45,383 nucleotides of DNA from Desulfuromonas sp. (GTDB taxonomy: Bacteria; Desulfobacterota; Desulfuromonadia; Desulfuromonadales; UBA2294): contig PKUH01000104.1 of NCBI GenBank assembly GCA_002869615.1, positions 1-45,383 of the forward strand. The letters run 5' to 3'. The notes under the pieces were generated by a model that saw only the letters and a list, made by a program, of their open reading frames with translations, searched no databases and had not been told where the DNA came from. The translations under genes were made by a program, and so were the position numbers. This document shows positions 1 through 45,383 of the stretch, piece by piece (the stretch's first letter is position 1; every line of letters begins with the position of its first letter).

Positions 1-417
1 CTCCAGAGAGCTCTCGGCTCTCTCGTCGGTTTGCTCCTGGCAACGAGTGGTTGCCCCCACCTCGGATATTTCCGGCCTATGGCACGATTCCATCTGCCCC
101 TGTCGTCGGAAGAGGACACCTTTATGCGGGCCGCCGGGATGTATCTTCTGGGAACGTACTTGTCGGCGCAAGGGGATAAACGCCTGGAGTTGAGCCTGGA
201 TGGATTGAAGGATATTTATCATAACCTCGGCATAATCAATACAGCCATGGCCCGTCGTCTCCGCCAGGCTGCGCAAAACGATGCCTCGGTTAATGCCCTG
301 ATTCTGCTCGATATGTTTGTCAAGAATATGCCGTCTTTGCTGGAAGATAAACTGGAAACCTTACGGCCGCTTTTTTCGTCTTATTTCGCTAAGCCCGGTA
401 TTCAGGCAGGGAAATAG
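1..417 (+). CDS. DUF6901-family protein, 3' part only (5' end outside window)
   Basis: The reading frame is open from base 1 and no start is convincing, so the gene begins upstream of the window. The visible 138 residues match the C-terminal half of the intact protein at 22107-22802: both have a hydrophobic stretch ending in SGCP, then RFHLP, a MYLLG segment, a DG(L/F)K motif and an NDAS/KDAS-VNAL-type motif near the end. The intact copy carries an N-terminal CPSC/CPV cysteine pattern, which would lie outside the window here. Function is unknown. The two copies are about 22 kb apart and diverged, so they are old paralogues and not a recent duplication. The family name is recalled, not searched. 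Confidence 0.75.
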   Translation, partial: LQRALGSLVGLLLATSGCPHLGYFRPMARFHLPLSSEEDTFMRAAGMYLLGTYLSAQGDKRLELSLDGLKDIYHNLGIINTAMARRLRQAAQNDASVNALILLDMFVKNMPSLLEDKLETLRPLFSSYFAKPGIQAGK

Positions 418-1148
418 TCAATATCGGGTTTTACCTGTTTTGGTTTGTAGCTGATAATCGGTTTTTTATCGGGAGTTTGTTTCGACATTCTGCGGTTATC
501 GGTTCGCTGACTGAAAAACTGCAAACTGGAACAATCTCTTCTTCTGGGTTTTTTCACGCCAAGGTGTGCCCCATTCGACAATGAAATTCGGGATCTTCTG
601 CAATGGCTGGCCGGTTGAATCTGGATGCCCGCTCTGGATTCCGGATTCACGCCAGGATTGAGATGATCATCAGGCTTTGTAACCCCGATAGCGGTTTGCT
701 GGTGTTTGAGCACGATGGTGGTTCCGTGCACGGTCTGGACTGTTGCCGGACGATTCCGGAACACGGTGACGTAGCGCGCTTATGCTTGCCTGGACGTATA
801 GACTGTATCGGGTCGTTAATATTGATTCCGGCTCTCTTTGATCTCGTTGACCAGACCCGCACCACGTATCGTTTCTACGTACTTTTTATCCCCCTGATAT
901 ATGGTTCATCGCGTTTTATCGGGAATAAATGGTGCGCACCCAAATACCGCCATACTTTTTCAATCGCACCATGAAAGCATAATTCCAGTTCGCCGGTATC
1001 ACCCGCCTGATGATCAGGTTCCCTCACTGCGCAGATTTTAATCCGGCAGTCACTGGCGTTCCCTGAACGCCGGATTAAAATCCGCTTGCTCGGCGGTCTC
1101 ATATATGGCCCCGGTAGAGCAGTGGAAATGTTAAAAATGCTTTCTACA
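418..1148. other. Gene-poor intergenic stretch, possibly decayed DNA
   Basis: About 730 bases without a convincing gene. Short open frames occur on both strands but none has a Shine-Dalgarno site, a recognisable domain or a plausible protein composition. The only clear structure is the inverted repeat near 1031-1085. The stretch separates the DUF6901 gene from the hairpin-bounded repeat element and may be decayed former coding DNA; that is inference. Confidence 0.4.
1031..1085. repeat. Long inverted repeat (stem-loop)
   Basis: Arms at 1034-1047 (GATTTTAATCCGGC) and 1069-1082 (GCCGGATTAAAATC) are perfect 14-bp complements around a 21-base loop. The pairing extends outward by two more pairs after one mismatch. 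No T-run follows on either strand, so it is not a typical intrinsic terminator. It could be a mobile-element end or a protein site; there is no gene close enough to say. Confidence 0.6.
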
Positions 1149-1518
1149 GGGGACACTTCTGTAATTCGGGTAGTGTCCCCGTGCAACTTTTCGACTCCGA
1201 TCGGGAATCCATTGATGATTTTGACCCACCCCCGGTGCTCTTGAGGTCGCCCTTTGGCACCGCGTTCACTGAACCGTAGCCCAACCGCAACCGCCACGGA
1301 GACGTGCTGCGTTTGCCTCAAGGCAAACTCCTGAGCAGCAAAGTTGAACAGAAATAATCCTGACCGTACAAAAAAGCCCCCTGCAAGGGAGCCGTTTTCT
1401 GCATACTCTTTTATGGCTCAATAAAAGAGTATGGCGGAGTGCGCGGCCGCGACCGCGCGGTTCTCCCAACGTAAACTTTTCTCCGGGGACACTTCCCTGA
1501 ACTTCGGGAAGTGTCCCC
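1149..1518 (-). repeat. Structured dispersed repeat element, copy A
   Basis: A 370-bp element bounded by two related hairpins: 1149-1180 (9-bp stem GGGGACACT/AGTGTCCCC) and 1485-1518 (13-bp perfect stem starting GGGGACACTTCCC). Read on the minus strand it holds, in order, a GC hairpin (1441-1458, GCGCGG/CCGCGC), a 13-bp AT-rich hairpin (1402-1433, loop TGAGCC), a terminator-like hairpin with T-run (1373-1393), a short GTTTGCC/GGCAAAC palindrome (1311-1328) and a conserved tail containing ATCATCAATGGATT. The same order recurs in opposite orientation at 44898-45250. No transposase is inside. REP/MITE-like behaviour or a non-coding RNA is possible; the class is not identified. Confidence 0.8.
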
Positions 1519-1934
1519 ATCTAACAGGTGCCGCCATAAACAAAACCAATCAAAACCGTCGGTATCGAACGACCGGCTCCTGACTTTTCTTGCTTGTCCT
1601 GAGCCAGCTGAAGGAGGAGTCTAACGTTGTATTCACTCTAATCTGCGAAGAACCTAATATATAGCTGTTTCGGGCTGCTCTCTTCTTCGGGGCAATGACT
1701 GTTATTTATTGCCTGTTTCGAAAGGGAAATCGCCTGTTCAATAATTGCACACGTACCGGTATGCTCTGTATTGTGAAAAGTGTCAATAAATTCAATGGTT
1801 TGCATTTTTTTAAATGAATTCATCTGCGCAGAAATTGAACCAGAAGCTCCCGCCTGCCAATGAAATAAATTCAATGATTACAGCATGTTATGGCTATTTT
1901 TTAGTTGGCATTCTTCTCGCTAATATAGATAGTC
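1519..1934. other. AT-rich intergenic stretch, no clear gene
   Basis: Lower GC than its surroundings. A minus-strand frame of 61 codons (ATG at 1823, stop at 1638) is open but has no Shine-Dalgarno site and matches nothing I recognise; it may be a gene remnant. No strong promoter for the lipoprotein gene at 1935 is evident. Confidence 0.4.
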
Positions 1935-2711
1935 ATGAACACAAATCTGACATACAAGCCATTCCAGAGTTTTCTTCTCCTTGCGGTCATCTTTGCCCTG
2001 GTCGGTTGCGGCGGCGGTGGCGGTGGCGACGTGGGTACCAATTCAAATAAAGTCATAACGACCCCCGATCCGACCGAGGTCACCGAACTTCAATACCTGA
2101 CCGATACCTATGGTTTGCAGCAGCCCGATTATATCTCGGTCAACGAAAACAGTCTTGGTCTGGTTCTGCGGGCCGAGTTGATTGCGGCAGAGGATGATGA
2201 AATGTGGTTTGATACGAACATCCTGCGAATCGATTGTCCGGCCGACATCGAGCCGGGTTCCTATGACCTGGGGACGGATGAGTCGATCTGCCGTCTGACC
2301 ATATTCAACGGATTCGCATCAACATCGCTTATGACCGTTGGGGGAACACTCGAGATTGTTGAAAATGGAGAGTGGTTTTCCGGGAGTTTTGAAGCCCTGC
2401 ATGTTGATGCCAGCTTTGCCGATGAACCGATGAACTGGTTGTCGGCAAGCTTTTCGGCGCCGGTCGGAACCGGTGAGCCGGTAGCCGAATCCGGGCCGCC
2501 GGTGCCAACCGGGGCACAGACATTGTTTACCGATCATTGCAGCAGCTGTCACGAACTGGCCTCACTGTCACGCATGGGCCCCTGTGTTTCGGAGCTACTG
2601 GAGGTCGACCCGGAACATATACCGATCAGCCTGGTCCCGGATGAAGTTTACGCTCTGAAAGTCCTTATGAACGCAACTGATCCAGTGGATGGTCTGACCC
2701 TTCCTCACTGA
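1935..2711 (+). CDS. Outer-membrane-type lipoprotein with C-terminal c-type haem motif
   Basis: 258 residues. The N-terminus is a lipoprotein signal peptide: hydrophobic core, lipobox LVGC with the lipidated Cys at residue 25, then a run of glycines typical of a flexible tether. The middle, roughly residues 50-175, has no domain I recognise. Near the C-terminus a TGAQTLFTDHCSSCH segment gives one c-type haem site (CSSCH, residues 202-206) in the context usual for small class I cytochromes, followed by only about 50 residues; Met214 or Met245 could be the sixth ligand. Probably a periplasm-facing or surface electron-transfer lipoprotein. It converges with the barrel gene, only 4 bp between stops. 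The start lacks a good ribosome site. Confidence 0.7.
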   Translation: MNTNLTYKPFQSFLLLAVIFALVGCGGGGGGDVGTNSNKVITTPDPTEVTELQYLTDTYGLQQPDYISVNENSLGLVLRAELIAAEDDEMWFDTNILRIDCPADIEPGSYDLGTDESICRLTIFNGFASTSLMTVGGTLEIVENGEWFSGSFEALHVDASFADEPMNWLSASFSAPVGTGEPVAESGPPVPTGAQTLFTDHCSSCHELASLSRMGPCVSELLEVDPEHIPISLVPDEVYALKVLMNATDPVDGLTLPH

Positions 2712-2715
2712 TTCC

Positions 2716-5700
2716 TCAGTTGCGACCCATCCAGCGGAGTGCGTCTCGAACCGAGTTTTGGTCGAACTTCATGCGGAATTTCACATAAGGACCCTGGGCG
2801 GTGTACTCGGCCTGCGAGAAATCATCATCCTGGAAGCCCTGGTAATTGTAGCCGAGGCTGATCCAGAAGTTTTCAGCCGGTGAGTACCCGATCGAGGCGC
2901 CGGAGTGATAGAGCGATTGACCAAGTTCCTGAACGGTCAGAGCGCTACCATGCAGTCCGACATCGATCCGGTTGCTGATGTCGTGGCGCCATTCACTTCC
3001 GAAGAGCCAGGTCATCCCGGAGTAGTCGATTGTACCGAAATCGTCGGCGGCATAACGGACGCCTGCCTTGAAATTCAAACGATTATTTGCATTGGCACGC
3101 CAGAAGGCATTGAGCCGTTCGACGATCTTCCAGTGTGCGGTTTTCGCGGTTGTAGTTTCGTTCAATGAGGTCGCCAGATCGAGCCGGTTCAGGATCAACC
3201 AGACCCGGTTGTCGGGACGATAAGCAAGGCCGAAGCTCAGATCAGCATCAGTCGACGTGCTCTGGTCAGATCGATCCGTTGTGAAGTAACTGCCATGCAG
3301 GCTGAGGCCCAGGAACGTTTCTGGCTCGACGATTGACCCGGCAAACAGTCCCCACCGCTCTTCCGTGTCACTGGTGCGGTACTCAACCCGGGTGTCGAAG
3401 GTCCAGTCAATTTCACGGTACGAAAGGCCAGTTGAAAGAGCCGTAAAATCTTCGGAACTGCCGGATGCCGGTGGTTGATCCGGGTGGAATGAGCTGTTAT
3501 TAGTTCCTGAGATGAGCTGACTTCGATCAACCGAAAAGTTGAGGCTCAGCTTCGGGTTGATCTGCCAGGTCTGCAGCAGGCCAAGATTGCCAAAGACCCG
3601 GCGACCGGCTTCATTGAGGTTCTGTTCCATCGAGGTCCGGATCTGCCCACCGTCCCATGGGGTGGCATTCAGTCCAACCCGGGTGCTGGCCGTATCGGCC
3701 GCATCGCCGGCGGTGATCTCCTGCTCGGCAAACAGTGACACCGAACGGTTCAGTTTATAGTTAGCGCCGACCGCCGTCCGGGTCGGGTAATCGCGGTTTT
3801 CGTTGTTAGCGATCGACTGCTCGTGACGCAGGGTCAGGTCAAGTTTTTTGGTGACATGATAATCGGCAGCAAAGGTTATTTGGTCAGAAGTTTCCGTAAG
3901 TCCGGTTGGCTGGTCGTCTTCAGCGTGGCGCAAGCCGGCACTCAGATTGTAGCGCTTGTCGTGATAATTAAGCGCAGCTTCCTCAACGGTCCGTTTGATG
4001 GCGGACGTCAGGTTTTCCTGCTTGTAGAATTCGGCGTCAACATCAAGCCTCTGGCTGAACCGGTAACGCAGATTCGTGCCGAATTTACGCGTTCCCGATT
4101 CACTGGCATTTTGCTGGCCGAGACCGAACCCTGCATCCTGCTCGCGCATATAGGCTGACAAGTCGAAGAGTCGGGTACGGTGTTCAATCTCGGCCAACCA
4201 GGCGTCACCCTCCGTGTCGAGGAGCGGGGTAGTGGTCCCGGTTGTTGCCCATTCACCGGAAACGGTCAGGCTGTCGGTCAGTTTCAGCTTGGCGTCAACA
4301 CCGTAAAGATCGCTCGCAACGGCATTCTGCCCTTCGTGGACCAGGCTGGCGCCGATTTCGACATTGCCATTGCCGGTCCGGCTGTAAGCGCGGCCGCCGT
4401 AGGTATAATCCTCAGCCCCTTGTGCCCCGGTTTCATAGTCAACGGTAATGAAGATCGGGTTGAGCCCCTGATCGCGGCTCTGTATCGGTTGCTTGAAGAA
4501 GATGGTGCCGGCGAAATAATCGATGTCGTAGTCAAGATGTCGTTGTAATGAACGGCTTTCGAGAATCTGCTCACTATGGAACCGGTCGCGGGTTTCGAGA
4601 ACGATTTTTTCCGAATTGATGACAATGTCACTCTGGCTGAGCCGATAGAGTCCCGAAGTGCCATCCCCCCGGATTTCGTCACGGACAAAACCCTGAGCTG
4701 TTTCACTGGCAAAGGCCGAGTAACCGAAGTGTTTACCACTCCATTCAGATTTGAGGCCGGTCAGGCTCCTGTTGTAACGGGAGAGATCGGTTACGTTCAT
4801 GCCGGTGTTGATGTCACCGAACATGGTATAGAAGCGTTCGCGTTCAATCCTGATAAAGAGCTTCTCGGCGCTGGCGGCAGCGTAACCCTGTTCGGAGGTG
4901 TCGCCGTACACCGTATAATATGTTCCCGGATCGATGATTTGTTGCAGGCTCCGATCTTTCAGGTCTTCCTTGTCCGAATCGTAGGCGAGGGTCAACAGCC
5001 ATTCGCCCCTGATCTGACCCTTGGCGAAGAAAGCGATGCGGCCGTCATCGTAATAGTCTTCTTCCGGCGCGTTCGGATCGAGCGGCTGGATGTTACCGGA
5101 AATCGAGTTGTAGCCGGCGGTCCCTTCGCCAAGACCGACCAGAATCCAGTCCCGTTTTTCCGGAGCGATGTAAACGTCAGCCTCAACTTCGGAATCCTCG
5201 TAACCGAGAACAATGTGATAGAGGCCGGCTTTGTTGACCGGATCGAATGTTGCCGTCCCCGAGCTGTTGACAGTGAGCAGATTGGCATCGGGAGCGTTCG
5301 GCAAGCGGCGGTTCTTGATCTCCGCCGGGATGAGCTCACCATTGCGGACCTCCAGTTTTGCTCCGGCCGGGATGCGTTGGCCGGATTCATCGTAAGTTGC
5401 AACCTGGATTTTGACCGGCGTACGCCCATCGGCAATATTGCCTTCGGTATCGATAACTTCGAGACGGGCAATCTTGCCGGTCCGGTTGATCGTGATCTCC
5501 TGTTCGAAGCGGGTGTTGCCGAAAGGACCGATGCCCTCGATCTTGAGGTTGTGCTGCCCGGGTTCGCCGAAATCGATGCCGATATAAGTCATCAAAATGG
5601 TTTCGCTGTCCGGCTCAGTCATCCTGAAACCAACCCTTTCCTCAGGGATTTCAGTGCCGTCGACAGATAGTTTCGGTTTCAGTTTTGAATCAATTCTGAC

Positions 5701-8349
5701 CCGGATGGCATCGATCCGGTGCGGCAGGTTATGTCCAGCAGCCGGAGAAAGAATGCCGGTTGCAACAGGTTCAGGGTCATTTTCAGGATTCCTTGATTCC
5801 AAAGCGGTTTTCAGGGACCCGGCTTTGCCGGACTGCGCTTCGATTTTTTCATTTTCCGGGTCAATAATAATCCGATGCAGGATTCGCAGCTCGGTGCGTC
5901 GGTTCAATGCCATCCCTTCCTCGGTTTCATTGTCGGCCATCGGCTCGGCGGCACCCATGCCGACGATGACGAGCTGTTCCGGATCGAGATTGAGTTGTTC
6001 CTGGAGTCGACGCGAGACAGATTCGGCCCTGGCTTCGGAGAGCTCGAAGTTGTCACGGTAGAGAATCCCTTCACGCCAACTGATGCGGCGTTCATCGGTA
6101 TGTCCGACGACAAAGACCTTGATAATGTTGAGTTTTTCAATCTTTTTCGCGGCCTGGTCAACTGACGCGATATCGTCCGGACTGAGGACGGCGTTCAGGG
6201 TGCCGAAATGCGGACGTATCAACAGCTCCTTGATGGTGGCGCGCTCTCCCCTGGAGATCCAGATCAGGGTGCTTTCCGCATCCGGCGTGACCAGCCCCTG
6301 GCTTGCCGGTGTGTCGAAGTGCAGACGGGCATGGGCCGGCATTTCACCGGTGCTGGTCTCCTGATCAATGAATGTCTGGAAGATGACCGTGCTCTGCCAG
6401 GTGTCTGCCTGGTCAGGAAGAACATAAGTAAGCTTTTGTCCGTCAATCTCCGGATCGGTCAAGGTCAGATCGTTCAGACGGGAGCTGCCCGGAAGGTAGG
6501 TTGCCTCGGGCGGCAGCTCAACTTCGAGTGTCTGGTTCCGGAACGGAATATCGTTGCCCGCCAGGGTAACGGTATAGGTTGCGGCAGAGCCGATCGCGTA
6601 GTCGTTGTTGAGGGCGATTGACACCTCTCCGTTGATCGGCTTGTCGTGGATGTAGAAGTCGGCGCGCCAGAGACTGCCGGGCTGCAGATCGACAAAACGT
6701 GACTCCGGGTTGTCGGCGAAACGGGTGTGCTCCTCGCAGCTGACCGCCTCGTATCCTTCCGGCAGGGTAATCGGATCGATCTGGACAACATGGGTGCCAG
6801 GGATGACCCCTTCGATGTGGTAGCGGCCGCGGTTGTCGGTCAGTACATAGGTGCCATCCTCCAGGTAAATCCGGACCCCTTCAACGCCGGCTTCGGTGCC
6901 GCAGCCGTTCAGGACCCGCCCGGCGATAATGTTCTTGCCGTTGCCGAGTTCATCACGGACTCGAACGGTCGCATCGGCCGGATTGGAAACCTGCCCGGAA
7001 ACGGCCCGGGCGAGGGCGTCGCTCGGATATTCTCCCGGCAGTATGGCGCCGACCTGGCTGCGGAAATCGATATCGACGGTTGTTCCGGTCGGGATGTCGC
7101 CGATTGAGAAAACAAGGGTGCTGCCATCGGCTGAAACGGCCGGGTCGGCAGCAGGGATTCCGTCCACGGTTGTCGATCCCGGTTGATAACGGAAACCGGC
7201 CGGCAGCTGCTGGGTGATGCTGACGGTTGTTGCTGTCACGGCTGCGGTATTTTCGACGTTCAGCGTAAAGGTGAAGATGTCACCAGACGAGACCAGGTTA
7301 CGGTCGGTGCCCATTTGCAGCCAGAGCCCGGAGCTGCTTCCGGTCGTTCCCGGATCGAGCGGAACATCAACCCTGATCGGGACACCGGTGCTGACGGTAA
7401 TGATTCCACCGTAGGAATCCGGGGTCTGGACAGTGTAGGCTCCGGCCGGGCTGGCTGCCGCCGATGGGAAAATATAGCCGGTTGGCGGGATGACCTGCAA
7501 TCGATAGTCGCCGGCCGGGATGAGTGGGAACCTGAACCCACCGGGAGGGAAGTTGTAGGTTAATGAACCAGCTGTGACGATGCTGCCACTGACAACCCGG
7601 CCCGGGTAGGCTGAGCCATCATCGCCGAGAACAGTTGTTGCATCAAGTCCGGTAGCCTCATCAATGAGAACAACCTCCGCACCGTCTACCGGAAGGCCTG
7701 TGGCGCTGTCAAAAATGAAACCGTACGGATCGACCAGGCTGGTTGCCGAGGCCGAATCTCCGTTGACAGGATCAATGTAATCAGCCTGAATCAACTCATC
7801 GGTTGTTACTAAGAGCTGACCGTCAAAATCAACCGGAGGCAATGGGCTCAGGTAAACATAACCGATATAAATACCTGTATTTAATCCTGTTTCAGCTAAC
7901 CGTAATAATTCAAGATCGCCGGAAACAGTTCCTGATACCTGGACCAGAACCGTTTCAGCAGTTGTCGTATCAATGTTTTGATCGGGATCGGTCACCCTGA
8001 TAACGACAACGTCGTTATTGAGATAACTTGTTGCCGCGGTAAGGGTACCCGGATTCGGTTGCAGGATCGGGTTGAAAGTCCCCGGTGGCGCAGCAGAACT
8101 GAATTCAGTGACTGGAAGAGTGGTTCCAAGAGGATCATCAACGGTCCGCAAAAATTCGATTGTTGCGGACGAAGAGGGTGGCGAAACCAGTACTGTCGCG
8201 GGGTTCGAGTTCATGGTAAACCCGACGCCGCTGTAGGTGTAGTCAAGGGTCGCGATGTTGTCGATATTATACGCTTGAGCTGTTGCCGCCCCCGCTACCA
8301 GGAAACAGGTAACGAGCAACGCCCGTCCCAGGCGATGAAGAGACTTCAT
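2716..8349 (-). CDS. Giant DUF11 / Cna-B-like / OmpA-like / outer-membrane barrel protein
   Basis: 1877 residues from the ATG that directly begins a signal peptide (MKSLHRLGRALLVTCFLVAG, cleavage near AQA). Approximate order: a bacterial beta-domain (about 110-165) shared with the 1433-residue protein of the same cluster; a carboxypeptidase-regulatory-like fold (205-335); a DUF11 domain (343-455); a Cna-B/SdrD-like domain (470-560); an OmpA-like peptidoglycan-binding domain (705-825, with VVGHTDERR and a late NRRTEL motif); Ig-like segments (870-1060); then about 800 residues of alternating strands typical of an outer-membrane barrel. It could span from peptidoglycan to the cell surface. An in-frame ATG at 8514 with an AGGA site would add 55 residues; the signal peptide favours 8349. 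Last gene of the cluster. Confidence 0.8.
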   Translation of the reverse strand: MKSLHRLGRALLVTCFLVAGAATAQAYNIDNIATLDYTYSGVGFTMNSNPATVLVSPPSSSATIEFLRTVDDPLGTTLPVTEFSSAAPPGTFNPILQPNPGTLTAATSYLNNDVVVIRVTDPDQNIDTTTAETVLVQVSGTVSGDLELLRLAETGLNTGIYIGYVYLSPLPPVDFDGQLLVTTDELIQADYIDPVNGDSASATSLVDPYGFIFDSATGLPVDGAEVVLIDEATGLDATTVLGDDGSAYPGRVVSGSIVTAGSLTYNFPPGGFRFPLIPAGDYRLQVIPPTGYIFPSAAASPAGAYTVQTPDSYGGIITVSTGVPIRVDVPLDPGTTGSSSGLWLQMGTDRNLVSSGDIFTFTLNVENTAAVTATTVSITQQLPAGFRYQPGSTTVDGIPAADPAVSADGSTLVFSIGDIPTGTTVDIDFRSQVGAILPGEYPSDALARAVSGQVSNPADATVRVRDELGNGKNIIAGRVLNGCGTEAGVEGVRIYLEDGTYVLTDNRGRYHIEGVIPGTHVVQIDPITLPEGYEAVSCEEHTRFADNPESRFVDLQPGSLWRADFYIHDKPINGEVSIALNNDYAIGSAATYTVTLAGNDIPFRNQTLEVELPPEATYLPGSSRLNDLTLTDPEIDGQKLTYVLPDQADTWQSTVIFQTFIDQETSTGEMPAHARLHFDTPASQGLVTPDAESTLIWISRGERATIKELLIRPHFGTLNAVLSPDDIASVDQAAKKIEKLNIIKVFVVGHTDERRISWREGILYRDNFELSEARAESVSRRLQEQLNLDPEQLVIVGMGAAEPMADNETEEGMALNRRTELRILHRIIIDPENEKIEAQSGKAGSLKTALESRNPENDPEPVATGILSPAAGHNLPHRIDAIRVRIDSKLKPKLSVDGTEIPEERVGFRMTEPDSETILMTYIGIDFGEPGQHNLKIEGIGPFGNTRFEQEITINRTGKIARLEVIDTEGNIADGRTPVKIQVATYDESGQRIPAGAKLEVRNGELIPAEIKNRRLPNAPDANLLTVNSSGTATFDPVNKAGLYHIVLGYEDSEVEADVYIAPEKRDWILVGLGEGTAGYNSISGNIQPLDPNAPEEDYYDDGRIAFFAKGQIRGEWLLTLAYDSDKEDLKDRSLQQIIDPGTYYTVYGDTSEQGYAAASAEKLFIRIERERFYTMFGDINTGMNVTDLSRYNRSLTGLKSEWSGKHFGYSAFASETAQGFVRDEIRGDGTSGLYRLSQSDIVINSEKIVLETRDRFHSEQILESRSLQRHLDYDIDYFAGTIFFKQPIQSRDQGLNPIFITVDYETGAQGAEDYTYGGRAYSRTGNGNVEIGASLVHEGQNAVASDLYGVDAKLKLTDSLTVSGEWATTGTTTPLLDTEGDAWLAEIEHRTRLFDLSAYMREQDAGFGLGQQNASESGTRKFGTNLRYRFSQRLDVDAEFYKQENLTSAIKRTVEEAALNYHDKRYNLSAGLRHAEDDQPTGLTETSDQITFAADYHVTKKLDLTLRHEQSIANNENRDYPTRTAVGANYKLNRSVSLFAEQEITAGDAADTASTRVGLNATPWDGGQIRTSMEQNLNEAGRRVFGNLGLLQTWQINPKLSLNFSVDRSQLISGTNNSSFHPDQPPASGSSEDFTALSTGLSYREIDWTFDTRVEYRTSDTEERWGLFAGSIVEPETFLGLSLHGSYFTTDRSDQSTSTDADLSFGLAYRPDNRVWLILNRLDLATSLNETTTAKTAHWKIVERLNAFWRANANNRLNFKAGVRYAADDFGTIDYSGMTWLFGSEWRHDISNRIDVGLHGSALTVQELGQSLYHSGASIGYSPAENFWISLGYNYQGFQDDDFSQAEYTAQGPYVKFRMKFDQNSVRDALRWMGRN

Positions 8350-8551
8350 CGACAAGGACCGGCGGACCGGGAAGTGCGTCGCCGCACTTCCCGATCTGAC
8401 GGGTTGAGGTTGCTGACCTCTGCTCACAGGGCGCAACAAGACGCTGAACGCAAATATACATTTGCGCCGGATGCGTTCCGTTACGGTCGTTATGTGAGAA
8501 CAGGTCAGGTTCATAAGTTCCTAATCAGGCACGCTCAGGTTGCCTGACTCA
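8350..8551 (-). promoter_or_regulatory. Hairpin-rich leader before the barrel gene
   Basis: Between the upstream stop and the signal-peptide ATG lie three stem-loops: a perfect 11-bp stem CGGGAAGTGCG/CGCACTTCCCG at 8369-8394, a short GAGGT/ACCTC hairpin near 8405-8420, and CGCAAAT/ATTTGCG at 8449-8466. No T-run follows, so simple termination is unlikely; mRNA processing or translation control is possible. The region is also open in frame from an ATG at 8514, so it may instead be coding. Confidence 0.4.
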
Positions 8552-9601
8552 TCAGTCCACAGTGACAATCAGGGTAACCGTCAAGATTGAACTGGCATTC
8601 AAATCTCCGACATTGACGCCTGCAGCAAGAGCTGCTTCTGTTACCGCTGTTGTCGCACCACCGTCAATCGACCATTCAGCTGACTTGAAGGTTGTAAACG
8701 TAGGGGCCGAGTCAGTGACAGTGACGCCACTAGCGGTAGCACCGCTGGTATTCTCGACCGTGATCGTGTAGGTAATATCCTGGCCGGGTGCCGCGCTGGT
8801 CGGGCTGGCACTCTTGTCAATGGTCAGGGTCGCCCGGGTGACGGTTATGGTCGGGTTATTGACCGAACCGGAAGCACCGTCTACCTGCGAGGCAGCCGTC
8901 AGGGTCATGGCGTGTGTTCCATCGGTTGCACCCGAGTACGTACCGGCGGTCATGGTGAAGGTTAAAGTGCGCTGTTCGACGACCGGATCACCGACTGAAA
9001 CGGTGACACTTGCCGCATTCGTTGTGCCAAAATCGTACAGAGTCACGGTACTGTCGGTTGTATTTTCGGTAACAGTATTGATCGTGTACGCAGTAGTCCC
9101 AATGTAGACGGTCTCGTTAGCAGCAAGGCCGTGATCGGCCGCCAGACCGGCGATTGTGATCGTGTCGGTTGCTGCGGCAGCGGTCAGGACCATCGAAGCG
9201 CCGAGGTCGACAGTGGTCGGGTTTGTGCCTAAGTAAGTCGGAGCACCGAGGTCACCTGTTTCCGCTGACCCAAGGGTCAGGTCGTAGATGTCGGTGCCAT
9301 TACCTTGACTTCTTATGGTGTAGGTAATGTCCGCATCTGTTCCCTCACTAATGGTCGTGCCAGGTGAAGTGCTGTCATACAGGACCGTCGGTCCGAATGG
9401 TTGCTTATCGACAGTAACGGTTGCTGTTGCCGGGACAGGTCCCGCGTTAGGGTTACTGTTCCAGTCAACGTAAGCGGTGTTGGTGATGATGGTCCCGGCG
9501 GCCGTAGCGGCCAGTGCTGATGTCGGAGCCATTATCAGGGAGAGAAACAGGGCCGATATCATAATCCCTGTTATGTTTCTGAACATTGTCCTTGGTTTCA
9601 T
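8552..9601 (-). CDS. Exported DUF11-domain surface protein
   Basis: 349 residues from an ATG preceded by a strong AAAGGAG site and followed by a clean signal peptide (FRNITGIMISALFLSLIMAP, cleavage near ALA). The body is beta-rich and Thr/Ala/Val-rich. The last 100 residues form a DUF11 domain (SASPTSAAPGQDITYTITVE, then a TVTDSAP segment). DUF11 modules are cell-surface beta-sandwiches often found in adhesins and S-layer-associated proteins. Third in the DUF11 cluster, 202 bp upstream of the giant barrel gene. The frame remains open upstream to a second ATG at 9781 with its own strong ribosome site, which is unusual. Confidence 0.75.
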   Translation of the reverse strand: MKPRTMFRNITGIMISALFLSLIMAPTSALAATAAGTIITNTAYVDWNSNPNAGPVPATATVTVDKQPFGPTVLYDSTSPGTTISEGTDADITYTIRSQGNGTDIYDLTLGSAETGDLGAPTYLGTNPTTVDLGASMVLTAAAATDTITIAGLAADHGLAANETVYIGTTAYTINTVTENTTDSTVTLYDFGTTNAASVTVSVGDPVVEQRTLTFTMTAGTYSGATDGTHAMTLTAASQVDGASGSVNNPTITVTRATLTIDKSASPTSAAPGQDITYTITVENTSGATASGVTVTDSAPTFTTFKSAEWSIDGGATTAVTEAALAAGVNVGDLNASSILTVTLIVTVD

Positions 9602-9820
9602 CTCTTTTCTCCTTTTTTTGTTAACTTTCTTCATGTCTGTTCGTTGTTTGATTGCGTTGTCGTTGTGATTCGTGGTCAGGTCTGGCGGTTTACCCGCATG
9701 CCACCAGAAGCGCGGCGCTGGCGGTCCCGCTCGAGTAAGGTTTAAGGCTTTCAGGTGGTAAGGTATGATTTCGAGGTTCATGGTTTATCTCCTTTCGGGT
9801 CTAAAATATTTTGGGGTCAA
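9602..9820 (-). promoter_or_regulatory. Leader with a second, in-frame ribosome site
   Basis: An AAAGGAG site followed by ATG at 9781 opens a frame that runs without stop into the 349-residue protein, giving 60 extra residues that do not look like a signal peptide (they contain FWWHAGKPPDL). Part of the stretch can fold on the minus strand: CCGCCAG pairs with CTGGTGG, next to a GGGTAAACCGCC segment. It may encode a leader peptide, or an alternative cytoplasmic N-terminus, or be a structured untranslated leader. Confidence 0.35.
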
Positions 9821-10321
9821 TTATTGAATTATTATTTCAAATGAAACCTGTCCGCTTTCTCCGGGAGGGAGAGTGGGTATCTGCCAGCGGATATGGGTAT
9901 ATTTCTCCGGTGAAGCAACCTTCGTTTCGGTGTTGCCATCCGGGGTTGTGGTCTCGTATGTAAGCAGTGAAGGTTTTCTGAACGATTTGCCACTATCTAT
10001 CGAGAAGAGTGGCGAAATTTGTTTGTAGGTCGTCACCGATCCGGCCAGGTAAAGCGTGCTGGAAGGAATCGGGTTGTCGATGACAACGTTTTCCGCAACG
10101 GCATCGCCGCTGTTACGGAACAGCAGCGTGAAACGGAGAGTGTCGCCCGGCACCGTATTTTCAGTCTTTACATACCGTGTTTGAATGGTGCCGTTGTCTT
10201 CGCTAACGACCTGTTTTTCGACCAGGGTATCAATGGTGACCTGGGCCGCTGCGAAGGCAGCAACAGGTAATGCCAAAATGCCGATAATTATGGAGATTGT
10301 TGTCAATTTTGCGAGTTTCAT
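9821..10321 (-). CDS. Small exported DUF11-like protein
   Basis: 166 residues from ATG 10321; a TTG two codons earlier is less likely. Signal peptide at the N-terminus (KLAKLTTISIIIGILALPVA, cleavage after AFA). The rest is a single beta-sandwich with DUF11 hallmarks: a GDTLRFTLLFRNSGDAVAEN segment, then NPIPSSTLYL, and a final PPGESGQVSFEIIIQ strand. It sits 26 bp downstream of the 1433-residue repeat protein and is probably co-transcribed with it. A single-module partner of the longer proteins, perhaps a cap or periplasmic adaptor; that role is inference. Confidence 0.75.
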   Translation of the reverse strand: MKLAKLTTISIIIGILALPVAAFAAAQVTIDTLVEKQVVSEDNGTIQTRYVKTENTVPGDTLRFTLLFRNSGDAVAENVVIDNPIPSSTLYLAGSVTTYKQISPLFSIDSGKSFRKPSLLTYETTTPDGNTETKVASPEKYTHIRWQIPTLPPGESGQVSFEIIIQ

Positions 10322-10347
10322 AAGCAACCTTCTTTCTTCTTCATTTG

Positions 10348-13300
10348 TTATTTAATGACGGTCTGGTATATGACGGTAAAGCTTTCAGCTGCCGGCAACG
10401 ACCCGTTGTATGTCACTGTCCATTTGGCAACACGACCATCGCTGCCGGCCGGTGCGCCGCCGCCCCCATCGGTCAGGGTGATGGGTGTGCCGCTTTGATC
10501 TTCATAAGAGATGGTGCCGACGGTCAGTCCGCTATCCGAAAACGGACTCGGATCAATATAAGTAAAAGGTGTTCCGTTGCCGTAAGGATTGACCCCAAGC
10601 GCAACGAAATTGCTCATCATGACATCATCGAGAATCACGTTGTTTGCCGGTCCCGCTCCGGTGTTGGTGATAATAATCGTGTAGGTTATGGTGTCGCCGG
10701 GCTGGGCGCTGGCCGAACTGGCGCTCTTGAGAATCGTCAGGTTGGCTACCGGCGCGGCTACCGGAGTAAGGATGGCATCTTCCAGGTTGTTGCCCAAGAC
10801 CGGGTCATAGGTACCAGCGGCAGTAATTTCAGCCGTGTTGGTGATGTCGGTCCCCGCCGTACTGAAGTCGATGTCCGCGGTGATCGTCAAGGCCGCCGAG
10901 GTCTGTTTCGCCAAAGTCAGGCCGCTCAGGTCCCAGATCCCAGTGGTTTCATCGTAGGTGGTGCCAGGCTCGGGGGTATGGCTGCTATAGGTTAGTCCCG
11001 TGGGAAGCAGGTCGGTTACCTCGAGCCCGTTAGCGCTTGTCGGCCCGTTGTTCAGGACGGTGATGGTAAAAACCACCGTATCCCCTTCCTGGGGCGTGGC
11101 GTTGTCGACGATTTTGCTCAAGGCCATATCGGCCTCCTGGACAACCAGGATCACGCTCGCGGTGTCGTTGGCCGTGTTCGGGTCGGGTAGGCTGCTGTTC
11201 GTAACGGTTGCGGTTTTGGTGAGCGTTGTGCCGCCGGTGCCGGCATCGACAGTTGCGACGAGCTCTAGCGCGATTGTCGTGCCTGAAGCGAGGGTGCCGA
11301 CGTCCCAGATTCCGGTGGCTTGATCGTAGGTGGTGCCAGGCTCGGGATTATGGTTGCTGTAGGTCAGCCCTGTCGGCAGAAGGTCTTTGACCTCGATGAG
11401 GTTGGCGCTGTCGGGCCCGTTGTTGGTCAGGGTCAAGGTGTAGGTCACCGTATCGCCGACCGTAGGTGTCGGGGTGTCGGCGACCATGCCCAGGGCGAGG
11501 TCGGCGCCGCCGACGATGACCGTCACCTGGGAGGTGTTGTTAGTGCTGTCGGTTTCCGCTTCGTCGAGGCTGCTGACCAGGGCGGTGTTGACCAGGGTCG
11601 TGCCGTTCGCTGCGGTGACATCTGCGGTCACAGTGAGGGTGACGGTGGTGTAGGCCGGCAGGACGGTGTCGCCGCCGCTCTTGTTGCCGATCACCCAGAT
11701 CCCGGTACCATCATTGTAAGAGGTCTGGCTCCCGTAGTCGGAGCTCGAAGAAACGTAACTGAGCCCGGCGGGGAGGACTTCGCTGATCTCGAGATTGGTT
11801 GCAGTGTTGGGGCCGTTGTTGGTGACGACAAGGGTGTAAGTGATCCTGTCGCCGGTCGAGGGGTTGTTTTGGTCGACACTTTTAACAACCGAGATGTCGG
11901 TTCCGGCTACGCCGATAAGCACGCTGTCGGTATTGTTGTCGTTAACCGGGTCTTCCTGGTCTGCCGACTGTAGCGAGGCGAAGTTGAAGAAGGTTGCGGG
12001 GTCGTTTTTGCTGATGTTTACGGTACATGTAATCGTGAGTGTGGCGGTGTTGCCCGGGGCTGCAGCAGTGATCGTGCCGACCGTCCAGAGGTTGGTCGTT
12101 TCAGAATAGCTGCCGATGTCTGCCGAGGAGCTGACATAGTCGAGTTGACCGGGAAGTTCATCAAAAATGACTACGTTGGTCGCATCGATCGACCCCTTGT
12201 TCTCGACGGTGATGGTGAAGACGATGGTATCGCCATCCTGTGGCGTCGTGTTGTCAACCGACTTGGTGATGTCGAGATCGATGTAACGGACGGTGATGTT
12301 GATGCTGTCCGAATCATTGCTGGTGTCGGCATCGACCGGTCCGGCGATAACTTCTGCGGTGTTGCTGATGATCTGGCCGGCCGTGCCGCTGGCAACGACG
12401 GCGGTTATGGTCAGTGACGTACTTGCTCCTCCGGCCAGTTCCGTAGGAGGCGGGGTGTTGTCGAAAGCCCATATTCCGGTTGCCGGATCGTAGGTGGTTC
12501 CGGCCGGCGCGGAATGGCTGCTGTAGGTCACCCCGGAGGGCAGCTGATCCTCGACCTGGATCCCGGCTGCCGGGTTGGCGCCGAGGTTTTCTAGCAGCAG
12601 CGTGTAAGTAATGGTATCTCCGACATCAGGCGTAGGATTGTCGACGTTTTTCGTCAGGCGTAAATCGGTGCCGTCAACATAAAGGGGCACGGATGCGCTG
12701 TCGTTGGTGCTGATCGGATCGCTCTGGTCGACCGAAGAGATAGCCGCGGTCTTGTTGATGCTCGCATTGCTGGTTGCATTGACCGTCGCGGTTATCTCCA
12801 GGGTCTCACTGGCGCCGTTCGCCAGGGGGCCGAGCGTCCAGGTTCCACTCCCGGAGCCAGCAGTGTAGCTGTAGCTGCCGGCGCTGGGATTGCTGCTGAC
12901 ATAGGTGAGTTCGGCTATGTTCCAGAGGTCGGTGAGAACGATTCCGGTGGCATCGTATGAGCCGTTGTTGGTCGCGGTCAGGGTAAAGACGACGGTGTCG
13001 CCACCGTTCGGAGTAATCGTGTCGGCCGAAAGGGTAAGAGCGATGTCTGCTCCGGTTACCGCGACAGAGGCAGTGGCGCTGTTGTTGGAAGGATCGGGGT
13101 CCACTGCCGGTGATCTGGCAGTGATGGCGGCGGTGTTGGTGATCGATGTCAGGCTGGTTCCCGGATCGACCGAAGCGACAATATCGAGACTGACGTTGTT
13201 GTTGGCAGCAAGGGTGTTGATCGACCAGATCCCGGTTGCAGGGTTGTAGTAGCTGCCGGTACCGGTATCGCTGACATAGGTGAGCCCTGGCGGGAGCAGG

Positions 13301-14649
13301 TCCGTGACCTTGATACTGGTGGCGTTGCTGGGGCCATTGTTGGTCAACGTCAGTGTAAAAGTGACGTTGTCACCTTCGTCGGGGGTAGAGTTGTTGACGC
13401 TCTTTGTGAGAGCGAGATCGGCTGCCGGAAGAGCTTTGATGTTGGTGCTGCGAACTTCGAACTGATCGAGGTCGGCATCAGCGGCATCGACGTAGCTGGC
13501 GGTAACAAATTCGATTGGTGAAGCCTGCAGTATTTCGTCTGAGGATGCCGGTGCCTCTTCTGTTGTCAGGCTGGCGTTAAAAACTCCCGAGTCGACTCCG
13601 GTTTCAGTCAGGGTGACGGTTACGGTGTCTCCGTTTGACACGATGGTGACGCTAACGGTTTCGCGCAGAGTCGGAATGCTGTTCTGGTCTGAATCGTCGA
13701 CCCTGATAAAAAGTGGTTCTCCGGGATAGAACTCGGTGTCGGAACCATTGCCGGCGATATCGGCAACAAATGCTATGGTGGCGGTCGCAGGTAGTTCGCC
13801 GTTCGGCAGAACTTCATCGGAGAGACCGTCTGTGAGGGTCGGGGTGCCGGCGGAGGTGCCAAGGTCGGCAGTCAGGGTCTGGGCGCTGTTGGAGCTGCCG
13901 ATAAAAAGGCGGATGAGTGAATCGTCGGTCAGGCCGAGGGTCGATTTGAAGATGTCGAACGGCATGCGGTAGTCGAGGTAGTAATCTCCGTCTCCGCCGA
14001 AGCTTGAAGTCGGGCCATCGGGGTCGGTCGGAGTTAGAACCCGGTAATTGCCGCTGACCGGGGCGCTGTTGAGCAATTGAGACCAGGTTTTTGTCTCGGC
14101 TTTATCGCTCGGATCGCTGATATTAGTCTTGGTGGTATTTGCGGCGAGGTAAATGCTCTCGGGTGCTTTGATACCGTCAAGCATGAGCAAGAATTCATAA
14201 TCGCCGGCATCGCCGTCGGTGTCGAACAGGAAACCCCAGCCGAAGGGGTCGAGGGCGGTCAAAGAGTTGTCACGCGGGTCTTGGTCGATGCGTTGGCGAA
14301 AGTAGATATAGGTGCCATCGTTGTACATTGAGCCAGCCGGGAAATTGGTGGTGTCACCGACGATATCCCTGGACGTAGCGCTATCCTTTTGAGGGTCATC
14401 AACGAAGTCGCCGCCGTTGTAATAAAGGGCGTTCCAGTCGCTTTCAGCCGGCCAGGCTTCGGCACTGTTTACCGTGAAATGAAGTGAACCAAGCAGGAAG
14501 AAAAAAAACAGAAAAAAGTAAAAGCAGCCGTTTGATTTTTTAAAAATTAAGGCTTTTTTTGCAAGATTTACCGGTCTTGTTGCACATAAGTGTGACAAGA
14601 GTGTGACTGTTTTTGTCATTAAATGTGCATTGTTTGGCAATCTTTGCAT
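10348..14649 (-). CDS. Giant DUF11-repeat surface protein under riboswitch control
   Basis: 1433 residues. The signal peptide is long (hydrophobic core about residues 40-58, cleavage near NSAEA at 61-65). Residues 66-300 form a unique N-terminal domain (DWNALYYNGGDFVDD; LFDTDGDAGDYEFLL). Residues 305-400 share a VxDxDQN...ETVxV...ETGxxxGxF module with the giant barrel protein. From about 410 to the end there are about eight DUF11 repeats of some 125 residues, each beginning like DLALTKSVNN-TPxxGD, then TFTLTLTNNGP and VTDLLPxGLTYVS. No sortase or barrel anchor is visible, so it may be held by the other cluster proteins. Its ATG follows a GAGGT site immediately after the riboswitch terminator. 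First gene of the cluster. Confidence 0.85.
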   Translation of the reverse strand: MQRLPNNAHLMTKTVTLLSHLCATRPVNLAKKALIFKKSNGCFYFFLFFFFLLGSLHFTVNSAEAWPAESDWNALYYNGGDFVDDPQKDSATSRDIVGDTTNFPAGSMYNDGTYIYFRQRIDQDPRDNSLTALDPFGWGFLFDTDGDAGDYEFLLMLDGIKAPESIYLAANTTKTNISDPSDKAETKTWSQLLNSAPVSGNYRVLTPTDPDGPTSSFGGDGDYYLDYRMPFDIFKSTLGLTDDSLIRLFIGSSNSAQTLTADLGTSAGTPTLTDGLSDEVLPNGELPATATIAFVADIAGNGSDTEFYPGEPLFIRVDDSDQNSIPTLRETVSVTIVSNGDTVTVTLTETGVDSGVFNASLTTEEAPASSDEILQASPIEFVTASYVDAADADLDQFEVRSTNIKALPAADLALTKSVNNSTPDEGDNVTFTLTLTNNGPSNATSIKVTDLLPPGLTYVSDTGTGSYYNPATGIWSINTLAANNNVSLDIVASVDPGTSLTSITNTAAITARSPAVDPDPSNNSATASVAVTGADIALTLSADTITPNGGDTVVFTLTATNNGSYDATGIVLTDLWNIAELTYVSSNPSAGSYSYTAGSGSGTWTLGPLANGASETLEITATVNATSNASINKTAAISSVDQSDPISTNDSASVPLYVDGTDLRLTKNVDNPTPDVGDTITYTLLLENLGANPAAGIQVEDQLPSGVTYSSHSAPAGTTYDPATGIWAFDNTPPPTELAGGASTSLTITAVVASGTAGQIISNTAEVIAGPVDADTSNDSDSINITVRYIDLDITKSVDNTTPQDGDTIVFTITVENKGSIDATNVVIFDELPGQLDYVSSSADIGSYSETTNLWTVGTITAAAPGNTATLTITCTVNISKNDPATFFNFASLQSADQEDPVNDNNTDSVLIGVAGTDISVVKSVDQNNPSTGDRITYTLVVTNNGPNTATNLEISEVLPAGLSYVSSSSDYGSQTSYNDGTGIWVIGNKSGGDTVLPAYTTVTLTVTADVTAANGTTLVNTALVSSLDEAETDSTNNTSQVTVIVGGADLALGMVADTPTPTVGDTVTYTLTLTNNGPDSANLIEVKDLLPTGLTYSNHNPEPGTTYDQATGIWDVGTLASGTTIALELVATVDAGTGGTTLTKTATVTNSSLPDPNTANDTASVILVVQEADMALSKIVDNATPQEGDTVVFTITVLNNGPTSANGLEVTDLLPTGLTYSSHTPEPGTTYDETTGIWDLSGLTLAKQTSAALTITADIDFSTAGTDITNTAEITAAGTYDPVLGNNLEDAILTPVAAPVANLTILKSASSASAQPGDTITYTIIITNTGAGPANNVILDDVMMSNFVALGVNPYGNGTPFTYIDPSPFSDSGLTVGTISYEDQSGTPITLTDGGGGAPAGSDGRVAKWTVTYNGSLPAAESFTVIYQTVIK

Positions 14650-14659
14650 GCTACCTCAC

Positions 14660-14698
14660 AAAAAAACACCCGATTTATGTTGCCGAAACCGGGTGTTT
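14660..14698 (-). terminator. Riboswitch expression-platform terminator
   Basis: On the minus strand a 9-bp stem (AAACACCCG with CGGGTGTTT) around a 17-base loop is followed by a T-run, 11 bp before the start codon of the 1433-residue protein and just downstream of the GEMM aptamer. Its position between aptamer and ribosome site marks it as the regulated terminator of the switch. Confidence 0.75.
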
Positions 14699-14754
14699 GC
14701 TTGTGCTGGATACGGAGTCTGCCGTTTTGATTCTTCCAGTAAACAACACCCCTC

Positions 14755-14845
14755 TTCGGCGGCCAGGCTGCCTGTAAAATTCAATAATTACAGGCCCTTA
14801 ACTCTGCGTCCCCGGATTTCCCCGGGTTTGCTCTTATCGGAGAGG
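14755..14845 (-). ncRNA. GEMM-I cyclic-dinucleotide riboswitch aptamer
   Basis: The minus strand shows the GEMM-I core in order: GAGCAAACC, a short stem capped by GAAA, GGGGACGCA, then AGGGCCU opening a second stem (GTAA...TTAC), and a closing GGCAGCCUGGCCGCCG that corresponds to the GGUAGCCGGGUUACCG part of the consensus. A terminator follows and then the DUF11 giant gene. GEMM-I RNAs bind c-di-GMP; a Geobacter subset binds 3',3'-cGAMP. The base at 14832 (A in the RNA, three before AAACC) may be the specificity position; assigning it needs an alignment. Confidence 0.85.
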
Positions 14846-15010
14846 ATGTTTATGTTATTCGTCTGCTCGTTCCGTAAACCTCATAACTAATTGAATTTTC
14901 GAGTTCGTGAACGATTACGTGTGAATCTGGTTGTTCCTGTAAATATGTGCATCGAGTGTGCCAAACAGGAGTGGATTTCTAACGAAAGGCATTAAGTTAC
15001 AGGGGGTTAT

Positions 15011-15045
15011 AAAAAAAGCCCTTCCGGAAATCCGGAAGGGCTTTT
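15011..15045 (-). terminator. Rho-independent terminator after the CoA-transferase gene
   Basis: A near-perfect palindrome (AGCCCTTCCGG pairing with CCGGAAGGGCT) begins 30 bp beyond the stop codon and is followed on the minus strand by seven T. It has T at both ends and could work in both directions, insulating the riboswitch region from the CoA-transferase transcript. Confidence 0.85.
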
Positions 15046-15074
15046 GCTGTGAATCCTGAATCAGTCGGCGAAAT

Positions 15075-16661
15075 TTATTCGCAGAGATCGACTTTGATGT
15101 CCCAGTTCTTGATGCGCATGGTGCCGTTTTCGGCCATATTCTGCTGCATCTTGAAGGCCCGATCAAACAGCTGCGGCTCATGACCGACACCCTTGGCGAT
15201 ACATTCCTTGGTCGACATGTCGAGGTAGTCGGTAAGGATCGGCTTGTACTCCGGATGCGCACATTTCTCGATAATGAGCTTGGCCCGCTCCTTCGGAGCA
15301 ACGCCACGCAGGTCGGCCAGACCCTGCTCGGTAACCAGCACATCGAGGTCGTGCTCGGTGTGGTCAATATGCGGAGCCTTCGGCACAACGCAGGTAATGC
15401 CGAGCGGGTCGGTTTTGCTCGGACGGGTTGACGGGCTGTGCATGATCTTCAGGTAGCCGTTCCGCAGGTAGTCACCGGAACCGCCGAGACCATTGATCAT
15501 CCGGGTGCCGCCGACCAGGGTCGAGTTGGCGTGGGCATAGATGTCGAACTCAACCGGAGTGTTCATGGCGATAACGCCGAGACGACGGATCGGCTCCGGA
15601 GCGTTGGCTATGGACAGCGGACGCATGACAACCTTGTCAGCATACTTGTCCCAGTTTTCGAAGAAGCGCGGGAAGCCCGGATCTTCGGAGAGGGAAAGTG
15701 AACAGGCCGAAGCGAAGTTGAGGTTACCGCCGTCGATGAAGTCGAGCATGGTGTCCTGCAGAACCTCGGTGTATACCGACAGATTCGAGAACGGGCCCTT
15801 GGCGAGGCCACCGACAACAGCGTTGGCGATGGAACCGACACCCGACTGCAGCGGCAGCAGGTTCTCAGGCAGGCGACCCTTTTTAACTTCGTGAGCGAAA
15901 AACTCCATGATGTGGCCGGCGATCGCTTCCGAAGTGTCGTCCATATCGGCAAAGGCACGGCCCTTGTCGCGGTGCTTCGATTCAACAACAGCAATAACCT
16001 TGTCGGTGTCGCACGGCACATACGGGGTGCCGATACGGCTGTCAGCCGAGGTGATCAGGAACGGTGCCCGATTCGGCGGCTTCTGCTGCATGTGAATGTC
16101 GTGCATTCCTTCGAAGGAAGGCTGGCCGGTGTTGACTTCGAGAATAATCTTGTCGCACAGGCCAATCGCTTCAGCCACGATACCGCAGGAAGAGGTCAGG
16201 GCGAGGCCACCATCTTCAGTGATCGCGGAAACCTCGAAAATGCCGATGTCATAACGGCCATTTTCGGTGTAGAAGCCGTAGCTGATGTCCTGGGCAAAGT
16301 GGCCGAGGTGCTTGTCACCCATGCGGATGCGGCCGGCGTTAATACCCTTGGCAATGTTCTTGCCGGTCTGGTAAGGCCAGCGGCGATCAATCATATCGAG
16401 GGTCGCCCAGCGGTCTTCGGTCTCGGCGCCAACCGAGGCACCGATGAAGAGGTTGAATCTCATTTTGCCTTGCAGGTTATTCGCTTCCACATGGTCAGCC
16501 AGGGCAATCGGAACCGCCTTGGGATAACCGGCCGGGGTGAAACCGGACCAGACCAGGTTTTCACCTCCCTTGAAAAACTGAACGCAGTCTTCAGCCTTCA
16601 TAACCTTGTTGAGCAGGGACTTGCGACGAACGCGACTTTCGAGTGTACCGTAATCTGCCAT
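15075..16661 (-). CDS. Succinyl-CoA:acetate CoA-transferase / acetyl-CoA hydrolase family
   Basis: 528 residues, full length for the acetyl-CoA hydrolase/transferase family. In acetate-oxidising Desulfuromonadia such enzymes activate acetate by moving CoA from succinyl-CoA, linking acetate uptake to the TCA cycle; they act in the cytoplasm. Visible family features are WSGFTPAGYPKAVP near the N-terminus, an IILEVNTGQP segment with the probable catalytic Glu, the QSGVGSIANAVVGGL loop, and a late GLGGSGDYLRNGYL followed by TEQGLADLRG. The ATG follows an AGGAGGAGAG ribosome site. The gene stands alone, with its own promoter, a hairpin leader and a terminator. Specific donor preference cannot be read from sequence. 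Confidence 0.9.
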   Translation of the reverse strand: MADYGTLESRVRRKSLLNKVMKAEDCVQFFKGGENLVWSGFTPAGYPKAVPIALADHVEANNLQGKMRFNLFIGASVGAETEDRWATLDMIDRRWPYQTGKNIAKGINAGRIRMGDKHLGHFAQDISYGFYTENGRYDIGIFEVSAITEDGGLALTSSCGIVAEAIGLCDKIILEVNTGQPSFEGMHDIHMQQKPPNRAPFLITSADSRIGTPYVPCDTDKVIAVVESKHRDKGRAFADMDDTSEAIAGHIMEFFAHEVKKGRLPENLLPLQSGVGSIANAVVGGLAKGPFSNLSVYTEVLQDTMLDFIDGGNLNFASACSLSLSEDPGFPRFFENWDKYADKVVMRPLSIANAPEPIRRLGVIAMNTPVEFDIYAHANSTLVGGTRMINGLGGSGDYLRNGYLKIMHSPSTRPSKTDPLGITCVVPKAPHIDHTEHDLDVLVTEQGLADLRGVAPKERAKLIIEKCAHPEYKPILTDYLDMSTKECIAKGVGHEPQLFDRAFKMQQNMAENGTMRIKNWDIKVDLCE

Positions 16662-16806
16662 CTCTCTCCTCCTGATAATTTTTCGGAATAACCGGGGTGA
16701 AATTTAATTCCGGTCAGTAATAAATCGGGGTAATAAAACAGTGTCGACGCAAAAATCCGACATCCTTAAACTCTTTTATTTCAGTGACTTGCTGTGAGTT
16801 TTAAGT

Positions 16807-16846
16807 AAAAAAAGCCAGGGTTTAATTACACGGTGAAGACCCTGGC
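16807..16846 (-). terminator. Terminator-like hairpin in the CoA-transferase leader
   Basis: GCCAGGGT and ACCCTGGC (8-bp perfect stem, 17-base loop) are followed on the minus strand by seven T. It lies downstream of a good minus-strand promoter and 145 bases before the start codon, so it could be an attenuator. It might also terminate read-through from bamD. Confidence 0.6.
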
Positions 16847-16881
16847 ACGTCATTTTAAAATCCTGTTATAGGATGCTGACT

Positions 16882-16910
16882 TTTATATAATGGCGTTCGG
16901 CCCAAGTCAA
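16882..16910 (-). promoter_or_regulatory. Sigma-70-type promoter for the CoA-transferase gene
   Basis: On the minus strand TTGACT (16905-16910) and TATAAA (16882-16887) are separated by exactly 17 bp. Transcription would start near 16875, giving a leader of about 210 bases that contains the terminator-like hairpin. Confidence 0.65.
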
Positions 16911-17008
16911 GAAAAAATCCGGATTTTAATATTAAAGAACAGTTCTGGTAAAAGCTTGCCATCCGAAGGTTTATGGACGGTTTGACCGCAGGAATGTGGC
17001 CGGAACGG

Positions 17009-17749
17009 TCAGAAATATTTTTCGAGAGATTTTTTTGCTTTCGGAATCAGTTTACTGTCGGGGTATTGGGTGTAGAGATGATTGAACGATTCGACCGCTT
17101 TTTCCTTGTTGTCTTTTTGCAGGTAGGCCTGGCCGAGCAGGTAATAAAGGTCGGCCCGGTCTTCAAACTCCGGAAAGTCAGTGAGGATCGCTTCGAGCCG
17201 GCCAATGGCGGCATCCGGTTCTTCGGTGCGGACATAAAACCTGCCGATGGTCAGTTCATGTTCGGCGAGGCGATTCCGGCAGAACGCGATATATCCCTTG
17301 ACCTCGTCGGCGCGCGGGGTGTCGGGATAGAGCTTCAGCAGGTTGCGAAAGGTAATAATACTGTTGTTTGCGGCGGTCTGGTCGAGTCCGGCCGGCAACA
17401 CCTGCTTGTAGTAGGACATGCCGAGATAGTATAGAACCGTTTCCGCCCGCTGGTTGTTCGGATGGTTTTTCAGGAAAGATTCGTAAGAGGCGGCCGCTTC
17501 AACATATTTTTCATCCTGATAGTATGCTTCGGCTATTTTCATTTCGGCCAGAATATTCAACTCGGGGGAATAGTAGCTGTCCCGGACTTTCTCCCAGGCG
17601 GCAATAGCGTCAGGGTAGAGCCCTTTTTCAAAAAGGCGTTCACCTTCCTTGAAATAGTATGCCGGCGAGTTGGTCCGGATGTTTTTGTCGGAGGAACAGC
17701 CGACAATGAAAGCGACCGCTATGAATATGATTAAAATATTTCTGTACAT
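17009..17749 (-). CDS. bamD: Outer-membrane assembly lipoprotein BamD (TPR)
   Basis: 246 residues. BamD is the essential lipoprotein of the BAM complex that inserts barrel proteins into the outer membrane. The N-terminus is a lipoprotein signal (YRNILIIFIAVAFIVGCSSD, lipidated Cys at residue 18). The rest is a chain of five TPR-like helical hairpins: AYYFKEGERLFEKGLYPDAI, then YYQDEKYVEAAASYESFLKN, and YLLGQAYLQKDNKEKAVESF near the end. Length fits the family. The ATG at 17749 is chosen because it starts the signal peptide; an ORF extension to 17815 would add 22 residues before it. It lies downstream of rpoH in the same direction. Confidence 0.85.
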   Translation of the reverse strand: MYRNILIIFIAVAFIVGCSSDKNIRTNSPAYYFKEGERLFEKGLYPDAIAAWEKVRDSYYSPELNILAEMKIAEAYYQDEKYVEAAASYESFLKNHPNNQRAETVLYYLGMSYYKQVLPAGLDQTAANNSIITFRNLLKLYPDTPRADEVKGYIAFCRNRLAEHELTIGRFYVRTEEPDAAIGRLEAILTDFPEFEDRADLYYLLGQAYLQKDNKEKAVESFNHLYTQYPDSKLIPKAKKSLEKYF

Positions 17750-17840
17750 TCGATTTATCCAGCCCCGGTTATTAACAACGGCATGCACGGTAAGGTAATA
17801 CCGGTTGTTTGTCAATGCTCTTGCCGTTCCCGGGGTCAGG

Positions 17841-18671
17841 TCAGATTGCTTCTTTCAGTTTACGCAGGGCATTCTGCTCGATCTGGCGTACCCGCTCCCG
17901 GCTGACGCCGAGATCATCTGCCAGGTCCTGCAGGGTTCTGTTCTCTTCATTCAGGATACGTTCCCTGATGATCTTCTGCTCCCGCTCGTTCAGTGATTGC
18001 ATCGCTGTCCTGACCTGACGGCTAAGCAAATCGCTTTGCTCTTTCTCGAGCAATAGGTCTTCCTGGCTGCTCCGCTCATCGGCCAGGCTGTCGCCGAGGG
18101 TATAGTCATTCCCCTCAAAGAGTTCGACATCAATCGAGGCGTCACGGGCCATCATCCGGACACTCATCTCCGCAACGTCATTTTCCCGGAGGTTCAGTTC
18201 GCTGGCAACCAACTGGTTGGTATCGCTGCCGGTCAACTGTTTCAGCTTCTTCCGGGTCTGGTTAAGTTTGAAAAAAAGTTTTTTTTGGGCCTGGGTTGTT
18301 CCGATCTTGACCAGCGACCAGCTGCGGATGATGAAATTATGGATATAGGCCCGGATCCACCAGACGGCATAAGAGATCAGGCGGATGCCCCGGTCCGGAT
18401 CAAATTTTCTGACCGCCAGCATCAGGCCGATGTTCCCTTCCTGCACCAGATCCTGCATCCGCATGCCGTACTGGCGATATTCGTTGGCAATCTTGACAAC
18501 GAAGCGGAGGTTGGCGCAGATTAACTGATGCGCCGCATCGAGATCACTGTCGCTCTGGTACTTTTTGGCCAGACTGAATTCCTGCTCCCGATCAAGGATC
18601 TCGAATTGATTAATCTGGTTCATGTAGTGTTCAAAGCTGTCGGTCATTATTGGCAGATTCAAGGTATTCAC
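17841..18671 (-). CDS. rpoH: Heat-shock sigma factor RpoH (sigma-32)
   Basis: 276 residues. RpoH directs RNA polymerase to heat-shock promoters. Region 2 is well kept (ANLRFVVKIANEYR, DLVQEGNIGLMLAVRKFDP, ISYAVWWIRAYI) and the RpoH box QKKLFFKLN sits at residues 129-137, which separates it from RpoD and RpoS. The C-terminal helix-turn-helix is LQDLADDLGVSRERVRQIE. Translation starts at GTG 18671, eight bases after an AGGGAG site; the first ATG (18647) has no such site. A perfect CIRCE operator lies 40 bp upstream, so HrcA probably represses it, as reported for Geobacter. Confidence 0.92.
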   Translation of the reverse strand: MNTLNLPIMTDSFEHYMNQINQFEILDREQEFSLAKKYQSDSDLDAAHQLICANLRFVVKIANEYRQYGMRMQDLVQEGNIGLMLAVRKFDPDRGIRLISYAVWWIRAYIHNFIIRSWSLVKIGTTQAQKKLFFKLNQTRKKLKQLTGSDTNQLVASELNLRENDVAEMSVRMMARDASIDVELFEGNDYTLGDSLADERSSQEDLLLEKEQSDLLSRQVRTAMQSLNEREQKIIRERILNEENRTLQDLADDLGVSRERVRQIEQNALRKLKEAI

Positions 18672-18710
18672 CGTTTTCTCCCTGGATGAATTGTTTTTAT
18701 TATCAGCCGA

Positions 18711-18737
18711 TTAGCACTCTCTTATCGTGAGTGCTAA
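18711..18737. promoter_or_regulatory. CIRCE operator (HrcA site)
   Basis: TTAGCACTC, nine bases, GAGTGCTAA: an exact match to the CIRCE consensus for the heat-shock repressor HrcA. It is 40-66 bp upstream of the rpoH start. On the minus strand a weak -35 (TAGACC) and a TATTAT -10 with 17-bp spacing lie just before it, so bound HrcA would cover the transcription start. Confidence 0.95.
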
Positions 18738-18840
18738 ATAATATCAAAAATTGCATGTCGGGTCTAGGTCGATACAACGGAAAATGAACTGTGCGGATTG
18801 ACAGCCCCCCTTTACCGGAGACCGCACTGCTCAATGCCGG

Positions 18841-18869
18841 TTGACAGCAGCCGGTTGCCGCGGAATAAT
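18841..18869 (+). promoter_or_regulatory. Promoter for the crcB operon
   Basis: TTGACA (18841-18846) and AATAAT (18864-18869) with 17-bp spacing, 34 bp before the crcB start. The resulting leader would be under 30 bases, too short for a fluoride riboswitch. Confidence 0.65.
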
Positions 18870-18902
18870 GGCGACAACCTGTTCGCTTAATTGGATAAAC
18901 TC

Positions 18903-19274
18903 ATGCAGCTACTCTATATTGGCCTGTTCGGTGCTCTCGGCTGTGTTTCACGCTACCTCGTTTCGGGCTGGACCTACAGCCTGGCCGGTCGGAACCTGCC
19001 TTACGGCACCCTGGCCGTTAACGTGATTGGCTCTTTTCTGCTCGGTCTGCTGATGGAAGGAAGCCTGCGCAGTACCGTACTGACGCCGGAAATTCGCCTC
19101 GGAATCACAGTCGGCTTCATGGGCGGTTTCACAACCTTTTCAACCTTTTCTTTTGAGACAATGCGGCTTCTCGAGGATGGCAGTTTTATCCACGCCGGTG
19201 CCAATATTGTATTGAATGTCGTCGTCTGTATTCTCTTCGCCGGGCTGGGAATCTTTCTCGCGCGGCAAATGTGA
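18903..19274 (+). CDS. crcB: Fluoride channel CrcB/Fluc
   Basis: 123 residues, the usual size. Fluc channels are dual-topology dimers in the inner membrane that let fluoride leave the cytoplasm. Four membrane segments are visible, with the signature NLPYGTLAVNVIGSFLLG in the second and GFMGGFTTFSTFSFE in the third, containing the pore Phe/Thr/Ser and the sodium-site region. An in-frame TTG at 18891 would add four residues; the ATG is preferred though its ribosome site is weak. It is followed by a DUF190 gene, a pairing common in many bacteria. Confidence 0.92.
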   Translation: MQLLYIGLFGALGCVSRYLVSGWTYSLAGRNLPYGTLAVNVIGSFLLGLLMEGSLRSTVLTPEIRLGITVGFMGGFTTFSTFSFETMRLLEDGSFIHAGANIVLNVVVCILFAGLGIFLARQM

Positions 19275-19358
19275 GGAATGGTGGCTTTAACGAGCTCTAC
19301 TGCGAAACCGACTTCTCGAAACGGCCTGCCGAAACCATCAGGCTCCCAGGAGAACGAA

Positions 19359-19700
19359 ATGTCAAAAATGGAAGGTGAACAGACGCTGATGCGCATCTTT
19401 ATCGGTGAAAATGACCGCTGGCATAAACAACCCCTGTACGAAGCTCTGCTTGAATTGTTCCGGACCGAAGGGCTGGCGGGTGCCACGGTGCTCAAGGGTG
19501 CGGCCGGATTTGGCGCCAGCAGCGTCACCCACACCGACAAGATTCTGCGCCTCTCCAATGATCTTCCGGTGATCATCGAGGTCGTTGACAGCCAGGAAAA
19601 GATTGATGCTGTGCTGCCGAAAATAGATGGCATGTTTAGCGGTGGGATGATCACCATGGAGAAGGCCCACGTAATCTATTATCGAGGAGAGAGAAAATAA
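19359..19700 (+). CDS. DUF190 (PII-like fold) protein
   Basis: 113 residues from an ATG preceded by AGGAG. DUF190 proteins have a ferredoxin-like, PII-type fold and often sit beside or fused to CrcB. Typical elements are LMRIFIGENDRWHKQPLYEAL at the N-terminus, GLAGATVLKGAAGFG in the middle and DLPVIIEVVDS before the last strand. The role is not established; regulation of the neighbouring fluoride channel or binding of a nucleotide are proposals from context. The stop codon overlaps the start of the next gene by one base, suggesting translational coupling. Confidence 0.88.
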   Translation: MSKMEGEQTLMRIFIGENDRWHKQPLYEALLELFRTEGLAGATVLKGAAGFGASSVTHTDKILRLSNDLPVIIEVVDSQEKIDAVLPKIDGMFSGGMITMEKAHVIYYRGERK

Positions 19701-20158
19701 TGCTCGGTAAAATTGCCCGATTACTCAACAGTGATCCGACGGCTGACTCGCGTAACGAGCGGGAGCGGATCGAGGTTGCAACCTGTGCCCTGCTACTCGA
19801 AATGGCGTATGCTGATAAGTCGCTGCATGAGCTCGAAGAGCGGGTTGTGCGTGACATTGTCGCCAGTAAATTCGAACTGTCGGCCGAGTCGGTCAGCGAG
19901 CTGGTCGAATATGCCCAGCAGGCACGGGATGAGAGTGTCGACCTGTTCCGTTTCGCCCGGGTGATCAATGAAAACTTCTCAATCGAGGAAAAGCACGAAG
20001 TCATGGAAGCGCTGTGGCGGATCGTTTACGCCGATGGTGTGCTCGATAAGCATGAGGATGCACTGGCCCGGCAACTGACGTCCCTGTTGCGGATCTCCCC
20101 GAAAAAATCGATTGAACTGAAGCTCAAGGTGCTCGAAGAAATAGATCCGGATCGCTGA
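19700..20158 (+). CDS. TerB-like tellurite-resistance-family protein
   Basis: 152 residues, all-helical. Two TerB-type repeats can be seen: CALLLEMAYADKSLHELEERVV and LWRIVYADGVLDKHEDALARQ, each with the acidic A-D-x-x-L/H-x-x-E pattern that binds a metal in TerB. Bacterial stand-alone TerB proteins are cytoplasmic or membrane-associated and poorly understood; tellurite resistance is only the family label, as no terC, terD or terZ is nearby. The gene overlaps its neighbours by one base on each side and belongs to the crcB operon. Confidence 0.8.
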   Translation: MLGKIARLLNSDPTADSRNERERIEVATCALLLEMAYADKSLHELEERVVRDIVASKFELSAESVSELVEYAQQARDESVDLFRFARVINENFSIEEKHEVMEALWRIVYADGVLDKHEDALARQLTSLLRISPKKSIELKLKVLEEIDPDR

Positions 20159-20799
20159 TGTCCAGCCTTTTGCAAGTCGTCCCGTTGTCACAATCCCTGC
20201 TCGGCGATATCCTGCGCGATGGTGATCTGGCCGTCGATCTGACGGCCGGCAACGGCCATGACACATTGTTTCTCAGCCGCTGCGTCGGCCCGACCGGCCG
20301 GGTGATTTCGTTTGATCTTCAGCGTGCGGCAATCGACAAGACCGTGCATCGACTTGACGATGCCGGTATCGAGCCGGTTCATATCGGCCCGCCGGTGCCA
20401 GCAGTCTGGCACAATGTCCTGTTGATCAATGATGGGCATGAACGGATCGGTGAATATGTCGATACATCGGTCAAGGCAGCGATTGCCAACCTCGGCTACC
20501 TTCCCGGTAGCGACAAAAAACTGATTACCCGCCCGGAAACGACTCTCAAGGCCCTGAACGGAATAGCCGAACGGCTGGCGCCGGGGGGGAGGCTCGCCGT
20601 CGTTGTCTATACCGGTCATGCCGGGGGCGAGGTCGAGGCCGCAGCGGTCGCCGGATGGTTTGCCGCTCTCGATTCGCTGGCCTGGGATGTTCTGCATATC
20701 GATATTCACAATCGCCCGCAGTCACCATTTCTGCTGGTCGCCGAAAAGACCCAACCGAAAAATAATATTGCATCTCGCCCCGATATGAGTAAAATCTAA
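20158..20799 (+). CDS. SAM-dependent methyltransferase, YtqB/MnmM-like
   Basis: 213 residues of the class I methyltransferase fold. The SAM-binding motif I is AVDLTAGNGHDTLFLS, motif II is RVISFDLQ, and the family-specific LGYLPGSDK and a YTGHAGGEVE stretch follow. This pattern belongs to the rRNA_methylase (PF06962) family, whose Bacillus member YtqB has been described as MnmM, a tRNA wobble-uridine methyltransferase. Function by family only; the substrate here is inferred. It starts inside the stop codon of the terB-like gene and is probably translated from the same mRNA. The last 15 residues are polar and look variable. Confidence 0.8.
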   Translation: MSSLLQVVPLSQSLLGDILRDGDLAVDLTAGNGHDTLFLSRCVGPTGRVISFDLQRAAIDKTVHRLDDAGIEPVHIGPPVPAVWHNVLLINDGHERIGEYVDTSVKAAIANLGYLPGSDKKLITRPETTLKALNGIAERLAPGGRLAVVVYTGHAGGEVEAAAVAGWFAALDSLAWDVLHIDIHNRPQSPFLLVAEKTQPKNNIASRPDMSKI

Positions 20800-20819
20800 T
20801 CCCAGGAGGGGGTCGGGAG

Positions 20820-21224
20820 ATGCTGATGCAATTAAGGTCTGTTGTTATCGATACCAATCCGGAAGACCGGGCGCTGGTCAAAAATGTGTTGGTCGACCTC
20901 GGGCAAAATGTCGATGTTTGCACCAGTTTCGAATTCTGTCCGGTTTTCCAGCGACAGGCTGGGCAGTGCCAGCTTTCAAGCCCCTGTTATGATATCCAGA
21001 TTGTCGGTCAAACCGATCGGTCAACCCGGGCCGGTATCGATTTTATCCACTGGCAGCGCGAGTGCGGCTGCAAGTTGGCGACAGAAAACAGTGCTGCCAT
21101 GTCTGATTCGTGGTCGACCGAGCAGATCCAGATTGCCGAAGGACTCGGAATCCGTCTCTTCACCAAGCCGTATCTGGTCAGGAATCTTGTTGACTGGATT
21201 TACCGGATCAAAAACCGCCACTGA
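20820..21224 (+). CDS. Degenerate receiver-domain protein (pseudo-receiver)
   Basis: 134 residues resembling a stand-alone response-regulator receiver, and similar to the one at 23163-23573 in length and layout, including an unusual Cys-rich insertion after the second helix. The conserved Lys is present in the RLFTKPY motif. However, the strand that should end in the phospho-acceptor Asp reads YDIQIVGQTD, with Gly63 where the paralogue has VDQ. The acidic pair at the start of the fold is also altered (VVIDTNPED). It therefore probably cannot be phosphorylated in the usual way and may act as a protein-interaction module. An AGGAGG precedes the ATG. Last gene of the crcB-led run. Confidence 0.7.
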   Translation: MLMQLRSVVIDTNPEDRALVKNVLVDLGQNVDVCTSFEFCPVFQRQAGQCQLSSPCYDIQIVGQTDRSTRAGIDFIHWQRECGCKLATENSAAMSDSWSTEQIQIAEGLGIRLFTKPYLVRNLVDWIYRIKNRH

Positions 21225-21263
21225 TTTTTAACTCTGTCTCATCCCTTTGTGCTACTCTTCTCA

Positions 21264-21291
21264 TTGACAGCAGTGCCCGGTCTGATGTAAT
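21264..21291 (+). promoter_or_regulatory. Promoter for the SYLF gene
   Basis: TTGACA (21264-21269) and TGTAAT (21286-21291) with 16-bp spacing, 36 bp before the start codon of the SYLF-domain gene. Confidence 0.6.
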
Positions 21292-21327
21292 CAAAACAAT
21301 AATTTAGATAAATATCCGGAGATTTTT

Positions 21328-22020
21328 ATGTCACTCATCAACCGTCTGATATCATTGTTGTTGTTCATCCTGATCTGCGTTGTTTTTTCAGCTTCGACCG
21401 CTACCGCCGGGATCAAGGAGCGGGAAAAGGTCGAACAGGCGATCCTCACCCTTGACGAAATTATGGAGATCCCGGAAAAGGGGATACCTCCGACCTTGCT
21501 GGCCAATGCCGAGGCGATTGCGATTATTCCAAACGTAATCAAGGCCGGAGTTGTGATTGCCGGCCGCTTCGGGCGCGGCGTTCTGCTGGTTCGCAATGAA
21601 AGCGGAGAGTGGGGGCACCCGATATTCATTACCATCGGTGGCGGCAGCCTCGGCTTCCAGATCGGCGCGCAGGCAACGGATGTCATCCTGGTCTTCAAGA
21701 ATCGTCGTGGCACCGACAAGATCTTCCGCGGCAAGATGACTCTGGGGGCTGATGCCGCCGCCGCGGCCGGACCGGTTGGCCGTCGGGCCGAAGCCTCAAC
21801 CGATGAAACGTTCCGCGCCGGCATTCTCTCTTATTCACGAAGCCGCGGACTATTTGCCGGAGTCTCCCTGATCGGGTCGGTCCTGAGTATCGATGATGAC
21901 TGGAATCGCGGCTTTTACGAGCGTAAGGTCAAGCCGGAGGATCTGATTTCCGCGATCGGCTCAGCACCGGTTGTTGCCGGGGATTTGAAAAAGAAAATAC
22001 GGGCCTACGCTGGGCAATAG
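21328..22020 (+). CDS. Exported SYLF-domain (Ysc84/DUF500) lipid-binding protein
   Basis: 230 residues with a signal peptide (LLLFILICVVFSASTATAG). The remainder is one SYLF domain: AIAIIPNVIKAGVVIAGRFGRG, then an ITIGGGSLGFQIGAQATDVI core, and GLFAGVSLIGSVLSID near the end. SYLF domains bind phosphoinositides in eukaryotes; bacterial versions are periplasmic or outer-membrane-associated and their ligand is unknown. The gene has its own promoter and stands 86 bp before the DUF6901 gene. The family assignment is firm, the function is not. Confidence 0.88.
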   Translation: MSLINRLISLLLFILICVVFSASTATAGIKEREKVEQAILTLDEIMEIPEKGIPPTLLANAEAIAIIPNVIKAGVVIAGRFGRGVLLVRNESGEWGHPIFITIGGGSLGFQIGAQATDVILVFKNRRGTDKIFRGKMTLGADAAAAAGPVGRRAEASTDETFRAGILSYSRSRGLFAGVSLIGSVLSIDDDWNRGFYERKVKPEDLISAIGSAPVVAGDLKKKIRAYAGQ

Positions 22021-22106
22021 AATTTATTCATGTTTAATCCGGAATCAGTCCCCCGGTTGCGAAATGTTTCTCGACAGTTAACAGGCGACATCGAGCGGAG
22101 GTGCAC

Positions 22107-22802
22107 ATGAGCGAATCTTTGACGATCGATTACTGCTATGAGTTTTCAGCGGACTCAAAGAAAAAATTCAGGATCTCCCTGGATCGCACCAACTTGCTGA
22201 TGCCGCCGGCAGCGGTTGAATCGCCGCCGGCCTGGACCGATCTCGATTTTCACAAATGCCCGTCCTGTACCCTCGATCAGAATCAATTTCCCCAGTGCCC
22301 GGTCGCCATCAACCTGGTCTCCCTTGTCGAGGAGTTCCAGGAGTGTCTCTCGTATGATGGCGTGACAGTGACGGTCACAACCGAGGAGAGAGTCTACACC
22401 AAGGAATGTGATGTCCAGATGGGGCTGAGCCCTTTGCTCGGTATCATCATGGTCAGCAGCGGTTGCCCGACCATGGAACTGCTCAAGCCGAATGTCCGCT
22501 TTCATCTGCCGTTTGCGACGCTCGAAGAGATGGCCTATCGCAGCTTTACCATGTATCTGCTCGGGCAGTTTTACAAGCAGCGCAATGGCGGCGAAGTCGA
22601 TTGGTCGTTCGACGGGTTTAAAAAGATTTTCAAACAGGTTGGTGACCTGAATCGGGCCTTCTCCGCGAGACTGCAGGCGGCCTCGCAGAAAGATGCCAGC
22701 CTCAATGCCCTGGTTAATCTCTACTGCATGGGAGAGATGACGCCCGGCGCCATCCCGGGGATTCTCGATGAGATGGAGAAATATTTTGCGGCTTACGAGT
22801 AA
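22107..22802 (+). CDS. DUF6901-family protein (intact copy)
   Basis: 231 residues from the ATG that follows a GGAGG site; a GTG six bases earlier overlaps that site and is unlikely. The N-terminal part is beta-rich (SLTIDYCYEFSADSKKKFRI), followed by a possible metal-binding pattern CPSC-x8-CPV and a segment VECLSYD-like. The C-terminal half is helical and matches the truncated gene at 1-417. No catalytic motif is visible. The protein is soluble and has no signal peptide. Function unknown; its family appears confined largely to Desulfuromonadia and relatives, from memory. Confidence 0.75.
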   Translation: MSESLTIDYCYEFSADSKKKFRISLDRTNLLMPPAAVESPPAWTDLDFHKCPSCTLDQNQFPQCPVAINLVSLVEEFQECLSYDGVTVTVTTEERVYTKECDVQMGLSPLLGIIMVSSGCPTMELLKPNVRFHLPFATLEEMAYRSFTMYLLGQFYKQRNGGEVDWSFDGFKKIFKQVGDLNRAFSARLQAASQKDASLNALVNLYCMGEMTPGAIPGILDEMEKYFAAYE

Positions 22803-23162
22803 TCGAGGATTGTTCTGGCTTGTCGGCAATTGGCCTGAGCAGAACCTTGGCCGACATGAAAAGTTGCTGCCATAAGGTTTCGGAGACCTGCCATTCTGCC
22901 GTTTCGGCAGAAATCTTGCCATGCGGGAAGACTCGAGATTATGTCTGCGATCTTCAAGGTTTGCCGGAAAATACCTGCCTGCCGTTTATGGGTGTTTAAT
23001 AGAAGAAATAGTCTTTCAACGCCCTGCCTGTCCTGCCGTTCAATCCATTAAATAATTCTGTGCGTCTTTTTGGTAGAGGTTGTCTTCAGATAGTGCGACT
23101 TTGGAGGCGTATTATGCTTCGGATTCATTGATATTCAGTTTGTAGTTAAGGGGGCGGCTACT
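22803..23162. other. Intergenic stretch with one short hairpin
   Basis: About 360 bases with no gene. A TTCTGCC/GGCAGAA hairpin lies at 22894-22912 without a following T-run. No promoter with both boxes stands out before the response-regulator gene. Confidence 0.4.
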
Positions 23163-23573
23163 TTGATTAAGATATGTATCGTTGATGACGAAGAATCAAT
23201 ACGAGATTCCTTGAAGCTGTATCTCGAGGAGCAAGGGCATGAAGTAAAGGCCTTTGTCAACCCCCTGGCAATGGTAGAGCATTGCGCATCCTGTCATTTG
23301 CAAGACGATCCCTGTTTTGATGTCCTCTTTGTTGATCAGAGTATGGCGGCAATGACTGGAATCGATTTTCTCGAACATTCCCATGATATCTGTAAACTGA
23401 ACCCCGATTGTAAATTTTTAATGTCGGGAGCATTGAATCCACAGACGATTTTACGCGCCAATGCGCTGGGGATAAGAACCTTACAAAAACCGGTGGCACT
23501 GAATTCTATAGATCGGATCGTATCTCTGGTTGCCAGAGCTAAAGACAGCCCGTTGGATGATCATGGAAGATGA
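23163..23573 (+). CDS. Stand-alone response-regulator receiver
   Basis: 136 residues, a single CheY-like receiver with no output domain. Acidic residues Asp8/Asp9 (IVDDEES), the phospho-acceptor Asp58 (VLFVDQS), Ser88 (FLMSGA) and the conserved Lys (LQKP) are all present. A CASCH insertion after helix 2 is shared in position with the pseudo-receiver at 20820; its CxxCH motif is in a cytoplasmic protein and so is not a haem site. Translation appears to start at TTG after a G-rich site. The 3' end overlaps the AraC gene by 11 bases, so the two are probably co-translated and functionally linked. The cognate kinase is not adjacent. Confidence 0.75.
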   Translation: MIKICIVDDEESIRDSLKLYLEEQGHEVKAFVNPLAMVEHCASCHLQDDPCFDVLFVDQSMAAMTGIDFLEHSHDICKLNPDCKFLMSGALNPQTILRANALGIRTLQKPVALNSIDRIVSLVARAKDSPLDDHGR

Positions 23574-24588
23574 AACGACCCCCCGTGCCGCTGATCATCA
23601 GGCAGCCAAGGATAATTGCGTGAAAGTCGATACCGGATTTAATTTCGAGAAAACCTGTTTGACCGTCGAGGCTCCTGGCCACGTTGATAACGACGTAATC
23701 GACAACTTCTTCAATTCTGTGCAGCTCCGTGGTGGGCTTTACGCCGGAGAATCGTTGCGGCTGGTGACGCCCGGTCTATCTATCGATTACGGAATTTATA
23801 ATCTGAGAAATAATGGGACTGTGGAGGGTGGATACACCGTAGGCCTGCTCCTGACTTGCGATTCAGAACTCACCTGCTTCGATAAAGAAATTGTCGTCGG
23901 TGACGTCGTTTTTTTGCCCCCGAGTGCAGAAACGAATGTCATTGTCGGAGGGCAGGCGAGTTGGAGCACCCTGACCTTTAGCCGCGAGGACTTTGAAGAT
24001 TATTTCAGTAGCCAGACAGATGCTCGAATAAACCCGAGGTCTTTAAACCGGGTTGCGATCATTGGAAAAAATCGCGTGACCATCAACCTCCTGCGTTTTG
24101 TCAGGGGCGTTCTCCTTTCAAACAGAAAGCCGGTTTCGGTCCCGGATTATCATCAACTCAAGCAATCGTTGACGCATCACTTGCTGGAATTATGTTTTGC
24201 CGCGGTATTCGCTGAAAAGCCGGTCCCGGTTGATCGAAAAACAACCAATAATATCGGAATTGTCGAGTCGGCCGAAGCCTACCTTAATCGCCTGGAGATG
24301 GAAGCGATCAGTGTTCTCGATCTGGCGAAAGAACTCGGTGTCAGCATCCGCAAACTCCAGTATGCCTTTCGTGATATCCTGGGGATTACACCCAAGCGCT
24401 ACCTGCAGATCCGCCGACTGAACCTTGTCCGAAAACAACTGATTCTCAAACCGGATAAAACGATAACAGAGCATGCCTCCAAGGCCGGTTTCTGGCATAT
24501 GGCGCAATTTACCAAAGACTACAAGGCCATGTTTGGTGAATCTCCTCGCGAAACCCTCGATAAGCATAAAAGGCTTAAATCGACGTAA
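23563..24588 (+). CDS. AraC-family transcriptional regulator
   Basis: 341 residues. The N-terminal two thirds resemble the AraC-binding domain of larger members (GLSIDYGIYNLRNNG, VGDVVFLPPSAE, then a WSTLTFSREDFEDYF segment). The C-terminal 100 residues carry two helix-turn-helix units: SVLDLAKELGVSIRKLQYAF and ITEHASKAGFWHMAQFTKDY, ended by the family's GESPRE motif. It overlaps the receiver gene by 11 bases. ATG 23563 is chosen over ATG 23557 and TTG 23530 because a GGA lies at the right distance; the N-terminus is uncertain by a few residues. The target genes are unknown. Confidence 0.85.
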   Translation: MEDETTPRAADHQAAKDNCVKVDTGFNFEKTCLTVEAPGHVDNDVIDNFFNSVQLRGGLYAGESLRLVTPGLSIDYGIYNLRNNGTVEGGYTVGLLLTCDSELTCFDKEIVVGDVVFLPPSAETNVIVGGQASWSTLTFSREDFEDYFSSQTDARINPRSLNRVAIIGKNRVTINLLRFVRGVLLSNRKPVSVPDYHQLKQSLTHHLLELCFAAVFAEKPVPVDRKTTNNIGIVESAEAYLNRLEMEAISVLDLAKELGVSIRKLQYAFRDILGITPKRYLQIRRLNLVRKQLILKPDKTITEHASKAGFWHMAQFTKDYKAMFGESPRETLDKHKRLKST

Positions 24589-24642
24589 TACCAAGGATCG
24601 TGTCCATGCTACGCCTACCGCAAGTGCCCCGTTCGCAATTTT

Positions 24643-25848
24643 TTAAAAATACCAGCGCAGAAGCAGGCCTCCGTTGTCGCCGGCCGAACCGAACTCGGAG
24701 CGGGGAATGAAAATGCCCGGCACAACCGCTTGAGGGTCTTCGCCGAAATTGAAGCTGTAGAAAAGGTCGAGACTCAGGTTGTCGGTGAGCGATAACTGCA
24801 GCTGCGGCCGCAGCAGGGTCGAGTCGTCTTCGAGATTACGGATGAGGAGTCCTGAGATTGATGCCAGCGGGTGGAACTCCCATGACGGGCCGAGCAGCAG
24901 GTACTGCTGACCGGTCAGGAAGGCGAGGCCTTCATTAAAAGGGGCCGATGTTGCCGCGAGCAGGTACTCTTCCGGCCTCTCGGCGCCGGCGCCGTTGTAG
25001 AGATATTGACCGAGCAGAACCGCTCCATTATTGAACCGGTACCAGAGCTCGATCGCACCGATCGTGAAGTCCTCATGCAGGTCGCCACCCGGTTGGCCGA
25101 CATCCTTGCCATTATAATAGCTGGCTTCCGCCTTGACGCCGAGGGTACCGAGATTCCCGGCAACGCCGAGGCCGAGCATTCCCCGATCGCGCAGGGTCCC
25201 ACCGATGCCGAGCAGGTCGATGCCGCTCTTGTTGACGGAGAAGGTCACCAGGTAGCTGTTCCGGTCGCGGTCAGCGCCAAAGACAATGGTGCCGCCGATC
25301 TGGCCGCCGAGACCGAAATAGTAAACAGTCCGAACCGCATCGACACCGGGGCGGACATCGGTATCGAGGGCATCCGGCGGGAACGGGGCAATGATGTCGA
25401 GTGGTGAAAAAATAACGATTCGACCGAAGCCGACAGCCTGCCTGCCGATCGACCAATCAAGATCCTGGTAGCTGCCGCCCAGAGTGAGACGATCTATCGA
25501 CAGCCGGTTCGACCAGCGAGCGCCGTGGTTCGAGTCGTGTTCGAGGTCGAGTCGCCGGTTCGGCGAATCCGCGGGCAGCAGAATCTGTGTCGGCGGGCCA
25601 CTGTACAGGGCGAGATTGTCGATTGCAAGTTCGGCTTTGATCACGTCGCCGATATCGGTTTTCATGCTCAGCCTTTGACTGTTGGCCGAGAAAAAACCGT
25701 CATCGAGCTGGCTCCAGGTCGGGCTGTCGTACCAGCTGTTCAGGGTTTTGATGTGACCGTCGATGGTCGGCGCAGAGAAGAGATTAGCCGCCGTCGGCAA
25801 CGGGAGCAGAATGCACAGGGCGATGATGAGGAGGCTGCGACTGAACAT
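24643..25848 (-). CDS. Outer-membrane beta-barrel protein of the ABC/LolA-like operon
   Basis: 401 residues with a signal peptide (SLLIIALCILLPLPTAA) and a C-terminal aromatic end LLLRWYF, the usual signal for BAM insertion. The body is a run of amphipathic strands with periodic Gly/aromatic residues (LTLGGSYQDLDWSIGRQAVG; LSLDLFYSFNFG). It resembles DUF1302/alginate-export-type porins in general form, but I cannot place it in a named family. It is the last gene of the operon and its start overlaps the ATPase stop by one base, which suggests it is the outer-membrane partner of that transporter. Confidence 0.7.
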   Translation of the reverse strand: MFSRSLLIIALCILLPLPTAANLFSAPTIDGHIKTLNSWYDSPTWSQLDDGFFSANSQRLSMKTDIGDVIKAELAIDNLALYSGPPTQILLPADSPNRRLDLEHDSNHGARWSNRLSIDRLTLGGSYQDLDWSIGRQAVGFGRIVIFSPLDIIAPFPPDALDTDVRPGVDAVRTVYYFGLGGQIGGTIVFGADRDRNSYLVTFSVNKSGIDLLGIGGTLRDRGMLGLGVAGNLGTLGVKAEASYYNGKDVGQPGGDLHEDFTIGAIELWYRFNNGAVLLGQYLYNGAGAERPEEYLLAATSAPFNEGLAFLTGQQYLLLGPSWEFHPLASISGLLIRNLEDDSTLLRPQLQLSLTDNLSLDLFYSFNFGEDPQAVVPGIFIPRSEFGSAGDNGGLLLRWYF

Positions 25849-26537
25849 TATTCGTCCTGGCGAATGTCATCTTCAAGGCGGCCATCGCGCAGGCGGATCA
25901 CCCGTTCGGCATGGGCAATGACCATCGGGTCGTGTGAGCTGAACAGGAAGGTTGTTCCTTTCTCCCGGTTCAGCTCACGCATCAGGTTGAGCAGGTCTTC
26001 GGCCGTATGCGAGTCGAGGTTGGCGGTCGGTTCATCGGCCAGCACAACCGCCGGCTCGGCGGCGATCGCCCGGGCCACGGCAACGCGCTGCTGTTGACCA
26101 CCCGAGAGATCATTGGGACGTCGATCTTCGAGCCCGTCAATTCCGAGTTCGGCGAACAGGGTCTTGATCCTCTCCCGTCTCGCGTCCGGTGCGACCCCCT
26201 GCAGCATCAGGGTGAATTCGGCATTCTCAGCGGCGGTCAGCACCGGGATGAGATTGTAGGACTGGAAGATAAATCCGATCCGCCTGAGCCGGAAGTCGGC
26301 CAGCTCCTTCGGCTTCATCTCGTTGTAGTTGTTGCCGTCAACAGCAATAGCGCCCTCGGTCGCCCGGTCAAGGGCGCCGATGATATTGAGCACCGTCGTC
26401 TTGCCGCTGCCGGAGGGGCCGGCCAGTACGGAAAACTCACCCGCCTTGATAAATAGATTCAGTTCCTGCACGGCGGCGATATTCTGGTTTCCGGACGGGT
26501 AGATCTTGGTTATGTTGCGCAGAGCTATAAGAGACAT
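25848..26537 (-). CDS. ABC transporter ATPase, LolD/MacB-like
   Basis: 229 residues, a single ATPase domain of the LolD/FtsE/MacB class. Walker A is GPSGSGKT (residues 40-47), the signature is LSGGQQQRVAVARA, Walker B is AVVLADEPTANLD and the H-loop is FLFSSHD. Such ATPases power mechanotransmission by FtsX-type permeases without moving substrate through the inner membrane. It has an AAGGA site and lies 97 bp after the second permease; the spacer contains heptad repeats. It overlaps the downstream barrel gene by one base. Confidence 0.92.
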   Translation of the reverse strand: MSLIALRNITKIYPSGNQNIAAVQELNLFIKAGEFSVLAGPSGSGKTTVLNIIGALDRATEGAIAVDGNNYNEMKPKELADFRLRRIGFIFQSYNLIPVLTAAENAEFTLMLQGVAPDARRERIKTLFAELGIDGLEDRRPNDLSGGQQQRVAVARAIAAEPAVVLADEPTANLDSHTAEDLLNLMRELNREKGTTFLFSSHDPMVIAHAERVIRLRDGRLEDDIRQDE

Positions 26538-26556
26538 GATTTTTCCTTGAAAAATA

Positions 26557-26629
26557 GTTGGCAGTTATCAGTTATTTCCTGTGTTTGTGAATTTTTTTAA
26601 CTGTTTACTGATCACTGACTACTGTCTAC
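26557..26629. repeat. Facing arrays of degenerate 7-base repeats
   Basis: On the plus strand GTTGGCA, GTTATCA, GTTATTT follow one another at 26557-26577. On the minus strand GTAGACA, GTAGTCA, GTGATCA, GTAAACA, GTTAAAA run from 26629 to 26595. Both arrays share GTNNNCA-like units and point toward each other across an AT-rich centre. They fill the only long gap in the transporter operon. Similar CAGT-type intergenic repeats are seen in other genomes, from memory; function unknown. Confidence 0.6.
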
Positions 26630-26634
26630 TTGTT

Positions 26635-27867
26635 TTAATGATGCCGCATCGCCTGGGCCGGTTCGATCCGGGCTGCCTTGGCGGCCGGATACAGGGATGC
26701 CACCACGGAAAGCACCAGTACGTAAACCGACATCTGCGCCATGTAGGCATAATCCCAGGTCGCCCGCAGGACCGGGTCGAAGACAACGCCGCCGAATTCC
26801 ATGGTGTCAGGTACGAAATTTCGCAGATCAATACCGACTTCGGCAAGGTACCAGGTCAAAAGACTTCCGAGGATATTGCCGAGAATCATCGCAATCAGTC
26901 CGATCATGAAGGCTTCAGCCATAACCATCTTGCGCAGCCTTCCGGGGGTTGCGCCGACCGCGAGAATGACCCCGAATTCACGAATCCGTTCCATAACCGA
27001 CATCAGCAGGGTGTTGACAACGCCGATCGTCACGATCAGCACGATGATCAGGAAAATTAACTTCTGACTGGCGTAATCGAGCTTGATCGCATTGGCGAGA
27101 TTGGCCATTGCGACTTCCCAGCTGACCGCGTGAAGGTCTGAGCCGGCGGGAAGTTGCCTGGTGATGACCGGAAGCAGCTGCTCCTCGAGATCGGAGTTTT
27201 CGAGAATGACGGCGAGTTCATGGATCGCGTCACGGTCGCCGGTCATTCCGGCGGCGCGCTGCCGCCCGACCATAACCAGCGAGCTGTCGACCTCGCGAAT
27301 TTTCGATTCAATGACGCCGCGGATGCGGAAGAGTTCACTGACCAGTTCGCCTTCCGGTCCCTGGGCGGTCACGACAAACTTGTTGCCGATGTTGAGCTTC
27401 AGCTCGCTGAGCAGGCGGCTGCCGACAAGCGCATCGCGGCTATCGAGAGAGCGGATCAGCCTGGTCGCATCGATGTTCTTGAGTAATGGATTGACGTCGT
27501 TCTCGGCGGCCGGATCTATGCCGGTGAGCAGGATGCCGCGGCTTTCCCGGCTCGACTGAGTCAATCCCGGCAGGTAGATGCGGGGGAGCGCAGCCTTGAC
27601 CCCTTCAAGCCGGGCAATATCCGCCGGCAGGCTTCCCATGTTCCAGGAAAGTTTGTCATCGCGCGAAGAGGCATAATCGCCCCGGTAAACCGCAATATGG
27701 CCGGAGCCGGAACGAACTCCGCTGTCGACCATCTGGGCATAAACGCCAAAAGCGAGATTGTGGAAACCCTGGACCAGCATCAGGCTGAAACTGATGGCGA
27801 TGACGGTGATGATGGTTCGGCGGCGGCTGCGCCAGATGTTGCGCCAGGCGAGGGTTGCAGTTTCCAC
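26635..27867 (-). CDS. FtsX-family ABC permease (LolC/E-like), second
   Basis: 410 residues starting at GTG 27867 behind a GAGGAATAAC site. Topology is one N-terminal membrane helix (RTIITVIAISFSLMLVQGFH), a large periplasmic MacB-like domain of about 230 residues, then three membrane helices near the C-terminus (LIFLIIVLIVTIGVVNTLLM, MIGLIAMILGNILGSLLTWY, and a last one before AKAARIEPAQA). The MERIREFGVILAVGA motif is typical of LolC/LolE and MacB. It follows the first permease by one base and the two are homologous, so they probably form a heterodimer. Confidence 0.88.
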   Translation of the reverse strand: METATLAWRNIWRSRRRTIITVIAISFSLMLVQGFHNLAFGVYAQMVDSGVRSGSGHIAVYRGDYASSRDDKLSWNMGSLPADIARLEGVKAALPRIYLPGLTQSSRESRGILLTGIDPAAENDVNPLLKNIDATRLIRSLDSRDALVGSRLLSELKLNIGNKFVVTAQGPEGELVSELFRIRGVIESKIREVDSSLVMVGRQRAAGMTGDRDAIHELAVILENSDLEEQLLPVITRQLPAGSDLHAVSWEVAMANLANAIKLDYASQKLIFLIIVLIVTIGVVNTLLMSVMERIREFGVILAVGATPGRLRKMVMAEAFMIGLIAMILGNILGSLLTWYLAEVGIDLRNFVPDTMEFGGVVFDPVLRATWDYAYMAQMSVYVLVLSVVASLYPAAKAARIEPAQAMRHH

Positions 27868-27868
27868 G

Positions 27869-29092
27869 TTATTCCTCCCTGATCGCTTCGACCGGCTGCA
27901 GTTTGGCGGCCCGGCGGGCCGGGAAGTAGCCGGCGAGAAGGGAAATGACGATCAGCAACCAGGCCGGGTCAATAAAGTTGCGCTGTTCGAAGATCGCCTT
28001 GAGGCGTGGCTGGATCGTGCCGCCGGCATAGGTGACCGGGGTAATCCAGGCGGAGAGGTCGATGCCGACCGTTGCCATGTAGTAACTCAGGCTGAGGCCG
28101 AGAACCAGCCCGAATGCGACCCCGATCAGCCCGAGCAGGAAAGATTCCAGCAAAACCAGCCGCTTGATCTGGTGCGGGCGGAGGCCGAGGGCCATCAGGA
28201 TGCCGAATTCGCGGGTCCGCTCCATGACCGACATGAAAATCGTATTAAGGATGCCGAGGCCGGTCGCGATGTAAAGAATAATAACGAAGATAAAACGGGT
28301 GATGTCAAAGGAGGCAATCGCTTCCCGCATCTCCGGCAGCAGTTTGCCCCAATCTGTTGCTTCAAACCGATCATCCAGCAGCGGAGCAATTTGTGCACTC
28401 AACGACTCGGCCTGCAGCGGATCATCGACGGCGAGGGTGATTTCATGAATCCTGTCATCGAGGGCCATGACCCGCTGCAGCCAGGAGATCGGCACCAGGA
28501 CCAGACTGTTGTCATGGCCGCCGTGGCCGGTCCTGAAAATGCCCCGGACCGTCAAAATATCATTGCCGATCGATCCGTCGGCGGCCTGGGTGACAAAAAC
28601 CAGCTCATCGTCCGGCTCGACGCCAAGTTTTTTGGCGAGGGCCGATCCGAGGACGGCGCCACCGCTATCGTCGGCGTCGAGATATTCTCCGGCTGTGATC
28701 TGCCGGTGCAGTTTGGTAACAGTCTTTTCCTGTTCGGGATAGATCCCGAGAAGTTCGGCCGGATAGCTGCTCTCAAGATGTGAAACCAGTCCGAAGCCGC
28801 GCAAGCGCTCGCTGAGACCGCGGACCTGTTCGATCTCGGCAAGTTTCCGGTGCAACGCCGGATCAGACGCGAAATTCTTGTAGAGGTCGCGATCATCAAG
28901 GTAATTATCGGTGGTAACGATGATATGCCCGTAGTATTGCTCGGTCGTCGAGGCGAGGACATCGACCAGCATTCCGGAAAAAACCCCGAGTGAAAGAGAG
29001 AGCAGGGCGAGGGAGACGATCATCGCCGACAGGGTCAGCAGGGTGCGCCGTCGATTACGCCAGAGGTTTCGGGAAGCGAGTCGTAGCAGCAT
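27869..29092 (-). CDS. FtsX-family ABC permease (LolC/E-like), first
   Basis: 407 residues with the same layout as its downstream neighbour: membrane helix 1 (RTLLTLSAMIVSLALLSLSL), a periplasmic domain, and three C-terminal helices with the motif MERTREFGILMALGL. Near its end PARRAAKLQPVEAIREE is the usual tail of these permeases. It begins 2 bp after the LolA-like gene and ends 1 bp before the second permease. Together with the ATPase these make a LolCDE-type transporter. The true lolCDE of the organism is presumably elsewhere, so this may be a dedicated system for another lipid or lipoprotein. Confidence 0.88.
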   Translation of the reverse strand: MLLRLASRNLWRNRRRTLLTLSAMIVSLALLSLSLGVFSGMLVDVLASTTEQYYGHIIVTTDNYLDDRDLYKNFASDPALHRKLAEIEQVRGLSERLRGFGLVSHLESSYPAELLGIYPEQEKTVTKLHRQITAGEYLDADDSGGAVLGSALAKKLGVEPDDELVFVTQAADGSIGNDILTVRGIFRTGHGGHDNSLVLVPISWLQRVMALDDRIHEITLAVDDPLQAESLSAQIAPLLDDRFEATDWGKLLPEMREAIASFDITRFIFVIILYIATGLGILNTIFMSVMERTREFGILMALGLRPHQIKRLVLLESFLLGLIGVAFGLVLGLSLSYYMATVGIDLSAWITPVTYAGGTIQPRLKAIFEQRNFIDPAWLLIVISLLAGYFPARRAAKLQPVEAIREE

Positions 29093-29094
29093 AT

Positions 29095-29826
29095 CTATCG
29101 TTTCAGGTTGCGCAGCGAAAAGAAGCTTTTCTTGATGCCGATGTTGAAGTCGATGTCGGAGTAACGGATAATCGTCTGTTCCTCGGGTTCATCGACCGGC
29201 AATATGGTCATGCGCAGCGGGATGATACGCCCGTCGATCTTCCTGACTTCATCGAAGACCATGTCGCGTACCTTGATCATCTCTTCGTCGAAATAGGAAA
29301 CGGTTCCCGGAACCTCCATCGGCCGCAGGATCTCGTAGACAATCTTGCCCCAGACGACCACCGCATCCGGTTTCGGAATGCATTCGATCAGGTAGCGCTC
29401 CGTGCTCTCCTCGATCAGCGTGAAGGTGTAGTCCTCGTCGATCTTGTTCGCCTTGACCAGGTCGTCGTTGGTGATATGACTCCCCATCCAGGCGCCCCCC
29501 ATCATCGAGGGCGGCACCTTGATCACCCGGTCGATTTTCGGCAGGTAATTCCAGACCTCCTTGTCGACCTTGAGGGTGGCGACGCCTCTCTCTTTTGATG
29601 GTTCGAGGATGCGCACCAGGAAATGATCACGACCGAGCGACCAGGCATCCATCGTCAGTGAACGCTCCCAGTGTTTGGCGCGGATGTTCATCTCCATGCG
29701 AGACCTGGAGGAGAGCCCCATGTACTGCTCCTCGACCTTGCGGATCAGCCCCTTGAGATCGGCGGACCATGCCGGATGCGGCATCAGAAACAGCGTAAAA
29801 AGAAGAATTGTGGCAACTCGAAACAT
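29095..29826 (-). CDS. LolA-like outer-membrane lipoprotein-sorting protein
   Basis: 243 residues with a signal peptide (ATILLFTLFLMPHPAWS). It belongs to the LolA-like family annotated as outer membrane lipoprotein-sorting protein (PF17131 type), seen by the MDAWSLGRDHFLVRILEPSKERG and EVWNYLPKIDRVIKVPPSMM segments and the final DIDFN strand. Members are thought to be periplasmic carriers with a hydrophobic groove, often encoded beside lipid exporters. It is the first gene of the operon, ahead of two permeases, the ATPase and the barrel, and has an AAGAGG ribosome site. The cargo is unknown. Confidence 0.85.
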   Translation of the reverse strand: MFRVATILLFTLFLMPHPAWSADLKGLIRKVEEQYMGLSSRSRMEMNIRAKHWERSLTMDAWSLGRDHFLVRILEPSKERGVATLKVDKEVWNYLPKIDRVIKVPPSMMGGAWMGSHITNDDLVKANKIDEDYTFTLIEESTERYLIECIPKPDAVVVWGKIVYEILRPMEVPGTVSYFDEEMIKVRDMVFDEVRKIDGRIIPLRMTILPVDEPEEQTIIRYSDIDFNIGIKKSFFSLRNLKR

Positions 29827-29835
29827 ATTGGCCTC

Positions 29836-29864
29836 TTGGAGTGTCGGCTCAGTTGTTCTATTAT
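29836..29864 (+). promoter_or_regulatory. Promoter for the molybdopterin oxidoreductase operon
   Basis: TTGGAG (29836-29841) and TATTAT (29859-29864) with 17-bp spacing, in the divergent gap between the LolA-like gene and the oxidoreductase. The same AT-rich box reads TATAAT on the other strand and may serve the opposite gene. Confidence 0.5.
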
Positions 29865-29906
29865 ACAGACAAAACCCACGACTTCCAGAATGAATGGATA
29901 CACGCT

Positions 29907-31907
29907 ATGCAAAAGAATCAATTCCGATCGGTCTGTCCTTATGATTGTCCCGATACCTGTGGCCTCCTCGTTGAAGTTGGAGAGGGCCAGGTGCTCTCGG
30001 TCAAGGGCGATCCGGATCATCCGTTTACGGCCGGTTTCCTCTGTGCCAAGATGAACCGGTATGCCGATACGGTGCATCATGCCGGTCGACTGACTACACC
30101 GCTGTTGCGGACCGGGGTGAAGGGTCGCGGAGAATTCAGGCCGATCGGCTGGGATGAGGCGGCCGCCATGATCGCCGATAAATGGCAGACAATCATCAGC
30201 GAAAGCGGCGCAGAGTCGATCCTGCCGTATTCTTATGCCGGAACGATGGGGCTTGTGCAGCGTAACGCCGGCCATGCCTTCTTCCATAAAGTCGGCGCCT
30301 CGCAGCTCGAGCGGACCATCTGTGTCGCCGCCAAAAGTGCCGGCTGGGAGGCGGTGCTCGGAAGTACGCCGGCTCCGGTTCCGGAGACAGTGCTCGCGAG
30401 CGATCTGGTTCTGCTCTGGGGGATTAACGTTGTCGCGACCAATATCCATTTCGTGCCGTTGCTGAAACAGGCAAAAAAGAATGGTGCGAAGGTGGTGATG
30501 ATCGACACCTACGCCAATCATTCAAAGGATCTCGCCGACGAGCTTATCCTGATCCGCCCCGGCAGCGACGGTGCCTTGGCCCTCGGGATCATGTATATCC
30601 TTGAACGTGAACGACTGGTCGATGAATCGTTTATTGCTGAACATGTTTTCGGCTATGAAAGACTGCGTGACGAGGTCCTGCCGTTCAACACGCCGGGCAA
30701 AACGGCGGAGCGGACCGGCCTCGATGTGGCGGTGATCGAGCAGCTGGCCCGGGATTACGCCGGGGCATCGGCTCCGTTGATCCGGCTCGGCTCGGCGCTG
30801 TCACGTTATGCCAACGGAGGCATGAATATCCGGACCATTTCGACCCTGCCGGCTCTGGTCGGAGCCTATGGTAAAGCGGGAGGCGGCTGTCTGGGGAATA
30901 CCTCGACCGGACATTTGTTCGATATGTCGGTTATCGAGCGCCCCGATTTCCTGCAGGCACCGAGCCGTCCGGTCAATATGAATCAGCTCGGCTCGGCGCT
31001 GAACAGTCTTGATGATCCGCCGATCAGATCACTTTATGTCTATCATTCCAACCCGGCCGCTATTGCGCCTGACCAGAATGAAGTGATCCGGGGGCTTGAA
31101 CGGGACGACCTTTTTACGGTTGTCCATGAACGATTTATGACCGACACCGCCCGCTATGCCGATATCGTTCTGCCGGCCACCAGCTCGGTTGAGCATTCAG
31201 ATATCTACAAGTCTTACGGTTCATACACCCTGCAGCGGTCAAAACCGGTGATTGCGCCGGTCGGTTCCAGCAAGTCGAACTGGGAGACCTTCTGCCTTCT
31301 GGCCGCCGCCCTCGGATGCGATGAGCCGTTCTTTGCCATGAGCGAAGATCAACTGATCGATCAGCTGATTGAACGGTCTCCGGTCAAAGACCATATCGAT
31401 GTCGCGGCCCTGAACCGTGGTGAGTGCCAACTGCTGCCGGCGGACAATCCCGGACCGCCGTTCGGAACGCAATCGGGGCGGATTGAAATTGAAAATTTTC
31501 AACTCGACGAGCCGCTGCCCCGTTATCTGCCGACAGCGCCGGCGAATTATCCGCTCCGGCTGATGACGGCACCGGCGCTGCACATCCTCAATTCGAGCTT
31601 CTGTGAGCGCGACGATGTCCGGCAGGCCGAGAAGGGGATGCGGCTGCAGATGCATCCGGATGAAGCCCGGAAGCGGGGGCTGGCCGACGGTGCCCTGGTG
31701 CTCGTCGCCAACGATCAGGGCGAGGTCACATTTTTCCTGACGGTCACTGCCGATGTCCCCATCGGAGTGGTCGTTGCCGAGGGCGCCTGGTGGCGCGATG
31801 CGGCGCCGGGGAATCGGACGGTCAATGCCCTGACGTCGCAGCGCCTGACCGACATGGGGCGGGGAAGTACCCTCTATGACAATTTTGTCGAAGTGAGAAA
31901 GACATGA
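29907..31907 (+). CDS. Molybdopterin oxidoreductase with one [4Fe-4S] cluster
   Basis: 666 residues, a member of the DMSO-reductase superfamily. The N-terminal cluster motif is C10-x3-C14-x3-C18-x27-C46, so a [4Fe-4S] cluster is expected. The RTICVAAKSAGWEAVLG region probably holds the molybdenum-ligating residue (Cys in TIC), and the molybdopterin dinucleotide-binding domain occupies about the last 120 residues (LNSSFCERDD; MHPDEARKRGLADG). There is no Tat signal, so it should be cytoplasmic. No electron-transfer or membrane subunit is adjacent, unlike most members. The ATG at 29907 is chosen because it directly precedes the cluster motif. Its stop overlaps the Crp/Fnr start by four bases. 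The substrate cannot be inferred. Confidence 0.85.
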   Translation: MQKNQFRSVCPYDCPDTCGLLVEVGEGQVLSVKGDPDHPFTAGFLCAKMNRYADTVHHAGRLTTPLLRTGVKGRGEFRPIGWDEAAAMIADKWQTIISESGAESILPYSYAGTMGLVQRNAGHAFFHKVGASQLERTICVAAKSAGWEAVLGSTPAPVPETVLASDLVLLWGINVVATNIHFVPLLKQAKKNGAKVVMIDTYANHSKDLADELILIRPGSDGALALGIMYILERERLVDESFIAEHVFGYERLRDEVLPFNTPGKTAERTGLDVAVIEQLARDYAGASAPLIRLGSALSRYANGGMNIRTISTLPALVGAYGKAGGGCLGNTSTGHLFDMSVIERPDFLQAPSRPVNMNQLGSALNSLDDPPIRSLYVYHSNPAAIAPDQNEVIRGLERDDLFTVVHERFMTDTARYADIVLPATSSVEHSDIYKSYGSYTLQRSKPVIAPVGSSKSNWETFCLLAAALGCDEPFFAMSEDQLIDQLIERSPVKDHIDVAALNRGECQLLPADNPGPPFGTQSGRIEIENFQLDEPLPRYLPTAPANYPLRLMTAPALHILNSSFCERDDVRQAEKGMRLQMHPDEARKRGLADGALVLVANDQGEVTFFLTVTADVPIGVVVAEGAWWRDAAPGNRTVNALTSQRLTDMGRGSTLYDNFVEVRKT

Positions 31908-32611
31908 CTTTTACTGCTGCCGGTCCAGATAAAAACACCCATTTACGAATCGCCGCCTTTCCTTTTTTTACGGATCTTTCAGAACAGGGGCGTTTGCTCC
32001 TGCTTGGTGCATTGCAGCCAATGCTGATTGAACGGGGTACAGAACTCCTTGATGAAGGCGCTTTCTGCCAGGCGCTGCTGTTGGTCGAGTCGGGTGCGAT
32101 CAGGGTTTTCAAGATGTCTCCCGCCGGCCGTGAAATCACCCTCTACCAGGTTGCCCCCGGTGAGAGCTGCGTTCTCGGGACCTCCTGCGTCGTCAATGAT
32201 TTGCGCTATCCGGCCCAAGCTGTTTGCACCGTCGATACCAGTGCACTGGCTGTCCCGGCACCAGTATTTCGCCAGCTTTACGAAGAAGAGCCAGCAGTTC
32301 GTTCATTCGTCATGGATCTGTTTTCACGCCGGCTTTCCGACATAATGGTTTTGGTCGAGGAAGTTGCATTTCGACGGATGGACGAGCGGCTGGCTGCTTT
32401 TCTGCTTGAAAAAGGAATCGTTTCTCCCGGTGTTTTCAAGCCGATCGAAATGAGTCACGAAGAAATTGCTTCTCACCTGGGAACCGCCCGTGAGGTCGTC
32501 AGTCGAGTTTTACAGCAATTTGTTGATGATGGACTGGTTCATCTCGAAAGAAAAAAGGTTGTCCTGTTGAAAGCTTCTGATTTGCAGCTTCGTTCAGGAC
32601 CGGAAAAATAA
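31904..32611 (+). CDS. Crp/Fnr-family transcriptional regulator
   Basis: 235 residues. A cyclic-nucleotide-binding-type beta-barrel comes first (LLVESGAIRVFKMSPAGREI, PGESCVLGTSCVV), then a dimerisation helix and a winged helix-turn-helix (MSHEEIASHLGTAREVVSRVLQQF). There is no N-terminal Fnr cysteine cluster, although Cys residues do occur in the sensor domain, so it resembles HcpR/DNR-type or redox-sensing members more than Fnr. Its ATGA overlap with the oxidoreductase gene implies joint expression. A perfect TGTGA-N6-TCACA site lies 9 bp after its stop, before the DUF2892 gene, and may be its own target. Confidence 0.88.
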   Translation: MTFTAAGPDKNTHLRIAAFPFFTDLSEQGRLLLLGALQPMLIERGTELLDEGAFCQALLLVESGAIRVFKMSPAGREITLYQVAPGESCVLGTSCVVNDLRYPAQAVCTVDTSALAVPAPVFRQLYEEEPAVRSFVMDLFSRRLSDIMVLVEEVAFRRMDERLAAFLLEKGIVSPGVFKPIEMSHEEIASHLGTAREVVSRVLQQFVDDGLVHLERKKVVLLKASDLQLRSGPEK

Positions 32612-32619
32612 TTACACTT

Positions 32620-32637
32620 TTGTGACTCGGGTCACAG
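32620..32637. promoter_or_regulatory. Crp/HcpR-type operator
   Basis: TTGTGAC TCGG GTCACAG is an almost perfect palindrome matching both the CRP consensus TGTGA-N6-TCACA and the HcpR-type TTGTGAC-N4-GTCACAA. It lies 69 bp upstream of the DUF2892 start and directly after a Crp/Fnr regulator gene. Confidence 0.75.
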
Positions 32638-32706
32638 AAACATGGAAAGACTTCCGGTAACCTCCGGTTAAAGACTGAACACTCATTACTTAACGGAGGT
32701 TGTGCC

Positions 32707-32907
32707 ATGAAACAGAATGTACACAAAATTGACAGGATTCTTCGACTATCGCTGGGGGCTGCCCTGCTGATTTATTTCTTTACCGGTCCGTCCGATTATA
32801 GTGTTTTTGGATTGCTCGGGATTATTCCTCTGCTAACAGGTCTCGTCGGGTTCTGCCCACTTTACGCGGTCCTCGGCATTGATGGCTGTAAATGTAACAG
32901 GAGTTGA
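32707..32907 (+). CDS. DUF2892 small membrane protein
   Basis: 66 residues with two membrane helices (ILRLSLGAALLIYFFTG and VFGLLGIIPLLTGLVGFCPL) and the family's typical RILRLSLG start and GFCPLYAVLGI end. DUF2892 proteins are inner-membrane proteins, often fused or adjacent to rhodanese or sulfide-handling enzymes; the CPLY Cys and two C-terminal Cys (GCKCN) could bind metal or persulfide. A GGAGG site precedes the ATG. The upstream operator suggests regulation by the adjacent Crp/Fnr protein. Confidence 0.85.
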   Translation: MKQNVHKIDRILRLSLGAALLIYFFTGPSDYSVFGLLGIIPLLTGLVGFCPLYAVLGIDGCKCNRS

Positions 32908-32932
32908 TCAATAAAATCCGCCAGTGTTGTAA

Positions 32933-32973
32933 AATAAGGGACACTTCCCGCTCCCAGGGACGTGTCCCTTATT
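32933..32973. repeat. Solo GGGACAC hairpin of the dispersed repeat family
   Basis: A 12-bp perfect stem AATAAGGGACAC/GTGTCCCTTATT at 32933-32944 and 32962-32973, extended inside by TCCC/GGGA. It matches the bounding hairpins of the elements at 1149-1518 and 44898-45285 but has no internal part. It may also end transcription of the DUF2892 gene. Confidence 0.75.
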
Positions 32974-33051
32974 GCTAATGCAAAGATTACTGGTCTAGTC
33001 AGGTTTGTTTGGTTATAATCAACAAAAAAACCAACAATGCGGAGGATAATA

Positions 33052-33429
33052 ATGACGATAAAAACAATGAAATATGTTTTGGTTGTGCTCATAAGTATGG
33101 CTTTTCTCTCCGGAGGAGTTTTTGCCGGTCAGGGGGCTGACCCCGAGTCTTGTGCAAAGGTTTACACGTGTGCCTGCGGCGATGGGTGCTCTTGTGACAC
33201 CGTTTCTGCCAAACCGGGAAAATGTTCATGTGGCAAGGACATGATGGAACGGAACGTTCTCAAGGATGATGCTGACAATATCTATGTCTGCGGCTGCGGC
33301 GCCGGATGTAATTGTACCGCCGCCTCGGCTGATGGCACCAAGTGTTCGTGCGGCAAGGAACTGAAAGCCTATCCCAAGGCGAACAAAGCGGGGTGTGCCT
33401 GTTGCCAGAAGGGGAAATCTGACGGCTGA
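33052..33429 (+). CDS. Exported cysteine-rich repeat protein, probable metal binder
   Basis: 125 residues from the ATG following GGAGGATAATA. The signal peptide is KYVLVVLISMAFLSGGVFAG. The mature part has two similar units, VYTCACGDGCSCD...KCSCGKDM and IYVCGCGAGCNCT...KCSCGKEL, each with six cysteines, then a CACC tail, giving 17 cysteines in about 100 residues. No haem motif is present since no CxxCH occurs. A periplasmic metal-binding or metallothionein-like role is the simplest reading; the unit is not one I can name. A TATAAT box lies at 33014-33019. It has its own terminator. Confidence 0.75.
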   Translation: MTIKTMKYVLVVLISMAFLSGGVFAGQGADPESCAKVYTCACGDGCSCDTVSAKPGKCSCGKDMMERNVLKDDADNIYVCGCGAGCNCTAASADGTKCSCGKELKAYPKANKAGCACCQKGKSDG

Positions 33430-33453
33430 CCGATTGATCTATGGTGATTTGCC

Positions 33454-33483
33454 GGGGCACTGCATGACTGCAGTGCCCCTTTT
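33454..33483 (+). terminator. Rho-independent terminator
   Basis: Perfect 11-bp stem GGGGCACTGCA/TGCAGTGCCCC with a TGAC loop followed by TTTT, 24 bp after the stop of the cysteine-rich gene. Confidence 0.9.
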
Positions 33484-33499
33484 CATGCTCAGCAAATGC

Positions 33500-33528
33500 T
33501 TGACGGTTCGGCAAGTCTGGATTAAATT
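33500..33528 (+). promoter_or_regulatory. Promoter for the DUF6178 gene
   Basis: TTGACG (33500-33505) and TAAATT (33523-33528) with 17-bp spacing, 32 bp before the start codon and just after the terminator. Confidence 0.5.
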
Positions 33529-33560
33529 GCCCTCCGGACACCTGTAAACTGGAGAATTGA

Positions 33561-35258
33561 ATGGCCAAAATCGAATTGCCCGGCGAACGCAAAGTCAAGC
33601 ATCTGACCCTGATCCGTGAACCGCGGACAATTACCCCGCAGGAATTCAACGCCCTCAGCTTTGCGGAACGTCTCGAGATGGTGCGGGTTTCCGACAGCGA
33701 GTTCCGCTACCGCTTGTTGACCGAGGCGCGGGACGGAGGCCGCATCATGGAGCGGCTCTCCGGGCAGGATGTCTATCTGATGCTTAAGGAAATCGGTACC
33801 GAGGCCGTTGAACTGGTGCTGCCGATGATCAGCCCGGACCAGTTCACTTTCTGTCTCGATCTCGATTGCTGGAATGGCGACAGGATCGATTCGGTCAAGG
33901 CTCTGCAGTGGATCGAACAGCTTTTTGAGTGCGAAGAAGAGAAGATCCTGCAGATCATTCGCGAGATGAATTTCGAGCTGCTGGTGCTGATTCTGAAGAT
34001 GCATGTCACGGTCCTGCATGGCCCGGATGATATCGATGAAGATGATGTGCGGATTGAGGCGATGCGCCGCGACGGCGGCTACGAATTCGATTTCAAAAAC
34101 GGCGAGGAAAGCAAACTTTTCATCAAGCTTTTCGAAGTGCTGTTCCGGAGCGATCCCGGTTTCTACACCTATCTGATCGAGTCGGTACGTGGTGAACACG
34201 ATTCACTGCTCACCGAGTCGGTTTACCATCAGCGAACCGGCCGTCTTCACGACGCCGGTTTCCCGGACCCCCTGGAAGCACGGGCGATTTACTCCTGGAT
34301 CGAACCGGAAGAGATCCGGCTCGGTGAGGGGAAACTGCCAATGCAGCCGTCTGAGGATGGTGTCGCGCAACCGGCATTTATGCTGATTGAGGCAAATCCA
34401 CGAGATCTTCTTGCCTCAGCCCTGGCTGAATGCCTGACCCCGTCCGCCAACTGGGAGCTCGCCTGCCTGGCCAACAAGATCCTGCTCGCTGATGGTGTCG
34501 ATCTTGATGACCGGCCGTCCGTCCGGGACTCCCTCGGGCGGATGTATGAAACCTTTAACCTCGCCCTGGAGTACCTGTGTGACGACAAGGCCGGGGCTGT
34601 GGAGTTACTGAAAAGCACCTATTTCCAGCATCTCTTCCAGGTCGGATATAACCTTAAAATCAGGTTGCAGCGCCGGGCCAATAAGTTGTTAAAGACCGCT
34701 GCCGGCCCGTTTTTTGACCCTCCGTACAAACAGTTTCTCGAAGCGCTCGGCCGGAAGCAGCCGCACTATTTTACCGGCCTCGATGATCCGGCAGAAACGG
34801 TCGAGCGCAATTTCCGCAGTGCCATCGATCTGGTTCGGGCAGAAAAATGGCTCGACATGATCGAACGCCAGCGCCGGTTGTTTGCTGACCGTCTGCCGTT
34901 TGATCTCCCTTCAGAAGAGTCTTTTGATCTTGCCGGGTGCAAACCGGAGCAGGTCGAAGATTTGACCCTTTCCCGGCTTTTCCTGACGGCGTTGGCCAAT
35001 CGTGTACTCGGACGTGACTTTGGCCCCGAGCCGCTGGCCGCAGAGGAGCTGCCGGGCCTGCACGGTATGATCAGTCAGGTGGGCAAACTTGACAGCCGCT
35101 TGCGCGAAGAAACGGTTGCCTGGATCGAGACCCTGGTTGAGGGGAGCGGTGGTTTTGCTGACTGGTGTCTCGATATCTGGGAGCTTGAGTTCTGTTCGGT
35201 CGATCCGGAACGGATTGATCCGCGATTCATTGGCGGGCTGCTTGTCCGTTTCGAATAG
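33561..35258 (+). CDS. DUF6178 family protein
   Basis: 565 residues, soluble, mainly helical and acidic, with no signal peptide. Recognisable family segments are NALSFAERLEMVRVS and LSGQDVYLMLKEIG in the N-terminal third, QFTFCLDLDCWNGDRI, and a YHQRTGRLHDAGFPDPLEAR stretch in the middle. The function is unknown; from memory the family is restricted to Desulfuromonadia and some other Desulfobacterota-related groups. GGAG precedes the ATG, and the gene has its own promoter and is transcribed alone. It converges on the kinase gene with only 11 bp between them and no evident terminator. Confidence 0.82.
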   Translation: MAKIELPGERKVKHLTLIREPRTITPQEFNALSFAERLEMVRVSDSEFRYRLLTEARDGGRIMERLSGQDVYLMLKEIGTEAVELVLPMISPDQFTFCLDLDCWNGDRIDSVKALQWIEQLFECEEEKILQIIREMNFELLVLILKMHVTVLHGPDDIDEDDVRIEAMRRDGGYEFDFKNGEESKLFIKLFEVLFRSDPGFYTYLIESVRGEHDSLLTESVYHQRTGRLHDAGFPDPLEARAIYSWIEPEEIRLGEGKLPMQPSEDGVAQPAFMLIEANPRDLLASALAECLTPSANWELACLANKILLADGVDLDDRPSVRDSLGRMYETFNLALEYLCDDKAGAVELLKSTYFQHLFQVGYNLKIRLQRRANKLLKTAAGPFFDPPYKQFLEALGRKQPHYFTGLDDPAETVERNFRSAIDLVRAEKWLDMIERQRRLFADRLPFDLPSEESFDLAGCKPEQVEDLTLSRLFLTALANRVLGRDFGPEPLAAEELPGLHGMISQVGKLDSRLREETVAWIETLVEGSGGFADWCLDIWELEFCSVDPERIDPRFIGGLLVRFE

Positions 35259-35269
35259 CTGGTATTCGT

Positions 35270-37228
35270 CTACTTGGGGAGAAAAACCTGGACCCGGGTA
35301 TACTCGCCTTCCTTGCTGTTAATTTCAATTTCGCCACTATGCAGTTTGATGATGTCGTAGCAGATGCTCAGGCCGAGGCCGGTGCCGACACCGGCCTCTT
35401 TTGTTGTGAAGAATGGATTCAGGATCCTCGCCAGGTTCTCTTCCGGGATCCCGGTGCCGTTGTCGGTGATATCAAGGCAGATATGCGATTTTCCGCGCTT
35501 TTCGACAATTGAAGCCTGCAGGCTGACCTTTTTCTCTGCCCCTTGCTGCCGGTGCTTCTTGTTGACGGCATATCTGGCATTGCTCAACAGGTTGAGAATG
35601 ACCTGCTCAATCTGGTGAGCGTTGCATTTGATCGAACCGATATCCTGCGGAATCGAAACATCTACTTCAATTCCGTCCGCCCGGAATTTGGCCCGGGTCA
35701 GCGACAGCGGTTCATCAACGATGGTTGTGATATCGTGCGTTGAATGGCGCCCCTGGTCATCGCGGGAAAAAGAGAGCAGTGTTTTGACGATGTCGGCAAT
35801 GCGGACCCCCTCATGAATGATTCTGTCGAGCAGTTCAAGATCATTCTCGGCAGTCAACCGCCCTTTCAGAATCTCGGCATAATTGATGACGCCTCCGATC
35901 GGGTTGTTGATCTCGTGGGCAACTCCGGCCGAGAGTTCGCCGAGTGAAGCCAGTTGTGAAGAGCGGATCGCTGTCGTTTCCAGTTTTTTCTGCTCACTGA
36001 TGTCGACAAAATAGCCATACAGCTTCTCCGGCCCCTCTTTGCCCATCTGTACCGAAACAATGTCCTGAACCCAGACGGTATGGCCATCGGCGTGAATGGC
36101 GCGATAGGTAAAGTCATGGTCGCGGCCTTTGCCGGTTTCAATAGTGCAGTAATTGAGGGCGTTCTGCTGTTCATCAGGATGCAGGGTCTTGACCCAGGCG
36201 TCCATATTGGTCCAGTAGTCGACCGGGTAACCGAACAGATCAGTGATCCTGGGGCCGACATAGACGAACTGTTGCGTATTAACGTCGAGTTCCCAGGGGA
36301 CGGCCCGGGTGTTTTCGACGAGGTAGCGGAATCGCGCTTCCCGCAGCCTGATCTCCTCGGTGCGCCGATGCACTTCACGCCTCAGCACCAGGACCACAAG
36401 TGAAAGAATAATGAGGCCGCCAGCGGTTGAGAGAATGAGAATGACAACCCATTGCGGGATGCGGTAGCCGCCGGTTTTTCCGGCCAGCCAGTAATCAATC
36501 TTTTCATAATAGATTGATCCGGGATCATTTTTCCAGCGGGAGAGGTATTCATCAATTTTACTGATTACCTCGGTATTCTCTCCTTTGTTCGTCGCGAAAA
36601 AAACGGAGAACGGCTCAAACTCAATTGTCGTTGGTACCAGGTTGTATGCTTTTGCTTCGCGGAAACCGAAATGCTGAGGCACGACGCCGGCATAAACTTC
36701 TCCATCCCGGATCGCTGCAAAAATATCATAATGTGTCCGGTATTCCATGATGACAGGTGAAATCCCGAGTTTGTGGGCGGTTGCGATGAAGTTCCTGCCG
36801 TTAATGTCTCGACTGGCAACGGCGACCTGCTGTTTGTCAAGGTGGGATATATCCGATATCACGGAATTGGGTCTTTTATAGAGTCTTCCCCAGATGTCGG
36901 CGACCGTTTCCCGGCTGAAGTCGAGAGTTTTGGCCCGTTCTTCCGAATAACCGATGGTCGTGATCAGGTCGATTTCACTATTCTGGACACGCTGCAGGCA
37001 TTCGCCCCAGGATCCGGGGACAAAGGTGAGGCTCCACCCTTCCTCACGAACAATTTCCCGGAGGAGATCGGGATAAAGACCCTGTGCCGTCCCTTCAGCG
37101 TCGATGAAGTTCAACGGTTTCATCGGGAAGATACCGACCCGGACCTCATGCCTTGCTTCGGCAAAGACCGACGAGTTGACGATAAGCGCCAGAATACATA
37201 TCAGGACCAGCCTGAACAGTCGTTTCAT
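35270..37228 (-). CDS. Hybrid-input sensor histidine kinase (SBP_bac_3 - PAS - HisKA - HATPase)
   Basis: 652 residues. Order: signal peptide (1-23), a periplasmic type-3 solute-binding domain (about 27-250, starting [13 protein letters not shown]), one membrane helix (260-283), a PAS domain with PAC tail (300-415), HisKA with the phospho-acceptor His438 in [10 protein letters not shown], and a HATPase domain with N-box [18 protein letters not shown] and GTGLGLSI. Such kinases sense a small molecule, often an amino acid, bound outside the membrane. There is no response regulator next to it, so its partner is elsewhere; the stand-alone receivers at 20.8 and 23.2 kb are only candidates. The ribosome site is weak. 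Confidence 0.9.
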
Positions 37229-37327
37229 AATAAACCCGGTCGGTTAATTAGTATTTGTCAAAGGACTCCAGAATATAACATGTATAATCAGCGACCTCTA
37301 CTGCGATCGTTAGTATGGATTAATAGC

Positions 37328-38032
37328 TCAGCGCCGATTTCCCATGATTCGCAGCAGCATCAGGAAGAGATTGATGAAATCAAGGTAGAGTCGCAACGCG
37401 CCGAGGATTGCTGCTTTCTTCTGGCTCTCTCCGTCGGCAAACCCGGCCTCTCCGATCTTTTTGATCTTCTGGGTGTCGTAGGCGGTCAGTCCGACGAAAA
37501 TAAAGACACCGATGTAGCTGGTGATCCAGTAGATCATCTCGCTCTGCATAAAAAGATTCACTACAGACGCGATAATAATGCCGATCAGACCCATGAAGAG
37601 AAAGCTGCCCCAGCCGGTCAGGTCTTTTTTGGTCGTGTAGCCATAGATACTCATTGCGGCAAAGGTGCCGGAGGCGACGAAAAAGGTGCTGGCAATTGAG
37701 CTGCTGGTGTAAATCATGAAGATCGCGGCAAAGGTCACGCCGTTGAGGCCCGAATAAATGAGGAACATCAGGGTCGCCGTCATCGCGCTGATACGATTGA
37801 TCGCCGCCGAGAGGGCGATGACCAGTCCGAGTTCGCCGATAATCAGGCCGTAAAAAACCATCTTGTTGCCGAAGATCAGATTCAGCATCTGCTGGCTCGA
37901 GAGGGTAACAACTGCCATCAGGGCGGTCAGGGCCAGCCCGGCCGTCATCCAGCCGTAAACCTTCGGGAAAAAACCGGTTGAGTCGGCAACGGTCGGAGCT
38001 GCAGTATAAGGGTTGTTCTGGTTCGGTATCAT
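37328..38032 (-). CDS. Bax inhibitor-1 / YccA family membrane protein
   Basis: 234 residues with seven hydrophobic segments, the standard topology of the TMBIM/BI-1 family. Typical motifs are VYGWMTAGLALTALMAV at the start, GLNGVTFAAIF in the middle and IGVFIFVGLTAYDTQKIKKI before the last helices, the latter containing the Asp involved in pH-gated calcium leak in the Bacillus homologue. E. coli YccA modulates the FtsH protease; the role here is undetermined. The ATG follows GAGGAGAG. Confidence 0.9.
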   Translation of the reverse strand: MIPNQNNPYTAAPTVADSTGFFPKVYGWMTAGLALTALMAVVTLSSQQMLNLIFGNKMVFYGLIIGELGLVIALSAAINRISAMTATLMFLIYSGLNGVTFAAIFMIYTSSSIASTFFVASGTFAAMSIYGYTTKKDLTGWGSFLFMGLIGIIIASVVNLFMQSEMIYWITSYIGVFIFVGLTAYDTQKIKKIGEAGFADGESQKKAAILGALRLYLDFINLFLMLLRIMGNRR

Positions 38033-38139
38033 GTTGTCTCTCCTCTGTTTTTCAGATAAGGCATTCTAGCAAAACATCGGGGAAAAAGCATCTGAATCAG
38101 GTCCAGCTCTTTTTCCTTCCGGAAGCGGCCCGGCAATAC

Positions 38140-38168
38140 TTGACATCGGCTGTTCTCCCCCGTATAAA
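38140..38168 (+). promoter_or_regulatory. Promoter for the YitT gene
   Basis: TTGACA (38140-38145) and TATAAA (38163-38168) with 17-bp spacing, 41 bp before the start codon. One of the best sigma-70-type matches in the window. Confidence 0.75.
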
Positions 38169-38209
38169 GCCATCGATTGTTTGTTCATTCTGCCCAGGAG
38201 GATTCCCGG

Positions 38210-39181
38210 ATGGTTAAGGTTCTGTTCCGCAAAATCCATAATGAAGCCTCGTTTCTGAAAAGCCATATCGATCTGCACGGACCGGCAAAGGTGGTGCTGT
38301 ACCAGTTAGCCATAGCTGTCGGTGCGATGATCTCTGCCTTCGGCTACAGCATGTTCATGGTTCCGTTCAATCTTGCCGCCGGCGGCATCGGCGGCCTCGG
38401 GGTTATTATTAATCACTATACCGGCTGGCCGGCCGGCGGGCTGTTCATGCTGATGAACCTGCCGCTGCTCGTTCTCGGTTTCTTTCACCTCGGGCGCTGG
38501 CGCTTTCTCTTTTCATGCCTGCTTTCAATCGCCGTCTTTTCGATCACGGCCGACACCTTCAGTACCTTCCTGCCCGGCATGATGAAAACCTATCCGATTT
38601 CCGACGACCTGTTGCTCAATGCGATTTATGGCGGTCTTTTTTTCGGGCTCGGGGTCGGTATCGTCTTTCGTTACGGCGGCGCCTTTGGCGGCACGGTTAT
38701 CCCGGCCCGGATCCTCCACGCCAAAACCGGATATCCTCTGAGCCAGACCTTTTTCTACTTCGATGGCGGTATTATTATCCTGGCCGGCATGGTCTTCGGT
38801 TGGGAGCTGGCGATGCTCGGGATGCTCTCGCTTTTTATCGGCGGCCTGGCCACCGATTTTGTACTCGAAGGGGTGAGCCAGGTGCGCACCATTACCATCG
38901 TCAGCTATCAACCGGATGAGCTGAAGCGGGCGATTCTGCTCAACCTTGGGCGGGGAATCAGTCAGTGGGAGGTCAAGGGCGGTTATTCCGAGCGTGACTA
39001 TACGATGCTTTTCTGCACGATCAGCCGGGCCCAGGTTCAGGATCTGAAAGCGATTGTCGCCGAATACGATCCGGAAGCTTTTCTCGTCGTCGGCGTCGCC
39101 CAGCAGGCTGTCGGCAGCTTCAGTTTTCAACGGCACTTGCCCCTGAAAAAAAGGCGTCGCGCCGGCAGCAGTGAATCCTGA
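38210..39181 (+). CDS. YitT family membrane protein (DUF161 + DUF2179)
   Basis: 323 residues from ATG 38210, preceded by AGGAGG. The N-terminal part has five membrane helices with the family pattern MVPFNLAAGGIGGLGVIINH and FGLGVGIVFRYGGAFGGTVIPARIL. The C-terminal 90 residues are a cytoplasmic DUF2179 domain (VRTITIVSYQPDELKRAIL, then YSERDYTMLFCTISRAQV). YitT proteins are common but uncharacterised; roles in ion or small-molecule handling have been suggested. The gene is well expressed by its promoter. Confidence 0.9.
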   Translation: MVKVLFRKIHNEASFLKSHIDLHGPAKVVLYQLAIAVGAMISAFGYSMFMVPFNLAAGGIGGLGVIINHYTGWPAGGLFMLMNLPLLVLGFFHLGRWRFLFSCLLSIAVFSITADTFSTFLPGMMKTYPISDDLLLNAIYGGLFFGLGVGIVFRYGGAFGGTVIPARILHAKTGYPLSQTFFYFDGGIIILAGMVFGWELAMLGMLSLFIGGLATDFVLEGVSQVRTITIVSYQPDELKRAILLNLGRGISQWEVKGGYSERDYTMLFCTISRAQVQDLKAIVAEYDPEAFLVVGVAQQAVGSFSFQRHLPLKKRRRAGSSES

Positions 39182-39192
39182 GGCCGTCCGGG

Positions 39193-39453
39193 TCAGGTCG
39201 TCGCGAGTTGCCAGGGGAGGCAGGCCTGCTTCAATTCGATCGGGTCGGCAATGTGCATCCGGGCGTCGCTCAGCGCTGTTACCGCGATTCTCCCTTTGCG
39301 GGAAACGACAAACTGTTGGCCCGCCGGAACCAGGTGATCGGCAGGATCTCCCGGCTGGGTGATCCAGAGATCTCCGTATCGGCACGAGATGACAAGCTTG
39401 CGGGCATCGCCATCGATCGAGACGATTTCTCCATTTCCCAGTACCATTTCCAT
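39193..39453 (-). CDS. DUF2917 domain protein
   Basis: 86 residues from an ATG after a strong GAAGGAG site; an upstream in-frame ATG at 39498 has none. The whole protein is one DUF2917 domain, a small cupin-like beta fold: VLGNGEIVSIDGDARKLVIS, GDLWITQPGDPADHLV and an AGQQFVVSRKGRIAV strand. It is divergent from a MocR-type regulator with putative operators between, an arrangement I recall in many proteobacteria. Function unknown; a small-molecule sensor or enzyme accessory is possible. Confidence 0.82.
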   Translation of the reverse strand: MEMVLGNGEIVSIDGDARKLVISCRYGDLWITQPGDPADHLVPAGQQFVVSRKGRIAVTALSDARMHIADPIELKQACLPWQLATT

Positions 39454-39534
39454 AATGATCTCCTTCCATTCATTCGCAACTGGTCCCATGATAACCATTA
39501 ACAGCCGGTAATAACAGATTCAGTTGTCCTTTTT

Positions 39535-39598
39535 TGTAACCATTACAGTCGGCTTTTTATGTAACTGTATCCATTGGATATGCGGTAGACTGTATCTA
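39535..39598. promoter_or_regulatory. Putative MocR operator region
   Basis: The divergent gap holds a TGTAA-CCA-TTACA palindrome (39535-39547), an ATCCA-T-TGGAT palindrome (39569-39579) and a direct repeat ACTGTATC at 39564 and 39589, 25 bp apart. MocR regulators usually bind direct repeats near their own promoter. Confidence 0.5.
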
Positions 39599-39632
39599 GC
39601 CTTTGCAGGGCGAGGGGGGGTAAACTTCGAAT

Positions 39633-41072
39633 ATGAGCGAAATCAACAGCGATGCTGAACGCAAGGTTCCACTCTACGAGAATGTCGCCAACCGGATATC
39701 GTACCTGATTGAACAGGGTACCTTCAGGCCGGGCGACAAGGTCCCGTCTATACGCAACCTGAGCCAGCAGTTCGGGGTCAGTATCAATACGACCAAGCAG
39801 GCCTACGCCTATCTCGAAGACCGTCGCCTGATCGAAGCGCGGCCGCAATCGGGATATTTCGTTTCGGCCCGTCTGCCCGATGTGCCGGTCGATCCGCAGA
39901 TTTTAAAACGGGAAATCAGCCCGACCGAGGTCAGCCTCGGTGATCTCTCCCGGATGATCCTGCGTGACTCGATGAATTCCGAGCTGCTGCAGCTCGGAAT
40001 CAGTTCGCCCGGGTATGACATGCTGCCGATCGATAAACTGAACCGGATGATCGCCAGCGAATTGCGTCGAAGACCGGAACAGGCGGTCGAATACTCGGTT
40101 CCACCCGGAAACAGCCGGCTCCGCACCCAGATTGCCAAGCGGATGCTGCTCGCCGGTTGTGCTCTGCGGCCCGATGACATCGTCACGACGACCGGCTGTA
40201 TGGAAGCTGTATTCCTGGCGCTGAAGGTTCTGTGCCAACCGGGCGATACGGTCGCCGTTGAGTCGCCGACTTTTTTCAACTTCCTGCAGTTGATCGAGGC
40301 CCTCGGATTGAAAGCTCTGGAAATACCGACCTCACCGACCGATGGACTCAGCCTCGAGGCGCTCTCTTATGCCCTTGAGCATAATGCCATCAGCGCTTGC
40401 CTGGTCGTTACCAATTACAGCAATCCGCTCGGCTGCATCATGTCAGATGATCGGAAAAGAGAGCTGGTCGAGCTTTTGGCAACATACGATGTCCCCCTGA
40501 TCGAGGATGATATCCATGGCGATATCGCATTTGTCGATGAGCGGCCGAGTGTTGCCCGTTCTTATTCTCGCGATGGCAACGTTCTGCTCTGTTCTTCCTT
40601 CAGCAAGACGGTTGCTCCAGGCTACCGGGTCGGCTGGATTGCACCGGGGCGTTATCAGGAGGAAATCGAGGGGCTGAAGATGGCGACGACCGTCGCTTCG
40701 GCCAGTCCGACCCAGATGGCGGTTGCCGAGTTTCTCGCAAATGGCGGATATGAAAGACATCTGCGTAAATTGAGGCGTGATTCAGCCAGTCGTGTTGCGC
40801 AAATGAGTGAAGCGATCGGTACCTATTTTCCCGAAGGGACCAAGGTGACCAGGCCGCGCGGCGGATTCTGCCTCTGGCTCGAGATGCCGGGCGAGGTCGA
40901 TGCTCTTAAACTCTATGCCGACGCGGTCAGCGAGGGGATTACCCTTGCCCCGGGCCCGCTCTTTTCGGCGACCGGCAAGTTCAGGAACTGTATCCGCCTC
41001 AATGCGGCCATGTGGAGTGACCGGATTGAACATGCCGTCGCTACATTAGGTCGGCTGGCCCGGGCTTTCTGA
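39633..41072 (+). CDS. MocR-type regulator (GntR HTH + aminotransferase domain)
   Basis: 479 residues. A GntR winged helix-turn-helix (residues 10-75; GDKVPSIRNLSQQFGVSINT) is joined to a type I aminotransferase domain. The PLP Lys is in SSFSKTVAPGYRVGW, and the NYSNPLGCIMSD and EDDIHGDIAF motifs bind the cofactor. MocR proteins use PLP chemistry to sense amino-compounds and regulate nearby genes, most likely DUF2917 here. A G-rich stretch lies about 14 bases before the ATG. Enzymatic activity, if any, cannot be predicted. Confidence 0.9.
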   Translation: MSEINSDAERKVPLYENVANRISYLIEQGTFRPGDKVPSIRNLSQQFGVSINTTKQAYAYLEDRRLIEARPQSGYFVSARLPDVPVDPQILKREISPTEVSLGDLSRMILRDSMNSELLQLGISSPGYDMLPIDKLNRMIASELRRRPEQAVEYSVPPGNSRLRTQIAKRMLLAGCALRPDDIVTTTGCMEAVFLALKVLCQPGDTVAVESPTFFNFLQLIEALGLKALEIPTSPTDGLSLEALSYALEHNAISACLVVTNYSNPLGCIMSDDRKRELVELLATYDVPLIEDDIHGDIAFVDERPSVARSYSRDGNVLLCSSFSKTVAPGYRVGWIAPGRYQEEIEGLKMATTVASASPTQMAVAEFLANGGYERHLRKLRRDSASRVAQMSEAIGTYFPEGTKVTRPRGGFCLWLEMPGEVDALKLYADAVSEGITLAPGPLFSATGKFRNCIRLNAAMWSDRIEHAVATLGRLARAF

Positions 41073-41223
41073 GCGGGGTGTCGAGAAAAAACTTGGTTTC
41101 ACCGTTTCGCTTGTCTATTATTGTCTCTCGGTAACAGTTCTGCATCGGTATGTGATGATCCGGGCCGGAAAGAAGGATCTCCCTGGAAATCATTCTATCG
41201 ACAGCCATTACCCAATAGTGTCA

Positions 41224-41256
41224 GCGGCCCCGGGCAACGGTCCAGGCCCGGTCCGC
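41224..41256 (+). other. GC-rich hairpin before the glutaredoxin-like gene
   Basis: GCGG...CCGGGC pairs with GCCCGG...CCGC around a 10-base loop, ending about 10 bp before the ribosome site. It lacks a T-run and might influence translation or mRNA stability. No known riboswitch core is visible. Confidence 0.4.
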
Positions 41257-41275
41257 AGGGCTCACAGGAGTAATT

Positions 41276-41764
41276 ATGCGTATTATTGTTTTAACAGCCC
41301 TTATTCTTCTATTGGCAACGATGCCGCTTTCGGCAGAGATCTACAAGTGGGTCGATGACAATGGCAACGTTCATTTTACCGATACGCCGCCTCCCGGCCA
41401 TACCGATAGCGAGGTCGTCAATCCGCAACCGAATGTCGTTGCAGGGTATGGCACCGTTTCCGGAGAAAGTTCGGCGCAGGCAGCCCCTGCGCAGACGCCC
41501 CGGGCCGGTGTCGCGCCGGTCGACTTGCCGATCGTCGAGTTGTTCGTCACCAGCTGGTGCGGCTACTGTAAAAAGGCTGAAGCGTGGTTCAAGGCCCGAA
41601 ATATCCCTTATGTGAAATATGATGTTGAAAAAGATCGGGATGCGGCGCGGCGCAAGGCATCGCTGACCCAGAGCCGCGGCGTTCCTTTTGTCCTGATCGG
41701 AAGTGTCGGAATCCCGGGCTACTCGGAAGCGGCATTTGAAAAAGCCCTCCGCCAATATCAGTGA
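41276..41764 (+). CDS. Exported DUF4124-glutaredoxin fusion protein
   Basis: 162 residues. The signal peptide is RIIVLTALILLLATMPLSA. Residues 20-50 are a DUF4124 module (EIYKWVDDNGNVHFTDTPPP), a short linker follows, and residues 85-162 form a glutaredoxin-like thioredoxin fold with active site C95-G-Y-C98 and the cis-Pro loop GVPFVLIG. The protein probably acts in the periplasm as a disulfide oxidoreductase or reductase. CACAGGAG precedes the ATG. It begins an operon with phospholipase A 4 bp downstream. Confidence 0.88.
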   Translation: MRIIVLTALILLLATMPLSAEIYKWVDDNGNVHFTDTPPPGHTDSEVVNPQPNVVAGYGTVSGESSAQAAPAQTPRAGVAPVDLPIVELFVTSWCGYCKKAEAWFKARNIPYVKYDVEKDRDAARRKASLTQSRGVPFVLIGSVGIPGYSEAAFEKALRQYQ

Positions 41765-41768
41765 GGTT

Positions 41769-42662
41769 ATGATTCGCGGCTTTCGTTCAATATGCGTTGC
41801 GATCGCCCTCGTCTTGTTTCTGGCAGGACATGCTCCGGCGCAGACCGACGCAGATTCGGCATGGGAGAATCGGGTCAAACTCGAGGAGAGGGCCCGGGAT
41901 AATCCATTTTTTATTGCCCCGCACCGCCCGAATTACATTCTCCCCGTCAGCTACAATACCCGGCCGAATACAACACCTTTTACGCCGGGCACCGAAGACT
42001 TCGATCATACCGAAATGAAATTCCAGTTCAGTATGAAGCTGCAGGTGGCCAGGGATGTGTTTCACAACAACGGCAAGATCTATTTCGCTTACACCAACCT
42101 TTCTTTCTGGCAGGCCTACAACAAGGATGCCTCGAGTCCGTTTCGTGAGACCAACCATGAGCCGGAGTTATTCCTGACCGTTGACAATGACTGGAATTTT
42201 CTCGGCCTGACCAACCGGGCAAACAGTATCGGTGTTGTTCACCAGTCGAACGGCCGCAGCGGTGCCTTGTCGCGGAGCTGGAACCGGATCTACGGTCTCT
42301 TCATGTTTGATCGCGGCAACTTCCTGTTTGCGCTTAAACCGTGGTACCGAATTCCCGAGGAAGAGAAGAGTTCGCCGACCGATCCGACCGGCGATGACAA
42401 CCCCGATATCAACAAGTTCCTCGGCTCCGGTGAACTCTATGCCTTCTACAAGTGGGACCGGCAGACCTTCGGATTGATGCTCCGCAATAACTTGCGCCGG
42501 CATGACAATAAAGGGGCCATACAGCTTGACTGGAGTTTCCCGGTCAGTAGCAACCTGAAGGGGTATGTCCAGTATTTCAGCGGCTACGGCGAAAGCCTGA
42601 TCGATTATAACGCCGCGGTACACCGGATCAGTCTCGGCGTTCTTCTGACCGACTGGCTTTAG
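41769..42662 (+). CDS. pldA: Outer-membrane phospholipase A
   Basis: 297 residues. OMPLA is a barrel enzyme of the outer membrane that hydrolyses misplaced phospholipids when dimerised with calcium. A signal peptide (SICVAIALVLFLAGHAPAQ) is followed by strands. The catalytic residues are clear: His158 and Ser160 in VVHQSNGRSG, and Asn172 in SWNRIYG, with the same spacing as E. coli His142/Ser144/Asn156. The start at 41769 is chosen because it begins the signal peptide and has GAGG before it. It is translated in an operon with the periplasmic glutaredoxin-like protein and two unknown proteins. Confidence 0.93.
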   Translation: MIRGFRSICVAIALVLFLAGHAPAQTDADSAWENRVKLEERARDNPFFIAPHRPNYILPVSYNTRPNTTPFTPGTEDFDHTEMKFQFSMKLQVARDVFHNNGKIYFAYTNLSFWQAYNKDASSPFRETNHEPELFLTVDNDWNFLGLTNRANSIGVVHQSNGRSGALSRSWNRIYGLFMFDRGNFLFALKPWYRIPEEEKSSPTDPTGDDNPDINKFLGSGELYAFYKWDRQTFGLMLRNNLRRHDNKGAIQLDWSFPVSSNLKGYVQYFSGYGESLIDYNAAVHRISLGVLLTDWL

Positions 42663-42671
42663 GAGGAACAG

Positions 42672-42920
42672 ATGGATTTGCGCCAACAGGTTGTCCGTTT
42701 TCGTGAATTGCTGGACCGCAGCGGGCTCGAGATTGACGACTTTGAATTGAATGTCAACAGCGATGCCTTCAGGAAGTTGCTTGACGGCGGCGCCGGCAGT
42801 CTTGAAGTTCTCTGTCGCCGCAGCGGCATCGCGATCAATTATCAATATGACGGAACCGCATCCTGGCTTGATCAGCTGGCCGCAGATCTCAGCCAGGGGA
42901 AATTCCGGAAGGATGGCTGA
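42672..42920 (+). CDS. Small protein of unknown function
   Basis: 82 residues, soluble, acidic at the start (RFRELLDRSGLEIDDFELNV) with a short mixed helix-strand pattern and a positively charged end. It has a strong AGGAGG site and stands between pldA and a membrane-protein gene, overlapping the latter by one base, so it is very probably translated. I do not recognise a domain. A small adaptor of the membrane protein is possible from coupling only. Confidence 0.65.
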   Translation: MDLRQQVVRFRELLDRSGLEIDDFELNVNSDAFRKLLDGGAGSLEVLCRRSGIAINYQYDGTASWLDQLAADLSQGKFRKDG

Positions 42921-43570
42921 TGCCGCTGCTGGTTGACAGCCCGACCGAGTTGACAACGGCCGCCACCGACTTCGCTCTTGGCCTGCTCGCCGTCGCCGGC
43001 TGGTTTGGCCTCTACCGGCTGCCGCACCGGAACCTGGCCCGCCGACTCTGGCTGGCGCTCCTTGCGGCGTTGGCTGCCTCCTCTTTTCTCGGGGCCGCCG
43101 CCCATGCCATACGCATGGATAAAGCGGTCAACGATCTGCTCTGGCAGCCGCTCTATTTTCTCCTTGGCCTGACCCTCACGCTGCTGGCGCTGGTCGCCGT
43201 CGCCGGTTGGCGCGGCGAGCCGGCAGCCGCCGGCGCCGTCAAGTGGCTGCTGCCATTGCCGTTTCTCGTCGTTGCAGTGACCTGGCTCGGTTCGGGTTCT
43301 TTTATCTGGTTTGTCCTGTTTGAAGCGCTGATCATGATCTTTTGCGCCGGCGTTTATCTTTCGCTTGTCCGGCGGCGCCATCCGGGAAGCGGCTGGGTGC
43401 TGGCCGGCATCATGATCAGTATCCTGGCGGCGGTCGTTCAGGCGGCCGGACCGTACAGCTTTAAGCTGATCTGGCTGTTCGATCACAACGGCCTGTTTCA
43501 TATCGTGCAACTTCCGGGAGTGGTCTGCTTCGTTGTCGGGGCCCACAAAAACCTCACGGCGAATCTCTGA
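42920..43570 (+). CDS. DUF6962-like multi-pass membrane protein
   Basis: 216 residues with about seven hydrophobic helices and short loops. Polar residues kept within or near helices include His62 in AAAHAIRMD, and a late SFKLIWLFDHNGLFHIVQ segment with two His and an Asp; this pattern resembles the CREST superfamily (alkaline ceramidase, PAQR), membrane hydrolases that use His/Asp-bound metal. The family label DUF6962 is from memory. Being in an operon with phospholipase A, it might act on lipids; that is inference. Confidence 0.65.
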   Translation: MPLLVDSPTELTTAATDFALGLLAVAGWFGLYRLPHRNLARRLWLALLAALAASSFLGAAAHAIRMDKAVNDLLWQPLYFLLGLTLTLLALVAVAGWRGEPAAAGAVKWLLPLPFLVVAVTWLGSGSFIWFVLFEALIMIFCAGVYLSLVRRRHPGSGWVLAGIMISILAAVVQAAGPYSFKLIWLFDHNGLFHIVQLPGVVCFVVGAHKNLTANL

Positions 43571-43585
43571 TCGCAATCTGTTCGC

Positions 43586-44806
43586 TTACTCTTCTTCGAC
43601 CAGCCGACTGGTGATCTTGACCTCCGAGTGAAGCGTCTTATGGACCGGACAGCGATCGGCTATTTCAAGCATCCGTTGTTGCTGCTCCGCATCGAGCTCT
43701 CCCGTCAGGCTGATTTCCCGCTCAATATGATCGATTTTGCCGGTCTCCGAACTGCAGTCGTCGCAATCTTTTGCGTGTATTTTCTTGTGCGTCAGCGTCA
43801 CCGTGACCGCGTCGAGGGGCAACTTTTTATGGTCGGCATACATCCGCAGGGTCATGGCGGTGCAGGCACCGACCCCGGCGACCAGCAGGTCGTATGGCGA
43901 AGGGCCGTGGTTGGTTCCGCCGACGGCTATCGGCTCATCGGCAACCAGCGGATGACCGTTGGCGACGATATCGGTATGAAACCCCTGCTCGAGACGGGCC
44001 ACCACCTTATTGTCGGGATGGGTAACGTCCGGGTCCTTGCGCCTGATCTCCAGGAATTTTCCGGCCCAGGTTGCGGCGATCAACCCGGCATAATCCGCAT
44101 CCTGAGCATTGCTGAGCAGATGGTCGGCGGTGTCGAGTGAAATGAAACTTTTTGGGTGCCGGGCCGCCTTGAAGATTGTCGCAGCATGGTCGATCGAGAC
44201 AATTTTATCGAAGGGCGAGTGCATGACAAGCAGCGGTTTTTTGAGGTTTTGCAGCGCCTCTTCGAGATGGCTTTCGCGCAAGTCGTCAATAAACTCTTTC
44301 CTGATGCGAAACGTCCGGCCGCCAAGGTCGACTTCGGCTTCCCCCCGCTGCAGGATTTCTTCTTCATTCTCCTTGAAGTGGTCAATGATATGGGCCGGAT
44401 CGGAAGGCGCGGCAATCGTGATAATCGCCCGGATCGAATCGATTTTTCCGGCGGCATTGATCACCGCGGCACCGCCGAGCGAATGCCCGATCAGCAACGC
44501 CGGCGGCATCTCTTCGCGGCGCATGAATTCTGCTGCCCGGACAAGGTCGTCGACGTTCGAAGAGAAACTGGTTTCAGCAAACTCTCCTTCGCTCGCCCCG
44601 ATTCCGGTAAAGTCGAAACGGAGGACCGCGATCCCCTGGCAGGCCAGGGCCCGGCTGATCTGAACCGCGGCCTTGATGTTTTTGCTGCAGGTGAAGCAGT
44701 GGGCGAAAATTGCGTAGGCATGCGGTTTACGGTCGACCGGCAGCTCAAGCCGTCCAGAAAGATCCTGGTTGTCGCTGTTGGTGAATGTTATCTTTTCGGT
44801 TCGCAT
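43586..44806 (-). CDS. Alpha/beta hydrolase - OsmC fusion protein
   Basis: 406 residues. The N-terminal 250 residues form an alpha/beta hydrolase with nucleophile Ser109 in GHSLGG, an acidic residue in MHSPFDKIV and a His in DTADHLLS. The C-terminal 130 residues are an OsmC domain with both redox cysteines (VGACTAMTLRMYADHKKL and DRCPVHKTLHS), indicating hydroperoxide reduction by a thiol mechanism. The fusion is a known bifunctional family; the hydrolase substrate is unknown. GGAGG lies before the ATG. It is convergent with the DUF6962-like gene with no clear terminator in the 15-bp gap. Confidence 0.92.
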   Translation of the reverse strand: MRTEKITFTNSDNQDLSGRLELPVDRKPHAYAIFAHCFTCSKNIKAAVQISRALACQGIAVLRFDFTGIGASEGEFAETSFSSNVDDLVRAAEFMRREEMPPALLIGHSLGGAAVINAAGKIDSIRAIITIAAPSDPAHIIDHFKENEEEILQRGEAEVDLGGRTFRIRKEFIDDLRESHLEEALQNLKKPLLVMHSPFDKIVSIDHAATIFKAARHPKSFISLDTADHLLSNAQDADYAGLIAATWAGKFLEIRRKDPDVTHPDNKVVARLEQGFHTDIVANGHPLVADEPIAVGGTNHGPSPYDLLVAGVGACTAMTLRMYADHKKLPLDAVTVTLTHKKIHAKDCDDCSSETGKIDHIEREISLTGELDAEQQQRMLEIADRCPVHKTLHSEVKITSRLVEEE

Positions 44807-44897
44807 CGTTGCCTCCAGACTGAAAGTTTACAGGTCAATCATAGCATTCGAAACGGTCTTTGCCTTGCCGGTCATCGGTTTTACAAAAAAGGCCAGG

Positions 44898-45250
44898 TGG
44901 AGACACTACCCGAAGTTCAGGGAAATATTCCCTGACCTGGATACTGAAAACATGAAGACAGAAGACGAGAGAACCGCGCGGTCGCGGCCGCGCACTCCGC
45001 CATACTCTTTTATTAAGCCATAAAAGAGTATGCAGAAAACGGCTCCCCTGCAGGGGGCTTTTTTGGTTTGTCTGAATTGTTTCTGTTCAACTGTGCTGCC
45101 GGGGAGTTTGCCTTGAGGCAAACGCAGTTCGTCTCCGTGGCGTTTGCGGTTAGGCTGCGGTTTAATGATCGCGCTGACGGGAGCGACCTCAAGAGCTCCA
45201 GGGGTAAGTCAAAATCATCAATGGATTGCCAAACGGAGTCTAAAAGTTGA
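44898..45250 (+). repeat. Structured dispersed repeat element, copy B
   Basis: The same series as at 1149-1518 but on the plus strand: a degenerate bounding hairpin (44898-44931), a GC hairpin (44976-44993, GCGCGG/CCGCGC), a 13-bp AT-rich hairpin (45001-45032, loop TAAGCC), a terminator-like GGCTCCCC/GGGGGCT with T-run (45041-45064), a GTTTGCC/GGCAAAC palindrome and a tail with ATCATCAATGGATT. It is highly similar to copy A over most of its length, with the largest differences in the spacers. No gene is inside. Confidence 0.8.
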
Positions 45251-45251
45251 C

Positions 45252-45383
45252 GGGGACACTACCCGAATCCCAGGGAAGTATCCCCCTGAAGACAGAATAC
45301 AGGAAGAACCGCCGGGTCCCGGCCCGGCAGCCGGGTTCATTTCTTTATTAAGCGATAAAGAAACGAACCAAAGAAACCGCTCC
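45252..45383 (+). repeat. Second, partial unit of the repeat element (runs off window)
   Basis: Starts with a GGGGACACT...AGTATCCCC hairpin (45252-45285), then a GC hairpin GCCGGG/CCCGGC (45311-45328) and an AT-rich hairpin TTTCTTTAT/ATAAAGAAA (45340-45363, loop TAAGCG), then an AAGAAACCGCTCC segment parallel to the AGAAAACGGCTCC of unit 1. Stem sequences differ from unit 1 but stay paired. The end is cut by the window. Confidence 0.75.

Follow-up and report, generated by a model that had tools for sequence, protein, structure and literature searches.

A dispersed, structured non-coding repeat with a predicted triple-helix pseudoknot at its ends, in a Desulfuromonas genome and across several bacterial phyla

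The window analysed here is the whole 45,383-nucleotide stretch of contig C104 (PKUH01000104.1), from a Desulfuromonas genome of 3.08 Mb in 121 contigs. It closes on two adjacent units that are, judged by sequence, copies of a dispersed non-coding repeat of 200–600 bp. The end module of this element can, by prediction, fold on the minus strand in the order 5'-S1, U/C-rich L1, pyrimidine arm, loop with the partner of S1, purine arm, CG linker, GC-rich hairpin-3', and this structure is well supported by the sequences compared. We suggest that it is a dispersed REP/BIME-like repeat, not autonomous, with ends that act as structured RNA close to transcript 3' ends. The RNA action, the function and the mobiliser are inferred and unproven, and we see the case for this reading as evenly balanced.

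The first-pass annotation had described paired stem differences between two adjacent units in the last 486 bases of the window, and a letter-by-letter check found all of the described pairings, including the change of the GC hairpin from GCGCGG/CCGCGC to GCCGGG/CCCGGC. The AT hairpin reads CATACTCTTTTAT-TAAGCC-ATAAAAGAGTATG in unit 1, where 13 of 13 positions pair, and GGTTCATTTCTTTAT-TAAGCG-ATAAAGAAACGAACC in unit 2, where 14 of 15 do. Its count of six changed AT-stem positions in seven that keep pairing was also borne out; the seventh is an A.C, which is G.U on the other strand. No 13-bp hairpin arose by chance in 2,000 shuffles of the 486 bases. The terminator-like hairpin reported in unit 1 was located, and it overlaps the S1 strand, so that the two folds are mutually exclusive on the plus strand. 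The GGGGACAC hairpin said to lead each unit is present ahead of both as a palindrome, but it belongs to a separate dispersed REP-like repeat that occurs apart from the module in the genus-mate. The features are given below with scores from a covariance model, R1 (74 positions, 17 sequences, built in the minus-strand, folding orientation). Unit 1 is itself one of the 17 sequences.

44899–44932, plus strand: REP-like imperfect palindrome GGAGACACTACCCGAAGTTCAGGGAAATATTCCC ahead of unit 1; separate dispersed repeat family, found alone in the genus-mate G001
44971–45044, minus strand: terminal module of unit 1, type A, with S1 strand, L1 linker, AT stem and loop, purine arm, CG linker and GC hairpin; R1 87.7 bits, E 2.6e-21
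44976–44993, minus strand: GC hairpin of unit 1, GCGCGG/CCGCGC, with a hexaloop; covaries across relatives
45001–45032, minus strand: AT/purine hairpin of unit 1, stem S2 of 13 bp, loop TAAGCC on the plus strand; supported by covariation
45033–45040, minus strand: linker of unit 1, CAGAAAAC on the plus and GUUUUCUG on the minus strand, proposed third strand L1 with UUUUCU beside AAAAGA; supported by base-triple covariation
45041–45044, minus strand: S1 strand GGCT of unit 1, partner loop AGCC at 45016–45019 (putative pseudoknot); supported by pairing covariation
45042–45065, plus strand: intrinsic-terminator-like hairpin and T-run of unit 1, from predicted fold and sequence
45066–45220, no strand assigned: central domain of the lineage's element, with hairpin GTTTGCC-TTGA-GGCAAAC (45106–45123) and conserved CCTCAAG (45187–45193); conserved in 48 copies of this genome
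45252–45285, plus strand: REP-like palindrome GGGGACACTACCCGAATCCCAGGGAAGTATCCCC ahead of unit 2
45305–45381, minus strand: terminal module of unit 2, type B, with the contig end 2 bases beyond; type B copies occur elsewhere in the genome
45311–45328, minus strand: GC hairpin of unit 2, GCCGGG/CCCGGC, from the letter-by-letter check
45334–45369, minus strand: AT/purine hairpin of unit 2, 15 bp with one A.C (G.U on the minus strand), loop TAAGCG
45370–45377, minus strand: linker of unit 2, AAAGAAAC, on the minus strand GUUUCUUU, proposed third strand UUUCUUU beside AAAGAAA; supported by triple covariation
45378–45381, minus strand: S1 strand CGCT of unit 2, partner loop AGCG at 45351–45354
1137–1522, minus strand: further copy of the element in the window, from DNA matches, with an R1 match at C104:1390–1463

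Unit 2 is truncated, as the contig ends at position 45383. The central hairpin covaries, reading GATCGCC/GGCGATC in G001 and TTCGCC/GGCGAA in copies of this genome; separately, we note that its loop region and the invariant CCTCAAG downstream are complementary and may form a second long-range pairing in the lineage's element. In G001, copies of the REP-like palindrome GGGGACACTACCCGAAGTTCAGGGAAGTGTCCCC are scattered in many places independently of the module, often about 20 bp from an element end. Elsewhere in the window, all on the minus strand and identified by eye, are an open reading frame resembling a fusion of alpha/beta hydrolase and OsmC-like domains (43586–44806) and two very long ones, of 1932 and 1433 amino acids, rich in repeated DUF11-like surface domains (2716–8514 and 10348–14649).

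Both hairpins that the first-pass annotation took as the fold are real, but they appear to be parts of a larger structure, a predicted pseudoknot with a probable triple helix. The AT-hairpin loop complements the bases that directly follow the hairpin (AGCC/GGCT in unit 1, AGCG/CGCT in unit 2). Thus, the loop difference TAAGCC/TAAGCG is compensated, because the S1 strand changes from GGCT to CGCT in step. This loop-to-tail pairing is predicted to give an H-type pseudoknot. Modules of relatives have the same pairing in other letters, for example GCACC/GGTGC, GCGTG/CACGC and GGTCC/GGACC. The longest loop/tail complement is 4.54 for the modules of this genome and its relatives, compared with 3.39±0.09 when tails are shuffled among modules, and 3.95 compared with 3.31±0.08 for the cross-phylum set. 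When the modules were collapsed to 152 distinct loops from several phyla it was 3.99 compared with 3.20±0.07, a value that none of 1,000 shuffles reached.

Copies from the genome and its relatives, brought together in a covariance alignment, showed strong covariation, and the earlier inference that the fold itself has been maintained is upheld. No identity to any known insertion-sequence end was found. Most stem pairs occur with three or four Watson-Crick types across relatives. Among R1 matches 97.1% of cells are paired (73.4±0.6% when shuffled) and covariation reaches 0.541 (0.136±0.008 when shuffled; slid controls at most 0.098). These stem counts lean towards structure, as the alignment was fitted to it; the S1 and triple tests are independent of the alignment.

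The purine arm is mirrored by the linker that joins the hairpin to the S1 strand (AAAAGAG..CAGAAAA, AAAGAAAG..CAAAGAAA). On the opposite strand this linker is U/C-rich, runs parallel to the purine arm and occupies the L1 position of an H-type pseudoknot; L1 of such pseudoknots crosses the major groove of the second stem. At register 0, the one register that a major-groove triple helix predicts, C stands opposite G and U opposite A with a log-odds of 2.09 (0.00±0.37 when shuffled). Collapsed to 37 purine arms, the log-odds is 1.89, and 1 shuffle in 2,000 was as high. The signal at register +1, where arms with one extra loop-side base align, is weaker (log-odds 0.80; 35 of 2,000 shuffles after collapsing). 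The two units of the window match as well, with UUUUCU beside AAAAGA and UUUCUUU beside AAAGAAA. The test used stems extended inward and a fixed anchoring; an earlier version, with free offset and badly trimmed stems, gave no clear signal. From these patterns we infer that L1 lies beside the purine arm in U.A-U and C+.G-C triples, which would make a major-groove triple helix like that of telomerase. This interpretation is well supported, although by covariation only and by no physical structure.

The folding strand here is probably the minus strand, because in the pseudoknot geometry L1 would cross the major groove only on that strand. Stem mismatches in module orientation, uncorrected for relatedness, include 27 A.C and 9 G.T. 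Since A.C is G.U on the other strand, this excess likewise suggests that folding takes place on that strand.

Both units of the tandem pair are real, and the family extends far beyond them, with 66 modules matched by R1 in this genome. A DNA search of the genome with the region gave 59 matches, many of them at contig ends, and the alignment of 48 copies revealed a very conserved hairpin module, of type A (as in unit 1) or type B (as in unit 2), within a more divergent element of 250 bp. R1 matched in 19 of 296 genomes of the phylum, with nearly all strong matches from the same order; the model is biased to its own order. An exact pattern of stem plus linker, run against named genomes, extends the distribution: among the matches listed are Bacteroidota, Elusimicrobiota, Campylobacterales, Burkholderiales, Competibacteraceae, Paraglaciecola, Oscillospiraceae and Desulfuromonadales. 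Beyond its own phylum, the module is found in Bacteroidota, Elusimicrobiota, Campylobacterota, Bacillota and Proteobacteria. In many of the cross-phylum matches the tail complements the loop and a GC hairpin follows. Fourteen other genomes hold 1–24 exact copies each, and a reversed control pattern gave none. Pontibacter, Breznakibacter xylanolyticus and Malonomonas rubra are module-rich species that are in culture. Copies compared within a genome share conserved blocks of about 150–330 bp with no gene inside, and they are alike within a genome, with loops and arms that differ between genomes.

Some of the cross-phylum modules have, 5' of the pseudoknot, a further hairpin whose internal loop, UGUUUGAG/CGAGUUU, is conserved. 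In 0.86 Mb, 18 of the 19 occurrences of this motif are within 170 bases of a module; of 112 modules, however, only 18 carry it. Both the outer and the inner stem of this hairpin vary (for example at loci L125, L178, L185; L082, L231). One of these loci, L231 (G016:C1:667500–683500), is an array of duplicated HIT-family and HNH-type genes together with a nucleotidyltransferase and further genes, and a same-orientation module follows each of them. On inspection the array is not integron-like. The Rfam 15 covariance models, at gathering score, placed no family on the modules and found only two flanking tRNAs. Searches of plasmids, phages and viral contigs with module queries gave no match, and exact module patterns had none in 2.9 million viral contigs. 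The 90 matches of UGUUUGAG..CGAGUUU in viral contigs, only a dozen with a flanking stem, were set aside as probable host DNA.

Neighbouring modules in relatives of the same order face one another in 46 cases, 340–480 bp apart, share an orientation in 4 and stand back to back in 27, as adjacent array units do. An Oscillospiraceae copy has the same facing layout at 589 bp; facing pairs are clear in the same order and shown in few other cases. Because facing modules are inverted, a folded module stands at the 3' end of either strand of the element. The ends of the element are inverted in structure and not in sequence. Many of the elements in this genome have degraded or are composite, with the GGGGACAC palindrome mixed in. 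When empty sites were sought in G001 and G002, the two flanks matched different G001 contigs and no clean empty site emerged. By a simple ORF heuristic, divergent gaps hold 4 of 65 modules across phyla, compared with 43 of 199 background gaps, and 2 of 34 modules in relatives. This avoidance of divergent gaps may only reflect removal from promoters. After the GC hairpin there is a T-enriched but weak run, with a T fraction of 0.49–0.65 at positions 3–6 that is lower thereafter; an intrinsic terminator has about 6–8 T after its GC hairpin. Contig C61 of G000 also encodes, at 2795–4141 (L045), an IntI-like tyrosine recombinase of 448 amino acids that scores above the TIGR02249 cut-off; the contig is short and shows no cassette array.

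How might such an element act? We propose that transcripts from neighbouring genes on either side would read through it and end in a triple-helix pseudoknot and a GC hairpin. Such an end would act as a structured stop for polymerase or a barrier to 3'-to-5' decay, as paired REPs (BIMEs) do. Within each genome, the element would spread because a trans-acting factor, as yet unidentified, carries it along as a passenger. This RNA action is inferred, as there are no transcript data. The first-pass annotation had left a choice between a non-coding RNA and a single-stranded DNA element. The region is indeed non-coding with a maintained fold, but that choice remains undecided, and we should consider the possibility, which strikes us as rather doubtful, that the pseudoknot acts as single-stranded DNA. 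It would then be a structural inverted end for a Y1/HUH-type or other transposase, the element a MITE with folded ends, and transcription incidental. Modules do bound short non-coding units as inverted pairs, one at either end, and also form tandem arrays; the likeness of copies within genomes and their differences between genomes are what recent amplification would leave; 12 of the 14 module genomes, and G000, have Y1_Tnp proteins; and T.A-T/C+.G-C triplexes form in DNA too. Counter to this, no module was seen beside a Y1_Tnp (RAYT) gene by coordinates, and a genome with 22 copies has no Y1_Tnp at all. The ends of IS200/IS605 elements are not inverted. No autonomous version was found: the 2.9-kb inverted pair in G005, considered as a candidate, was rejected as it encloses ordinary, cobalamin-type genes.

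Alternatively, the copies could be plain mobile bidirectional terminators, in which the GC and terminator-like hairpins do the work and the pseudoknot is dispensable. Modules stand next to gene 3' ends and copies in this genome carry GGCTCCC..GGGGGC-TTTTTT. We nevertheless regard this as unlikely: the T-run terminator is confined to G000 and G001 copies and other genera lack it, yet the S1 and triple covariation persist across phyla. That the modules are attC sites of an integron, or what is left of the cassettes of a chromosomal one, seems highly improbable. The C61 recombinase (418 bits) shares its contig with several copies, and some relatives have arrays, but two other genes separate the recombinase from the copies. 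The anatomy of the boxes is wrong, with no consistent RYYYAAC/GTTRRRY and with GTCGGGC in most of this genome's copies where GTT is needed, and full-length IntI is absent from the module-rich genomes G006, G026, G029, G038 and G087; on these two grounds the attC reading was rejected.

Dispersed structured repeats are a known kind, as in REP/BIME. Like these, the modules are short, structured, non-coding and dispersed in many copies, avoid divergent promoters and often form inverted pairs. They differ in that a module is a pseudoknot of about 75 nt plus a GC hairpin, with proposed base triples, whereas a REP is a hairpin of 20–40 nt, and in that modules span several phyla and are not neighbours of RAYT genes. 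Telomerase RNA and some riboswitches are known to contain triple-helix pseudoknots. The telomerase RNA pseudoknot and the SAM-II and preQ1-II riboswitches share with the module an H-type pseudoknot whose pyrimidine-rich L1 occupies the major groove of the second stem; the modules, however, have another sequence and host element, are dispersed and have no known ligand or protein. The triple-helix stability elements (ENEs) of PAN, MALAT1 and plant and fungal transposon RNAs resemble what is proposed here, a U-rich triple helix close to the 3' ends of RNA from a repeated element. In eukaryotes, ENEs hold a poly(A) tail, whereas the purine strand of the module is internal and its hosts are bacterial. 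ToxI, the RNA of type III toxin-antitoxin systems, also gives bacterial RNA pseudoknots with base triples, but as short tandem repeats beside a toxin gene; the modules are dispersed without one.

Searches of the literature, by sequence and by concept, and of Rfam found no description of a cross-phylum bacterial repeat that combines a dispersed repeat with a triple-helix pseudoknot. Multicopy nucleotide sequences of Geobacter and Pelobacter include dispersed, partly palindromic intergenic families, some with inverted-repeat ends (PMC2700814, PMC2996986, PMC3543383). Main-text passages of these papers give no pseudoknot, triple helix or cross-phylum link; part of the family may be catalogued there without structure, in supplementary lists that are not covered here. 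At its broadest, and only as a tentative idea that may well prove wrong, the family could be a cross-phylum class of bacterial mobile non-coding elements that make RNA with a telomerase-like triple-helix pseudoknot at its end. Such a class, copied in trans by way of that structure, would parallel in bacteria the triple-helix elements found in transposon RNAs of eukaryotes.

If the fold is real, a triple-helix pseudoknot absent from Rfam 15 would stand in tens of copies between genes in several phyla. It would define a large unannotated class of repeats, one that also breaks genome assemblies at its copies. The three-strand covariation of these natural copies would offer a rich dataset on the rules of base triples.
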